Shown here: positions 1-53,353 of the stretch, in pieces
Layout: every line of letters begins with the position of its first letter
Numbering within the stretch: the first letter of the stretch is position 1
DNA from: Ruminococcus flavefaciens
Lineage (GTDB): Bacteria; Bacillota; Clostridia; Oscillospirales; Ruminococcaceae
DNA length: 53,353 nucleotides
Direction: 5' to 3'
NCBI GenBank assembly: GCA_023663905.1
Contig: JAMPGO010000006.1
Coordinates: 1 to 53,353, forward strand
The notes under the pieces: model-generated
Databases searched by the model: none
What the model saw: the letters and a program-made list of their open reading frames with translations, nothing else
Told to the model about the DNA's origin: nothing
Program-made: the position numbers and the translations under genes

Positions 1-2084
1 CCTTCTGTTGCCAGCATAGCAATACTGCCAAGTTCATATTCATTGTCAAACGTATAAACCAGACCGTTGCTGCCAACTCCTGTGTAACCGCCGTCATTCC
101 AGGAAACTTTCTTGTAATATGAAACTGCGTCGCCGTCAACTGTTCCCCACGCTGTATTTGTAAGACTGTCATCAAGAGGACTGTCCTCCATTGTAGTACC
201 GCTGTATCTTGTGGCAGAAACAATATGCGCACTTCCCGGAGTACCGTTTTCGTCACGGTTAATCATATTGTATCTCGGAGCTTCAGCAGGATTTATGCTT
301 GTTGTCGTTGCAACACAGTGAAGAGACTGCGGACTTTCGCCAAGCTCATTAACACCTGTAACATAAATCTCGTACTCTGTCTTGTCCTGCAACTCGGGAA
401 TCAGACGGGATGTACCGCTGATGCCTGTAATTACTGTGTAATCATCTGCGCTGTTTTTGATTTTATAGTAAACGTTATAGGACTGTGTATCATCCATATT
501 TGCCCATTTTACATTAATGCTCTGATATTTTCCCTCTGCCGAAACGTTATCGGGCTTATCAGGTCTCTTGTTGGGCTTCGGAGTAACTTCAATCTCTTTT
601 GAATAACCGCTCTTCCACGAACCGTTAACCGACTGAACGCTTACTTTGTAGGTGGTGTAATTCTTGACATCCTTGCCCTTGAAAGAAGTAATAACAACTG
701 AATTTGCAACAGTGTTTACTGTTTCAAAGGTTTTTGCGTCGTTGCCCTGCTGGATTTTCACTTCATAGCCCTTTACGTTCTGACAAGGGTCCCAGCTTAT
801 AATGAACTGTTCGCTTCCTGCTTTTGCCGTGATATTTTCGGGAATATCCATTTCAGGCTCAGAAATACGGCTTTCCATACCGTTTACGAACTCAACCTTG
901 CTGATTTCCGCAAGATTTGTGTTTTTCTGCATACCCAGAATCTTAAGAGTAACTTTCTTGATAGCAACCTGTGCGCCGAAATTGATTTGAATATTGCCGT
1001 TTTCATCAACAGAAGCTCTTATTTCGCTTTCTTCAAGCAAATGGTCAACACCTTCTATTACAGGTACAAGAATAGTATGTTCTGCTCCGTTTTCATCGAC
1101 ATATACAAAATCAATCTCCGCTCTTGAAACGGCATTTTTCTCTCCGCTTTTATCAACAAAGCCTGTATCAAAAACCATACCGTCAACTACAGTTGCCTCA
1201 TCGCCTTCTGCCAGCTCAAAACCGATTGTTACGGGGTTTTCTTCCGAAATATTACCGCCCTCAGCAGGAGCGATACGTACAGAACCTTCACCGCTGATAA
1301 CATCTTCAACAGAACCTGCGTGAATTGCCGTACTGTCAGGAACATCAGGAGTTACGGCAGCAGGCGAAACAGATACTTCAATATTTGCCGATGTGTCCTT
1401 GTCATCTTCCTTGTAGCTGTCTGAAAAGAATGTCAGGTCAGCCAGATTTGTTTTATCGTCGTTGTTAAGGTCAGTGTCATAATCCTGCTCCGTAACAACA
1501 CCGTCAATCTTGTTTATAAGTATATCCTTGTCGCTGTCGTTAACCTTGCCGTCGCCGTTAACATCGCCTACCATAAGAACTCCGGGATGAAGTCCGTTTT
1601 CTTCATATTTATAACCCGTGCAGAAACCTGCTGTCAGCCTTACGGAATAACGCTTCTTTTCAACTGTAACATCCTGTCTGTAAGATGCAAATCCGGGCGC
1701 TTTGACTTCAACAGTATAATCGCCGTCAGGAAGATTTTCAAAGCTGATTTTGTTCTCATCTGATTTTCCTGCTTCAATAGGCTTTGTTTTGGATTTGCCC
1801 TCAGCGTTTGTCAATTTTACAGAAAATATAACGCTTTTTTCAAGAGCCAGAGCCGAGCTTATTGAAACATCAATTCTTCCCACTGCATTGACATCTGATA
1901 TATCGGTTGAGTCATCCGATGATGATTCAGTTTTTTCGCTCGCAGACAAAACAGAATTTCTGTCTTTCTGAGATGTACCGATACCAGAAATAGCAGCCTC
2001 AGCATTTATTGACTGAGGAAAACTGCATACCATAGATAATGCCAGCAAGAAAGCAGTTTTTCTGAAACCACGTTTTCCCATCAT
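1..2084 (-). CDS. Secreted dockerin-like / fibronectin type III multidomain protein, 3' part beyond window
   Basis: The frame is open from about 2093 to the window edge, so only the first ~695 residues are visible. It begins with a signal peptide (basic start GKRGFRK, then a hydrophobic LLALSMV stretch ending near residue 33). There follows a Ser/Asp-rich linker, a carboxypeptidase-regulatory-like beta domain (around GDYTVEVKAPGF), and near residues 175-230 a dockerin-like pair of calcium loops (DVNGDGKVN and DLNNDDKTN). A beta-rich domain comes next, then two fibronectin type III domains (about 414-500 and 505-590). The last visible part (LVYTFDNEYELGS) resembles the start of a discoidin-type domain. 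ATG codons lie at 2093, 2084 and 2081; the AGAAAGGG ribosome site abuts the first, so 2084 is preferred. An extracellular adhesin or glycan-binding structural role is inferred. Expression is probably controlled by the c-di-GMP riboswitch in its leader. Confidence 0.85.
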   Translation of the reverse strand, partial: MMGKRGFRKTAFLLALSMVCSFPQSINAEAAISGIGTSQKDRNSVLSASEKTESSSDDSTDISDVNAVGRIDVSISSALALEKSVIFSVKLTNAEGKSKTKPIEAGKSDENKISFENLPDGDYTVEVKAPGFASYRQDVTVEKKRYSVRLTAGFCTGYKYEENGLHPGVLMVGDVNGDGKVNDSDKDILINKIDGVVTEQDYDTDLNNDDKTNLADLTFFSDSYKEDDKDTSANIEVSVSPAAVTPDVPDSTAIHAGSVEDVISGEGSVRIAPAEGGNISEENPVTIGFELAEGDEATVVDGMVFDTGFVDKSGEKNAVSRAEIDFVYVDENGAEHTILVPVIEGVDHLLEESEIRASVDENGNIQINFGAQVAIKKVTLKILGMQKNTNLAEISKVEFVNGMESRISEPEMDIPENITAKAGSEQFIISWDPCQNVKGYEVKIQQGNDAKTFETVNTVANSVVITSFKGKDVKNYTTYKVSVQSVNGSWKSGYSKEIEVTPKPNKRPDKPDNVSAEGKYQSINVKWANMDDTQSYNVYYKIKNSADDYTVITGISGTSRLIPELQDKTEYEIYVTGVNELGESPQSLHCVATTTSINPAEAPRYNMINRDENGTPGSAHIVSATRYSGTTMEDSPLDDSLTNTAWGTVDGDAVSYYKKVSWNDGGYTGVGSNGLVYTFDNEYELGSIAMLATE

Positions 2085-2129
2085 ATCTTTCATACCCTTT
2101 CTGATTTCGGCAACTCTTATGACGATAAG

Positions 2130-2169
2130 AACAAAAAACAGCTTTATCTTCTGAAGATACAGCTGTTAA
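2130..2169 (-). terminator. Expression-platform terminator of the c-di-GMP riboswitch
   Basis: Read on the minus strand, AACAGCTGTATCTTC and the complementary GATAAAGCTGTT arm form a hairpin followed directly by TTTTTTG. It lies between the aptamer and the coding region, the usual place for a transcription attenuator. A second short hairpin (ACCGCTCGGCGGTT) sits between aptamer and terminator and may be the alternative pairing partner. Confidence 0.8.
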
Positions 2170-2194
2170 CGTAAACAACCGCCGAGCGGTTATC

Positions 2195-2275
2195 TGCAAC
2201 TGGCTGTCATACCGTTCACGGCTTAGACCCTTCAGCTTTGCGTCCCTATTTTTCAATAAGTTTGCCAAATTTAGT
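2195..2275 (-). promoter_or_regulatory. Cyclic-di-GMP-I (GEMM-I) riboswitch aptamer
   Basis: On the minus strand the leader contains, in order, the hallmark GEMM-I segments: GGCAAAC, a GAAA tetraloop, GGGACGCAAAGC, a CTAAG tetraloop receptor, a short hairpin (GCCGTGAACGGT) and GACAGCCAGTTGC. Both order and spacing match the Vibrio Vc2 aptamer as I remember it. It is followed by a terminator and then the dockerin/FN3 gene, so second-messenger control of a surface protein is the natural reading. Which direction the switch works (on or off) cannot be told by eye. Confidence 0.92.
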
Positions 2276-2285
2276 TTATACTTAT

Positions 2286-2313
2286 ATTATAATCATTTTT
2301 TTCAATAAGTCAA
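2286..2313 (-). promoter_or_regulatory. Promoter of the riboswitch and dockerin/FN3 transcript
   Basis: On the minus strand TTGACT (2313-2308) and TATAAT (2291-2286) are separated by 16 bases, placing transcription start just upstream of the aptamer. Confidence 0.75.
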
Positions 2314-2397
2314 TAAGTTTCGGCGATGTTGCCTGTTTTCTGCGGTAATTTGACTGGATTTTAATGGATTTCGGTGCAGAAATACACTGCTTTTCAC

Positions 2398-2426
2398 TTG
2401 AAAAAACCCGTGTTATATGTTATAAT
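2398..2426 (+). promoter_or_regulatory. Promoter of the SLOG-domain gene
   Basis: TTGAAA at 2398-2403 and TATAAT at 2421-2426 with a 17-base spacer, about 30 bases upstream of the start codon at 2457. It lies within a longer upstream reading frame, which argues that the true start is 2457. Confidence 0.7.
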
Positions 2427-2456
2427 TACAGATATGATGATTACAGGAGATGTACA

Positions 2457-2921
2457 ATGAAAAGAATATGTTTTACGGGTCACAGGCAGATTACGGACTT
2501 TCACAGAATAACACGACAGCTTCTCGAACTTATTGAAAAGCTGATAAATCAGGGTGCGGAGGATTTCTACGCAGGCGGTGCGGTCGGATTTGATACGCTG
2601 TGTTCGCTTGCGGTGATTAATATGAAGCACTTCCACCCGCAGATTAAGCTCCACCTCGTCCTTCCCTGCGCAAACAGCGAGCAGACTGAAGGCTGGAACG
2701 ATGAGCAGAAGAATATCTTCAACAGAATCCTTGAATCTGCCGATTCTGTGGAGTACACTTCCGACTGCTACACCAAGGACTGTATGAAAATCAGGAACGC
2801 ACGTCTCATAGAGCTTGCGGACTGCTGTGTGTGCCACTATACAGGCAGATACATATCGGGAACAGGTCAGACCCTGAGAATGGCGCAGAAAAAGGGAATA
2901 ACTGTTTATAATTTGATATAA
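2457..2921 (+). CDS. SLOG-domain protein of the DUF1273 type
   Basis: The 154-residue protein starts KRICFTGHRQI, the glycine/histidine motif that opens DUF1273 (YpsA-like) proteins. It has the Rossmann-like signatures FYAGGAVGFDTL and, near the C-terminus, CCVCHYTGRYISGTGQTLRMA. SLOG proteins are thought to bind nucleotide-derived ligands; no precise function is known for this branch. ATG at 2457 is chosen because AGGAG stands 7 bases upstream and a good promoter lies inside any longer frame. The gene appears monocistronic: a new promoter follows immediately. Confidence 0.85.
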   Translation: MKRICFTGHRQITDFHRITRQLLELIEKLINQGAEDFYAGGAVGFDTLCSLAVINMKHFHPQIKLHLVLPCANSEQTEGWNDEQKNIFNRILESADSVEYTSDCYTKDCMKIRNARLIELADCCVCHYTGRYISGTGQTLRMAQKKGITVYNLI

Positions 2922-2924
2922 CTA

Positions 2925-2953
2925 TTGATTTTTTATGCAGAATATGTTAGAAT
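2925..2953 (+). promoter_or_regulatory. Promoter of tex
   Basis: TTGATT at 2925-2930 and TAGAAT at 2948-2953 with a 17-base spacer. It begins directly after the SLOG gene and leaves a leader of about 100 bases before tex. Confidence 0.65.
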
Positions 2954-3063
2954 ATCTGTATAGACCATAACAAAGAACAGCCGTGCGGTCCGCAGGGATA
3001 TTGCCAAAACGCTTGTCTCGTGGACTGACAGAATAAACCGCAAACAGAAAGGACTATAAAACT

Positions 3064-5334
3064 ATGGATATTAATAAAACTCTTGCACAGGAATTTTCAC
3101 TCCGACAGGAACAGGTTGACAATACTGTTAAGCTTATCGACGAGGGCGCAACAATACCGTTCATCGCCCGTTACCGTAAAGAGCAGACAGGCTCTCTCGA
3201 CGACCAGATTCTGCGTGAGCTTTCCGACCGCCTGAACTACCTCCGCAATCTTGAAAAGCGCAAGGAAGAGGTCAGAAACGCTATTACCGAGCAGGAAAAG
3301 ATGACTCCTGAAATCGAGAATGCAATCTCTTCCGCAATCACTCTTGTTGAGGTTGAGGACATCTACAGACCATTCAAGCCGAAGCGCCGTACACGTGCGA
3401 GCATTGCCAGAGAAAAGGGTCTCGAACCGCTTGCGGAAATCATTATGGCGCAGGACAACAGCGTAAATCCCGAGGAAAAGGCTGTTGAGTTTATCAGCGA
3501 GGAAAAGGGCGTAAGCGACGTTAAATCGGCAATTCAGGGCGCACTTGATATAATCGCCGAAGATATTTCTGATGATGCGGACGTGCGTAAGAAGCTCCGT
3601 GTTGCAGCCGGCGAAAAGGGTGTTATTGTCTGCAAGGCTTCCGACCCTGAAGCTGAGAGCGTATATATGAACTACTATGAATATACCGAGCCTGTTTCAA
3701 AGGTTGTAAATCACCGTGTACTTGCACTTGACAGAGGCGAAAAAGAGGGATTCCTCAAAGTATCGCTCACGCTTGACGAATCCGTCGCTACCGATATAAT
3801 TTTCAGTAAATATATTAAATCAAACAATGCCTGCGGAGAACTTGTCCGCACATCCGCAGAGGACAGCTACAAGCGACTTATTTTCCCGTCAATCGAGCGT
3901 GAAGTGCGTTCGGAGATGACTGCAAAAGCAAGTGAGGAATCAATAAAAGTATTCGCCTCGAATCTCCGCCAGTTACTTCTTCAGCCACCGCTTAAAAACA
4001 GCGTAATTCTCGGACTTGACCCGGGCTACAGGACAGGCTGTAAGGTTGCCGTAATCGATTCCACAGGAAAAGTGCTTGCCACAGACGTTATTCACTGCAC
4101 TCTTCCCAATGCCAATACCGCACCTGCAAAGAGAACAGTGAAGGGACTTATTGAAAAATACGGTGTTACTGTAATCTCAATCGGCAACGGCACGGCTTCA
4201 CGTGAGACGGAGCAGTTCACAGCAGAGCTTCTCAAGGAGATTCCGCAGAAGGTCAGCTATATGGTAGTAAGCGAGGCTGGAGCTTCCGTGTATTCGGCTT
4301 CAAAGCTTGCTGCGGAAGAGTTCCCCGACTATGACGTATCACTCAGAAGCGCAGTATCAATCGCCAGAAGATTGCAAGACCCTCTTGCCGAGCTTGTAAA
4401 AATCGAGCCTAAAGCAATCGGTGTGGGACAGTATCAGCACGATATGCCACAGGCACGTATGAACGACGCACTTTCAGGTGTTGTAGAGGACTGCGTTAAC
4501 TCGGTCGGCGTTGACCTGAACACGGCTTCGCACTCGCTTCTCTCATATATTGCGGGAATCAACTCCGCTGTTGCAAAGAACATCGTCGCATACCGTGAGG
4601 AGAACGGCAAATTCACTGACAGAAAAGAGCTTCTCAAAGTACCGAAGCTTGGCAAAAAAGCATTCGAGCAGTGCGCAGGCTTTTTAAGAGTACGTGACGG
4701 CAAGAATCCGCTTGACAACACAGCTGTTCACCCCGAGAGCTACAGCACCGCAACAGCACTCCTTGCGGAATGCGGATTTACTCTTGCCGATATTTCAGAA
4801 GGCGGAGCTTCGGGTATTTCGGGCAAGGCTGAATCCGTCGGAATTGAGAATATCAGCGCAAAATCGGGAATAGGTGTACCTACGCTTACCGATATTATAA
4901 AAGAACTCGAAAAGCCGGGTCGTGACCTCCGTGACGAGCTTCCTCCGCCACTTCTCAGAAGCGGTGATATTATGGACATCAAGGACCTCAAAGTTGGTAT
5001 GGAACTTGTGGGAACAGTCCGCAACATCATTGACTTCGGCGTATTTGTTGACATCGGCGTACACGAGGACGGACTTGTACATATCTCGCAGATTTGCGCA
5101 GGATATATCAAGCACCCTCTTGAAGCCGTAAAGGTCGGCGAGGTTGTAAAGGTAAGGGTTATCGATGTTGATACCAAGAGAAACAGAATCTCACTGACTA
5201 TGCGCCTTGACGACGAGGCAGAGAAGAAAGCCGAGAAGAGACAGAATAACAAGCCCCGCAATAAAAAGCGTGAGAAGAAGGGCTTCGACGCAACCAAAAT
5301 CCACAACAGCGCATTCAGAATCAAGCAGAAGTAA
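3064..5334 (+). CDS. tex: Tex family RNA-binding transcriptional accessory protein
   Basis: The 756-residue protein has the full Tex architecture. The helical N-terminal region contains the family signature ATIPFIARYRKEQTGSLDD. The YqgF/RuvX-like nuclease-fold domain begins at ILGLDPGYRTGCKVAV. Helix-hairpin-helix elements lie around NSVGVDLNTAS and KLGKKAFEQCAGFLRV. A C-terminal S1 RNA-binding domain (GMELVGTVRNIIDFGVFVDI) is followed by a basic Lys/Arg tail. Tex proteins bind nucleic acid and affect transcription and RNA handling in the cytoplasm. Its length is normal for the family and the gene is intact. It has its own promoter and a leader that can fold into nested stems. A UUCG-loop hairpin follows the stop codon. 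Confidence 0.95.
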   Translation: MDINKTLAQEFSLRQEQVDNTVKLIDEGATIPFIARYRKEQTGSLDDQILRELSDRLNYLRNLEKRKEEVRNAITEQEKMTPEIENAISSAITLVEVEDIYRPFKPKRRTRASIAREKGLEPLAEIIMAQDNSVNPEEKAVEFISEEKGVSDVKSAIQGALDIIAEDISDDADVRKKLRVAAGEKGVIVCKASDPEAESVYMNYYEYTEPVSKVVNHRVLALDRGEKEGFLKVSLTLDESVATDIIFSKYIKSNNACGELVRTSAEDSYKRLIFPSIEREVRSEMTAKASEESIKVFASNLRQLLLQPPLKNSVILGLDPGYRTGCKVAVIDSTGKVLATDVIHCTLPNANTAPAKRTVKGLIEKYGVTVISIGNGTASRETEQFTAELLKEIPQKVSYMVVSEAGASVYSASKLAAEEFPDYDVSLRSAVSIARRLQDPLAELVKIEPKAIGVGQYQHDMPQARMNDALSGVVEDCVNSVGVDLNTASHSLLSYIAGINSAVAKNIVAYREENGKFTDRKELLKVPKLGKKAFEQCAGFLRVRDGKNPLDNTAVHPESYSTATALLAECGFTLADISEGGASGISGKAESVGIENISAKSGIGVPTLTDIIKELEKPGRDLRDELPPPLLRSGDIMDIKDLKVGMELVGTVRNIIDFGVFVDIGVHEDGLVHISQICAGYIKHPLEAVKVGEVVKVRVIDVDTKRNRISLTMRLDDEAEKKAEKRQNNKPRNKKREKKGFDATKIHNSAFRIKQK

Positions 5335-5347
5335 TATATCCCTGAGT

Positions 5348-5375
5348 AAAGGCTCTGCCTTCGGGCAGAGCTTTC
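5348..5375 (+). terminator. Hairpin after tex, possible partial terminator
   Basis: GCTCTGCC and GGCAGAGC pair around a TTCG tetraloop, extended by AAAG/CTTT. Only a TTTCC tract follows, so termination may be incomplete and the Sel1 genes may be read from the tex promoter; the hairpin may also stabilise the tex mRNA end. Confidence 0.5.
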
Positions 5376-5408
5376 CGGGCATTATCGCAATCAGAAAGGA
5401 GCGTTTAT

Positions 5409-6053
5409 ATGGCTGACGATATAATCAAAGACCTTAAAGACCTTGTTAATATGATTAACCTGAAATTCACTCCGAGAGAAAAGTTTCAGATGGGCGACAA
5501 TCATTTTTACGGCAAGAACGGTACTGTATACGACCGTGAAAAAGCGTTCAAGTGGTTTCTTCTGTCGGCTGAGGAAGGCAATGCGGAAGCCCAGAATGCC
5601 GTAAGCGTATGTTATCTTGAAGGCATAGGAACACTCAGAAACCCGGAGCTTGCTTTTGAATGGTGTTTCAAGTCGGCTGAACAGGGAGTTGCCGTCGCAC
5701 AGAGTAATCTTGCGTATCTCTACGAGTGCGGACTCGGGACGGAACAGAATCTTGAAAAGGCATTTGAATACTACAAAAAATCGGCTGAGCAGGGATTTGT
5801 TATGGCGCAGAATATGCTCGGCGGATGTTATTACAGCGGAAAAGGCACGGAAAAAGACTATAAACAGGCATTTTACTGGTTCAAAAAATCCGCAGAACAG
5901 GGCGACGTGCAGGCGCAGTACAACCTTGCTTCGTGCTACAGAGGAGGTCTCGGCACGGAAAAAGACGTGCTGGAAGCTGTCTACTGGTATATGAAAGCGT
6001 ATAAGCAGGGATATTCCAGAGCAGAAACAGCCCTGAAAAGTATGTTAAAATAA
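5409..6053 (+). CDS. Sel1-repeat (SLR) protein
   Basis: The 214-residue protein is built from about five 36-residue Sel1-like repeats, recognisable by repeated GTE-(K/Q)(N/D)-x-(E/K)AF-x-(W/Y)(F/Y)-KKSAEQG blocks from about residue 28 to the end. There is no signal peptide or membrane segment. Sel1 repeats form an alpha-solenoid and usually mediate protein-protein contacts; the partner is unknown. AAAGGAG lies 8 bases upstream of ATG. It sits 14 bases before a second Sel1 gene and the two are probably co-transcribed and arose by duplication, although this one lacks the N-terminal domain of its neighbour. Confidence 0.88.
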   Translation: MADDIIKDLKDLVNMINLKFTPREKFQMGDNHFYGKNGTVYDREKAFKWFLLSAEEGNAEAQNAVSVCYLEGIGTLRNPELAFEWCFKSAEQGVAVAQSNLAYLYECGLGTEQNLEKAFEYYKKSAEQGFVMAQNMLGGCYYSGKGTEKDYKQAFYWFKKSAEQGDVQAQYNLASCYRGGLGTEKDVLEAVYWYMKAYKQGYSRAETALKSMLK

Positions 6054-6067
6054 AGGAGTGTAAGATT

Positions 6068-6898
6068 ATGGCTGATAATTTAGCTATTGATAAAAAATTT
6101 GACAACCCGATTGACGTGGTTAAGGTGCTTGTTGAGAAGCACGGCGCAGGGATTCTTGAAAATCCTGCTGATTTTTCGGCGAAATTCTCGGGAATCGCCC
6201 CGAATCTCAAAAAAGACAACGGCATATTCACAATGGCGCTCAGTCAGGATATTGCCAAATATTTCCTCCACGCATCCAAAAGAACCACCCACAAGGAGCA
6301 AGTTAAAGCCGTCCGCAAGGAACTTGAAAGTCTGCTTGCCTTTGAAGCTATCGAGACTGTTATTGAAGCAATCTGTCAGGCTCTTGGCTGGAATGACATC
6401 ATAACAACCAAAAGCAGTGCAAAAAAGCAGTATAAGCTTGGTGAAAATTACTATTATGGCAAAAACGGCTATAAACAGAATTATAAAGAAGCCGTGAAAT
6501 GGTATAAATTATCTGCTGAAAAAGGAAATTCTGAGGCACAATTCTCCCTTGGATGGTGTTATCATTTTGGAGACGGCATAGTACGGGATTATAAAAAGGC
6601 TTTTGAATGGTACACTAAATCTGCTGAACAAGGAGATGAAGCGGGTAAATATGGTCTTGCTTCTATTTATTTACTTGGAAGTGGTGCAACAAAAAATTTA
6701 AAAAAAGCTTTTGACCTTTACAAAGAATCAGCTGAAAATGATTATTTAGCTGCTGAATATAAACTTGCCTATATGTACGAAAACGGCATAGGCACGGAAA
6801 AGAATCTTATTGAAGCCGTCCGCTGGTATCTCAAAGCATCTGACGATGGATATGAGTTAGCTGAAGTAGACCTGAAGAGACTGCTTAACATAAAATAA
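6068..6898 (+). CDS. Sel1-repeat protein with a conserved N-terminal helical domain
   Basis: Residues ~10-115 form a helical domain shared with the protein at 37831-38700: both have a GxxIL motif, APNLKK(D/E)NxI, ALxQxI, YF, a later RxEL and AIExVxEA, ending in W-x-D-(I/V). From about residue 118 there are four Sel1 repeats (for example KEAVKWYKLSAEKG, KKAFEWYTKSAEQG, IEAVRWYLKASDDG). The protein is 276 residues, cytoplasmic, and of unknown function; scaffold or adaptor is the family expectation. The stretch at about 6430-6775 is clearly richer in A+T and uses codons (TTA, CAA, AAA) rare in the neighbours, suggesting recombination within the repeats. AAGGAG lies 10 bases before ATG. Confidence 0.85.
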   Translation: MADNLAIDKKFDNPIDVVKVLVEKHGAGILENPADFSAKFSGIAPNLKKDNGIFTMALSQDIAKYFLHASKRTTHKEQVKAVRKELESLLAFEAIETVIEAICQALGWNDIITTKSSAKKQYKLGENYYYGKNGYKQNYKEAVKWYKLSAEKGNSEAQFSLGWCYHFGDGIVRDYKKAFEWYTKSAEQGDEAGKYGLASIYLLGSGATKNLKKAFDLYKESAENDYLAAEYKLAYMYENGIGTEKNLIEAVRWYLKASDDGYELAEVDLKRLLNIK

Positions 6899-6939
6899 AC
6901 CGCTATCGTTATATGTTTGTATCTATTCATAAAAAGCAC

Positions 6940-6968
6940 TTGACTTTTTGTTTTATATATGATATAAT
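6940..6968 (+). promoter_or_regulatory. Promoter of the HD-domain and GH13 genes
   Basis: TTGACT at 6940-6945 and TATAAT at 6963-6968 with a 17-base spacer, a near-consensus housekeeping promoter about 40 bases upstream of the TTG start at 7011. Confidence 0.8.
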
Positions 6969-7010
6969 TATTAACATATGCTATCGATTTATGTTATGGA
7001 GGTGAAATAA

Positions 7011-7607
7011 TTGACCCCGAAAGAAGAATTTATTTCAATATATAATGAAAATATCAGACGTGCAGGTGCGGACAGGCTTCTCGATTTCCTTATGAAGTCC
7101 GATTTCTTTACAGCTCCGAGCAGTACACGCTATCACGGCTCTTATGAGGGCGGACTCGTCGAGCATAGCGTGAACGTCTATCACTGCCTTAAAGATTACC
7201 TCTCCCGTCCACGCACCAAGGAACTCTACGGTATGGACTTTTCCGACGAATCCATTGCTATTGTCGCACTTCTTCACGATGTATGCAAAATCAATTTCTA
7301 TACAACAGAACTCCGCAACCGCAAGAATGAAGAGACAGGCAAGTGGGAAAAATATCCCGTGTATACCATAAATGACAAACTGCCTTATGGTCACGGCGAG
7401 AAATCCGTGTATATAATCTCGGGCTATCTCTACGGCGAGGGCAGACTTACCCGTGACGAAGCCTGTGCAATACGCTGGCATATGGGATTCTCGGGAATCG
7501 AGGATAAAAATACTATCGGCAAGGCTCTTGAAATGTACCCTCTTGCTTTTGCACTTCACGTCGCCGATATGGAAGCTTCTTACTTTATTGAAGGAAGCAG
7601 TAAATAA
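7011..7607 (+). CDS. HD-domain metal-dependent phosphohydrolase
   Basis: The 198-residue protein carries the HD-superfamily metal ligands: an early His in GLVEHSVNVYHCL, the HD doublet in VALLHDVCKIN, a His in IRWHMGF and a final Asp in ALHVADMEASYF. Proteins of this kind hydrolyse phosphoester bonds, often in nucleotides or RNA ends; the substrate here is unknown. The start is TTG at 7011, supported by GGAGGTG six bases upstream. It precedes the GH13 gene by 25 bases and probably shares its transcript. Confidence 0.85.
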   Translation: MTPKEEFISIYNENIRRAGADRLLDFLMKSDFFTAPSSTRYHGSYEGGLVEHSVNVYHCLKDYLSRPRTKELYGMDFSDESIAIVALLHDVCKINFYTTELRNRKNEETGKWEKYPVYTINDKLPYGHGEKSVYIISGYLYGEGRLTRDEACAIRWHMGFSGIEDKNTIGKALEMYPLAFALHVADMEASYFIEGSSK

Positions 7608-7632
7608 ATTTAACAACAAGGAGAATTAAACT

Positions 7633-9234
7633 ATGAACTGGTACGATAATGCCATAATTTATCACATCTACCCGCTCGGCTTCTGCGGAGCGCCGAAATT
7701 CAACGATTTCAGCAACAACGAGGTAACATACCGCCTTGACAAGGTTATTGACTGGATTCCTCATCTCAAGGAAATGAACGTTGACGCTGTTTATTTCGGA
7801 CCTGTATTTGAATCCGTTGAACACGGCTATGACACTGTTGATTACAAGAAAATCGACCGCAGACTCGGCGACAACGATTCATTCAAGCGTATCTGCGACA
7901 AGCTCCACGAGGCAGGAATAAGAATTATTCTCGACGGCGTATTCAATCACGTCGGCAGAAAATTCCCGCAGTTCGTTGACATTCAGGAAAAGCGACAGGG
8001 TTCGGGCTACTGCGACTGGTTTCAGAATCTCAACTTCGGCGGACAGTCACCCTGTGGTGACCCGTTTTGGTACGAGGGCTGGAACGGTCATTACAATCTC
8101 GTAAAGCTCAATCTCCGCAACGTAGGTGTGTGCGACCATATCATCGACGCTGTAAACTACTGGATTGAGCATTTCGGCATTGACGGAATCAGATTCGATG
8201 CGGCTGACTGCATTGATTTCAACTTCTTCAAGAGAATCCGTGATTTCTGCAAGGGCAAGAAGCGTGATTTCTGGCTTATGGGCGAAATCATCCACGGCGA
8301 CTATAACAGATGGGCTAACCCTGAAATGCTCGACAGCGTAACAAACTACGAGTGCTACAAGGGTATCTACTCATCGCACAACGACAAGAACTACTATGAG
8401 ATTGACTACTCAATCAACCGCCAGTCGGGTGCAAACGGCGGTATCTACAGAAATATCAACCTCTATAACTTCGTTGACAACCACGACGTTAACAGACTTG
8501 CAAGCACTGTAACAAATCAGGCTCACCTTCCGCTTATCTATACTCTTATGTATGCAATGCCGGGTATACCGTCAATTTACTACGGAAGCGAATACGGCAT
8601 TCAGGGTCGCAAGGAAAACAACTCCGACGACGGTCTCCGTCCCTGCCTGCACCTTGCTGATATGGAGCGTGAAAATACAGGTCTTTACAAGCACATCGTA
8701 AAGCTCGGACGTATCTACCGTGCTTATCCTGCGCTCAGAACAGGAAGCTATGAAAGACTTCAGATTACCAACCAGCAGCTGCTTTTCAAGAAAACACAGG
8801 GCGACCAGACTGTATATATCGCACTCAACCTTGCTGATTATCAGTACGATTTCAACTTCAACACTCATCTTCCCGCACTTGTTGACGTACTCAGTGCAAA
8901 TAAGATTGAGGTAAACAACGGAAATGCGCACATCAATATGCCTCCGTTCTCTGCTATGATTATCGTATCTGACGATATTGTAAATACAAATCCCGTTGAG
9001 GTTCACGACGAGGAAATCAGCGACGTTGAGACAGAAGTTGTAATCGGCGCAAGATACCGTCACTATAAGGGCGGAGAGTACGAGGTTATCGCTACTGCAC
9101 GCCACAGCGAAAATAACGAGGAGCTTGTTGTTTACAGAAAAATCGGCGGAGACGAATCCGTCTGGGCAAGACCCAAGGCTATTTTCTGCGGAAAAGCTGG
9201 CGACGGTTCTGTAAGAAGATTCGTTAAGCTTTAA
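7633..9234 (+). CDS. Intracellular GH13 alpha-glucanase/maltodextrin hydrolase fused to a DUF1653 domain
   Basis: Residues 1 to ~440 are an alpha-amylase-family barrel with all conserved regions: GVFNHVG, the nucleophile Asp189 in GIRFDAAD, the general acid Glu218 in LMGEI, and Asp285 in FVDNHDVNRL. No signal peptide is present, so it should act on imported or stored alpha-glucan. Residues ~470-533 match DUF1653 (RYRHYKGGEYEV, ARHSE, ELVVYR, WARP), normally a small stand-alone protein. The fusion is unusual. AAGGAG is 10 bases before ATG. A strong terminator follows the gene. GH13 is certain; the exact substrate is not. Confidence 0.92.
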   Translation: MNWYDNAIIYHIYPLGFCGAPKFNDFSNNEVTYRLDKVIDWIPHLKEMNVDAVYFGPVFESVEHGYDTVDYKKIDRRLGDNDSFKRICDKLHEAGIRIILDGVFNHVGRKFPQFVDIQEKRQGSGYCDWFQNLNFGGQSPCGDPFWYEGWNGHYNLVKLNLRNVGVCDHIIDAVNYWIEHFGIDGIRFDAADCIDFNFFKRIRDFCKGKKRDFWLMGEIIHGDYNRWANPEMLDSVTNYECYKGIYSSHNDKNYYEIDYSINRQSGANGGIYRNINLYNFVDNHDVNRLASTVTNQAHLPLIYTLMYAMPGIPSIYYGSEYGIQGRKENNSDDGLRPCLHLADMERENTGLYKHIVKLGRIYRAYPALRTGSYERLQITNQQLLFKKTQGDQTVYIALNLADYQYDFNFNTHLPALVDVLSANKIEVNNGNAHINMPPFSAMIIVSDDIVNTNPVEVHDEEISDVETEVVIGARYRHYKGGEYEVIATARHSENNEELVVYRKIGGDESVWARPKAIFCGKAGDGSVRRFVKL

Positions 9235-9247
9235 TAATTTGACATAA

Positions 9248-9276
9248 ACCGGAAGTTTTCAGCTTCCGGTTTTTTA
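9248..9276 (+). terminator. Intrinsic terminator after the GH13 gene
   Basis: ACCGGAAG and CTTCCGGT form an 8-bp stem followed by TTTTTT. Confidence 0.88.
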
Positions 9277-9277
9277 T

Positions 9278-9307
9278 GAATAATTTCAGAAAATCCGTCC
9301 ATAATAT
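9278..9307 (+). promoter_or_regulatory. Possible sigma-E-type sporulation promoter of the 55-residue gene
   Basis: GAATAAT (9278-9284), a 15-base spacer and CATAATAT (9300-9307) resemble the sigma-E pattern (KMATATT, 13-15, CATACAMT) at 6 of 7 and 6 of 8 positions. No housekeeping promoter is visible here. The context (SipL-SpoIVA) supports it, but this is a visual match only. Confidence 0.4.
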
Positions 9308-9348
9308 TATCACGGAGCGAGAAGCTCCGACAAACTGAAAGGCGGACT

Positions 9349-9516
9349 ATGAAAATGAGCCACAAGAAGAAATCAGCACACTCTGCAACAGACAGCCGAA
9401 ACAGCAGGTCGTCGGGCAATTATATTGACAAATCCGACAAAAACCTGAGCGACAAGTCAGGCAACACAAGCTACTCCGATAAATCCGACTGCGATTCACA
9501 GAACTATTCTGACTGA
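9349..9516 (+). CDS. Small hydrophilic Ser/Lys/Asp-rich protein (55 residues)
   Basis: ATG at 9349 is preceded by GAAAGGCGG and the frame runs to TGA at 9514-9516. The product begins MKMSHKKK, then is dominated by Ser, Asp, Lys and Asn with recurring D-K-S-(D/G) units (YIDKSDKN, LSDKSGN, YSDKSD) and one Cys; it has no hydrophobic core, so it should be disordered. It has its own terminator and stands directly before the SipL-SpoIVA operon, with a possible sigma-E promoter. A spore-related structural peptide is plausible but unproven. I do not recognise a family. Confidence 0.6.
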   Translation: MKMSHKKKSAHSATDSRNSRSSGNYIDKSDKNLSDKSGNTSYSDKSDCDSQNYSD

Positions 9517-9524
9517 TAATACAA

Positions 9525-9556
9525 AATCCCCGATTGATTCGGGGATTATTTTTTTC
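9525..9556 (+). terminator. Intrinsic terminator after the 55-residue gene
   Basis: AATCCCCGA and TTCGGGGATT pair and are followed by ATTTTTTT. Its 3' side overlaps the candidate sigma-E -35 element of the next operon. Confidence 0.85.
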
Positions 9557-9573
9557 GGGAAATGGCATACTCG
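9544..9573 (+). promoter_or_regulatory. Possible sigma-E-type promoter of sipL-spoIVA
   Basis: GATTATT (9544-9550), 15-base spacer, CATACTCG (9566-9573). The -10 matches sigma-E consensus only in its CATAC part. It is proposed mainly because spoIVA is a known sigma-E gene and because the spacing equals that of the upstream candidate. Confidence 0.3.
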
Positions 9574-9625
9574 GACAGCCTTGTGAATATATTTTTACAA
9601 AGCATTTTTTCAGGAGGTCACTTTT

Positions 9626-11164
9626 ATGGATTTTAAAATCAACAGGGAAACTATACCTGCTTCGGAACTCATTTACACGGGCATACAGGAGCAGGGAATC
9701 GAGCTTGACTATATTCTTCCCGACTACTGCCCCGATATTTTCAGACTGGTGAAGTGCGAGGTCTGCCCCGTTATCACGGATAATTCTGTAAACGGCGACA
9801 GGCTTACATACGAATTGCAGTGCGATATAAAACTGCTGTATTGCAGTGAGGACGGCAGAAATCTCCAGTGTATCACACAGCGCCAGAATTTTTCAAAAGC
9901 AGTTGAACTCGGCAGAAGCCCCGATTCGCCCGACGTTCAGCTTTCGGCCAAGACAGACCACGTAAATTTCCGTGCAGTAAATAAGCGCCGTCTCGATGTG
10001 CGTGGTGCGGTATCCGTAAAAATCAGCGTTACAGGCGAAAAATCGCAGGAAGTCATCTCCGACGCTTTCGGTATGAATATCCAGCTTAAAAAAATCCCTG
10101 TGAAGTACGCTTCAAAAAAACTTACCGCAGAAAAGATAATCCAGCTGACGGAAGAAACCGAGCTGTCCCCTGCCCAGCCGTCCGTTACCAATATCATCCG
10201 CTCGGAATGCGCCGTTAACGACTGCGAGAAGAAGATAATCTCGGGCAAACTTCTTGCAAAGAGCGAAGTAACCGTAAAGCTTCTGTATTCCTGCGATTCC
10301 TCTGTTGAATCAATGGATTTCCAGCTTCCTTTCAGTCAGATTATCGATATGGAGGCGATTGACGAGACTTTTGACTGCACCGTGACCGCAGAGGTAACGA
10401 GCTGTAATATTACGCCCTCAGCCGACAGGAACGGCGAAAACCGTATGCTTAAATTCGAGCCTGAGCTTAAAATAAGATGCCGTGCGGTAAAGTCGTCTGA
10501 AATTATGGTTGTCTCCGACGCATATTCGACCGTATATCCTTGCGAAACGGAATTTTCGGTAATCCGTGCGGAACAGCTTCCTGCTGTCTATGCGGAAAAC
10601 TTCCGTCATTCGGCAAAACTTGCGGAGGGCGATTCCGTCCCGAAAAATATCTACGCTATGTGGTGCAGTCCGAAGAATATCAACACCCGACCCGGAAGCG
10701 ACAATAAATCCGTGATTATCTCGGGTATGCTGACTTATTCAATGGCTTGCGCCGATTCTGCGGGAAGTATATCAATGCCCGACCGTGACGAAGCATTTGA
10801 GGAGACGATTGAAATCGGCGACGAGATTTCGGGAAGCTTTTCCGCCGAAATTACGGGAATTTCCGTCTCCTACAACATCACTTCCGACGGCATACTCAAT
10901 GCGAAGTCCGATATATCGGTAAAAATCAGCGTGGGAAGTTCTGCGGAGATAAAAGCCCTGACAGGTATCGCGGTAAACGACTCCGAAAAGAAACAGCGTG
11001 ACGGCGACTATGCTATCAAGCTTTATTTTGGTATGGAAAACGAGGATATATGGGATATAGCGAAGCGGTGCAGTACGGAAATCGACGCTGTAATTGAGGA
11101 AAACGAGCTGACATCCGACCGTCTGGAGAACGGCGGTATGCTGATTATCCCAATCAAGGAATAA
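9626..11164 (+). CDS. sipL: SipL-like spore morphogenesis protein (DUF3794 repeats plus LysM)
   Basis: The 512-residue protein has DUF3794-type beta-rich modules repeated along its length (segments such as GIELDYILPDYCPDIFRLVKCEV and the later SEIMVVSDAYSTVYPCE). It ends in a LysM domain (about 465-511: YAIKLYFGMENEDIWDIAKRCSTEI ends in LENGGMLIIPIKE). SipL of Clostridioides has this architecture and binds SpoIVA through its LysM domain on the forespore surface. The gene lies 12 bases upstream of spoIVA, which strongly supports the assignment. AGGAGG stands 8 bases before ATG. Loss of LysM specificity residues cannot be judged by eye. Confidence 0.88.
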   Translation: MDFKINRETIPASELIYTGIQEQGIELDYILPDYCPDIFRLVKCEVCPVITDNSVNGDRLTYELQCDIKLLYCSEDGRNLQCITQRQNFSKAVELGRSPDSPDVQLSAKTDHVNFRAVNKRRLDVRGAVSVKISVTGEKSQEVISDAFGMNIQLKKIPVKYASKKLTAEKIIQLTEETELSPAQPSVTNIIRSECAVNDCEKKIISGKLLAKSEVTVKLLYSCDSSVESMDFQLPFSQIIDMEAIDETFDCTVTAEVTSCNITPSADRNGENRMLKFEPELKIRCRAVKSSEIMVVSDAYSTVYPCETEFSVIRAEQLPAVYAENFRHSAKLAEGDSVPKNIYAMWCSPKNINTRPGSDNKSVIISGMLTYSMACADSAGSISMPDRDEAFEETIEIGDEISGSFSAEITGISVSYNITSDGILNAKSDISVKISVGSSAEIKALTGIAVNDSEKKQRDGDYAIKLYFGMENEDIWDIAKRCSTEIDAVIEENELTSDRLENGGMLIIPIKE

Positions 11165-11176
11165 AGGAGAAATACT

Positions 11177-12652
11177 ATGGCTAAAGATATTTACAGCAGT
11201 ATTGCGGAGCGTACAGGCGGTGATATTTACATAGGAGTTGTAGGACCTGTGCGGACGGGCAAATCAACTTTTATCAAAAGATTTATGGAATCCCTTGTAA
11301 TACCGAACATACAGAGCGAATTTATGCGTGAGCGTGCAATAGATGAGCTTCCGCAGTCCGCAGCAGGAAAGACGATTATGACGACCGAGCCGAAATTTAT
11401 TCCGGAAGAAGCCGTTGAAGTCAGTCTCGGTGACGGTGCGTCGTTCAATGTGCGCCTGATTGACTGCGTGGGATATATCGTGCCGTCCTCTATCGGCTAT
11501 ATCGAGAACGAACAGCCGAGAATGGTAATGACATCGTGGTTTGACGAGGAAATTCCGTTCAATATGGCTGCGGAAATCGGCACGCAGAAAGTTATAACCG
11601 ACCATTCAACCATAGGACTTGTGGTTACAACTGACGGTACGATTTCGGATATACCACGAAGCGAGTACGAGGAGTGCGAGGAGCGTGTTATCAGCGAACT
11701 CAAAGCGCTCGGCAAGCCGTTTGTGGTGGTTATGAATACGGTCAACCCGACAGCTCCTGAAGCCAAGAATCTCGCTTCCCTGCTGTCCGACAAGTACGAT
11801 ACAAGGGTAATCCCAGTCAACTGCCTTGGACTTGACGAGGGCGATATAAAAGAGATAATCCGTGAAATTCTGTACAGTTTTCCTGTGCGTGAAATCAATA
11901 TCCGCACGGCAAGGTGGATTAATACGCTTGAAAGAAACCACTGGCTCAGGAATGATATTCTCAACTGCATACGTGAATCGGCAAGAAATATACGGCTTGT
12001 GAGAGAGGCTGAGAATGCCGTTGAAGCGATGAAGCAATGTCCGCATATTGTAAGCGCCTCTGCGACTTCGATTGATTTGGGAAAGGGTTCTGTGACGATT
12101 ACGGCGGAACTTGACAGCAGTCTGTTTTATAAGATTATCGGCGAGACGACAGGAATCGAACTCACCAGCGAGAGCGATTTAATGCCGTTGCTTATGGAAA
12201 TGAACGAAATCCGCAAGAAATACAACCGCATAGCACCTGCGCTTGAGGAAGTTGAAGCGACAGGCTACGGAATAGTAATGCCCGAGCTTGAGGAACTCTC
12301 GCTTGAAGAGCCGAAGATAATCAAGCAGGGCGGAAAATACGGCGTTAAGCTGAAAGCCTCCGCACCCTCGATTCACCTTATGAGAGCCAATATCAACACG
12401 ACCGTCTCGCCTATTGTCGGCACGGAAAGGCAGTCCGAGGAGCTTATTATGTACCTGCTTGACGGCTTTGATGACAACCCGACCAAAATCTGGGAGAGCA
12501 ATATATTCGGCAAGTCGCTCCACGAGCTTGTCAACGAGGGACTTCACAACAAGCTGTACAAGATGCCTGTCGATGCGAGGATGAAGTTGCAGGAAACGCT
12601 GGAGCGTATCATAAACGACGGTTGCAGCGGACTTATTTGTTTTCTGTTATAA
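11177..12652 (+). CDS. spoIVA: Stage IV sporulation protein A, coat-basement ATPase
   Basis: The 491-residue protein begins with the SpoIVA signature and a Walker A-like GPVRTGKST at residues 23-31. It has switch-type motifs (RLIDCVGY, and VVMNTVNPT in place of NKxD) and ends in the hydrophobic C-terminus GCSGLICFLL. SpoIVA polymerises with ATP hydrolysis on the mother-cell side of the outer forespore membrane and anchors coat and cortex assembly. Its length matches the family and the gene is intact. It is the second gene of the SipL operon and ends at a strong terminator. Its presence indicates at least ancestral sporulation capacity. Confidence 0.97.
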   Translation: MAKDIYSSIAERTGGDIYIGVVGPVRTGKSTFIKRFMESLVIPNIQSEFMRERAIDELPQSAAGKTIMTTEPKFIPEEAVEVSLGDGASFNVRLIDCVGYIVPSSIGYIENEQPRMVMTSWFDEEIPFNMAAEIGTQKVITDHSTIGLVVTTDGTISDIPRSEYEECEERVISELKALGKPFVVVMNTVNPTAPEAKNLASLLSDKYDTRVIPVNCLGLDEGDIKEIIREILYSFPVREINIRTARWINTLERNHWLRNDILNCIRESARNIRLVREAENAVEAMKQCPHIVSASATSIDLGKGSVTITAELDSSLFYKIIGETTGIELTSESDLMPLLMEMNEIRKKYNRIAPALEEVEATGYGIVMPELEELSLEEPKIIKQGGKYGVKLKASAPSIHLMRANINTTVSPIVGTERQSEELIMYLLDGFDDNPTKIWESNIFGKSLHELVNEGLHNKLYKMPVDARMKLQETLERIINDGCSGLICFLL

Positions 12653-12654
12653 CA

Positions 12655-12690
12655 AAAAAAGCAGGCTTAAAAACCTGCTTTATTTTTTTA
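12655..12690 (+). terminator. Intrinsic terminator after spoIVA
   Basis: AAAGCAGG and CCTGCTTT form an 8-bp stem with a CTTAAAAA loop, followed by ATTTTTTT. Confidence 0.9.
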
Positions 12691-12746
12691 TTTTAATCAA
12701 CGCAAATACATTGAAAAAGTGCCATTTATGTACCCCTTACAGAGGG

Positions 12747-12798
12747 ATATAAAAACGGTTCAGGGCATTTGAGGGTGCTTGAAGAGCCGTTTTTATAT
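12747..12798. terminator. Large symmetric hairpin between convergent genes, probable bidirectional terminator
   Basis: ATATAAAAACGGTTC (12747-12761) pairs with GAGCCGTTTTTATAT (12784-12798) over 15 bp with one GU, around a 22-base loop. The AT-rich outer stem gives a U tract in both directions, so it can terminate the PP2C operon (minus) and back up the spoIVA terminator. The loop repeats GGGCA/GGGTGC-like bases, with no known meaning. Confidence 0.6.
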
Positions 12799-12857
12799 TT
12801 TATTTATATTTTCTTTTTTTATAAAGAGAAGTAAGAAATTGAAGTAACAAACACCCT

Positions 12858-13616
12858 TTAACACCCTGATTCAGTCCTTACGACAGCGACAATTGAAATG
12901 TTATCACGTCCTCCGTCCGAGAGAGCTTTTTTCACGAGCATTTCCAGTCTCACGGCGAGATTTTTCGGAAGCTCCATAATTTCGAGCATATCGGCGGTCG
13001 AAACATAGTCCGAAAGTCCGTCGGTACACATAATCAGCACGTCGCCGTAATCAAGAGCGCCGTCAATCACAGTGGTATCAATTGTCGGAGAATCCTTTAT
13101 ATTACCGAGAACAGGAAATATGATATTCTTGTGAACGTGCGTTCTGCGTTCCTCCTGAGTAATTGCGCCCTCCTCGTAGAGAAGCTGAACGAGCGACTGG
13201 TCACGTGAAAGCTGTCGGAGTTCGCCCGCACGGAATCTGTAAAGTCTCGAATCGCCGACATTGAAAGCCGTAACAGTACCGTCGCCGTCAACCGCAATAC
13301 CGCACAGAGTCGCCTGCATATTATTCGTCTCGGAATTATCCCTGCTGAAATCGGCAAGCTTGTTATGAATCCGCATAATGCCCGAAGCGAGACTGTCGGG
13401 GCGGTAACTTCCTGCTCTGCTAAGATTTTCAAGGCACATAGCGGAAGCGAGTTCGCCTGCATTTTCGCCCGAAACACCGTCGGAGACAGCAACAATAAAC
13501 GGAGATTCCATATATTTTTCAAGCGAGCCGTCAGTAATAACATCCTGACCGACAAGAACAGCGTCCTCATTGTGGGACATAATGCCTTTTTCGGTAATTC
13601 CACAGCAATAGTACAT
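12858..13616 (-). CDS. PP2C-family (PPM) protein serine/threonine phosphatase
   Basis: The 252-residue protein shows the metal-binding motifs of bacterial PPM phosphatases: an acidic NEDAVLVG motif near residue 17, VAVSDGVSGE, FNVGDSRLYRF, MCTDGLSDYV and the terminal GGRDNISIVAV. It would remove phosphate from Ser/Thr of proteins in the cytoplasm. No partner kinase gene is in the window. Its start codon is 3 bases after the tatD stop and the AAAGGA site lies inside the end of tatD, so translation is probably coupled. Confidence 0.93.
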   Translation of the reverse strand: MYYCCGITEKGIMSHNEDAVLVGQDVITDGSLEKYMESPFIVAVSDGVSGENAGELASAMCLENLSRAGSYRPDSLASGIMRIHNKLADFSRDNSETNNMQATLCGIAVDGDGTVTAFNVGDSRLYRFRAGELRQLSRDQSLVQLLYEEGAITQEERRTHVHKNIIFPVLGNIKDSPTIDTTVIDGALDYGDVLIMCTDGLSDYVSTADMLEIMELPKNLAVRLEMLVKKALSDGGRDNISIVAVVRTESGC

Positions 13617-13619
13617 AAA

Positions 13620-14387
13620 TCAGTCCTTTACAGAATAGAATCGCTTCGCATTTTCGCAGGTTATGTCAATAAGCTCCTGAGTATCAATGCCCTTTATTTC
13701 AGCGGCTTTTTCGGCGGTATATGCAATCATCGAGCTGTCACAGCGTTTTCCTCTGAACGGCACAGGAGACATATACGGGCAGTCGGTTTCGAGAAGAAGC
13801 CTGTCAAGCGGAACAGCTTCAAGGGCTTTAAGTGCCTTTTTAGCATTCTTGAACGTCAGAACGCCTGTAAATCCGATGTACATACCGAGCTTTATAATCT
13901 CCTTCGCCGTTTCAGCCGAACCGCTGAAGCAGTGAACAACTCCGTATGGCTTATGCTTTTTAAGAATATCAAGAGTATCCTCGCAGGCATCACGGCTGTG
14001 GATGATTACAGGAAGGCTTAATTCCTTTGCAAGAACGAGCTGTTCCTCAAATAATTTAATCTGCCTGTCACGGTCGTAGCCGTCGTAATGATAATCCAGC
14101 CCGATTTCGCCTATAGCCCTGACTTTCGGCGAACGTGCGGTACTTCTTACTATGTCAAGATAATCGGCAGGATTTGTATCAACGCTTTCGGGATGAACAC
14201 CCGAAGCACAGTAGATATAGTCGTATTTTTCGGCGATAAGAGCATTTTCCCTTGTATCATACACAGAGGAAGAGGCAAGCATTATATACTTCACACCCTT
14301 CTGCGGAAGCGAATCAAGAAGCTCATATCGGTCATCGTCAAAAGCGTGGTCGGCATAGTGAGCGTGAGTATCAAAAATATTATTCAC
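13620..14387 (-). CDS. tatD: TatD family metal-dependent DNase
   Basis: The product has all TatD signatures: DTHAHYADHAF with the first two metal-binding His, GEIGLDYHYD, PVIIHSRDA, HCFSG, GFTGVLTF and LLLETDCPY. Family members are 3'-5' exonucleases or deoxyribonucleases in DNA repair and quality control. A GTG start at 14387 is chosen because AAGGAG lies 8-9 bases upstream and overlaps the preceding stop by 8 bases; a GTG at 14405 has no ribosome site. The result is 255 residues, normal for the family. A TatD-associated radical SAM gene is 2.2 kb away on the other strand. Confidence 0.95.
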   Translation of the reverse strand: MNNIFDTHAHYADHAFDDDRYELLDSLPQKGVKYIMLASSSVYDTRENALIAEKYDYIYCASGVHPESVDTNPADYLDIVRSTARSPKVRAIGEIGLDYHYDGYDRDRQIKLFEEQLVLAKELSLPVIIHSRDACEDTLDILKKHKPYGVVHCFSGSAETAKEIIKLGMYIGFTGVLTFKNAKKALKALEAVPLDRLLLETDCPYMSPVPFRGKRCDSSMIAYTAEKAAEIKGIDTQELIDITCENAKRFYSVKD

Positions 14388-15294
14388 CGTCGGATTCTCC
14401 TTCACTGCTGTCGCTTACGCTCTCATCATAGCTGTAATATGTTTCAACAAAATCGTTGATGAAAGTGCTTGACGGAATGAAATCGTTGTAGGCTGTTTCG
14501 CCGTCAACGATATAGAAAGTAGCCATCGATTTTCCACGCTCGAACATAGTTTTTATTGCGGTCTTGCGGTCTTTGTAGTCAACAGCAGTAATGTCCGAAT
14601 CAACCATATTGATGATAGTGTTGAACGAGTTATCGAGGTTATCGGCAATACGCACACCGCTTGCCTGATTTACCATAGCCGAGATAATCGAGCTTGCGTT
14701 GTATGCACGCTCAACCTCACCGCCCTTGAAAGCAGCATAAGTGATATACTTGTCAATCTGTTCGGCATTGAGATAAACTTCCGAGCCGTCGCCGTTGAAT
14801 ATGGCAATATCTTCGGAAATCGGGTAAGTAACACCGCCGAGAATATCACAGGCTTTGATAAAAGCCGTCGAATCGAACTTCATATAGCGGTCAACGTCGA
14901 TACCGAAAAGCTGTTCCACAAAATTCACAGCCCCTGATGTTCCGCCTGTCTCGTAAGCTGTTTTGATATTCTGCTGACTTCCGTCAATCACAGAGATAGT
15001 ATTTGTCGGTATTCCGAGGAAAACAATTCTCTTGTCCTTCGGGATTGAACGCATAAGCATAAAAGTTGACGGACATTTTTCGTCAGGCTCATCGAGAATA
15101 AAGAGAATGGTGTGGTTGTCCGCATAGGTTGTGGTAGTAATCTGTCTGGGTGTGGGTTCGGGAAGCTGTTTTTCATTGTCGAGTATGCCGAGATGACGGA
15201 GCAGAAAGAATGTTCCTCCGCCGATGATAAGTATACCGAGGAAAATGGTTACAAGGTACGGTACGGCTATACTGCCTGTTTTTTTCTTTGCCAT
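14380..15294 (-). CDS. LytR-CpsA-Psr (LCP) family membrane protein
   Basis: The 304-residue protein has a basic start (MAKKKTG), a single membrane segment (VPYLVTIFLGILIIGGGTFF) and an external domain. In that domain FMLMRSIPKDKRIVFLGIPTNT, GGTSGAVNFVEQLFGIDVDRYMKFD, GGVTYPI and LNAEQIDKYITY match the LCP fold (membrane-anchored transferases attaching polymers to peptidoglycan). The usual Arg-rich DSILL motif is weak (STFMLM), so it may be a divergent member. The tail is Ser/Glu-rich. ATG at 15294 is chosen for the AAAGGAG 7 bases upstream. It leads the tatD-PP2C transcript. Confidence 0.8.
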   Translation of the reverse strand: MAKKKTGSIAVPYLVTIFLGILIIGGGTFFLLRHLGILDNEKQLPEPTPRQITTTTYADNHTILFILDEPDEKCPSTFMLMRSIPKDKRIVFLGIPTNTISVIDGSQQNIKTAYETGGTSGAVNFVEQLFGIDVDRYMKFDSTAFIKACDILGGVTYPISEDIAIFNGDGSEVYLNAEQIDKYITYAAFKGGEVERAYNASSIISAMVNQASGVRIADNLDNSFNTIINMVDSDITAVDYKDRKTAIKTMFERGKSMATFYIVDGETAYNDFIPSSTFINDFVETYYSYDESVSDSSEGESDGE

Positions 15295-15345
15295 AAAAAA
15301 ACTCCTTTCAATTGACAAACGTGTAAAAATATTGTATACTGTTAA

Positions 15346-15383
15346 GAGAGCATAGCTCCCGTCGCTTCTTGTCCATAGAAGCG
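15346..15383 (-). other. Tandem hairpins in the leader of the LCP gene
   Basis: Two adjacent stems, CGCTTCT/AGAAGCG (15363-15383) and GGGAGC/GCTCTC (15346-15360, one GU), lie in the ~105-base leader. No U tract follows closely, so they are not an ordinary terminator. Confidence 0.45.
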
Positions 15384-15387
15384 TGGT

Positions 15388-15415
15388 TTGAAATAATTGT
15401 ATCATATATTATAAC
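15388..15415 (+). promoter_or_regulatory. Putative alr promoter, overlapping the divergent LCP promoter
   Basis: TTGAAA at 15388-15393 and TATAAC at 15410-15415 with a 16-base spacer. The -10 overlaps the minus-strand -10 at 15408-15413. Confidence 0.5.
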
Positions 15416-15436
15416 ATATTTCAAGTAATTTTTCAA
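15408..15436 (-). promoter_or_regulatory. Promoter of the LCP-tatD-PP2C transcript
   Basis: On the minus strand TTGAAA (15436-15431) and TATAAT (15413-15408) with a 17-base spacer. Confidence 0.7.
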
Positions 15437-15480
15437 GATGTAACTTTTTTTTAACCAAAATTGACGAAAGGACAAAAGAA

Positions 15481-16614
15481 ATGCAGCCATATCTTAAAAG
15501 AGCCTGGGCGGAAGTATCGCTTGCAAGGCTGAAAAATAACATTGAAATCATAAAGACGCTGAACTCGCCCGAAACAGAAATTATGGCGGTCGTCAAGGCT
15601 GACGCTTACGGTCACGGCGACGAGCATATCATAAAATGCCTTGCGGAATCCTGCGGAATCAGATATTTCGCCGTCTCGAATCTCGACGAGGCTATTGCCG
15701 TGCGCAGTTTCTGTCCGTCGGCTGAAATCCTGATTCTTGGCTATACTCCGCCTGAATATGCCCACGAAATCTCGATGTACAATATAATTCAGGGTGTTGT
15801 CTCATACGGATATGCCGAGAAGCTCGCACAGAATACACCCGAGCCTATAAGATGCCATATCAAGATTGATACAGGAATGGGACGTATAGGGCTGAAGTAC
15901 AATACTGCCAAAGAATGCGCCGATGAAGTATCGAAAATTATGCAGATTGACAAAATCGCCGTCGAAGGAATCTATACGCACTTCGCCGTTGCCGACAGCG
16001 ACAGCCCCGACAATATCGCCTATACGGACAATCAGGAGCGGTTTATACTCGATACTTACGACAAGCTTGTTTCTATGGGAATAACTCTTCCGCACGTTCA
16101 CTTTATGAACAGTGCTGCGACCTGCTACAGAAATTCGCCGAGAAGCACGCTGTCACGTGCGGGAATCATCATCTACGGACTTCACCCCGATATAAGCCTT
16201 GATATTCCCGACGGTTTAGAGCCTGTAATGGAGCTTAAAGCCGTGATTTCGCAGATAAAAACGGTGGAAGCAGGTACTTGCATAAGCTACGGCAGGACTT
16301 TTACTGCCGACCACGAAATGCGTGTTGCGACGGTTACAATCGGCTATGCCGACGGCTATTCACGTCTGCTGTCATCAAAGGGCGAGATTCTTGTACACGG
16401 AAAACGCTGTAAAATCATCGGCAGGGTGTGTATGGACCAGCTTATGATTGATGTTTCGGGTATTTCGGCAGAATCGGGAGACATCGTAACCCTCATAGGA
16501 CGTGACGGCGACGATATAATAACCGCCGACGAACTCGCTTCAATCTACGGTACTATCGGCTATGAAGTCGTCTGCGGAATTTCCAAGCGTGTGCCGAGAA
16601 TTTATATTGACTAA
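15481..16614 (+). CDS. alr: Alanine racemase
   Basis: The 377-residue protein is a PLP enzyme that makes D-alanine for peptidoglycan. The PLP lysine is Lys39 in VVKADAYGHG. Other family motifs are KIDTGMGRIG, the His-containing GIYTHFAVAD, SRAGIIIYGLHP, the catalytic-Tyr region TVTIGYADGYSR and CMDQLMIDVSG. Length is typical. GAAAGGA stands upstream of ATG. It is divergent from the LCP wall-polymer gene and followed 13 bases later by the radical SAM gene. Confidence 0.97.
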   Translation: MQPYLKRAWAEVSLARLKNNIEIIKTLNSPETEIMAVVKADAYGHGDEHIIKCLAESCGIRYFAVSNLDEAIAVRSFCPSAEILILGYTPPEYAHEISMYNIIQGVVSYGYAEKLAQNTPEPIRCHIKIDTGMGRIGLKYNTAKECADEVSKIMQIDKIAVEGIYTHFAVADSDSPDNIAYTDNQERFILDTYDKLVSMGITLPHVHFMNSAATCYRNSPRSTLSRAGIIIYGLHPDISLDIPDGLEPVMELKAVISQIKTVEAGTCISYGRTFTADHEMRVATVTIGYADGYSRLLSSKGEILVHGKRCKIIGRVCMDQLMIDVSGISAESGDIVTLIGRDGDDIITADELASIYGTIGYEVVCGISKRVPRIYID

Positions 16615-16627
16615 GGAGAAGTTGAAA

Positions 16628-17242
16628 ATGAAAAAAGCAATGACTATTTTTTACGAAGTCGGAAACAATCTTTATGTAAACCTCACAAATAAATGCCCTT
16701 GCGCCTGTACATTCTGCATAAGGAATCACGCTGACGGCGCATACGGTTCTGACCCTCTGTGGCTTGAACACGAGCCGACCCTTGACGAGATTTTTGCGGA
16801 AATGAATAAGCTTGACCTTGCGAAATACAATGAGATAGTATTCTGCGGATACGGCGAGCCGACGTGCCGTATTGACGTGCTTGTTGCTGTTGCAAGTGAG
16901 CTTAAAGCCCGTCCGAACTGCCCCGAACTGCGAATCAACACAAACGGTCTCGGCGATTTGGTGAACGGACGTTCTGTCGCAAAGGAACTCTGCGACGTGC
17001 TGGATATTATTTCAGTCAGCCTGAATGCAGGTACGAAGGATGAGTATATGAAGGTAACACGACCGAAATTTGATAATGCGTGGGAAGCTATGCAGAAATT
17101 CACCGCCGACTGTGTGAAGCAGAACTCCGCAAAAGTGGTTATGTCGGTTGTGGATGTAATCCCGCAGGAACAGATTGAAGCTTCACGAAAAGTTGCGGAA
17201 TCTCTCGGCGCTGAACTCAGAGTACGCACTTATGATGAATAA
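16628..17242 (+). CDS. TatD-associated radical SAM protein
   Basis: The 204-residue protein has the radical SAM cysteine motif CX3CX2C in NKCPCACTFCIRN near residue 30, the GGE-like CGYGEPT, NTNGL, and VISVSLNAGTKDEY. Its N-terminus (YEVGNNLYVNLTNKCPCACTFC) fits the short radical SAM family recognised by linkage to tatD. Substrate and reaction are unknown. ATG at 16628 follows AAGGAG by 8 bases. A tatD gene is nearby (13620) but separated by the LCP and alr genes. It lacks an obvious C-terminal extra cluster domain. Confidence 0.88.
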   Translation: MKKAMTIFYEVGNNLYVNLTNKCPCACTFCIRNHADGAYGSDPLWLEHEPTLDEIFAEMNKLDLAKYNEIVFCGYGEPTCRIDVLVAVASELKARPNCPELRINTNGLGDLVNGRSVAKELCDVLDIISVSLNAGTKDEYMKVTRPKFDNAWEAMQKFTADCVKQNSAKVVMSVVDVIPQEQIEASRKVAESLGAELRVRTYDE

Positions 17243-17245
17243 TAT

Positions 17246-17281
17246 ACAAAAATCAGCCTGATATTTTGTGCAGTTTTTTAT
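17246..17281 (+). terminator. Weak intrinsic terminator after the radical SAM gene
   Basis: ACAAAAATCA and TGATATTTTGT pair with one bulge around a GCC loop, followed within a few bases by TTTTTTA. Confidence 0.5.
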
Positions 17282-17291
17282 GCCGTTTCTA

Positions 17292-17320
17292 TGGAAATTA
17301 TCTGTAAAATATGTTATAAT
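17292..17320 (+). promoter_or_regulatory. Promoter of the 42-residue peptide and ilvE
   Basis: TGGAAA at 17292-17297 and TATAAT at 17315-17320, 17-base spacer. The -35 region, TATGGAAAT, recurs before two other operons (21256 and 28310). Confidence 0.6.
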
Positions 17321-17370
17321 GTTTCAGTAAGACATTATTTCAGTTGTTTTCAGAACAAGGAGTTGCTATT

Positions 17371-17499
17371 ATGACAAAAAAAGGACGAACCGCACTTGCC
17401 ATATCGGTCACGGCGATTGCCGTGCTTGCCTGCTCCACAGCCGTCGGAGCTGTGATATGCAAGAAAATCTATGAAAAAAAATACTTCTCCGCTGACTGA
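17371..17499 (+). CDS. Small single-span membrane peptide (42 residues)
   Basis: ATG at 17371 follows AAGGAG (8 bases) and the frame ends at TGA 17497-17499. The product is [13 protein letters not shown]..., one hydrophobic segment of about 22 residues ([22 protein letters not shown] is split by a Cys) and a basic tail [13 protein letters not shown]. It looks like a small membrane protein with the tail outside the bilayer core. VLAC is only a weak lipobox. It shares the promoter with ilvE, 43 bases downstream. No family recognised. Confidence 0.6.
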
Positions 17500-17542
17500 G
17501 AGATGTTGTTTGTTAAATCTATTTATAAAGAGGGTTTATAAA

Positions 17543-18610
17543 ATGAATATCAAATTCACAAAAGCAGAAACTTTAAAGAAAAAGCCTGAGCCTGATGAGA
17601 GTCTCGGATTCGGTCACATCTTCACCGACTATATGCTTGTTATGCCTTATGACGAGGGTCAGGGCTGGCACGACCCCGAAATCCGTCCCTATGCTCCTAT
17701 TGAGCTTTCCCCTGCCGCTATGTGCCTCCACTACGGACAGACAGTATTCGAGGGACTGAAAGCATACAGAACTGCTGAGGGCAAGGTACAGCTTTTCCGC
17801 CCTGATGAGAACTTCAAGAGACTGAACGTTTCCAACGAGCGACTTGTTATCCCTGAGCTTCCCGAGGAACTTGCTATGCAGTGCCTTATGGAACTCCTCC
17901 ACGTTGAAAAGGACTGGGTTCCTTCAAAAGACGGCGAATCACTCTACATCCGTCCGTATATCTTTGCCTGCGACCCGTTCCTTGGTGTAAAGCCGGGCGA
18001 ACACTACCTGTTCATCATCATCCTCTCTCCGTCAGGCGCTTACTATGCAAGCGGTCTCGACCCTGTTAACATCTACGTTGAAAGCAAGTATGTCCGTGCA
18101 GTACGTGGCGGTATGGGATTCGCAAAAACAGGCGGTAACTACGCTGCTTCCCTTATCGGTCAGGACGAAGCCCACAAGCAGAATTACTCTCAGGTTCTCT
18201 GGCTCGACGGTGTTGAGCAGAAGTACATCGAGGAAGTCGGAGCTATGAACATCTTCTTTGTTATCGACGGCGAAGTTGTAACTCCTATGCTTCAGGGCAG
18301 TATTCTTCCGGGTATCACAAGAAAATCAGCTATCGAAGTCTGCAAGAGCAAGGGTATCAAGGTAACTGAAAGACGTATCACGATTCAGGAAATCGCCGAC
18401 GCTTATGACGCTGGCAAGCTCAACGAAGTTTTCGGCACAGGTACAGCCGCTGTTATTTCTCCTGTCGGTCATCTCAAATGGAACGATAAGGTTATGGAAA
18501 TCAACGACAACAAAATCGGCGAAATTTCGCAGATGCTCTATGATACAATGACAGGTATTCAGTGGGGCAAGATTGAAGATACATTCGGCTGGACTGTTGA
18601 AGTCAAGTAA
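17543..18610 (+). CDS. ilvE: Branched-chain amino acid aminotransferase
   Basis: The 355-residue class IV PLP enzyme has the BCAT signatures [26 protein letters not shown], the substrate loop [20 protein letters not shown] with the PLP lysine region, the [10 protein letters not shown] segment, [11 protein letters not shown] and [15 protein letters not shown]. It interconverts leucine, isoleucine and valine with their 2-oxo acids. ATG at 17543 with GAGGG 8 bases upstream is chosen over an in-frame ATG at 17471 that lies inside the preceding peptide gene. A strong terminator follows. Confidence 0.97.
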
Positions 18611-18619
18611 GATAACAAA

Positions 18620-18656
18620 AATCCCGTATTTCCTGAGAAATACGGGACTTTTTTTA
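18620..18656. terminator. Terminator between ilvE and the convergent kinase gene
   Basis: TCCCGTATTTC and GAAATACGGGA form an 11-bp stem with a 4-base CTGA-type loop and a TTTTTTT tract on the plus side; AAAAATC on the left side gives a weaker U tract on the minus strand. Confidence 0.88.
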
Positions 18657-19499
18657 TTCAAAGCAACTGTTGATTATATTAACTGTCTCATCCTTGTGAC
18701 TTCTGAACTCGCCGAGCTGTCGGGTAAGCTGATTTTCCCTTTCAAGGCACTGCTCTGGAGTTTTATTCGGGAAATTCCTGTTGCCCTGACGGTAGCGCTC
18801 CAGAAGCTCGGAAGTAATCAGCACTATGCCGTCGTAAAGGCTGGCAATTTCCTCCGCCGTAAGCATTCCGCAGAGACCCGAAGCAAAGCCCTTTGTAATC
18901 TCACGGATTAACGGCAGACTGAACGCTTCCGTAGTCGCCGAGCGTATCATATCGCCGTAGTCAGCGCAGATATAGCCGTGCATAGCCGTATCGAAGTCGA
19001 TAATTGCAGGTTTTCTGCCGAAAATTATATTATCGAGCTTTGTATCGCCGTGAATATTGCGCAGAGGCAGATTAAGCCCGAAATTATGCAGGTCAATCGG
19101 ATTCTCAAATTCAAATCCGCCTGAATTTACAACACGCAGAAAACGTCCGACAGCATAGCCGTGCAGATAATTCCTGTTCACAGTGTTCGGGATATTCTCA
19201 ATATATCGGCATATGCGCCACAGTCTGCCGTCCTGCTCCGTGTAATTTCTGTCGCCACAGGAGAGATAATGCGGTATCACAAGGCTTTTTTCGGATTCAA
19301 AAGCCTTTTCAATCAGAGAAATATTGCTCATAACGATTTCGGGATTTTTAAATATATCCCTGTTCAGCGATTGCAGAATATATTTTCCTGAACCGCACTC
19401 CAGGCGGTAGGTAGTATTTGTATGCCCCTTTTTAAGCTCAGTCAGGGAAACAACATCGGCAATGCCGAACTTTACGGTAATATCTTTAATATTATTCAT
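18654..19499 (-). CDS. Phosphotransferase-fold (APH-like) kinase, shortened
   Basis: The 281-residue protein has the kinase core of the aminoglycoside-phosphotransferase/N-acetylhexosamine-kinase superfamily: a nucleotide loop around LKKGHTNTTYRLECGSGKYILQSLN, catalytic HGDTKLDNIIF (~149-159) and metal-binding AIIDFDTAMHG. Relatives I recall are ~350 residues and carry some 50 more residues between the GRF helix and the catalytic loop; here GRFLRVV runs to LPLRNIHGD in only about 24 residues. Sugar or amino-sugar phosphorylation is a guess. The start overlaps the PFL stop by one base (TGATG), so it is coupled to the ACT-PFL operon. Confidence 0.8.
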   Translation of the reverse strand: MNNIKDITVKFGIADVVSLTELKKGHTNTTYRLECGSGKYILQSLNRDIFKNPEIVMSNISLIEKAFESEKSLVIPHYLSCGDRNYTEQDGRLWRICRYIENIPNTVNRNYLHGYAVGRFLRVVNSGGFEFENPIDLHNFGLNLPLRNIHGDTKLDNIIFGRKPAIIDFDTAMHGYICADYGDMIRSATTEAFSLPLIREITKGFASGLCGMLTAEEIASLYDGIVLITSELLERYRQGNRNFPNKTPEQCLERENQLTRQLGEFRSHKDETVNIINSCFE

Positions 19500-20857
19500 C
19501 AGTTTTTAAGGCTGTGCATAGGTGCTGGAATACGTCCGCCACGATTTATGAACTTGGCAGGCGATTTATCCTTGACCGACATAACAGGACCGCTTCCGAG
19601 AAGTCCGCCAAATTCAAGCATTTCGCCCTCTTTTTTGCCGATTGCAGGTATCAGGCGGACAGCAGTCGTCTTTGTGTTAACCATACCGATAGCGGCTTCG
19701 TCAGCGATAATTGCGGAGATAGTTTCGGGCGATATGTCACCCGGAACGGCTATCATATCAAGTCCGACAGAGCAGACGGCAGTCATAGCTTCAAGCTTTT
19801 CAAGGCTCAGAACACCTGCAACAGCTGAATCAATCATTCCTGCGTCTTCCGAAACGGGAATAAATGCGCCTGAAAGTCCGCCTACTGTTGAGGAAGCCAT
19901 TACACCGCCCTTTTTAACAGCGTCGTTGAGCATTGCAAGGCACGCTGTAGTGCCGTGAGTACCGCACATTTCCAGTCCCATTTCCTCAAGAATATGGGCA
20001 ACACTGTCGCCGACAGCAGGTGTCGGAGCGAGCGACAAATCAACGATACCGAACGGCACACCGAGAAGCTCGGAAGCTCTTGCGCCGACAAGCTGACCCA
20101 TACGTGTGATTTTGAATGCGGTTTTCTTGATTATATCGGCGATTTCGTTGATTGAAGCGTCAGGGTACTTTGCAAGTGCGGAACGTACAACACCGGGACC
20201 TGATACGCCTACGTGAATCTCGCAGTCAGGCTCGCCTACACCGTGGAATGCGCCTGCCATAAAAGGATTATCTTCAACGGCATTGCAGAATACAACGAGC
20301 TTTGCTGCGCCGATACAGTCACGGTCGGCAGTACGCTCAGCAGTTTCCTTTACTATTTCGCCCATAAGCTTTACGGCATCCATATTAATACCCGATTTTG
20401 TCGAGCCGATATTTACGGAAGAACAGATGTTCTGCGTAACGTCAAGCGCTTCGGGAATTGACCTTATAAGGGCTTCATCGCCTGCGGAAAATCCCTTGTG
20501 AACGAGTGCGGAATATCCTCCGATAAAGTTGACTCCGCAGGTATCGGCGGCACGCTGGAGTGCCTTTGCGAACTTGACAGGGTTATCATTCGGGCAGACA
20601 GCCGAAAGCATAGCAATCGGAGTTACGGAAATACGCTTGTTTACTATCGGTATGCCGTACTCTTTTTCGATACGCTGACCGACAGCCACAAGGTTTCCTG
20701 CTTTTGCCACAATCTTGTTATAGACCTTCTCGCAAGCCTTGTCAATATCGGTATCAATACAGTCAAGAAGCGATATACCCATAGTAATGGTTCTTATGTC
20801 AAGACATTCGTCCTGAATCATTCTGATTGTTTCAAGAATATTATAAACATTAAGCAT
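19499..20857 (-). CDS. PFL family protein (UPF0210/DUF711)
   Basis: The 452-residue protein is a close match to UPF0210/DUF711 throughout: the N-terminal [87 protein letters not shown] and [10 protein letters not shown]. These proteins share a fold with glycyl-radical enzymes but lack the glycyl radical machinery, and their function is unknown. The tight pairing with an upstream ACT-domain gene (19 bases) is conserved in many Firmicutes and suggests ligand-responsive regulation. Confidence 0.95.
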
Positions 20858-20875
20858 TAAATTACTTCTCCTCTG

Positions 20876-21145
20876 TTATATATTATGCATAGAATTGAAA
20901 ATATCCTCGTGCATTGTGTGAATTGAAAGACCGAGTTTTTCGCCGAGACTTGTCATCTCGTCAACAAGCTGTGAGAAATCCTTGTTCATATCGGTTATAT
21001 CAACAAGCATAATCATAGCAAACATATCCTGCAAAACGCTCTGGGTAACCTCAATGACGTTTACGCCCATCTCGGAACATATTCCGCTTACCTTGTGGAG
21101 AATGCCCACGTTATCCTTACCAATTACAGTTACAACAGCTCTCAT
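20876..21145 (-). CDS. ACT-domain protein (UPF0237)
   Basis: The 89-residue protein is a single ACT domain: RAVVTVIGKDNVGILHKVSGICSEM is the classic ligand-binding start, with the GVNVIEVTQ strand and LGEKLGLSI helix. Stand-alone ACT proteins of this kind sense amino acids and occur next to PFL/UPF0210 genes, as here. AGGAGG stands 6 bases before ATG. It is the first gene of the ACT-PFL-kinase operon. Confidence 0.93.
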   Translation of the reverse strand: MRAVVTVIGKDNVGILHKVSGICSEMGVNVIEVTQSVLQDMFAMIMLVDITDMNKDFSQLVDEMTSLGEKLGLSIHTMHEDIFNSMHNI

Positions 21146-21177
21146 AATTTACCTCCTGAGAAAAAATATATATTCTA

Positions 21178-21186
21178 ATTATAGCA
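21178..21186 (-). promoter_or_regulatory. Extended -10 promoter of the ACT-PFL operon
   Basis: On the minus strand TGCTATAAT gives an extended -10; the -35 (TTTATT, 17 bases further up) is weak. Confidence 0.5.
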
Positions 21187-21255
21187 TATAATTACAAAAA
21201 AATAAAGACTTATTATTAATTTTATTATTTAACTATATTTTTTTACCTCAAACTA

Positions 21256-21284
21256 TGGAAATCTTCCTGATTATGTGATATAAT
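21256..21284 (+). promoter_or_regulatory. Promoter of the PHP-Lrp-aminotransferase-ispE operon
   Basis: TGGAAA at 21256-21261 and TATAAT at 21279-21284, 17-base spacer, with the shared TATGGAAAT upstream element. Confidence 0.6.
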
Positions 21285-21320
21285 GTAAGTTATCCGGTAT
21301 AAAAAGGAGGATGATTTTTA

Positions 21321-22172
21321 ATGAATCTTATTGACTGCCACACACACACTCAGTATTCTATGGACTCCGAAGCCGATATTGTGCAGATGATTGAGCGTGC
21401 AAGGGAACTCAATCTGTCGGCTTATGCTGTCACAGACCACTGCGAGTGCAACTTCTGGTATGAAAAGGAGCATTACAGTGCGGAGGAAGCGGTATTCGCC
21501 CACGACTACTTCAACTATCAGCAGGATTTTGAAAACTCCGTAACCGCTGTTAACAGGCTCAAAGAGAAATATCCCGACTTCAATTTAGTCTGCGGTGTTG
21601 AAATGGGTCAGGCGATGCTTGATATTGAAGTCGCCGAAAAAATCACAAGCGACCCTCGTCTCGATTTTGTTATCGCTTCTGTACATCAGATTAAAAACGA
21701 ACACGATTTTTATTACATAGACTACAGCAATATGACTATGGATGAGATATACAATCTTCTTGAAAGATATTTCACGGAAGTCTACAACCTCTGTAAATGG
21801 GGAAAATTTGACGTTCTCGGGCATATCACATACTGCATACGCTATATGAGAATGCGCCACGGTATCAAGCCCGATTTGAAGCGCTTTGATGAGATAATCG
21901 CCGAGAGCTTCCGTGAACTTGCCCGCAACGGCAAGGGTATCGAGATAAATACATCGGGTATAAGACAGGGGCTGGGATTTCCGTTTCCGTCGCTGAAATA
22001 TATCAGCCTTTTCCGTGATATGGGCGGTGAGGTGATTTCAGTCGGCTCGGACGCTCACGTTGTCGAGGATTTGGGCGCAGACCTTCTGCAATGCACTGAA
22101 CTCGCAAAAACAGCAGGATTCAGGCATATATGCTATTTTAAAAACCGCAGACCGCATTTTTTGGATATATAA
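21321..22172 (+). CDS. PHP-domain histidinol-phosphatase (HisK type)
   Basis: The 283-residue protein has the PHP metal motifs DCHTHTQYSMDSE, AVTDHCECNFW, GVEMG, DFVIASVHQI, DVLGHITYCIRY and SVGSDAHV. It corresponds to histidinol-phosphatases of the PHP class, which dephosphorylate histidinol phosphate in histidine synthesis. Other his genes are absent nearby, so a related phosphoester substrate is possible. AAAGGAGG lies before ATG. It is the first gene of a four-gene run. Confidence 0.87.
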   Translation: MNLIDCHTHTQYSMDSEADIVQMIERARELNLSAYAVTDHCECNFWYEKEHYSAEEAVFAHDYFNYQQDFENSVTAVNRLKEKYPDFNLVCGVEMGQAMLDIEVAEKITSDPRLDFVIASVHQIKNEHDFYYIDYSNMTMDEIYNLLERYFTEVYNLCKWGKFDVLGHITYCIRYMRMRHGIKPDLKRFDEIIAESFRELARNGKGIEINTSGIRQGLGFPFPSLKYISLFRDMGGEVISVGSDAHVVEDLGADLLQCTELAKTAGFRHICYFKNRRPHFLDI

Positions 22173-22194
22173 TTTAACGAAAGGACTTGATTAA

Positions 22195-22674
22195 ATGAAA
22201 AACGAAATCATCAGAATCTTACAGCAGAATGCCCGTATTTCAAATACGGCTATGGGAGAAATGCTCGGAATCTCTCCCGAACAGGCAGCGGCGGAAATCC
22301 ACAAGCTTGAAGAGCAAGGTGTTATACGTGGCTACAGCGTTATTGTTGACGACGAAAAAGTTGACAGCTCGGCGGTGTATGCAACAATCGAGCTGAAAGT
22401 CGTTCCACAGCGTGACTGCGGATTTAACGACATTGCGAAGACAATAATGATGTACGACGAGGTTGAAAGCGTAAGCCTTATGTCGTCGGGCGCATACGAC
22501 CTGTCTGTTGAAGTCAAGGGAAATAATCTCAAGGATGTTGCATTTTTTGTCTCCGAAAGACTTGCCACGATTGAGGGCATACTCTCAACTTCCACGCACT
22601 TTATCCTTAAGAAATACAAGGAAAAGGGTATCTTTATTGACGACGATGAAACTGATGAAAGAGGTCTGTGCTAA
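22195..22674 (+). CDS. Lrp/AsnC family transcriptional regulator
   Basis: The 159-residue protein has an N-terminal winged helix-turn-helix (IIRILQQNARISNTAMGEMLGISPEQAAAEIHKLEEQGVIRGYSVIV is the expected Lrp register, here named by position 3-50) and a C-terminal RAM/ACT-like sensor domain (~65-145). Such regulators respond to amino acids. The stop codon abuts the aminotransferase start, so it probably regulates or senses the product of that enzyme. Confidence 0.93.
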   Translation: MKNEIIRILQQNARISNTAMGEMLGISPEQAAAEIHKLEEQGVIRGYSVIVDDEKVDSSAVYATIELKVVPQRDCGFNDIAKTIMMYDEVESVSLMSSGAYDLSVEVKGNNLKDVAFFVSERLATIEGILSTSTHFILKKYKEKGIFIDDDETDERGLC

Positions 22675-23862
22675 ATGATAGATTACGATAAAATACTTTC
22701 CAATAAAATCAAGAATATAAAGCCGTCGGGAATACGCAGATTCTTTGATATTGCAGGAACTATGGAGGGCGTTATTTCTCTCGGTGTCGGCGAACCCGAT
22801 TTCTCCACACCCTGGGTAATACGCAAAGCCGCTATACAGGTTCTGGAGCGCAAGCACATTGTTTACGGTCCTAACATCGGCATTGCCAATCTCAGGGAAG
22901 CTATTTCCAGGAAAATCGAGCAGAAACACGGTGTTCACTACGACAGCAACAGCGAAATAATCGTTACTGTCGGAGGTTCGGAAGCCATTGACCTTGCCGT
23001 GCGTGGACTTATTGAACCGGGCGACGAAGTTCTTGTTGTTGAGCCGTGTTTTGTCTGCTACGCTCCTCTTGTTGAGCTTATGGGCGGTGTTGCTGTGCCT
23101 GTGCCGACTAAAATCGAGAATAACTTCAAGCTCACTGTTGACGATTTCAGGGACAAGGTAACCGAGCGCACCAAGCTTATAATTATGCCGTTCCCGAATA
23201 ATCCGACGGGCGCAATTATGACAAGGGAAGATTTAGAGCCTATCGCCGATTTCCTCAGAGATACAAATATAATGGTGCTGTCGGATGAAATCTACTCCGA
23301 GCTTACATACGGCAGAAAGCATTTTTCAATCATCGAGCTTGACGGAATGAAAGAGCGCACGATATACGTCAACGGCTTCTCAAAGGCTTATGCTATGACA
23401 GGCTGGCGACTGGGCTACTGTTCCGCACCTGCGCCTATTATTTCCCAGATTTTCAAAATTCACCAGTACGGAATAATGTGCAGTCCGTATATAAGTCAGA
23501 ATGCCGCTGTTGAAGCCCTTAATTCCTGCGATGACGAGGTTACAAAAATGGTTGACGAGTACAACGTCCGCCGTCGTTATCTTGTAAATGAATTTAACAG
23601 AATCGGTCTGTCGTGCTTCAATCCCGAGGGCGCATTCTATGTATTTCCCTGCATAAAAAGTACGGGACTTACAAGCGAAGAGTTCTGCGAACGTCTGCTT
23701 TATGAGGAGAAGGTTGCCGTTGTCCCGGGCAGTGCGTTCGGCGATTCAGGCGAAGGCTATATCCGTATATCTTATGCTTATTCGCTCAAACACCTTATGG
23801 AGGCTATGAGCCGTATTGAAAAATTCCTTAAACGTCTGGAGGCTGAAAAAAATGAAGGTTAA
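22675..23862 (+). CDS. Class I/II PLP-dependent aminotransferase
   Basis: The 395-residue protein has the fold-type I aminotransferase signatures: SLGVGEPDFSTPW, VTVGGSEAIDLA, PFPNNPTGAIM, VLSDEIYSELTYG, the PLP lysine in NGFSKAYAMTGWRLGY and GEGYIRISYA. It resembles the PatA/aspartate-type branch that often pairs with an Lrp gene in Clostridia. The substrate is not determined by sequence. It begins directly after the Lrp stop and its end overlaps ispE by 11 bases. Confidence 0.94.
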   Translation: MIDYDKILSNKIKNIKPSGIRRFFDIAGTMEGVISLGVGEPDFSTPWVIRKAAIQVLERKHIVYGPNIGIANLREAISRKIEQKHGVHYDSNSEIIVTVGGSEAIDLAVRGLIEPGDEVLVVEPCFVCYAPLVELMGGVAVPVPTKIENNFKLTVDDFRDKVTERTKLIIMPFPNNPTGAIMTREDLEPIADFLRDTNIMVLSDEIYSELTYGRKHFSIIELDGMKERTIYVNGFSKAYAMTGWRLGYCSAPAPIISQIFKIHQYGIMCSPYISQNAAVEALNSCDDEVTKMVDEYNVRRRYLVNEFNRIGLSCFNPEGAFYVFPCIKSTGLTSEEFCERLLYEEKVAVVPGSAFGDSGEGYIRISYAYSLKHLMEAMSRIEKFLKRLEAEKNEG

Positions 23863-24694
23863 GACTGCCGCAAAAATAAATCTCGCACTTGATGTAACAG
23901 GCAAGCTTCCGAACGGCTACCACGAGATTGAAAGCGTATTCCAGACCGTCGGAATCTACGATGAGGTTGAGGTTAAGCTTACAGAAAAACGCAAAATCAC
24001 TGTAATCTGTAGCGATGATTGTATTCCCTGCGATGAAAGAAATATTGCGTACAAGGCTGCAAAAGCGTTTCTTGATGAAAATAATCTTGATGTGGGCTGT
24101 AAAATCCGCATTAAAAAGGTTATTCCCACTCAGGCAGGTATGGGCGGAGGAAGTTCCGACGCAGCAGCGGTTCTGTTCTGCCTTAACAAAATCACGGGCA
24201 AAACTTTTTCCGCTCCTGAAAAAATCGGTGCGGACGTGCCGTTTTTCCTCACAGGCGGTACTGCCTATGTTACGGGAATCGGCGAAAAAGTTACACCTAT
24301 TGCCGATTATTCGGGCAGAATCCTTGTGATTGCACAGGGCTATGAGGGTGTTTCAACTGCCGAAGCCTATAAAAAAATCGATGAGCTTCAAAATCCTGCT
24401 CCGATACGTGTGAAAGAAATGGTCAGCGCAATCAACGAAGGCAGGGATATTACTCCGTATATCGGCAATATCTTTGAAGAAGCAATGTATATAAGCAATG
24501 TTCACGATATAGAAGATGAAATGTGGAGACACGGTGCGTCGTCTCCTTGTATGACGGGAAGCGGTTCGGCTGTTTTCGGATTTTTTGATGATATGCAGAA
24601 GGCGCAGGAATGTTATTATGCACTTTTGGAAACTGATTTTTACAGTGCATATATCTGCGAGACCGTTCCCGAATCGTTTATTATAATAAGATAA
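23852..24694 (+). CDS. ispE: 4-diphosphocytidyl-2-C-methyl-D-erythritol kinase
   Basis: This GHMP kinase of the MEP isoprenoid pathway shows AKINLALDVTGKLPNGYHEI, the ATP loop QAGMGGGSSDAAA and the third motif MTGSGSAVFGFF. At 280 residues it is slightly short: between the ATP-loop helix and IGADVPFFLTGG the usual linker seems reduced by several residues. ATG at 23852 has GGAGG 9 bases upstream, within the aminotransferase end. A terminator follows. Confidence 0.94.
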   Translation: MKVKTAAKINLALDVTGKLPNGYHEIESVFQTVGIYDEVEVKLTEKRKITVICSDDCIPCDERNIAYKAAKAFLDENNLDVGCKIRIKKVIPTQAGMGGGSSDAAAVLFCLNKITGKTFSAPEKIGADVPFFLTGGTAYVTGIGEKVTPIADYSGRILVIAQGYEGVSTAEAYKKIDELQNPAPIRVKEMVSAINEGRDITPYIGNIFEEAMYISNVHDIEDEMWRHGASSPCMTGSGSAVFGFFDDMQKAQECYYALLETDFYSAYICETVPESFIIIR

Positions 24695-24696
24695 GC

Positions 24697-24728
24697 AAAA
24701 AACTCCGGCGAAAAACCGGAGTTTTTAT
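24697..24728. terminator. Bidirectional terminator between ispE and the SGNH gene
   Basis: ACTCCGG and CCGGAGT pair around CGAAAAA, with TTTTTA on the right and AAAAAA on the left, serving both converging genes. Confidence 0.88.
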
Positions 24729-24729
24729 A

Positions 24730-25653
24730 TTATTCAGCTGTCGTTTCCTGTTCGGAAGTCTCAGGCGGTACAAAATCGTAATCGTAATTGTATTCATCGT
24801 CCTGTACATCGCTGTTTTCGGGCAAATCATAGACAGGCTCGGTGGTCGGGACATCATCGCTGACTATAGTCTTTTCGCAGAGCCATTCGCACCACTTTGT
24901 ATAGTACAGCGCAAGAGGATGAACGCCGTCGGAAGTATAGGATTCCGTAAAACAGCCGTTTTCGTCGTCGTAAACCTCGTTGATGTCTATGTAAAACACT
25001 CTCTTGTTATCGGCAAGCGATTCGATTTTGCTGTTGAGGTAATCGATTGCGCTGTTGGTTATAACGTCAGTCTCAGCCGAAGCCGATACGTGAAGATTGC
25101 CCTGCACAAAGATTACAGCGTTCGGCTGGTGAACCTTGATTTTCTCAACAATCGCCCTGTACGACGTGAGCGTTACCTCCGCATCGTTTCCGACCTCGTT
25201 GATACCAAGCATAATATAAACCTTGCCGTACTGCTTCTGGTCAATAACCTCGTCAAAAGTAATTCCGTCAATCTCCTCGTCGTCAATCTGATATGCCGAC
25301 ATTCCGACGGAGCAGAAATAATCGGCATTTTTCAGCGTGCCGTACTCTTTTATGCCGACTGTACGTGAATCGCCGATAAAAAGTGCGTTGTCGAAATACG
25401 ATACATCGCTTGCAACGAACGGTACATCGGGTTCGGGATTATCTGTTGCGGGCTGGACATCGTCCGACGGCGGTTCGGTTGTCTCTGCGGAATCGGGTTC
25501 GGACGGCTGACTGCTTTCGGACTGCGGAATATTATTCACAGGCTTCTTTGCTTCGGAGCTGTTCTGCCATATCTTGTGGATGATAAACGGCGAAGCAACA
25601 AAACAGGTTGCCATAAGAATAAGGGTGTAGGCGGTCTGCTGGAATTTTTTCAT
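24730..25653 (-). CDS. Membrane-anchored SGNH/GDSL-family hydrolase
   Basis: The 307-residue protein has an N-terminal membrane anchor (TAYTLILMATCFVASPFII), a Ser/Pro/Glu-rich linker (about 33-75), then an SGNH domain with the nucleophile motif FIGDSRTVG, the MLGINEVGND block and the catalytic DGVHPLA. The tail is acidic and low complexity. It follows the MBOAT gene by 46 bases; this pairing is typical of O-acylation or deacylation of surface polysaccharide. ATG at 25653 is chosen because of GGAG 9 bases upstream and the clean signal anchor. Confidence 0.88.
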   Translation of the reverse strand: MKKFQQTAYTLILMATCFVASPFIIHKIWQNSSEAKKPVNNIPQSESSQPSEPDSAETTEPPSDDVQPATDNPEPDVPFVASDVSYFDNALFIGDSRTVGIKEYGTLKNADYFCSVGMSAYQIDDEEIDGITFDEVIDQKQYGKVYIMLGINEVGNDAEVTLTSYRAIVEKIKVHQPNAVIFVQGNLHVSASAETDVITNSAIDYLNSKIESLADNKRVFYIDINEVYDDENGCFTESYTSDGVHPLALYYTKWCEWLCEKTIVSDDVPTTEPVYDLPENSDVQDDEYNYDYDFVPPETSEQETTAE

Positions 25654-25699
25654 AGTATATGTCTCCTTTTTTTGATATTCTTTTGTCATACACATAAAA

Positions 25700-27094
25700 T
25701 CAGAATCTGAAATACAGAAACGGGTCGTCCATACCCTGATACATACAGTAAACCGAAAACCAAAATACCGCAAGAAGCAGGGCGATGCCGACATAGGAGC
25801 TTTTTATCTTTTTATATGCAAGCTCCGGTAATTTCGTTGAAAAGAGGATTCCGGCGATGAAGTACTTGCCGTAGATACCCCAATATTTTATATAATCCTG
25901 TTCAAATACAACTCCGTTTTCCGAGGGAATGTGAATAAGCCTTTGGAAATATTCGCCGAGCTGACTGAAATCGGTAATCGCAAAAAGAAGCCACGTAAGC
26001 GGAATAAGTAAAATCATATAAATATGACCGACTATCCTGTATTTCTCCATAAAGTTCTTGACTTTGCCGAATTTTTCGAGCATAAGTATTCCGAAGAGAA
26101 CGAGTCCCCATATTACGAAATTCCAGCTTGCGCCGTGCCACAGACCTGTAAATGCCCATACCACAAGCGAATTGCGGACGGTTTTCAGGGTAGTGGTTCT
26201 GCTTCCTCCGAGCGGGAAATATATGTAATCCTTGAACCAGCTCCCGAGCGTCATATGCCAGCGCCTCCAAAACTCCGTCATTGATACGGAAGTGTAAGGG
26301 TGGTCGAAGTTTTTCGGAATATCAAATCCCATAATTTCGCCGAGACCGATAGCCATAAGGGAATAGCCCCAAAAATCAAAGTACAGCTGGAATGAATATG
26401 CCACTATGCCCATCCACGCAAGCGGAGTTGAGATACTCTCATAGCCGATTGTGGAAATATCGCTCCACAGACCGCCAATCTGATTTGCGAGGATTACTTT
26501 AAGCCCAAGTCCGACGGTAAACGTTTTAAGACCGTTATCCACTTTTTCTATGGAATGCGTGCGGTTGCGGAGCTGTTCGGCAACTGTCGAATATGTAACA
26601 ATAGGTCCTGCTATCAGCTGTGGAAACATACTTATGTACGCACCGTAATTGAAAATATCGGTCTCCGCCTTCGCATTTTTCCTGTAGACATCTATGATAT
26701 ACGAGACGTTCTGGAACGTGTAAAAGCTTATTCCTATGGGCAGGATTATATTTTTCAAGGGCAAATCCGCCCCGAAGATTCCGTTTATATTTTCAAAGGC
26801 AAATCCCGTGTATTTGAAGAAAATCAGCCACCAAAAGTTAAATACTATGCCGATTATGAGCCATACCTTTGACGCTCGCCGATATGCCGAGATAAATTCT
26901 CCGATTATGAAGTTGAACACTATCGTAAGCAGGAAAAGCACGATATATATCGGATTTTCCAGTACGCCCATACAGTAGAAGATAATACTGCCGAGGAAGA
27001 TTACTGCATTTTTATATTTTGACGGCACAAAACCGTACACGAGGAGAAATGCAGGGAGGAATAAAAATATAAACTCCAGACTGCTGAAAACCAT
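25700..27094 (-). CDS. MBOAT family O-acyltransferase (AlgI-like)
   Basis: The 464-residue polytopic membrane protein begins MVFSSLEFIFLFLPAFLLVY and contains the MBOAT hallmarks: the LIAGPIV motif, WRRWHMTLGSWFKDYIYFPLGGSR, and the histidine in FTGLWHGASWNFVIWG. These enzymes move acyl groups from a cytoplasmic donor to extracellular polymers together with an SGNH partner, here the next gene. GGGTG stands upstream of ATG at 27094. Which polymer is modified is unknown. Confidence 0.95.
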   Translation of the reverse strand: MVFSSLEFIFLFLPAFLLVYGFVPSKYKNAVIFLGSIIFYCMGVLENPIYIVLFLLTIVFNFIIGEFISAYRRASKVWLIIGIVFNFWWLIFFKYTGFAFENINGIFGADLPLKNIILPIGISFYTFQNVSYIIDVYRKNAKAETDIFNYGAYISMFPQLIAGPIVTYSTVAEQLRNRTHSIEKVDNGLKTFTVGLGLKVILANQIGGLWSDISTIGYESISTPLAWMGIVAYSFQLYFDFWGYSLMAIGLGEIMGFDIPKNFDHPYTSVSMTEFWRRWHMTLGSWFKDYIYFPLGGSRTTTLKTVRNSLVVWAFTGLWHGASWNFVIWGLVLFGILMLEKFGKVKNFMEKYRIVGHIYMILLIPLTWLLFAITDFSQLGEYFQRLIHIPSENGVVFEQDYIKYWGIYGKYFIAGILFSTKLPELAYKKIKSSYVGIALLLAVFWFSVYCMYQGMDDPFLYFRF

Positions 27095-27423
27095 TTTATC
27101 ACCCTTCAAGTTAATTCTTTTGTCCGCTGTATTTTTCTGTGCGGAAATTCTACACATAAACCTGTAAAAATACGGCTATATATAATATTTTACACGCAAT
27201 TTTCACAAAATTCAAGGCATTTTACTTTTTGTAACTATTTGTAATATTTTACCGACAGCAATTTTCCGATATGGCATAACTTACTAAAAAATCCGTGATA
27301 ATTTTGTGCTGAACGCACAAAGTTTCCGTGTCGGTATTTACAAAATATCCGCATTATATTATAATTAATATGAATATTTTATTATACCGGACAATTAAAT
27401 TAATTTTTGCGAGGATTCCTTCT
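27095..27423. other. AT-rich intergenic region between divergent MBOAT and AraC genes
   Basis: Apart from the AraC promoter at 27337-27365 and leader, I see no gene, repeat or clear stable structure. An MBOAT promoter must lie here, but no convincing -35/-10 pair was found. Confidence 0.5.
27337..27365 (+). promoter_or_regulatory. Promoter of the AraC-family gene
   Basis: TTTACA at 27337-27342 and TATAAT at 27360-27365 with a 17-base spacer. Confidence 0.7.
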
Positions 27424-28284
27424 ATGATTAAACATCTTTCGGGAGATTATGAAACGGTTGAATACGAAAACAAACGCTTTTTCCTGCTCCACGATAACTA
27501 TGACAATGAAGCATATCCCATCCACTGGCACAACGCTGTGGAGATTCTTATGCCTTTGGAAAATAAATATATTGTAAATACGCCCGATTCGGAGTATGTC
27601 ATCCCTGTCAACGACGTGCTGATTATTCCGCCCGCAGAGCTTCACAGTATGCCTGCTGTACCGGGTCACAGGCTTATTCTGCAATTCGACAATTCCGTGC
27701 TTAACGACGTTCCTGCCTTTGAGCCTGTAATGCGAGGACTTACATCGCCTGTAATTATTGACAGAAATCTTGACAAAAGCCTGCACAGTCTTGCCAAAAA
27801 GACTATGCTGAATATTTACGAGCTTAACGGCAGGAAATCCGAGCTTGCCGACGTTAAAATCTATACTGAGCTGATAAACCTGCTTATTGCCGTCCGTGAG
27901 TTCAGAATCGAACAGGCTAGGATTTCACTTGACTGCGACTATACAAAGATTGACGAATACAGCGAAAAATTCAGCATTGTAATGAAGTACATAGACTCGA
28001 ACTATATGTACGATATATCGCTTCAACAGCTCGCCGACATTGCAGGCTACAGCAAGTACCACTTCTCACGTATTTTCAAGCAGTATAATTCAATGTCGTA
28101 TCTGCAATACATCAACGCAAGGCGCACCAAGGCGGCGGAAATGCTTCTGCTCGAATCCGATATATCAATGACGGAAGTTGCTATGCGCTCGGGATTCAGA
28201 AGCCTTACGACTTTCAACCGCATTTTCAAGGAAATCAAACACTGTACTCCCACGGATTTCAAAAAGCTTTATTCAGAAGATTAA
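27424..28284 (+). CDS. AraC family transcriptional regulator
   Basis: The 286-residue protein has an N-terminal cupin-like sensor (AYPIHWHNAVEILMP; VIPVNDVLIIPPAELHSMP) and a C-terminal pair of helix-turn-helices (DISLQQLADIAGYSKYHFSRIFK and ISMTEVAMRSGFRSLTTFNRIFK). Such proteins usually control sugar or surface-polysaccharide genes. The divergent MBOAT-SGNH pair is a natural target candidate. ATG at 27424 has GAGGA 8 bases upstream; a longer frame from 27328 includes the promoter and is rejected. Confidence 0.93.
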   Translation: MIKHLSGDYETVEYENKRFFLLHDNYDNEAYPIHWHNAVEILMPLENKYIVNTPDSEYVIPVNDVLIIPPAELHSMPAVPGHRLILQFDNSVLNDVPAFEPVMRGLTSPVIIDRNLDKSLHSLAKKTMLNIYELNGRKSELADVKIYTELINLLIAVREFRIEQARISLDCDYTKIDEYSEKFSIVMKYIDSNYMYDISLQQLADIAGYSKYHFSRIFKQYNSMSYLQYINARRTKAAEMLLLESDISMTEVAMRSGFRSLTTFNRIFKEIKHCTPTDFKKLYSED

Positions 28285-28309
28285 ATATCTTAATTTTTTG
28301 TGAAACCTA

Positions 28310-28338
28310 TGGTAATTTTATTAATATTGTGATATAAT
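28310..28338 (+). promoter_or_regulatory. Promoter of the M16-lgt-folD operon
   Basis: TGGTAA at 28310-28315 and TATAAT at 28333-28338, 17-base spacer. The -35 region TATGGTAATTTT resembles those at 17292 and 21256. Confidence 0.6.
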
Positions 28339-28376
28339 AGAGAAGATGTCTTTTTTCAGATTGGAGTGTTAAAAAA

Positions 28377-29642
28377 ATGAATTATAAAAGAGAAATTATC
28401 GGCGATAATATTGGTTTTTCGACAATAACCGATGAAAAATTCAATACCTGCTCGCTTTATATACGCTTTATAACCGAGCTGACGGCGGAAGATGCCGTTG
28501 TAAACTCAATACTCAGTACACTTCCTGCAATGTCCAACAGCAGGTACAGGACTATGGGCGAAATCAGCGACGCTATTTCGGAGCTTTACGGCGCTTCCCT
28601 CAACGCATTTTCGGGAAAAAGAGGCGACGCTCAGATTATCGGCTTGTCATCTTCGTGGATTTGCAACCGCTTTGCACTTGAGAACGAGGATATAACAAAG
28701 GAAATGCTTGCAATCTTCCACGACTGTATTTTCAGCCCGAATGTCAGTGACGGAAAATTTGACAGCACGACCTTTAAAATATCGCAGAAAAATGTTATCG
28801 ATACTATCAACAGCCAGTTCAATGACAAGCGTGTGTATGCCATAAACAAGGCTTACGAGCTTGCTTTCAGAGGCGAGCCGGCAGGAAACAACAACTTCGG
28901 AACTATTGAACAGGCTGAAAATGTCACTCCTGAAATGACATACAGAAATTATATGAATCTTCTTGAGACCGCACAGATTGAGATTTTCTATATCGCTCCT
29001 GAAGAAAACAGGGATGTACCTGAGATGTTCCGCAGAAGTTTTTCTGAAATAAGCAGACATCCACGCAAGTACACTATCCGCAGTACAAGCCCTGTCAAGC
29101 CCGAGCCTGCCCATATCACGGAGGAATTTGATATAAACCAGAGCAAAATGGTTCTCGTGCTTAAAAGCGACAGCGACGATATGTTTGCTTCAGATATGTT
29201 CAACATCATTCTCGGCGGAAGCCCTGTTTCAAAGCTGTTTACGAATGTGCGTGAAAAAATGAGCCTGTGCTATTACTGCTCCAGCAATCTCTATGCTGAG
29301 AAAAAGGCGGTAATAATAGACATCGGAGTTGACAGGAAGAATATTGACAAGGCATACAGCGAGATTTTCCACCAGATTGACGAAATGAAGAACGGCAATA
29401 TCTCGGATGAGGAAATCCAGTCCGCACTTCTTGCACTTGACAATGCCTATTCAGGTGTGGGCGATACTCCGGGGCAGTGCTTCTCGTGGTATTTCAGCCG
29501 TTTCTGCTCGGGCAATATTATGACTCCGCAGGAATATTTCCAGAAGTTCTGCGAGGTTACAAAAGAGAGAATCATCAAGGCTGCCAACTCGTTCAGGCTT
29601 GACAGCTCATACTATATGCTTAACAAGGAGGCTGTGGAATGA
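28377..29642 (+). CDS. M16-family peptidase-like protein, inactive-subunit type (YmfF-like)
   Basis: The 421-residue protein has the M16 two-lobe pattern (for example SKLFTNVREKMSLCYYCSSNLYAEKK and ALLALDNAYSGVGDTPGQCFSWYFS) but no HxxEH zinc motif. It therefore matches the non-catalytic partner of the YmfF/YmfH pair. It overlaps the next, catalytic gene by ATGA. GGAG lies 10 bases before ATG. The pair's substrate is unknown; in Bacillus relatives it is linked to cell envelope and peptide processing. Confidence 0.88.
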   Translation: MNYKREIIGDNIGFSTITDEKFNTCSLYIRFITELTAEDAVVNSILSTLPAMSNSRYRTMGEISDAISELYGASLNAFSGKRGDAQIIGLSSSWICNRFALENEDITKEMLAIFHDCIFSPNVSDGKFDSTTFKISQKNVIDTINSQFNDKRVYAINKAYELAFRGEPAGNNNFGTIEQAENVTPEMTYRNYMNLLETAQIEIFYIAPEENRDVPEMFRRSFSEISRHPRKYTIRSTSPVKPEPAHITEEFDINQSKMVLVLKSDSDDMFASDMFNIILGGSPVSKLFTNVREKMSLCYYCSSNLYAEKKAVIIDIGVDRKNIDKAYSEIFHQIDEMKNGNISDEEIQSALLALDNAYSGVGDTPGQCFSWYFSRFCSGNIMTPQEYFQKFCEVTKERIIKAANSFRLDSSYYMLNKEAVE

Positions 29643-30922
29643 ATAAGGAAATCATCACAAGCAGACTGACAGGCGACAGCTGTATTCACGTAAAGCACCC
29701 GAGCGGTCTGAATATCTATATCAGGGAAATGCCCGGATTCAGCAACGTTCACGCTCTTTTCGGTACAAGATACGGCTCGATAAATACTATGTTCAGAACC
29801 GCAGGCGACGAGGATTACACGACAGTTCCAGAGGGCATAGCTCATTTCCTCGAACACAAGCTTTTTGAGAATGAGGAATGCGGAGTGTTTGAGCTTTACG
29901 CAAAGACAGGCGCATCGGGCAATGCCTTTACCTCTTTTGACAAGACCTGCTATCTGTTCTCCTGCTCCAAGAATTATGCCGAGAATCTGCGAATACTTCT
30001 CGATTTCGTACAGAAGCCCTATTTCACCAAGGAAAACGTTGAAAAAGAACAGGGTATCATCGGGCAGGAAATTCAGATGACGAACGACAATCCCGAATGG
30101 CGACTGTTTTTCAATACGCTCAAATCGCTGTACCATAATCACCCCGTAAAGATTGACATCGCAGGAACGGTTGAGAGTATCGCAAAAATTGACGCTGATT
30201 TGCTGTATAAGTGCTATAATACGTTCTATAACCTCAATAATATGGTGCTTTCAATCGCAGGAAATATAAATGCCGATGAAGTCCTTGCAATATGCGACGA
30301 GCTTCTCAAGCCCTGCGAGGATAACGGACTGGAAACAGTATTCCCGAACGAACCCGAGACTATTGTGCGAGCTGAAATCCGTGAAAAACAGCCTGTAGGC
30401 GCTACACTTTTCCAGCTCTCATATAAATGCCGACCTCTCAGCGATAAAAAAGAGCAGACCAAAAAATATATAACCGCCCTGCTTATCACTTCGCTTCTCG
30501 TCTGCAAATCCAATAAAATGTACGCTCAGCTTATGAACGACGGTATCATAAACAATACGTTCGACGGCGAAATATTTGACGGCGACGGCTATATGGCTAT
30601 GATTTTCAGCGGTGAATCCGAACAGCCCGACGTTGTAAGGCAGGCTCTCATAAACGAGATGAACCGTATCGTCAGCGAGGGTGTGTGCGAAAAGGACTTC
30701 CAGCGAATCAAGAAATCATCCTACGGCGCACTCATCCGACAGCTCAACAACGTCTCTTCCGTTGCGGGTATGATGATAAACAACGCACTCAGCGAAATCG
30801 GCACTTTTGATATTATAGATATGTTCTCGGAAATCACAAGCAACGATGTCTATGAGCTGATAAAGTCCGATATTACGGAAGATAAGCTTGTTATGTCCGT
30901 TATAGAGAAAGCCGGTGATTAA
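29639..30922 (+). CDS. M16-family zinc metallopeptidase (YmfH-like)
   Basis: The 427-residue protein carries the inverted zinc motif in GIAHFLEHKLFENEE (HxxEH) with the downstream glutamate expected in the EKEQGIIGQEIQM block. The N-terminal HPSGLNIYIREMPGFSNVHALFGTRYGS is typical of the YmfH branch. It would act with the non-catalytic partner encoded immediately before it, in the cytoplasm. Translation is coupled (ATGA overlap) and it ends at the GTG of lgt. Confidence 0.93.
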   Translation: MNKEIITSRLTGDSCIHVKHPSGLNIYIREMPGFSNVHALFGTRYGSINTMFRTAGDEDYTTVPEGIAHFLEHKLFENEECGVFELYAKTGASGNAFTSFDKTCYLFSCSKNYAENLRILLDFVQKPYFTKENVEKEQGIIGQEIQMTNDNPEWRLFFNTLKSLYHNHPVKIDIAGTVESIAKIDADLLYKCYNTFYNLNNMVLSIAGNINADEVLAICDELLKPCEDNGLETVFPNEPETIVRAEIREKQPVGATLFQLSYKCRPLSDKKEQTKKYITALLITSLLVCKSNKMYAQLMNDGIINNTFDGEIFDGDGYMAMIFSGESEQPDVVRQALINEMNRIVSEGVCEKDFQRIKKSSYGALIRQLNNVSSVAGMMINNALSEIGTFDIIDMFSEITSNDVYELIKSDITEDKLVMSVIEKAGD

Positions 30923-31990
30923 GTGACATCGGAAATGATACAGAACCCGAACGTGATACAGTTTCCGAAGCTCGGCTGGGAATTTGAAATAAACCCGACT
31001 GCGTTCACTGTTTTCGGCATAAGTATACAGTGGTACGGCATTATCATCGCCTTCGGACTGCTTCTTGCGGTGCTTTACTGCTTCCCGAGAATGAAAAAGT
31101 TCGGGATTGACGCAGACCGTGCGACTGACGCTGTAATCGGCGGAGTTATCGGCGGTGTTATCGGTGCAAGGCTTTATTTCGTCGCTATGAAATGGGACGA
31201 ATATCGCAAAGATACGCTGAAAGATACTTTTCTTGCGGTTATCAATACCCGAAACGGCGGACTTGCGATATACGGCGGAATTATCGGGGCATTGATAGTC
31301 GGGCTGACTATATGCCGTATAAAAAAAGTAAAAATCCTGCCTATGCTCGATATTTCCGTTCTCGGTTTTCTTATCGGTCAGGGCATAGGTCGCTGGGGCA
31401 ATTTCGTGAATCAGGAAGCTTTCGGCATAAATACCGATTCGCTGTTCGGAATGACAGGCGGACGTATTCAGCAGGTTATTAATAACCAAATGCAGATAGG
31501 CGGTTCAATGTACGAGAACGGACTTGAAATGATGTGGGAAAATCCCGTTCACCCGTGTTTCCTGTATGAATCAGTGTGGTGTCTGCTCGGATTTGCAATT
31601 CTTGCATTTTTCTCGAAGCACAGAAAATACGACGGTCAGATACTTCTTATGTATATGGCTTGGTACGGCGCTGAACGTGCGGTGGTCGAAGGACTCCGCA
31701 CAGACAGCCTTATGTGGGGAAATATAAGGGTCTCGCAGATGGTGTCCGTGATTATTCTTATTGCTTCCGTGATTTTGCAGATTATTATAGGTCTGCGTGT
31801 AAAGCGTGACCCTGAAAGCCACGTTCTCTATGTCAACACGGATGAATCACGGCTTCTGATTGAAGAAACACGTCGCAGAAATATGGGTATCGATGAAGAA
31901 GCTCTGCCTGCGGACGATGAAGATGACGAAATCGGCATACTTCCCGACGAGGAAGAAAATGGCGATGATAATATTAAGGAGGATATTTAA
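30923..31990 (+). CDS. lgt: Prolipoprotein diacylglyceryl transferase
   Basis: Lgt attaches diacylglycerol to the lipobox cysteine of prolipoproteins at the membrane. The 355-residue polytopic protein has the full signature [13 protein letters not shown], the YGGIIGAL segment, [15 protein letters not shown], and R/E-rich [15 protein letters not shown]. The C-terminal ~45 residues are an acidic, charged tail ([18 protein letters not shown]) beyond the usual end. GTG at 30923, directly after the M16 stop, is the likely start; ATG at 30935 is the alternative. Confidence 0.95.
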
Positions 31991-31991
31991 A

Positions 31992-32849
31992 ATGGCACAG
32001 ATTATTGACGGAAAAGCAGTCTCAATGGCTGTAAAGGAAGAGGTTGCCGCTGAAACTGCAAGACTCAAGGACGAACACGGTCTCAAGGTCGGACTTGCTG
32101 TTGTAATCGTCGGCAATGATTCCGCATCAAGAGTGTACGTAAACAACAAGAAAAAGGCTTGCGAGACTGTAGGCTTCCAGTCGTTTGAGTATGCGCTCGA
32201 TGAGAATACAACTCAGGAACAGCTTCTTGATTTAGTTAACGTACTTAACAGGGACGAGCGTGTAAACGGCATTCTCGTACAGCTTCCGCTTCCGAAACAT
32301 ATCGACGAAAAGGCTGTAATCAACGCAATATCGCCCGAAAAGGACGTTGACGCATTCCACCCTGTTAATGTCGGCAAGATTATGATTGGTGAATATTCGT
32401 TCCTGCCCTGCACACCTGCCGGAGTTATGCGCTTAATCGAAAGCACAGGAGTTGACATCACAGGCAAGCAGTGCGTTGTTGTCGGACGTTCAAACATCGT
32501 CGGCAAACCGCAGGCAATGCTTCTGCTCCAGAAGAACGGCACTGTTACTATCTGCCACTCAAAGACAAAGAATCTCAAGGAAATCTGTCTCGGCGCTGAT
32601 ATTCTCGTTGTCGCAATCGGTCGTGCAAAGTTCATCACAGGCGATATGATTAAGGAAGGCGCAGTAGTAATCGATGTCGGTATGGACAGAGATGAAAACG
32701 GCAAGCTCTGCGGTGATGTTGATTTTGAATCCGCAAAGGAAAAGGCAGGCTATATCACACCTGTTCCGGGCGGTGTTGGTCCTATGACAATCGCAATGCT
32801 TATGAAAAATACCCTCACAGCTGCAAAACAGCAGGCAGGTATTGAATAA
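31992..32849 (+). CDS. folD: Bifunctional methylenetetrahydrofolate dehydrogenase/cyclohydrolase
   Basis: The 285-residue enzyme interconverts 5,10-methylene- and 10-formyl-tetrahydrofolate. Visible motifs are the catalytic Lys/Tyr block [28 protein letters not shown], the Rossmann [17 protein letters not shown] and [18 protein letters not shown] lies 9 bases before ATG. It starts one base after the lgt stop and ends at a terminator, as the last gene of the M16-lgt-folD operon. Confidence 0.97.
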
Positions 32850-32854
32850 TCTTA

Positions 32855-32884
32855 CGGAGTGCGGAATTTTCTGCACTCCTTTTT
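32855..32884 (+). terminator. Intrinsic terminator after folD
   Basis: GGAGTGC and GCACTCC form a 7-bp stem with a GGAATTTTCT loop and a TTTTT tail. Confidence 0.85.
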
Positions 32885-33040
32885 CACATAATTTCACAAT
32901 CCGAACAATAATGTGAAATTTTTCACACATATTATTCTGCAAAAAAATATATTCGTCTCAAATTAATATCACATACCTCGGGTATACTGTAATCATAGTA
33001 AAGAACACAAACACATACCTGAAAGGAAAAGTGATTTAAT

Positions 33041-34285
33041 ATGAACGAATATAAATTTGACATTATGCCTGTTGAGAACCCAAGTCCCAAAAAGCCCAAG
33101 AAGCACACTGCGCTTAAAATCACCGCTTCGCTTATGGCTATGGCAATAGTTTCCGCCGGCTCAATCGGAATCTACAGGCAGGTTGCGGAAGTTCCCGCAC
33201 AGAACGCAGTAGTTTCCGAGGATTCAATGGCTGATAAAGTTGCCGAAGCTGAGACTATGGGACTTATCCGCACAGAAAATGCCGATTCTGCTGTACTCTC
33301 TACCGAGCAGGTTGTTGAAAAGGTGCTTCCTTCCGTTGTGGGAATCGAATCACAGTTCACAATGACTTCCAACAGCAACAGCGGTTACTTCTTCGGCTAC
33401 AGTATGCCGACCGAAAGCCAGTCCGTAGGCACGGGTACAGGTGTGGTAATCACAGAAAACGGCTATATAGTTACAAACGCTCACGTTATTTACGACAGCC
33501 AGTACGGTGCAGGACTTGCCGACAATATCTCCGTTATTATGGAAGATGACAAGTCCTACGAGGCGGAAGTAGTCGGCTATGATACGGACTGCGACCTTGC
33601 CGTTCTTAAAATCGACGCAAAGGGACTTACTCCTGCTGAGTTCGGCAACAGCGATGACCTTAAGCTCGGCGAATCCGTTACAGCTATCGGAAATCCGCTC
33701 GGCTTCGAGCTTATGAACACAGTCACAAGCGGTATTGTTTCGGGTCTTAACAGAAATATCACCGTCAACGAGAAATCAATGAATCTTATTCAGACTGATA
33801 CGGCTATAAATTCTGGAAATTCAGGCGGTCCGCTTATCAACAAGTACGGTCAGGTTATCGGCATAAACTCATCCAAAATGTCAAGCACCTACTCGGGCGA
33901 AGCTTCAATTGAGGGCATAGGCTTTGCGATTCCGTCCAACGAAGTATCGGATATAGTTGACGACATTATGAAGTACGGCTATGTTACAGGCAAGCCACAG
34001 CTCGGTATAAGCTGTCAGGACGTTACTGAAATGGTATCGCAGATGTATGGTATGCCCGTAGGTGTATACGTAGTTGAGGTTTCAGACGGCAGTGCAGGCG
34101 AAAAGGCAGGACTTAAATCGGGCGACATCATCACAGAGGTTGACGGCGTTGAGGTTGCTACTTCCGAGGAACTCAATGCCCAGAAGAACAAGCACTCCGC
34201 AGGCGATGAAATTGAACTCACGTACATCAGAAACGGCGAGGAGCATAAAACGATTGTTACGCTTGACGAGATAAAACAGGGCTGA
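33041..34285 (+). CDS. HtrA/DegP-like membrane-anchored serine protease with PDZ domain
   Basis: The 414-residue protein has a short cytoplasmic start, one membrane segment (ITASLMAMAIVSAGSIGI) and an extracytoplasmic trypsin-fold domain. The catalytic triad is His148 (VTNAHVI), Asp185 (DCDLAVLKI) and Ser261 (NSGNSGGPL). One PDZ domain follows (about 325-410: QLGISCQDVTE, SAGEKAGLKSGDIITEVDGVEV). It degrades or refolds damaged exported proteins. A -10-like TATACT lies at 32983 without a clear -35, so stress-dependent control is possible. AAAGGA precedes ATG. A terminator follows. Confidence 0.95.
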   Translation: MNEYKFDIMPVENPSPKKPKKHTALKITASLMAMAIVSAGSIGIYRQVAEVPAQNAVVSEDSMADKVAEAETMGLIRTENADSAVLSTEQVVEKVLPSVVGIESQFTMTSNSNSGYFFGYSMPTESQSVGTGTGVVITENGYIVTNAHVIYDSQYGAGLADNISVIMEDDKSYEAEVVGYDTDCDLAVLKIDAKGLTPAEFGNSDDLKLGESVTAIGNPLGFELMNTVTSGIVSGLNRNITVNEKSMNLIQTDTAINSGNSGGPLINKYGQVIGINSSKMSSTYSGEASIEGIGFAIPSNEVSDIVDDIMKYGYVTGKPQLGISCQDVTEMVSQMYGMPVGVYVVEVSDGSAGEKAGLKSGDIITEVDGVEVATSEELNAQKNKHSAGDEIELTYIRNGEEHKTIVTLDEIKQG

Positions 34286-34286
34286 A

Positions 34287-34322
34287 AAAATTTTCCCTTG
34301 CACTATGCAAGGGAATTTTTTT
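34287..34322 (+). terminator. Intrinsic terminator after the HtrA gene
   Basis: TTCCCTTGCA and TGCAAGGGAA pair around CTA, with AAAAA before and TTTTTTT after. Confidence 0.9.
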
Positions 34323-34323
34323 G

Positions 34324-34332
34324 TGGTATAAT
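34324..34332 (+). promoter_or_regulatory. Extended -10 promoter of the metallophosphoesterase gene
   Basis: TGGTATAAT (TGnTATAAT) immediately follows the HtrA terminator; no clear -35 is present. Confidence 0.55.
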
Positions 34333-34352
34333 TAATGCAGGGAGATGATAAA

Positions 34353-35168
34353 ATGAAAAAATTTTCACGAAAAAAACTGCTGATTTCTGCGGTGATTGCA
34401 CTGATTCTGCTGATTTTCTGCTACTGGCAGAATAATATGCTCACCATATCCGAATACACGTATTCAAGCCCGAAAATTGCCGAAGAACTCGACGGCTTCA
34501 GGATAGTGCAGATTTCCGACCTGCACAACAAGAATTTCGGGAACAGGCTTATTGATAAAATCACTGAACTTAACCCCGATATTATCGTAATCACTGGCGA
34601 TATTGTTGATTCCAATCACACCAATATTGAAACAGCCCTTAAATTTGCCCGAAAATCGGCGGAAACAGCTCCGTCCTACTATGTTACGGGCAATCACGAA
34701 TACTGGCTTGAAATTTCCGAGCGTGCTGAGCTTACAGACGGACTTGAATCCGCAGGCGTAAAGATACTCAACGATGAGACGGTGACTGTCGAAAAAGACG
34801 GCGCTTCATTTTCGCTTACAGGGCTTGATGACAATACCCTTATGAGCGATTTCAGGAATATTCTGCCGTCGAATAAAAATACCCTCAACATACTGCTTGC
34901 CCACGAACCGCAGTATATAGCCTCATACAGCTCATCGGGAAGTGTTGATTTGGTATTCACGGGTCACGCACACGGCGGACAGTTTATTCTTCCGTTCATT
35001 GGCGGAGTTGTTGCACCCGACCAAGGCTTTTTCCCGAAATACACTGACGGAATACATAAATCCGCCGATACTTCTATGGTTATAAGCAGAGGTCTCGGCA
35101 ACAGCGTTATTCCTGTAAGATTATTTAACTTTCCCGATATCGTCTGCCTCGATTTAAAGCACTCCTAA
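34353..35168 (+). CDS. Membrane-anchored calcineurin-like metallophosphoesterase (YkuE type)
   Basis: The 271-residue protein has an N-terminal membrane segment (LLISAVIALILLIFCYW) and the metallophosphoesterase motifs QISDLHNKNFG, ITGDIVDSNH, VTGNHEYW, LAHEPQ and FTGHAHGGQF. It should hydrolyse phosphoesters outside the cytoplasmic membrane. In relatives lipid-linked substrates have been proposed. GGGAG lies upstream of ATG. Its last 15 bases overlap the end of the convergent mntP gene. Confidence 0.92.
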   Translation: MKKFSRKKLLISAVIALILLIFCYWQNNMLTISEYTYSSPKIAEELDGFRIVQISDLHNKNFGNRLIDKITELNPDIIVITGDIVDSNHTNIETALKFARKSAETAPSYYVTGNHEYWLEISERAELTDGLESAGVKILNDETVTVEKDGASFSLTGLDDNTLMSDFRNILPSNKNTLNILLAHEPQYIASYSSSGSVDLVFTGHAHGGQFILPFIGGVVAPDQGFFPKYTDGIHKSADTSMVISRGLGNSVIPVRLFNFPDIVCLDLKHS

Positions 35169-35723
35169 GCCGCCCAGCAGGAGCTTAACCCCGATAAGTA
35201 CAAGAACTATTCCGCCGACCAGCTCCGCCTTCTTCTCGTATTTACTGCCGAAACGATTCCCGACGGCGACCCCGATAAGGCACACCAAGAATGTAATTGC
35301 GCCGATAATTCCGACGGAAAACAGCAGCCTTTCTTTATGCGCCGTGAAGATAACCCCGACGGCAAGAGCGTCAATGCTTGTCGCTACCGCAAGAACCACA
35401 AGCTCCTTTATATCAAGCCTGTATTCCGCTGTTTTCTCGCCGTCATCCTCTCCCCTGATTACCTCGTAAATCATCTTTCCGCCGATAAAACCCAGCAGGA
35501 TAAAGGCTATCCAGTGGCTGTATGTACTTATGAAACTCTCGAAACGGCTTCCCAAAAAATAGCCGATAAGTGGCATACCCGACTGAAATATGCCGAAAAA
35601 CAGTGCAGTAACGAATGCGCCTTTACAGTCGATTTTTTTCATACTCAGCCCTTTGCAGACGGATACGGAAAAAGCATCCATAGCCAGCCCGAGAGCAATC
35701 AGGACAAGTTCGGTAATACCCAT
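35154..35723 (-). CDS. mntP: MntP-family manganese efflux pump
   Basis: The 189-residue membrane protein has six hydrophobic segments and the duplicated family motif seen in LALGLAMDAFSVSVCKG-like (residues ~10-25) and VATSIDALAVGVIF, with the conserved aspartates. It exports Mn2+ under excess. ATG at 35723 is preferred over TTG at 35729 because AAAGGAG is then 9 bases away. It is the last gene after two GNATs, and no Mn-sensing riboswitch is visible in the 37-base gap. Confidence 0.93.
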   Translation of the reverse strand: MGITELVLIALGLAMDAFSVSVCKGLSMKKIDCKGAFVTALFFGIFQSGMPLIGYFLGSRFESFISTYSHWIAFILLGFIGGKMIYEVIRGEDDGEKTAEYRLDIKELVVLAVATSIDALAVGVIFTAHKERLLFSVGIIGAITFLVCLIGVAVGNRFGSKYEKKAELVGGIVLVLIGVKLLLGGLGVL

Positions 35724-35759
35724 AGTCAACAGCTCCTTTTAAGCTATTCTATGCGCAAA

Positions 35760-36260
35760 TCAGAGCTTGTATTCCATAATATAATCGTCCATAACAAATC
35801 CGTTGCCTATATCTGTAATAGCGGAATCGGCGATTGTGAATCCTGTTTTTCTGTAAACGTCAACAGCGTGGCTGTTATGCTTGTTTACGGTAAGATACAC
35901 ACGCTTTTTGCCTGCTTTTCGGGCTTCTTCAATCACTCTTGCAAGCATTTCGGAAGCAAATCCCTTGCCACGTCTGCTTTTGTGGAGATAAAGCTTGCTG
36001 AGAAAAAATCTGTCATCCTGCTCGGGCTTTACGGCAAAATATCCGCACAGTCTGCCGTCGTCACGGACAGTAAAATAAGTATAGCCCTGATACTCAATCT
36101 GGTCGGTCATCGAATCAAGCGACTGGAATTTATCTATCATATAGTCAATCTGCTCTCTGCTGATGATTCCGACAAAGCACTCGTGCCAGATTTCGTCGGC
36201 AATTTCAGCCACCTGTCGCAGTTCGGAAAGATATTTAACTTTTGTGATTTCAACAGCCAT
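35760..36260 (-). CDS. GNAT family N-acetyltransferase
   Basis: The 166-residue protein has the GNAT acetyl-CoA loop in KLYLHKSRRGKGFASEMLARVIEEA and the terminal strand VYRKTGFTIADSA. The N-terminal AEIADEIWHECFVGIISREQIDYMIDKFQS is common in GNATs acting on small amines or peptides. The substrate is unknown. It lies 9 bases after the upstream GNAT gene and 36 before mntP. Confidence 0.92.
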   Translation of the reverse strand: MAVEITKVKYLSELRQVAEIADEIWHECFVGIISREQIDYMIDKFQSLDSMTDQIEYQGYTYFTVRDDGRLCGYFAVKPEQDDRFFLSKLYLHKSRRGKGFASEMLARVIEEARKAGKKRVYLTVNKHNSHAVDVYRKTGFTIADSAITDIGNGFVMDDYIMEYKL

Positions 36261-36269
36261 AATATAACC

Positions 36270-36821
36270 TCATTTCTCAATAACTCTCATATCAACAATT
36301 TTTCTCAGGAATTTTCCTGCCCAGAAAGTGATAAGCTCATCGTAATCCTTTGCAGAAATCCTTCCGCCGATTCCCATAACGTCATAGACCACAGAAGCCT
36401 CTTTGATACAGCAGGGCAAATCCCTGAAACCGCATTTAAGGTAAAAATTGCGCCTGCTGACTCTCTGGGAATAGTTCGGGGCGGATTTTTCAAGCTGTTC
36501 TCTTGCAAGAAAAATACGTTTACCTGCATAACGGACTTTTACAGCCTCGATAATCTTCCTGCCATATCCTCTGCCACGCTTATTCTCGTCAACGGCAAGG
36601 TAAAAAAGATAAGCCATATCCCTGTGGCAGACCGTATAGGCAAAGCCGATAACCTCGCCGTTTTCGTAAGCTACAAGAAACTCCGCCCTTTTCAGCTCCG
36701 CCTTGCGCATTATAAGGAAAAACGGCGCTTTTTCATCCGCAGGAAAAGCAGATTCGTAAATTCTTTTAATCTCACGGCGGATTTTTCTGTCGTTCTTATA
36801 TTTTCTGACTCTGAATCCCAT
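36270..36821 (-). CDS. GNAT family N-acetyltransferase
   Basis: The 183-residue protein shows the GNAT core AYLFYLAVDENKRGRGYGRKIIEAVK (R/Q-x-x-G-x-G/A loop) and RRNFYLKCGFRDL. Its N-terminal part (NDRKIRREIKRIYESAFPADEKAPF) is typical of small uncharacterised Firmicutes GNATs. AAAAGGAG stands 9 bases before ATG. It shares no strong sequence similarity with the next GNAT, so tandem duplication is not recent. Confidence 0.9.
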   Translation of the reverse strand: MGFRVRKYKNDRKIRREIKRIYESAFPADEKAPFFLIMRKAELKRAEFLVAYENGEVIGFAYTVCHRDMAYLFYLAVDENKRGRGYGRKIIEAVKVRYAGKRIFLAREQLEKSAPNYSQRVSRRNFYLKCGFRDLPCCIKEASVVYDVMGIGGRISAKDYDELITFWAGKFLRKIVDMRVIEK

Positions 36822-36848
36822 AAAACACAGCTCCTTTTGCTGTCAGAA

Positions 36849-36873
36849 AATCCCCTGCAAAAAGCAAGGGATT
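36849..36873 (-). terminator. Terminator after yebC
   Basis: Read on the minus strand, AATCCCTTGC and GCAGGGGATT pair around TTTTT and are followed by TTCTG; the U tract is short. Confidence 0.55.
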
Positions 36874-36879
36874 TCTTTA

Positions 36880-37611
36880 TTATTCTTCAGGCATCTCCCA
36901 GTTGTGATAAACGTTCTGAACGTCGTCATTGTCCTCGAGGTGTTCAAGAAGAAGATTCATTTTCTTGATATGCTCTTCGTCGGTAAGGGTAGTATAATTT
37001 GCGGGAATCATCTCCGATTCAGCCGAAATAACGTTGTAGCCCTTTGCTGTAAGTCCCTCTCTGAGAGCGTGAAGATTCTCGGGAGCGCATTCGATTTCAA
37101 CAGTCTCTTCGGTTACGTCGAAATCATCTCCTCCGCACTCAAAAACGTCGTCCATAACAGTATCTTCATCGAGACCTGTATTTTCAAGAATCACAATACC
37201 CTTTTTGCTGAACATAAACGAAACACATCCGGAAGTACCGAGATTTCCGCCGAATTTGTCAAAATAGTGGCGAACGTCTCCTGCAGTTCTGTTCTTGTTG
37301 TCCGTAAGGCACTCCACGATAACGGCAACACCGTTAGGACCATAGCCCTCGTATACCATATTCTCGTAGTTATTCTTGTCCTCACCGCCGGCAGCCTTCT
37401 TGATAACACGCTCGATGTTGTCATTGGGAACGTTGTTAGCCTTAGCCTTAGCGATAAGGTCACGGAGCTTGCTGTTATTATTCGGGTCAGGACCGCCCTC
37501 TCTTACGACAACAGTAATTTCTCTGCCGATTTTGGTGAAAATCTTGCCCTTTACAGCGTCAGTAGCTTCCTTTTTTCGTTTGATATTATTCCATTTTGAA
37601 TGACCTGACAT
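36880..37611 (-). CDS. yebC: YebC/PmpR family protein (TACO1-like)
   Basis: The 243-residue protein begins with the diagnostic SGHSKWNNIKRKKEATDA and has IGREITVVVREGGPDPNNNSKLR, NVPNDNIERVIKKAAGG and YEGYGPNGVAVIVE. Members are described as DNA-binding regulators or, more recently, translation factors that help ribosomes at difficult motifs. ATG at 37611 has AGGAG 9 bases upstream. It is the last gene of the run that starts at rplU. Confidence 0.96.
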   Translation of the reverse strand: MSGHSKWNNIKRKKEATDAVKGKIFTKIGREITVVVREGGPDPNNNSKLRDLIAKAKANNVPNDNIERVIKKAAGGEDKNNYENMVYEGYGPNGVAVIVECLTDNKNRTAGDVRHYFDKFGGNLGTSGCVSFMFSKKGIVILENTGLDEDTVMDDVFECGGDDFDVTEETVEIECAPENLHALREGLTAKGYNVISAESEMIPANYTTLTDEEHIKKMNLLLEHLEDNDDVQNVYHNWEMPEE

Positions 37612-37624
37612 TTCTTGTCTCTCC

Positions 37625-37816
37625 TTATTCTGAATAAATATAATTTTCGTCGGAATCACGCTTGATTCTCTTGAGCTGAGCCTTCTTATTGTCATAGTAG
37701 TCAATAACAGCCATCACAGAAGCTCCGAGAAGAAAACCGATAGCAAATCCGGCACATATTCCGAGAGTCGCTTTGCTTGTTGTTTCAACAGCTTCCTCAA
37801 TGCTAAATTCTTCCAT
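37625..37816 (-). CDS. Small membrane protein (63 residues)
   Basis: A strong AAAGGAGGA precedes ATG at 37816. The product has an acidic start (MEEFSIEEAVE), one glycine/alanine-rich membrane segment (LGICAGFAIGFLLGASVMAVI) and a charged, basic-then-acidic tail. No family is recognised. It is 14 bases from the Sel1 gene before and 13 from yebC after, so it is expressed with them. A membrane anchor partner for the Sel1 protein is one possibility. Confidence 0.75.
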   Translation of the reverse strand: MEEFSIEEAVETTSKATLGICAGFAIGFLLGASVMAVIDYYDNKKAQLKRIKRDSDENYIYSE

Positions 37817-37830
37817 TGCAATATCCTCCT

Positions 37831-38700
37831 TTATAATATATCTATAAGGTACTGAATCTTTGATTCAAGACCTCTTACACCAGCACTTTTAGCCCATTCA
37901 TAGAACATAATAGCGTCCATAATTCGTCTGTCTCTTCCGCTGTTACAGCCATAAGCATTTTCACAACGGCGAGCAGTTTCGAGCATACCCTGAACATTAC
38001 TGTGATTTGCCGATTTTTTATACCAGTCGAACGCTATATTCTGATTTACGTCCACACCATATCCGTTAGCATAACATACACCAAGCATATATAAAGCATC
38101 GCCGTTATTTCTGTCAGCAGCTTTTCTAAACCATTCAACAGCCTTGTAATTATCTTTATCAGTGCCGTATCCGTTAAGATAACACTCTCCGAGCATAGGC
38201 ATTGCCTGAACATATCCCTTTTCAGAAGAAAGCAACAGGCACTTGAAAGCCTTGGCATAGTCCTTGCTTTCATAATAATTACGTCCCATCTGAAACAGCT
38301 TTTCGGGGTCGCTCTCGGCAATTACAACGTCCTGCCAGTTTGCAGCTGCGGCAAATGCCTCGACTACAATCTCAATAGCAGAAGGAGTAAACATATCGCT
38401 GAGTTCCATACGTACTTTGTCAATGCTGTCCTGATAGTTCTCTTTTGAGACATTCGTAAAATACTGCATTATTCCCTGATTGAGCGCAGCAGAAAGAATG
38501 CTGTTTTCCTTTTTGAGATTCGGCGCAACTTCTGCGAAACGAACCATAAACGTAGAAGAATCCGCCAGAATATCTCTGCCATAGACATTGATAAGATGTT
38601 CTATTGCGTCAGTGACATTCTCAATTTTTCTGACATCTCCGGCATTGTCATAATTCCTTGAACCTGCATTGTCACAATTTCTTGAACCGGCATTATCCAT
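37831..38700 (-). CDS. Sel1-repeat protein with conserved N-terminal domain and N-terminal tandem repeats
   Basis: The 289-residue protein starts with DNAGSRNC and DNAGSRNY, encoded by 24-base tandem units, and a third partial DNAG. Residues ~22-125 are the helical domain shared with the protein at 6068-6898 (DILADSSTFMVRF, APNLKKENSI, ALNQGI, AIEIVVEA, NWQDVV). Sel1 repeats occupy about 135-280 (YAKAFKCLLLSSEKG, YKAVEWFRKAADRN, IAFDWYKKSANHS). It is cytoplasmic, of unknown partner. AAAGGAGG precedes ATG. It lies between mrnC and a small membrane protein in the rplU-yebC run. Confidence 0.87.
   Translation of the reverse strand: MDNAGSRNCDNAGSRNYDNAGDVRKIENVTDAIEHLINVYGRDILADSSTFMVRFAEVAPNLKKENSILSAALNQGIMQYFTNVSKENYQDSIDKVRMELSDMFTPSAIEIVVEAFAAAANWQDVVIAESDPEKLFQMGRNYYESKDYAKAFKCLLLSSEKGYVQAMPMLGECYLNGYGTDKDNYKAVEWFRKAADRNNGDALYMLGVCYANGYGVDVNQNIAFDWYKKSANHSNVQGMLETARRCENAYGCNSGRDRRIMDAIMFYEWAKSAGVRGLESKIQYLIDIL
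38650..38673 (-). repeat. 24-base tandem repeat, copy 2
   Basis: Second full unit, encoding DNAGSRNY; followed by GACAATGCCGG of a partial third unit. Confidence 0.85.
38674..38697 (-). repeat. 24-base tandem repeat, copy 1 of about 2.4
   Basis: Copy 1 (38697-38674) and copy 2 (38673-38650) differ at a few positions, and a partial third begins at 38649. Each unit encodes DNAGSRN(C/Y). Confidence 0.85.
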
Positions 38701-38727
38701 ATAATATCCTCCTTTATAATATTTATT

Positions 38728-39138
38728 TCACGCACCGAAATCGAGCGGAGCGTCTTGTATAATAATCCCGAAAAGCTCACCTATTCTTTCGGAACGACCG
38801 AGAAGATGAAGATACCCGAACAGGCACTCCACAGCCGTCGCCCTCCTGTATTCCACAGCGTCAGCGTGCTTGGGAACTGTATTTCCCGTAGCATTTCTGC
38901 CACGTTTCAGTACAGCAAGCTCCTTTTCCGTAAGATATTCCGTAAGCTTTTCATAAGCCCGTGACTGAAATTCCGCACAGACGAGCTGAACTTTTGCCGA
39001 ATGAAGCTTCGCAACAGGCATATTCGCAATCCTGAGAAGATGTTCCCTGACGAGCGTATCATAAACGCTGTCGCCGAGAAAGGCAAGGCTCAGCGGACTG
39101 TACATATTAACGTCACGTTCTGTAAGATTTTTTCCCAT
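38728..39138 (-). CDS. mrnC: Mini-ribonuclease III
   Basis: The 136-residue protein is a lone RNase III catalytic domain: PLSLAFLGDSVYDTLVREHLL with the metal-binding acid, KLHSAKVQLVCAEFQSRAYEKL, RGRNATGNTVPKHADAVEYRRATAVECLFGYLHLLG. Mini-III matures 23S rRNA ends and lacks a dsRNA-binding domain. ATG at 39138 lies 1 base after the obg stop; there is no good ribosome site, so translation is probably coupled. Length fits the family. Confidence 0.93.
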   Translation of the reverse strand: MGKNLTERDVNMYSPLSLAFLGDSVYDTLVREHLLRIANMPVAKLHSAKVQLVCAEFQSRAYEKLTEYLTEKELAVLKRGRNATGNTVPKHADAVEYRRATAVECLFGYLHLLGRSERIGELFGIIIQDAPLDFGA

Positions 39139-39139
39139 A

Positions 39140-40471
<1,332 letters not shown>

Positions 40472-40489
40472 TTATATGCAAAAAATTGC

Positions 40490-40771
40490 TTACTGTTCAG
40501 CGTAAACAGAAACCTTCTTGCGGTCTCTGCCGAGACGCTCAAACTTAACCTTTCCGCTTACTGTAGCGAAAATAGTATCATCAGAACCGATACCAACGCC
40601 AACACCCGGGTGGATGTGTGTACCTCTCTGGCGAACGATGATATTGCCGGCCTTAACAAACTGACCGTCAGCACACTTAACACCAAGTCTCTTGGACTCA
40701 GAGTCACGACCGTTCTTTGTAGAACCAACACCCTTTTTGTGAGCGAAGAACTGCATACTAATCTTGAACAT
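40490..40771 (-). CDS. rpmA: 50S ribosomal protein L27 with cleavable N-terminal extension
   Basis: The 93-residue product begins [23 protein letters not shown]-like (position 1-20 shows the Firmicutes extension ending in QFF, before AHKKG). The extension is removed by Prp, whose gene lies 3 bases upstream. The mature N-terminus reaches the peptidyl-transferase centre. GGAGGTG inside the end of prp serves as the ribosome site. Confidence 0.97.
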
Positions 40772-40774
40772 AGC

Positions 40775-41089
40775 TTACACCTCCGAAATAGTGATTTTGA
40801 TAGTTTTTGGAAAATCCTCGAGAATAAGCTCAAAATGGTGCATAAGCTGACGTATAATGCGTGGCGATATGTCGTCTCCAGCGTTTTTTACAACGCACCT
40901 GACAGCACCGCCGTCGCTTGTAGCCTTGACATCGATTTTGAACTCATAGAGCATATTCACAGTCAGCTGAACAGCGGAAGAAACTGCCGCACAGACAATA
41001 TCCCTTCCTCTTGGAGCATATCCCGTATGTCCGCTTATTTTGAATCCCGAAAAAATTCCTTTGGTTTTGTAAAATTCTGCCTGAACCAT
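40775..41089 (-). CDS. prp: Ribosomal-processing cysteine protease Prp
   Basis: The 104-residue protein has the Prp catalytic motif GHTGYAPRGRDIVCAAVS with His21 and Cys33. It cleaves the L27 extension. Its place between rplU and rpmA is the conserved Firmicutes arrangement. ATG at 41089 starts two bases after the rplU stop; an upstream TTG overlapping that stop is less likely. Confidence 0.95.
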   Translation of the reverse strand: MVQAEFYKTKGIFSGFKISGHTGYAPRGRDIVCAAVSSAVQLTVNMLYEFKIDVKATSDGGAVRCVVKNAGDDISPRIIRQLMHHFELILEDFPKTIKITISEV

Positions 41090-41091
41090 AA

Positions 41092-41403
41092 TCAAGCCTT
41101 GATAGCTTCAATCTTAACCTGAGTGTAAGGCTGTCTGTGACCCATCTTTCTCTTTTCACTCTTCTTGGGCTTGTAAGTGAAAACAGTGATTTTCTTAGCC
41201 TTGCCATTCTTGATAACCTTAGCTTCAACAGCAGCGCCTTCAACATAAGGAGTTCCTACCTTGATACCGTCTTCAGCACCAACAGCAACAACCTTGTCGA
41301 AAGTAACAGTTTCGTCAGCCTCAACTGCAAGCTTCTCGATAAAGATAACGTCTCCTTCGTTTACCTGATACTGCTTTCCGCCTGTTTCAATAACTGCGTA
41401 CAT
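41092..41403 (-). CDS. rplU: 50S ribosomal protein L21
   Basis: The 103-residue protein starts [18 protein letters not shown], has [23 protein letters not shown] and ends [13 protein letters not shown], all diagnostic of L21. It binds 23S rRNA in the large subunit. It is the first gene of a long minus-strand run and has its own promoter and structured leader. Confidence 0.98.
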
Positions 41404-41485
41404 TTTAAGTACACCTGCCTTTTTCAAAAAACTCGCTGCACCAGGCGTGCAAAAACAACTTTAAAAGCCTGTCTGCAAGCGGCAT
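41404..41485 (-). promoter_or_regulatory. Putative ribosomal protein L21 leader
   Basis: The ~85-base leader has paired segments (TGCCGCTTGCAGACAGGC and GCACGCCTGGTGC-like) just before rplU, the position of the autoregulatory L21 leader in Firmicutes. Assigned mainly by position. Confidence 0.45.
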
Positions 41486-41490
41486 ATATT

Positions 41491-41519
41491 ATTTTAGCAC
41501 ATTTTCCGTGAATTGTCAA
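41491..41519 (-). promoter_or_regulatory. Promoter of the rplU-prp-rpmA-obg run
   Basis: On the minus strand TTGACA (41519-41514) and TAAAAT (41496-41491) with a 17-base spacer. Confidence 0.8.
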
Positions 41520-41599
41520 GTGTTTTCTGAATTATTTTTCAAAAAAAGTGAAAACGGGGAAAAATATCGGTATTTCCCCGAATTTCACGGGATTTCAGA

Positions 41600-42769
41600 T
41601 TACCAGACTTTGTAGTCGTCACTGCCTACTTTATAAGCAGTACCAGGAACGAAGAGGTCTTTAGGCTCGTGACCCTGCTCCTGATTTACTTTTCTGAGTT
41701 CTCTGAAAGCAACGCTGTTCATAACAATCTTCTGGACTGCTTCCTGCGGAGGTCTTGAATTGAGGAACTCAATCATAACCTGCTGGATATAGAAGTATGA
41801 GCGGAGCTGTGTTTTCTTGAACTCAATCTTGTTGTCACCGTCGATAAGGAACAGGCTGTCGCCCTCCTGATAGCCGAGAGTCATTTTAGCGAGAATCTCG
41901 GGAATAAAAATTCTTACTTCAGAAGCGAGGTCTCTGCTTCCTGCGATTTCGTCAAGCTCCTTAGCCATTGCAAGGTACTCTTCACGGTTATTGACTGTCA
42001 GCATTTTCTGAACAGCAGCTCTTGCCGTAGTCATAACAGTCTCCTTCTTGAAAGGACACTTGTCATCCTCACGGTTTACAAAAATAGCGTACTGCTTCTC
42101 GCAGAGGAACTTCTCGGAAGCGTCCCACGTATCGATATACTGCTTGTACGGTCTTGCAAGCTCGGAACATACAGAGCCGTTTACACGGACTTCGATAATC
42201 TCACGGTCTTTGTGCTTTGCAAGATAGATTCTTACCCAGTAGTATTTCTTTGAACCGAGATATTTCGGCATCTGATTGATGATTCCGTTAATGAGCATAA
42301 CGGGCTTCTCATCGGGCGATGTGCCGATTCTTACGATTGACTGTGCGTACATATCGAAGTCGTAGTGCTGATTGAGGAACGTAACAGGAATGTGAATGGG
42401 ATTTTTCTTGAACATAGACTGGTCAAGCGGATGCCATACACTGCCGTAGAAAATATCGGCAGCCATTTTTGCAGCCTCCTCGCAGGTCTGACCCTGTGCG
42501 TCAACAGGCTCGATAAGAGGCTCGTCAAAGTCATCGTGTTCAACAAGGAAAAGCGCCTGAAGAAGCTTGACGTTCTCCTTGTCCTCTGTCTTGCCAATCT
42601 TGACATCAATCGTAAAACCTCTGGGCATAATAATACAGCCGTCGTAGAGTGTTCCGTTGAGTTTCTCATTAAGAGCGTTGAGTATTTCAGCCTTGTAGTC
42701 AAAGCCGTTTGCGGAAGCAGAAGCTGCTGCTTCTTCTTCCTGCTGATTTTTTTTCTTGAATAATGCCAC
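41600..42769 (-). CDS. Unrecognised conserved-looking cytoplasmic protein (389 residues)
   Basis: The protein has no signal peptide or membrane segment and no motif I can name. After a Lys-rich then Glu/Ala-rich start (ALFKKKNQQEEE) comes a globular mix of strands and helices. Notable stretches are LIEPVDAQGQTCEEAAKMAADIFYG, WHPLDQSMFKKNPIHIPVTF, YWVRIYLAKHKDREIIEVRVNG and a well-formed C-terminal region with a PFKKETVMTTARAAVQKML helix. Two Cys (SVCSELA, DDKCPFK) are scattered. GTG at 42769 is preferred since AAGGAG lies 10 bases upstream, whereas ATG at 42778 is only one base from it. Codon use matches the neighbours, so it is not obviously foreign. It follows prmA after a strong stem-loop. 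Confidence 0.75.
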   Translation of the reverse strand: MALFKKKNQQEEEAAASASANGFDYKAEILNALNEKLNGTLYDGCIIMPRGFTIDVKIGKTEDKENVKLLQALFLVEHDDFDEPLIEPVDAQGQTCEEAAKMAADIFYGSVWHPLDQSMFKKNPIHIPVTFLNQHYDFDMYAQSIVRIGTSPDEKPVMLINGIINQMPKYLGSKKYYWVRIYLAKHKDREIIEVRVNGSVCSELARPYKQYIDTWDASEKFLCEKQYAIFVNREDDKCPFKKETVMTTARAAVQKMLTVNNREEYLAMAKELDEIAGSRDLASEVRIFIPEILAKMTLGYQEGDSLFLIDGDNKIEFKKTQLRSYFYIQQVMIEFLNSRPPQEAVQKIVMNSVAFRELRKVNQEQGHEPKDLFVPGTAYKVGSDDYKVW

Positions 42770-42803
42770 TTGTATCATTCTCCTTGTAAAAAATATTGTT
42801 TAT

Positions 42804-42854
42804 GCAGCACCGCACAAAATCCGCAACCCTCTCACAGACTTTGTGTGATGCTGC
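42804..42854 (-). other. Long imperfect stem-loop upstream of the 389-residue gene
   Basis: Bases 42840-42854 and 42804-42819 pair over ~15 bp (GCAGCATCACACAAA on the minus strand with the complementary arm ending GGTGCTGC), one mismatch and one GU, ~20-base loop. No adjacent U tract, so a processing or leader structure is more likely than a terminator. Confidence 0.55.
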
Positions 42855-42907
42855 TGTTATAAACGGAGCGTACGGGAACATTTCTGCTCCCGACAGCTTC
42901 GGTTTAT

Positions 42908-43873
42908 TTATTTTGTGAACTGTGCCGCAGCCCAGCCCTCTTTTACGCTGACATTCTGTCTGATAAATCCGACGCTTTCAACCGCCGAGAGTACCTCTTC
43001 CATACGCTCTTCGATTATGCCCGAAATTATGAGCGTTCCGCCGTCTCTGAGATAGCGGACGAAATGGTCTTTCATAGCGATAAGAACGTCGGCAACTATA
43101 TTCGCCGTTATTATGTCATACTTGCTGTCAATCTCGTCGGCAAGCTTCTCGTCGCTGAGAATATTGCCGAAAAACGTCCTGTATTTTTCCTCGGGAATAT
43201 TATTCTTCAACGCATTTTCCATAGCCGTTTTTACTGCGTTCTCCTCAATATCAACGGCAACGGCGCTGTCCGCACCGAGAAGCAGACCTGCAATAGAGAG
43301 AATACCGCTTCCACAGCCCATATCAAGAACAGTATCGCCCTGTTCTATGCAGTTCTGGAGAAGCTCCAGACAAAGTCGTGTTGTGTGGTGCTGACCTGTA
43401 CCGAAACTTGAAGCGGGGTCAATTTCGAGGATTATGCGCCCGTCGTCGTTGATGTATTCCTCCCACGAGGGCTTGACGGCAAGCTTTTCGCCTACCTTGA
43501 AGGGCTTGAAATACTGTTTCCAGTTGTTAGCCCAGTCCTCCTCACGGATATTGGAAAGCTCGGCTTCAAGGCGACCGTAAATCCCGTCATTGTCTGCGGA
43601 TTTCATCTCCGCAAGCATTGACTTTATTGACAACAGCATATCTGCGCCCTGATTATTGCACGGCAGATAGACCGTTATGCAGGTCTCACAGTCAGCAAGT
43701 CCCATCAAATCCTCATCGATATAGTCCCACTGACCGTTCTTGTTTTCGAGGAATTCGTTGAAATCCTCGGAATCCTTGATAACAAAGCCTTTTATGCCGA
43801 TGTCCATAAGTTTTGCACAGATAATCTCGATGCCGTCAGCAGTAGTGTAAATATTGACTTCTGTCCATTCCAT
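42908..43873 (-). CDS. prmA: Ribosomal protein L11 methyltransferase
   Basis: The 321-residue protein begins WTEVNIYTTADGIEIICAKLMDIGI (the PrmA substrate-binding domain) and has the SAM-binding block DTVLDMGCGSGILSIAGLLLGA, DIEENAVKTAMENALKNN and DIITANIVADVLI. It trimethylates L11. Length is normal. AAGGAGG stands upstream of ATG. No dnaJ or rsmE neighbour is present, unlike many genomes. Confidence 0.96.
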   Translation of the reverse strand: MEWTEVNIYTTADGIEIICAKLMDIGIKGFVIKDSEDFNEFLENKNGQWDYIDEDLMGLADCETCITVYLPCNNQGADMLLSIKSMLAEMKSADNDGIYGRLEAELSNIREEDWANNWKQYFKPFKVGEKLAVKPSWEEYINDDGRIILEIDPASSFGTGQHHTTRLCLELLQNCIEQGDTVLDMGCGSGILSIAGLLLGADSAVAVDIEENAVKTAMENALKNNIPEEKYRTFFGNILSDEKLADEIDSKYDIITANIVADVLIAMKDHFVRYLRDGGTLIISGIIEERMEEVLSAVESVGFIRQNVSVKEGWAAAQFTK

Positions 43874-43886
43874 TGGTGTGCCTCCT

Positions 43887-45023
43887 TTAGCCTGCGATAG
43901 CCCTGATATACGCTACAACGTCGTTTGAATCAACAACACCGTCGCAGTTAATATCGGCTGCGTTGAGTTCTGCTGCCGAGAGAGTGGAAATTCCGTCGGG
44001 CAGTAAAGCTTTCTGCTGTAAATATGTGTTAAGCAGGGCAATATCATACTTGTCCACGCTTCCGTCGTTGTTTATGTCTCCTCTGATTTGCTGAACCTTT
44101 TCTGTTTCGGCAAGAAGATTGACATCAACCCAGCCTGTGAAATCAGCCGATTCAATCAGACCGTAGTTGCCGTCGTATTCAGCGATACTTACAACATTTC
44201 CGGGTGTGAGAGTTGCCGAAATGCTTCCGCCGTCAACTCCTGAATAAACAGTGACAGGTGCGCTGTTCTGAACGAAATACTCATCTTCAGGAATATCAAC
44301 AACACTGCTGTTCACAGAACCGTCGGGCGGATTCTTGCCCTTTAAAAACCAGTATTCGCCCTGTAAACCGCTCGGATATGCGGAATAAAGGTCTGTTTCC
44401 TGCTTTGCAGGGTCGCACATAGTGATATTGCCGTCGTCATCAACGCTCTTGATGTATACCCAGTGGTAACCGCCGTATTCCGTAACAACTCTTGCGATGA
44501 CATACCAGCCCTCGCTGTTTTTCTGCCTGATTTCATCGGCAGTGGTGTACTTATCCGTGCTTGTGAAATAAGCGTCACCGCCCCATTCAATCAACGGCAT
44601 AAGCTTATTAATTGTACCCCAGCTTGCGATTGCACCGCCCGAAGTAAAGCCGTTAACGCTTGTATATGCGTTTGCAAGAACTCCGGGATTGAACTGCTCA
44701 ATATCGGTTATGCCCATATTCGCCATTGCCGTATCGTCGATTGAATCGGATTCAACCGCCATTATAGCAAGAGACGTGAGCAGACAGCCCGAACTTCTGA
44801 TGTTGGAATAGCCCATAGGTGTACTTCCCCAGCGCTCGTCAAGCTGACTCCACGAAAGATACTCGTCATATATGGAACTTCCGTCGGAATATCCCGTTGC
44901 GGTATCACTGTAGTCATAGTCAGCCATTGAAGCTGTAGGTATCATAAAGCATAATGACATTACAAATGCCGAAATTACGCTGAAAATCTTTTTGCCGTTA
45001 CGTTGGTTATGCACGTACTGCAC
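43887..45023 (-). CDS. Secreted C39-like cysteine peptidase with SH3-like and dockerin domains
   Basis: A signal peptide (KKIFSVISAFVMSLCFMIPTASMA) is followed by a C39-like papain-fold domain. Its catalytic Cys lies in RSSGCLLTSLAIMA, the His in GYHWVYIKSV and an Asp in MCDPAKQ. An SH3-like module follows (about 245-305: APVTVYSGVDGGSISATL, TGWVDVNLL). At the C-terminus are two dockerin repeats, GDINNDGSVDKYDIALLNTYL and ADINCDGVVDSNDVVAYIRAI. It should act outside the cell, docking on a cohesin scaffold, on peptide or wall substrates. GTG at 45023 is 9 bases from AGGAGG; TTG at 45032 abuts it. The gene lies 31 bases after the TgpA gene. Confidence 0.9.
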   Translation of the reverse strand: MQYVHNQRNGKKIFSVISAFVMSLCFMIPTASMADYDYSDTATGYSDGSSIYDEYLSWSQLDERWGSTPMGYSNIRSSGCLLTSLAIMAVESDSIDDTAMANMGITDIEQFNPGVLANAYTSVNGFTSGGAIASWGTINKLMPLIEWGGDAYFTSTDKYTTADEIRQKNSEGWYVIARVVTEYGGYHWVYIKSVDDDGNITMCDPAKQETDLYSAYPSGLQGEYWFLKGKNPPDGSVNSSVVDIPEDEYFVQNSAPVTVYSGVDGGSISATLTPGNVVSIAEYDGNYGLIESADFTGWVDVNLLAETEKVQQIRGDINNDGSVDKYDIALLNTYLQQKALLPDGISTLSAAELNAADINCDGVVDSNDVVAYIRAIAG

Positions 45024-45054
45024 TGGTATCAACCTCCTTGAAATTTAAACGAAT

Positions 45055-47343
45055 CTATTTTTTACGTCTGAACTTCTGCCTTCTCTGCTCTTTTCTGTAT
45101 CTGCCGAGAGCTTCATAGGCAGAGATATACTCCCTCATCGCCACTTCCTTGTCATCGTCTGTAAGCTCTGCACCTCCATATTCCGCCTTGTCAAAAAGCA
45201 GTGCAGTAACGGAAATATCCGCCCCTGATATACTCTTCACGGTCTCCTGCGCCTCGTGCGAGGTACTGGAAACAGGAATCCTGTACAGTCGGCAGACACG
45301 GTGAATAACACCTGCAACTGCTTCATTCGGCTTTCTGCGATTGTTTATTATTCTGAAAAATCTATGTGCAAGAGCAGGATAAGCCAGTATAAACAGGAGC
45401 AGAATAATACATACTCCGAGAATAGCTATTCCTGCTTCGGACAACATACTTGTCGCCTGTCTGTCGTCGTCCTCGGACTGAACAGTATCAAAAGTCATCG
45501 TCGGCTCAAAAGTAACCCAGCCGAAGCCCTTTATATAAAGCTCGGGGAAGCCGTGCGAATCATTTGCCGTTATGACGTACATATCATCATCACGGCTGTT
45601 CTCGTACTTCGTCTGCATATTGAATCCCTCGCAGTAGCGTGCGGGAATACCTGAAGCCCTTGCGAGAAGCGTCATAGCCGTCGCATATTCATAGCATACG
45701 CCCTTTTTCGTCCTGAAAAGGAAATCTTCGGCATTTTCTCCGACTTCCTTGCGGTAACTCAAATCATAGGTGTAATTATTGTTGATGAAGTACCATTCAA
45801 GCGCCTCAGCCTTGTCGTAGTCGGATTCAAGACCGCCTGTTATTTCCTGTGCGAGATTGTAAATCCTCTCGTTACCGCCGTAATCAAGCAGGATTTCGTC
45901 AAACGAATCGTACAGCAGATTGACGTTAAGCACGTAAAAATAGTGGTCAAGCCTGTCGTAGTCCGTATCAGATACGGAGATTTCGTCAAGCCTTCTGCTT
46001 ATTATATCATACGCACTGTGAAGCATTCCTGAATAGTCATCAACCTCCGCAAGCCTGTCAACTGCCGATTTATTCCTCTCGTCGGAAAAAAAGCCGTCGG
46101 GAAGATAACTGTAGCGGAATCTCTCGTTGTATGAGAATTTCTCGCCGTCGTTACTGCTGATTACCGCACCCGACCGTGAAAGAAGAATCTTGTCTTCATA
46201 CGAGCTTTCAAGAAGCTGTCTCGCACTCTGAGGTGCAGGAGTTCTTGTGCCTGCCTGATATGAGGAAAATATCTGCATTTCACGCAGTTCGGGATAAACA
46301 GGCTCAAAGCCTGCGTATTCTGCAATACCGTATTTTTCGGCAAAACCGCTGTCAATATCAGCCACATAGAAAAGAACATCGCACAGCTCGGCATTCATAG
46401 GTATGTCAAACGGCTGTTCGGTCATAGTGTAGCAGAGGTCGTCTGTATCGCTTATTGACCACGAGTCGTTTTTATAGTCATAAGTCGAAAAAGTAGTGGT
46501 TTTCAGCCTTAAACCTTCATCGGCACGGGCATAATACAACGGCGTATCGCTCATTTGCCCTCTGAACTGCTCGCCTGTTGCCGTATCACGGAAAACGTTA
46601 AGCATTTCGTTCAGCCTGTCGGTGAATGCGTCGGCATTAATCAGCGTTTCGAGAATCGTTCTGTCCGCTTCTATTGCAGGCTTAGGAATAATCGCCGCAA
46701 TAATGGCAAAAACCGCCGTAAAGATTATTCCCGACTTCCACGACTCCAGCCTGTCAATAACCTCAACATCCTTGTTACCGCTGAGCTGTCTGAAATAAAC
46801 CATAAACACAATATATCCCACAGAAAGGGCGATTATATACCCTGTCGGCATTGTCTGGTATTCCTTTGCGTATATGGCGAACGGAATAATCATTATCAGG
46901 AACGTCATAAATACCCTGTACTGGACTCGTGTGAAGAAGTACAGCACGGAAGCCATAAATATGAAGAAGAACGAAAATATCGCAAGCGTATACCACCTGC
47001 TGTATTGAAGTGCGTCCTGCGGAGTAATGAACCACAGCATAAACGAAATCGGGTAACTTTCCGCACCTTTGCTGACAAATCTTCCGAAGACGTTGAAGAA
47101 TCCGAATAAAACGATGATATATGCCAGTCCGCCTATGATTCTGTGCTTCTTCATATAGTCGAACAGCCTGAACATCACCCAGCCCATAACGTAGGTCGCT
47201 ATGCTGTAGGTAAGGGCAAGCTCCTCACGGTAATGGTACATTATTGATGACATAATCAGGGCAGTGTAGATAAGCACAGGGTCTGCCAGCGTATGTATGA
47301 GGAAGTTTTTGATTCCGCTTTGATTTTTAACAGTTTCAGTCAT
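45055..47343 (-). CDS. TgpA-type membrane transglutaminase-like protein
   Basis: The 762-residue protein has 5-6 membrane segments in the first ~230 residues, a long external region, a transglutaminase-like core with Cys near residue 549 (KKGVCYEYATAMTLLARASGIPARYCEGF) and His near 594 (NDSHGFPELYIKGFGWVTFEPT), and one further membrane segment (GVCIILLLFILAYPAL) before a basic tail. The His is followed by Gly where Ala is usual. It is the third gene of the MoxR-DUF58-TgpA operon; the system's role is likely in envelope protein maturation, by family analogy. Confidence 0.9.
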   Translation of the reverse strand: MTETVKNQSGIKNFLIHTLADPVLIYTALIMSSIMYHYREELALTYSIATYVMGWVMFRLFDYMKKHRIIGGLAYIIVLFGFFNVFGRFVSKGAESYPISFMLWFITPQDALQYSRWYTLAIFSFFFIFMASVLYFFTRVQYRVFMTFLIMIIPFAIYAKEYQTMPTGYIIALSVGYIVFMVYFRQLSGNKDVEVIDRLESWKSGIIFTAVFAIIAAIIPKPAIEADRTILETLINADAFTDRLNEMLNVFRDTATGEQFRGQMSDTPLYYARADEGLRLKTTTFSTYDYKNDSWSISDTDDLCYTMTEQPFDIPMNAELCDVLFYVADIDSGFAEKYGIAEYAGFEPVYPELREMQIFSSYQAGTRTPAPQSARQLLESSYEDKILLSRSGAVISSNDGEKFSYNERFRYSYLPDGFFSDERNKSAVDRLAEVDDYSGMLHSAYDIISRRLDEISVSDTDYDRLDHYFYVLNVNLLYDSFDEILLDYGGNERIYNLAQEITGGLESDYDKAEALEWYFINNNYTYDLSYRKEVGENAEDFLFRTKKGVCYEYATAMTLLARASGIPARYCEGFNMQTKYENSRDDDMYVITANDSHGFPELYIKGFGWVTFEPTMTFDTVQSEDDDRQATSMLSEAGIAILGVCIILLLFILAYPALAHRFFRIINNRRKPNEAVAGVIHRVCRLYRIPVSSTSHEAQETVKSISGADISVTALLFDKAEYGGAELTDDDKEVAMREYISAYEALGRYRKEQRRQKFRRKK

Positions 47344-47347
47344 ATTT

Positions 47348-48508
47348 TTATACCTGTTTAAAGTTATTGTCGCCGTCGAGATACCACATCGGCAAGTCAG
47401 TGAGATTACGGCTTTCGGCGGAAACTCCTATGAGACTTGCATTGTCCTTGTCCTCGAGCGTTGAGATAATCCCCGCAATCTCGTCTCCGCAGTCGGTTGA
47501 GGCAATAACGCACGCACAGGCAGATGTGTTCTGAATGCGTATACGTCGCTCGGGAATTACTTTCGAGGCAAGCACTTTAAGCAGAAGCTGTGGCGGATAC
47601 TCGGGATTGTCCACGCTCTCCGAAATCAGCTCACCGCCTGCGCCGTAATATATAAAAGTACACGCTATGCCCTGATTAATCAGCAGGGAAACAAGTCCGA
47701 AAACGGAGGAAATCAGCTTTTCTTCCGTGATTACAGCTTCTTCGGGCTTGGCATTACCGCTTCGGTACAAATCGAGGGCAATAACAGGCTGAACAGAAGC
47801 TACGGCTTCATCAAGCCTGACCATAAGCCTGTTTTTCTTGGTGGAGAGCTTCCAGTTGATACGCTTCAGAGGGTCGCCCTGCACGTACTCACGGTGTTCA
47901 TAGCCCGGAGTTGTATTCGCCGAAAAAATAACTGCTGAGTCATTGTTTTCCTCGTCGTCGCTCGTAAGTACGGAATCGGCTATACTGCGGAAAAGCTTTG
48001 ACGATGATTTAATCTGCGGAATCTCGGGAATTACTCCCACGCTTTTCGGCAAAGGCTCATTTTTAACCCTGAACCTGACAAATCCCAAAAAACCGCAAGA
48101 ATAAACGGATTTCACGGCAATCTCACCGTTTCCGCCTGTAACTGCGCTGACTTCGTAAGTAAACGTTTTCTTATCAGCTCCTGCAACCGAAAGCCTGAAT
48201 ATTTTTTTATCCTGAGCGAAAACCTCGCTAGAATATGTATCAATCTGCACAATACCGAGCGGAAATCTGCCCTCTTTTTCTACAGTTACTCTGACAGTAA
48301 GCTTGCTGTTTTTTTTGACATAGCCGTCGCAATCGAAACTGACTTTGATTCTGTTGCGGGCATACAGTGCGAAAATCAGGGAAACAATCGGCGCAATCAG
48401 GACGAATGCTGTAAGAATCACACCTATTTCGCCGTCCATATAAAAAGTAAAAATATATAACAGAAATACTACTGCCAGCGGTGAAATCAATGATACTAAT
48501 TTCTTCAT
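47348..48508 (-). CDS. DUF58 domain-containing protein
   Basis: The 386-residue protein has an N-terminal membrane pair (AVVFLLYIFTFYMDGEIGVILTAFVLIAPIV) and the DUF58 hallmark YVQGDPLKRINWKLSTKKNRLMVRLDE, with a von Willebrand-A-like region after it. DUF58 proteins act with MoxR ATPases, whose gene precedes this one by one base. The partner substrate is unknown. ATG at 48508. Confidence 0.93.
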   Translation of the reverse strand: MKKLVSLISPLAVVFLLYIFTFYMDGEIGVILTAFVLIAPIVSLIFALYARNRIKVSFDCDGYVKKNSKLTVRVTVEKEGRFPLGIVQIDTYSSEVFAQDKKIFRLSVAGADKKTFTYEVSAVTGGNGEIAVKSVYSCGFLGFVRFRVKNEPLPKSVGVIPEIPQIKSSSKLFRSIADSVLTSDDEENNDSAVIFSANTTPGYEHREYVQGDPLKRINWKLSTKKNRLMVRLDEAVASVQPVIALDLYRSGNAKPEEAVITEEKLISSVFGLVSLLINQGIACTFIYYGAGGELISESVDNPEYPPQLLLKVLASKVIPERRIRIQNTSACACVIASTDCGDEIAGIISTLEDKDNASLIGVSAESRNLTDLPMWYLDGDNNFKQV

Positions 48509-48509
48509 A

Positions 48510-49448
48510 CTACTTACTCATCGAGGGTACGGGAACGGTTTCGAGGATGTGCTTAACGTATTCCTCAGCTGTTCCGAACTCGCTTTTGCCCTGCGGAGAA
48601 AGAATAATTCTGTGGGCAAGGACGGAAACTCCTGCAATCTTCACGTCGTCGGGAGTAACATATTCCCTCTCATAGATGTACGCAAAGGCTTTTGAAGCCT
48701 TGTAAAGTGCGATACTTCCACGTGGGCTGATTCCGAGAGAAGCGTTGCGGTCGTTTCGGGTTGACGTTACAATGTCGATAACGTACCTGCGCACCTGCTC
48801 GGTAACACGCACTTTACGCACTTCCTCCTGCATTTCAAGAATCTCGTCAACGGTCAGGACTGCGCTGTCTATGTTATTGATAGGGTTCTGCATTTCCGTT
48901 CTTTCGAGGATTTTCAGCTCCTCGGAAGGGTCGGGATAGCCCATAGACAGCTTCATAAAAAATCTGTCCATCTGCGCTTCGGGAAGATGAAATGTGCCGT
49001 AAGTTTCAACAGGATTCTGCGTAGCCATTACCAGAAAAGGCTTGGGAAGCCTGTGAGTTGCGCCGTCCATAGAAATCTGGCGCTCCTCCATAGCTTCAAG
49101 AAGTGCCGACTGAACCTTCGGCGAGGCACGGTTTATCTCATCCGCAAGGAGAAAATTGCACATAACCGCACCGTCACGGTAGATAAATTCGCCCGACTTT
49201 GAATCAAGCATTGTAAATCCGGCAATATCAGACGGCATAACGTCGGGAGTGAGCTGAATACGGTTGAATTTTCCGCCGACAGAACGTGAGAGAGCCGTGA
49301 TGAGCTGGGTTTTTCCAACTCCGGGAACGTCCTCCAGCAGAACGTGACCCTCGCAGAGCATTGCGGAAATTAATTTTATGATAGTATCGTCCTTTCCGAC
49401 GATGACTTTTTTGATTGAATCAGCAAGAGTATTGACTTTATTATTCAT
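48510..49448 (-). CDS. MoxR-family AAA ATPase
   Basis: The 312-residue protein has Walker A VPGVGKT (41-47), Walker B LLADEINRASP, the MoxR signature EAMEERQISMDG and MATQNPVETYGTFHLPEAQMDRFFMK, and the sensor region GISPRGSIALYKASKAFA. It probably works as a chaperone for the DUF58 and transglutaminase partners. It has its own promoter and heads the operon. Confidence 0.96.
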   Translation of the reverse strand: MNNKVNTLADSIKKVIVGKDDTIIKLISAMLCEGHVLLEDVPGVGKTQLITALSRSVGGKFNRIQLTPDVMPSDIAGFTMLDSKSGEFIYRDGAVMCNFLLADEINRASPKVQSALLEAMEERQISMDGATHRLPKPFLVMATQNPVETYGTFHLPEAQMDRFFMKLSMGYPDPSEELKILERTEMQNPINNIDSAVLTVDEILEMQEEVRKVRVTEQVRRYVIDIVTSTRNDRNASLGISPRGSIALYKASKAFAYIYEREYVTPDDVKIAGVSVLAHRIILSPQGKSEFGTAEEYVKHILETVPVPSMSK

Positions 49449-49479
49449 TTTTACCTCCCTGCAAAATTATATCATTTAT

Positions 49480-49508
49480 ATTATAACATATTTTTTCAAA
49501 TTTAGCAA
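49480..49508 (-). promoter_or_regulatory. Promoter of the MoxR-DUF58-TgpA operon
   Basis: On the minus strand TTGCTA (49508-49503) and TATAAT (49485-49480), 17-base spacer. Confidence 0.7.
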
Positions 49509-49590
49509 GTGTTTTCAGTAAAAATATTATGGCGGATATTCAGTGCGGATTTCACAAAGTTTTGTGTTGAATATTGTATATATTGCAGAA

Positions 49591-49623
49591 AAGCAAAAAA
49601 CGGCACTGAAAATCAGCGCCGTC
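49591..49623 (-). terminator. Intrinsic terminator after tsf
   Basis: On the minus strand ACGGCGCTGA and TCAGTGCCGT pair (one GU) around TTT and are followed by TTTTTGC. Confidence 0.88.
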
Positions 49624-49640
49624 TGTATGCGTAAAATATC

Positions 49641-50558
49641 TTACTTAATCATCTTAGCAACTTCGTCAGCGAGGTTGTCCTCTTTCTTCTCAACACCTTC
49701 GCCACGCTCATAGCGGACAACTTCAACAACCTTTATTGAACCGCCGAGCTTCTTAGCCTCTGCCTCAACATACTCCTTAACAGAAAGCTTATCTTCCTTG
49801 AAGAAAGCCTGCTCGAGGAGACAGTTTTCCTTGTAGTATTTGCCGATTTTGCCCTGAACGATACCGTCCTTAACCTTGTCAGGCTTGTTAGCCATTTTCG
49901 GGTCAGCAGCCATCTGAGCGAGCATAATTTCCTTCTCGTTTGCAATAACTTCAGCAGGAACAGTTTCAATGCTGAGGTAAGGAGCGTTAAGAGCTGCGGA
50001 CTGCATAGCTACATCCTTGCCGATAGCAGCAGCCTGCTCAGCAGAAAGGTCAGTATCGAGCTTAACGAGAACGCCGATGCTTCCGCCGTTGTGAACATAA
50101 GAAGCAAGTGTTCCCTCGATTCTTACGAAACGACGGATAACGATATTTTCTCTGATTTTCATACCTGCGAGTTCAGTGAGAACCTCGGAAACAGTAGTAG
50201 TGCCACCGCTGATTGTCATAGCCATAAGAGCTTCAACGTCAGCAGGATTCTGCTCGATGATTGTATCGGCAACTGCGCTTACAAAGTTCTTGATGTCGTC
50301 TGTGTTTGCGGCAAAGTCAGTCTCTGTGTTAACTTCGAGAAGCACACCTGTATTGCCCTTGATAGCAGCCTTAACGATACCCTCGGCAGCTACACGACCG
50401 CTTTTCTTAGCCTGAGTAGCAAGACCCTTTTTTCTGAGAAATTCGATAGCCTTGTCCATATCGCCCTCGTTAGCTTCGAGAGCCTTTTTACAGTCCATCA
50501 TTCCAACGCCTGTGGACTTCATAAGTTCTTTGATTTCAGCAACGGAAACCTTTCCCAT
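49641..50558 (-). CDS. tsf: Elongation factor Ts
   Basis: The 305-residue protein has the EF-Ts N-terminal domain (VAEIKELMKSTGVGMMDCKKALEANEGDMDKAIEFLRKKG) and the TDFAANTDDIKNFV segment. It exchanges nucleotide on EF-Tu. ATG at 50558 with GAGGT upstream. It follows rpsB, with a terminator in between. Confidence 0.97.
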   Translation of the reverse strand: MGKVSVAEIKELMKSTGVGMMDCKKALEANEGDMDKAIEFLRKKGLATQAKKSGRVAAEGIVKAAIKGNTGVLLEVNTETDFAANTDDIKNFVSAVADTIIEQNPADVEALMAMTISGGTTTVSEVLTELAGMKIRENIVIRRFVRIEGTLASYVHNGGSIGVLVKLDTDLSAEQAAAIGKDVAMQSAALNAPYLSIETVPAEVIANEKEIMLAQMAADPKMANKPDKVKDGIVQGKIGKYYKENCLLEQAFFKEDKLSVKEYVEAEAKKLGGSIKVVEVVRYERGEGVEKKEDNLADEVAKMIK

Positions 50559-50584
50559 TGTAATTACCTCCAAATATTTTATTT

Positions 50585-50616
50585 GCAAAAACCCGAATAC
50601 GGAAATTCGGGCTTTT
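50585..50616 (-). terminator. Intergenic terminator/attenuator between rpsB and tsf
   Basis: On the minus strand GCCCGAATT and TATTCGGGT pair around CCG-type loop and are followed by TTTTTG. It would let rpsB be transcribed in excess of tsf. Confidence 0.75.
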
Positions 50617-50630
50617 GATTGTTTCTTTGA

Positions 50631-51368
50631 TTATTCAGCCTGTTCTTCAGCTTCAGCAGGAGCTTCTACAGCCTCAACAGCGTCGTCGCCCTGTCTGCCC
50701 TCGATAACAGCATTAGCAATTGTGCCTGCGATAAGCTTTACAGCACGGATAGCGTCGTCGTTTCCGGGAATTACGTAGTCAACGTCGTCAGGGTCGCAGT
50801 TTGTATCAACGATTGCAACAATCGGGATACCGAGCTTCTTAGCCTCAGCTACTGCGATTTTTTCCTTGCGAGGGTCAACGATAAAGAGAGCTGCGGGGAG
50901 CTTCTTCATAGACTTGATACCGCCGAGGAATTTTTCAAGTTTCTCTATTTCAAGGTTGAGCTTAACAACTTCCTTCTTGGGAAGAAGGTCAAAAGTACCG
51001 TCTGTTTCCATTGTGTGAAGCTGTTCAAGTCTCTTGATTCTTGTCTGAATTGTCTTAAAGTTAGTGAGCATACCGCCGAGCCATCTTGCGTTAACATAGT
51101 GTGCGCCTGCTCTTGTAGCCTCTTCCTTAACGGAATCGCCGGCCTGCTTCTTAGTACCAACGAAAAGAACCTCTCCGCCGTTTGCAGAGATGTCACGGAT
51201 AAACATATAAGCCTCTTCGAGCTTCTTAACCGTTTTCTGAAGGTCGATGATGTAGATACCGTTTCTTTCAGTGAAGATATACGGTGCCATTTTCGGGTTC
51301 CAGCGTCTTGTCTGGTGACCGAAGTGAACGCCCGCTTCGAGAAGCTGTTTCATTGAAACTACTGCCAT
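50631..51368 (-). CDS. rpsB: 30S ribosomal protein S2
   Basis: The 245-residue protein has S2 signatures [43 protein letters not shown] and [31 protein letters not shown]. Its tail is acidic ([14 protein letters not shown]). It is the first gene of the rpsB-tsf pair and has an AGGAGG site. Confidence 0.98.
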
Positions 51369-51474
51369 TATAGTAGTCCTCCTTAAAATTGGTTTTTATT
51401 AATCCTCCACGATATTTAGCTTGCGGACAACATAAGAATGCACCAATCCGTAAAAATATCAGTGTGCGATTTGC
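51369..51474 (-). promoter_or_regulatory. rpsB leader, probable S2-type regulatory region
   Basis: The ~110-base leader contains a segment (TTGTCCGCAAGC... GTGGAGGATTAATAAAAACC in shorter pieces) that I recall from clostridial rpsB leaders. Assigned from position and memory only. Confidence 0.4.
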
Positions 51475-51480
51475 CTTAAT

Positions 51481-51509
51481 ATTATATCACGTTTTTCCAT
51501 ACTTTGCAA
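51481..51509 (-). promoter_or_regulatory. Promoter of rpsB-tsf
   Basis: On the minus strand TTGCAA (51509-51504) and TATAAT (51486-51481), 17-base spacer. Confidence 0.8.
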
Positions 51510-51513
51510 GATG

Positions 51514-51804
51514 TTATTCAAACAAATTTCCTGATTTTTTTCTCCTGATATTTGTGCAAATTGTCAATCCCGTACCGTCAACGAGAATAATATCACTGCC
51601 GATTACCTTTATTGAACCGCACGGAATCTCGGTATCGCTTTCACGACCAAAAAGCCCGAAGAATCTGTAACCGCCGTAAATAAGCAGGGACAGCACCTCG
51701 GAGCTTTCGGTGTCCATACGTATATCATCGATATATCCCAGTCTTTCGCCTGTTTTCATATCAATTACTTCTTTTGCTTTCAGTTCGTCAAGACTGCATA
51801 TCAT
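51514..51804 (-). CDS. YlmC/YmxH family PRC-barrel protein
   Basis: The 96-residue protein is a PRC-barrel of the YlmC/YmxH type: SLDELKAKEVIDMKTGERLGYIDDIRMDTES, IPCGSIKVIGSDIILVD. YmxH is a sporulation-associated gene in Bacillus. ATG at 51804 is preferred to a GTG at 51810 because AGAGGTGA then has proper spacing. The site AGAGGT can pair with ACCTTT just upstream (51822-51830). Confidence 0.88.
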   Translation of the reverse strand: MICSLDELKAKEVIDMKTGERLGYIDDIRMDTESSEVLSLLIYGGYRFFGLFGRESDTEIPCGSIKVIGSDIILVDGTGLTICTNIRRKKSGNLFE

Positions 51805-51856
51805 ACCCACTCACCTCTTTATATAAAGGTATGGGTCTACGCTTGGCTATTATTCG

Positions 51857-51994
51857 TTATTTCTTCTTTTTGGAAAGAACCGCCGATACAATCGCCACAA
51901 TAATGGCAATCACACCGACAATAACAAGCGGTATTACAGGAAAATTATCGCCTGTGTTCGGTATCTGCGAAAAAAGTGCAATCAGATTAATCAT
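51857..51994 (-). CDS. 45-residue peptide consisting of a sortase signal (IPNTG)
   Basis: CAGGAGG precedes ATG at 51994 by 8 bases. The product is a short start (MINLIALFSQ), IPNTGD (LPxTG-like sortase motif), a membrane segment (FPVIPLVIVGVIAIIVAIVSAVL) and KKKK at the end. That is a complete cell-wall sorting signal with no passenger domain. It has a good promoter (52050-52078). Similar tiny peptides occur in related genomes as far as I recall. Function unknown. Confidence 0.78.
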   Translation of the reverse strand: MINLIALFSQIPNTGDNFPVIPLVIVGVIAIIVAIVSAVLSKKKK

Positions 51995-52049
51995 AATTTT
52001 GTCCTCCTGAATTTCAATGTCATAGGATTTTGCTTTTGATATAAATGTT

Positions 52050-52078
52050 ATTGTACCATATTTCACAGGATTTGTCAA
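52050..52078 (-). promoter_or_regulatory. Promoter of the 45-residue sortase-signal gene
   Basis: On the minus strand TTGACA (52078-52073) and TACAAT (52055-52050), 17-base spacer. Confidence 0.75.
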
Positions 52079-52141
52079 ATGTTTTTTTGTCGATTACGGC
52101 AATTTACAGATTTCAGCGCCATATTTTTCTCAAATATAATA

Positions 52142-52579
52142 TCATTTCGCATTTTTCTGAAACTGCACAAGCTCTTTTGTAAGCTGTTTTGCGGAAAAAT
52201 AACTGTTCATAAAAATGATAAAATGGACGAGTATAAATATCACAGGCACGCTGATAGCTACTCCTGCAAGCACTTCGGCTTTTTCCGTGGGAATTTCAGG
52301 GCTTATTATGCAAACACCCAGCACTTCCGCTTCGATAACAGCTAGCTGTATAATTTTGCGCAAAATTATCTGCTTGTCCGATAACTCTTTTGAAGAGTAC
52401 ATAAGGAGATTCGGGATAATTGCAAGACCTGCAAAAATAAACGGCGAGACAAATGCGCTGTATCCGAAGCTTGCGTCAGTGTCAAAAGCTAAGCCGAGAA
52501 TCATAGTCCCTGCCGTAATACAGGTTACAAGGATAAAATATGTCATAAGCGACCTGTAAAGTATTTCTTTAAGACTCAT
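52142..52579 (-). CDS. DUF3021 family membrane protein
   Basis: The 145-residue protein has four membrane segments (MTYFILVTCITAGTMILGL; FVSPFIFAGLAIIPNLLMY; VLAGVAISVPVIFILVHFIIF and one shorter) and matches DUF3021, a family found beside LytTR regulators. Its ATG overlaps the LytTR stop by ATGA. It probably modulates that regulator. Confidence 0.87.
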   Translation of the reverse strand: MSLKEILYRSLMTYFILVTCITAGTMILGLAFDTDASFGYSAFVSPFIFAGLAIIPNLLMYSSKELSDKQIILRKIIQLAVIEAEVLGVCIISPEIPTEKAEVLAGVAISVPVIFILVHFIIFMNSYFSAKQLTKELVQFQKNAK

Positions 52580-53022
52580 AAATTTCCACCTTTCAGAGCT
52601 TTTTTCAGCTCAGGCACGTATTTTCTTGAAACAACAATCTGTTCACCGCTCTGAAGTACAGCCATAAGTCTGCCGTTCAGCGAGGATTTTATCGATTCAA
52701 TCTTCATAAGATTCAGCAACACGGATTTGGATATGCGCAGAAAATGCTTTTCCTTTAAGGCTTCCTCAAGCTCATACAGCTTCTGACGTGTTTCATATAC
52801 CTGCTTTTCGCAGTAAATAAATACCTTGTTGTCTACACCTTCAATATAGAACACGTCGGAAACAGGAAGCTCATACTGTGCGCCCTCGATGATACCCGTA
52901 AGCTGTCCCTGTCTGGATTTAACAAAGCGGACAATCTCCGTTATTTCATTGCTGACCGTATGGCAGTAAATTTCCAGCCGTTCCTTTTCATCTTCTTTTA
53001 TCCGAGAAATATTTATAATCAT
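52576..53022 (-). CDS. LytTR-domain DNA-binding regulator
   Basis: The 148-residue protein has no receiver domain. Its C-terminal ~100 residues are a LytTR domain (GIIEGAQYELPVSDVFYIEGVDNKVFIYCEKQVYETRQKL; HFLRISKSVLLNLMKIESI; VVSRKYVPELKKAL). With DUF3021 next to it, it is a typical two-gene membrane-coupled regulator (LCRS type). Its own promoter was not located. Confidence 0.92.
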   Translation of the reverse strand: MIINISRIKEDEKERLEIYCHTVSNEITEIVRFVKSRQGQLTGIIEGAQYELPVSDVFYIEGVDNKVFIYCEKQVYETRQKLYELEEALKEKHFLRISKSVLLNLMKIESIKSSLNGRLMAVLQSGEQIVVSRKYVPELKKALKGGNL

Positions 53023-53073
53023 AATATACTTGCCGAATATTGAAGGATTCAGGAACGGACTGCTGTATTCCGG

Positions 53074-53353
53074 TTAATTTTTCGCTGTCTGCGCATTCCA
53101 AGGCTCAATATTCAGCTCGCCTTCTCCTTTCAGATAATAATTAAAATAATTAAGAATGATACCGTTCATTTCGGGAATAAATTCAGATGAATCTACACTG
53201 CCTTTTCCAAGCATTTTCGATAATGTCGGAGAAAGAAGCGGTAAATCCGTGAAATCCATATGCTCTGTGCCGTCGAAATGAGCTTCTCTGCCGTCAACAG
53301 CATTGTCAAGTAAATATTTGTTTACATAGTCTGTATTTTCATCAAGTTCATTA
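53074..53353 (-). CDS. C-terminal part of an alpha/beta hydrolase (PAF-acetylhydrolase/lipase-like), 5' end beyond window
   Basis: The frame is open to the window edge at 53353, and the protein ends at 53074. The last ~92 residues include the catalytic-His context HFDGTEHMDFTDLPLLSP, the usual position of the third triad residue. The tail is acidic-neutral (EGELNIEPWNAQTAKN). No more can be said of the substrate. Confidence 0.6.
   Translation of the reverse strand, partial: NELDENTDYVNKYLLDNAVDGREAHFDGTEHMDFTDLPLLSPTLSKMLGKGSVDSSEFIPEMNGIILNYFNYYLKGEGELNIEPWNAQTAKN

Follow-up and report, generated by a model that had tools for sequence, protein, structure and literature searches.

In C. difficile, zmpI (PPEP-1, CD2830) is described as carrying the c-di-GMP-I riboswitch Cdi1_12 and as being repressed by c-di-GMP, in a system that also involves sortase-anchored wall proteins (PMC4591827), and the seven functional class-I switches of that species are described as OFF (PMC6366702). 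Cohesin–dockerin complexes with dockerin-bearing peptidases for mucin are described for the Limousia mucinolysome, whose main text mentions neither M60, riboswitches nor c-di-GMP (PMC12997984). A survey of M60-like (PF13402) proteins tabulates Dockerin type 1 (2) and the Gram-positive anchor region (5), and its main text mentions neither cohesin nor Ruminococcus (PMC3267712). Within the open-access full-text literature, with subscription papers largely outside the scope, we found nothing linking a c-di-GMP riboswitch to a dockerin, the cellulosome alongside a c-di-GMP riboswitch only as single mentions, and c-di-GMP riboswitches together with Ruminococcus only in work on C. difficile biofilms and type IV pili.

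The locus described here lies on contig JAMPGO010000006.1 (C66), the whole of which (53,353 nt) we call the window, from an 82%-complete, 2.2-Mb genome. We consider it probable that the locus is a transcriptional OFF c-di-GMP-I riboswitch for a cell-surface glycoprotein-proteolysis operon, in which gene A encodes an M60 peptidase with a dockerin-like domain and gene B its cohesin-fold partner. Like zmpI, this would be a class-I c-di-GMP switch ahead of a secreted zinc metallopeptidase. It differs in that ZmpI is described as cutting the bacterium's own sortase-anchored surface proteins (PMC4591827), whereas here the presumed product is an M60 protein of ~1,730 aa with dockerin-like, FN3 and F5/8C domains, encoded next to a cohesin-fold protein. 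Compared with the multi-cohesin scaffoldins of Limousia (PMC12997984), B copies mostly carry one cohesin-fold domain each. A c-di-GMP switch on a docking M60 peptidase, and perhaps also on the matching surface socket, appears to be without precedent in the literature searched, and the interest of the locus lies in this controlled pair and in the visible decay of its switch. If the proposal is right, a lifestyle-choice second messenger would be directly tied to proteolysis outside the cell in a gut genus that degrades fibre, cohesin–dockerin docking would serve a peptidase outside the cellulosome proper and the cohesin of B would be one unrecognised by sequence libraries.

Aptamer, terminator and direction of switching

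The leader and the start of gene A comprise the following features, in order of transcription:

2286..2313, minus strand: promoter-like site TTGACT-16-TATAAT, sigma-70-type, matching 11/12 consensus positions
2192..2276, minus strand: c-di-GMP-I (GEMM-I) aptamer, full-length RF01051 match
2196..2208, minus strand: aptamer 3′ strand GACAGCCAGUUGC, proposed antiterminator 5′ strand by its complementarity to the terminator
2133..2167, minus strand: intrinsic terminator by folding energy, hairpin 2167..2137 followed by six U (2138..2133)
2104..2120, minus strand: AUAAGAGUUGCCGAAAU, directly 5′ of the Shine-Dalgarno, retained in many leaders whether or not they have an aptamer
2095..2102, minus strand: Shine-Dalgarno AGAAAGGG by sequence, with the same element in homologous leaders
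1..2093, minus strand: N-terminal 697 codons of gene A, an open frame running off the contig end

The aptamer is identified by covariance. A cmscan of the whole window returned RF01051 (GEMM-I, c-di-GMP-I) at 74.4 bits against a gathering score of 35 (E = 7.9e-13, all 87 model positions) as the sole Rfam match above any gathering score, and the genome (2.2 Mb, 82% complete) yielded no second RF01051 match. A sequence-only reading of this DNA had proposed a c-di-GMP-I riboswitch followed by a terminator. The Infernal score bears out the first part, with all the GEMM-I core segments that it named present, on the minus strand, which it had left unstated; the second part also holds, in the form of the hairpin with its six U (−12.8 kcal/mol, z = −3.3), although a simple consensus terminator scan did not list that hairpin. 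The minimum-energy fold of the aptamer contains three helices, as expected for GEMM-I, and its folding energy is ordinary (z = −0.8; 42/200 shuffles equally good), so the case for a riboswitch rests on the covariance model, by which it is an ordinary, well-supported member of RF01051. Aligned to that model, G 2266, A 2239 and C 2196 occupy ligand-contact positions, which we take to be G20, A47 and C92 in Vc2 numbering, and the aptamer presumably binds c-di-GMP. Its start lies about nine bases 3′ of the promoter-like site, and transcription would begin just ahead of it. The genome has 14 GGDEF and 8 EAL matches, and c-di-GMP is therefore probably both made and degraded. Decay of the riboswitch to a state without ligand response in this genome would echo the decayed aptamers of two relatives (G086 and L241) but is very improbable, as this aptamer is full-length, scores well above the gathering threshold and keeps the three ligand-contact residues.

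The terminator is complementary to the aptamer. CAGUUG of the aptamer 3′ strand is complementary to CAGCUG in the terminator 5′ arm, and CA(A/G)CUG, complementary to aptamer CAGUUGC, recurs in all six leaders picked for a visible terminator (this one, G000, with G102, G054, G085, G068 and G088); in G085 and G088, GACA–UGUC extends the antiterminator pairing. Among the 15 aptamers above the Rfam cut-off placed ahead of an A frame, eight leaders have the six-base complement (the same six, plus L233 and L237 by eye), two have an imperfect one (L235 and L276) and five lack it (G105, G106, G051, G027 and G108), their expression platform being different or none being obvious. Because the 5′ arm of the terminator is complementary to the aptamer 3′ strand, these sequences favour an OFF switch, a direction that by analogy agrees with the class-I switches of C. 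difficile and with zmpI. At low c-di-GMP, the terminator 5′ arm would pair with free aptamer strands and RNA polymerase would read through into the operon; with c-di-GMP bound, those strands would be locked in the aptamer, the terminator would close and the operon would be off.

Folding of nascent chains suggests how the decision might be made. Before the terminator 3′ arm emerges, the 5′ arm of this leader pairs with the aptamer region with P = 0.71–0.77, and corresponding values are 0.37–0.48 in G102, 0.70–0.74 in G054, 0.99 in G085, 0.77 in G068 and 0.96–0.99 in G088. Only in G085, G088 and G054 do the exact six antiterminator pairs form strongly; they reach just 0.07 in this leader, where the nascent pairing (~0.7) consists mostly of other pairs, first with the 5′ GGC of the aptamer. 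At the release point and at equilibrium the terminator dominates in 6/6 leaders (P = 0.93–1.0), so the switch decision must be kinetic.

A second leader element involves the opposite side of the aptamer. The aptamer 5′ strand AUUUGGCAAACUUAU, which lies within 2270..2255 and includes one ligand-contact G, is a potential pairing partner for the AUAAGAGUUGCCGAAAU strand (2120..2104), and this outer leader stem is therefore mutually exclusive with the aptamer. Such exclusion would fit an ON switch, or translational action via the long-range stem that joins the aptamer 5′ strand to the element ahead of the Shine-Dalgarno, with a terminator that is secondary or missing; a standard terminator is indeed missing from several leaders whose aptamer is intact, and mixed transcription–translation control is described for Bacillus Bc1 (PMC11218506). 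We nevertheless regard this alternative as unlikely, given that the 5′ arm is complementary to the aptamer in six terminators, that the functional class-I switches of C. difficile are described as OFF and that the outer stem leaves the Shine-Dalgarno uncovered. In the window, at 2081-2093, the first ATG stands very near the Shine-Dalgarno, and ATG codons three and four codons further on have commoner spacing.

Covariation in the outer stem is weak. In a test on hand-picked 8-base blocks, 233/256 cells are paired across 32 leaders versus a partner-swapped mean of 228.3, a result equalled by 3.4% of swaps (12% for 10 aptamer leaders and 11% for the 22 others); 21/53 leaders were left out before the count (G106, G076b and G110c, 13 in which no stem could be recognised and 5 of insufficient length). 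When duplex energies were compared with those of swapped partners, 11 aptamer leaders showed no difference (−10.3 vs. −10.3) and the other 36 a small one (−8.7 vs. −7.2). Support for the stem rests on sequence conservation and on single double-changes (G086 and G110a), with no strong statistic, and we favour a role as an anti-aptamer or 5′-end stem.

An M60-like peptidase and its cohesin-fold neighbour

Gene A continues beyond the window. Its window part encodes a signal-peptide-like start, a PEGA-like stretch, a dockerin-like domain (about codons 176-221) and two FN3 domains, and a first contig scan with this N-terminal protein found no relative. The first ~74 bases of contig C71 duplicate, with one difference, the end of the gene piece on C66 (23/24 codons identical), and the open frame of C71 continues for 1,068 codons (L094 1-3207, outside the window); we infer that the two pieces are one gene. 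The C71 part matches Peptidase_M60 (PF13402) at 37.2 bits against a cut-off of 25.8 and F5/8C at 31.9 against 28.2, and its M60 catalytic motif (HExGH...E) reads HEIGHNINQSTYTVAEITNN. HExGH is present in 50/53 homologues; the three without it (G054, G102 and the window piece) are partial frames, which accounts for its absence. In G108, a complete homologue of 1,726 aa, the domain order is that of gene A, with fn3 and M60 above cut-off and dockerin, M60-like_N and F5/8C below. Among PDB sequences, the C71 part lies nearest to "F5/8 type C domain protein" entries and to ZmpC/ZmpA glycopeptidases, which puts the M60 ZmpA/ZmpC entries among the closest solved relatives of the M60 part; we take these Zmp entries, with ZmpB, to be from Clostridium perfringens. 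Gene A presumably encodes a secreted M60-like metallopeptidase of ~1,730 aa whose further domains are FN3, F5/8C and an internally placed dockerin-like domain; its product probably cuts glycoproteins, with mucin-type glycoproteins as the putative substrate.

These results recast the protein that the sequence-only reading had seen as a secreted dockerin/FN3 protein for fibre attachment or adhesion. Secretion and FN3 stand, with fn3 above the Pfam cut-off in the window protein, whereas Dockerin_1 (PF00404) falls short of its cut-off of 22.9 (18.4 bits in the window protein and 22.3 in the genome search), as it does in homologues (15.1 in G108 and 20.3 in G027), and for this reason we call the domain dockerin-like. 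Since that reading covered only the N-terminus, the M60 part lay outside its view, and the identity of a fibre adhesin is not supported, given this M60 domain beyond the window, near named glycopeptidases. If the switch is OFF, expression would moreover fall at high c-di-GMP, opposite to the idea that sessile means attached to fibre. In structural prediction, the dockerin-like domain shows a pair of calcium loops with a helix after each, arranged as in dockerins. One of five AF2 models is fair (66.8; the others 46–51), the best fold-search Z of 7.4 lies in the ambiguous range of the tool and Foldseek with this domain gave no match under E 0.001.

Directly 3′ of gene A, gene B encodes a secreted protein whose N-terminal domain has a predicted cohesin fold. 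The model shows the cohesin jelly-roll, with modest Foldseek TM-scores of 0.48–0.55. Profile searches found no cohesin: PF00963 had no Pfam match in the six B proteins scanned, a PDB profile search with B did not detect cohesin and hhalign against the cohesins of this genome gave 17% probability; without a Pfam match the domain is called cohesin-fold. As to other known families, only the Gram-positive anchor was above cut-off among the six B proteins, in G102. Several relatives have an LPQTG wall anchor on B, while the B of this genome has no LPXTG, and a sortase gene lies next to B in three of five next genes tested, though not in G105 or this genome. The fold-search lists include C. perfringens cohesin modules and the NagJ–NagH complex; the A–B(–sortase) layout presumably differs from the M60 glycopeptidases and the non-cellulosomal cohesin–dockerin pairs of that species. 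In this genome B is followed by two small genes (L094 4408-5683), neither with a Pfam family above cut-off, and the second resembles by eye the C-terminal half of B.

The A–B pair is conserved: of 36 B matches in the genus, 34 have a match to A or M60 on their contig. B is likely the docking partner of A: once secreted, A would dock through its dockerin-like domain on cohesin-fold B, which in several relatives would be wall-anchored through LPQTG. The pair looks like a cohesin–dockerin operon for peptidase display, not a fibre adhesin. The dockerin-like domain might instead plug into the cellulosome, making A a further cellulosomal subunit and B a separate surface protein. This genome does carry what is, by its domain matches, a cellulosome-like set, with 9/11 cohesin rows and 73/82 dockerin rows above cut-off (two of the latter only with neighbours) and one 1753-aa frame holding seven of the nine cohesin matches, and in a relative (G059) a GEMM-I aptamer precedes a GH26–dockerin protein of ordinary cellulosomal architecture. 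Yet B accompanies A or M60 in nearly all the contigs counted above and has a cohesin-like fold of its own, and A carries an internal, divergent dockerin-like domain; a cellulosomal role is accordingly judged to have a low probability, and the adjacent cohesin-fold protein is a more likely partner than a scaffoldin. Elsewhere in the window (43887-49448, minus strand), a 381-aa protein has a C-terminal dockerin at 41.5 bits, and upstream of it lie transglutaminase-like, DUF58 and MoxR-type AAA genes.

Distribution and decay of the switch

Where the genus has GEMM-I, it mostly stands before gene A. RF01051 matched in 41/199 relatives searched, 13 of the 41 in the genus. These 13 genomes hold 16 aptamers, and in 11 of them the switch directly precedes gene A. 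Two further aptamers form a tandem at a contig end in G002 (L096 6864-6951 and 7094-7179), the controlled gene being off the contig, and the three of G059 stand ahead of a GH26 protein with dockerin, an alpha-amylase-type gene and an aminotransferase-like gene (the last by eye); the GH26 protein (aptamer L099 4589-4678), with dockerin above and CBM_35 below cut-off, has a classical cellulosomal architecture. A or M60 occurs in 25 genus genomes (24 above cut-off and G054), and its association with the aptamer (12/13 vs. 13/109; P = 4.6e-9, Fisher test) is a rough guide, the genus size of 122 being inferred and the genomes being related.

Several aptamers appear to have been lost. A tree of 53 A homologues, with midpoint rooting used solely for display, places all 11 aptamer leaders in one of two paralogue groups and requires five changes. 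The decayed aptamer of G086 scores 20.0 bits versus 6.2 for the best of 1,800 shuffles and is the sole unmistakable remnant; the remaining remnant matches mainly span the 5′ part, which is also the outer-stem strand, and 16/36 leaders searched gave no match. Given the five changes and the G086 aptamer, repeated loss across A paralogues is the simplest reading. Both strands of the outer stem are retained, much the same, in many aptamer-free paralogues: aptamer decay in relatives has left a leader hairpin behind. A fuller account, which we put forward tentatively as quite possible while short of probable, is that c-di-GMP controls a self-contained cohesin–dockerin module apart from the cellulosome, that an anti-aptamer stem, forming only in transcripts that have passed the terminator, would then lock the escaped mRNA ON, and that paralogues would keep this stem as a constitutive leader hairpin while losing the aptamer stepwise. 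With intact, decaying and absent aptamers ahead of a single gene family, riboswitch loss becomes directly testable. Decayed or weak GEMM-I elements also stand before A genes at L194/L250 (G086), L241 89-173 and L249 (G110b), with a terminator-like hairpin retained by eye in G086 and L241, and paralogue leaders such as L204, L205 and L208 show by eye a GGAG...CUCC hairpin near the 5′ end, 5′ of the outer stem.

A local model (R1) found 12 aptamers above 50 bits among 80 named loci, of which seven repeat the G-numbered genomes and five are further loci (L233, L235, L237, L241 and L276). That of L241 scores 52.6 bits with R1 and is below the Rfam cut-off, and that of L237 follows the listed A frame and precedes an A-like frame for which no start was recognised. 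Lachnospiraceae-labelled records among the 80 loci had no aptamer. One aptamer in the genus, L050 660-744 (G054), carries A where GGCAAAC has its first G and retains the terminator and the antiterminator complement. The altered position is, we assume, Vc2 G20, where A is presumably linked to 3′,3′-cGAMP recognition. G20A is treated in PMC6274999.

Outside the genus, one genome of another family (G142) has two neighbouring M60 genes, each behind its own GEMM-I (L213 5800-5883 and 10789-10872; 72.1 and 71.7 bits), with NPCBM and F5/8C and no dockerin match, a hint from one genome that M60 may be a recurrent target of c-di-GMP. In another genome (G131), an M60 gene occurs without any RF01051 match. 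Behind 18 order-level aptamers (including those of G142), the first frames look like the usual mixture, with CheY-like, EAL, prepilin peptidase, transglutaminase and surface proteins; they were read by eye, mostly without family search, and several gave no convincing frame. A fluoride riboswitch (L233 1577-1649; 44.3 bits) lies on the same contig as an A gene.
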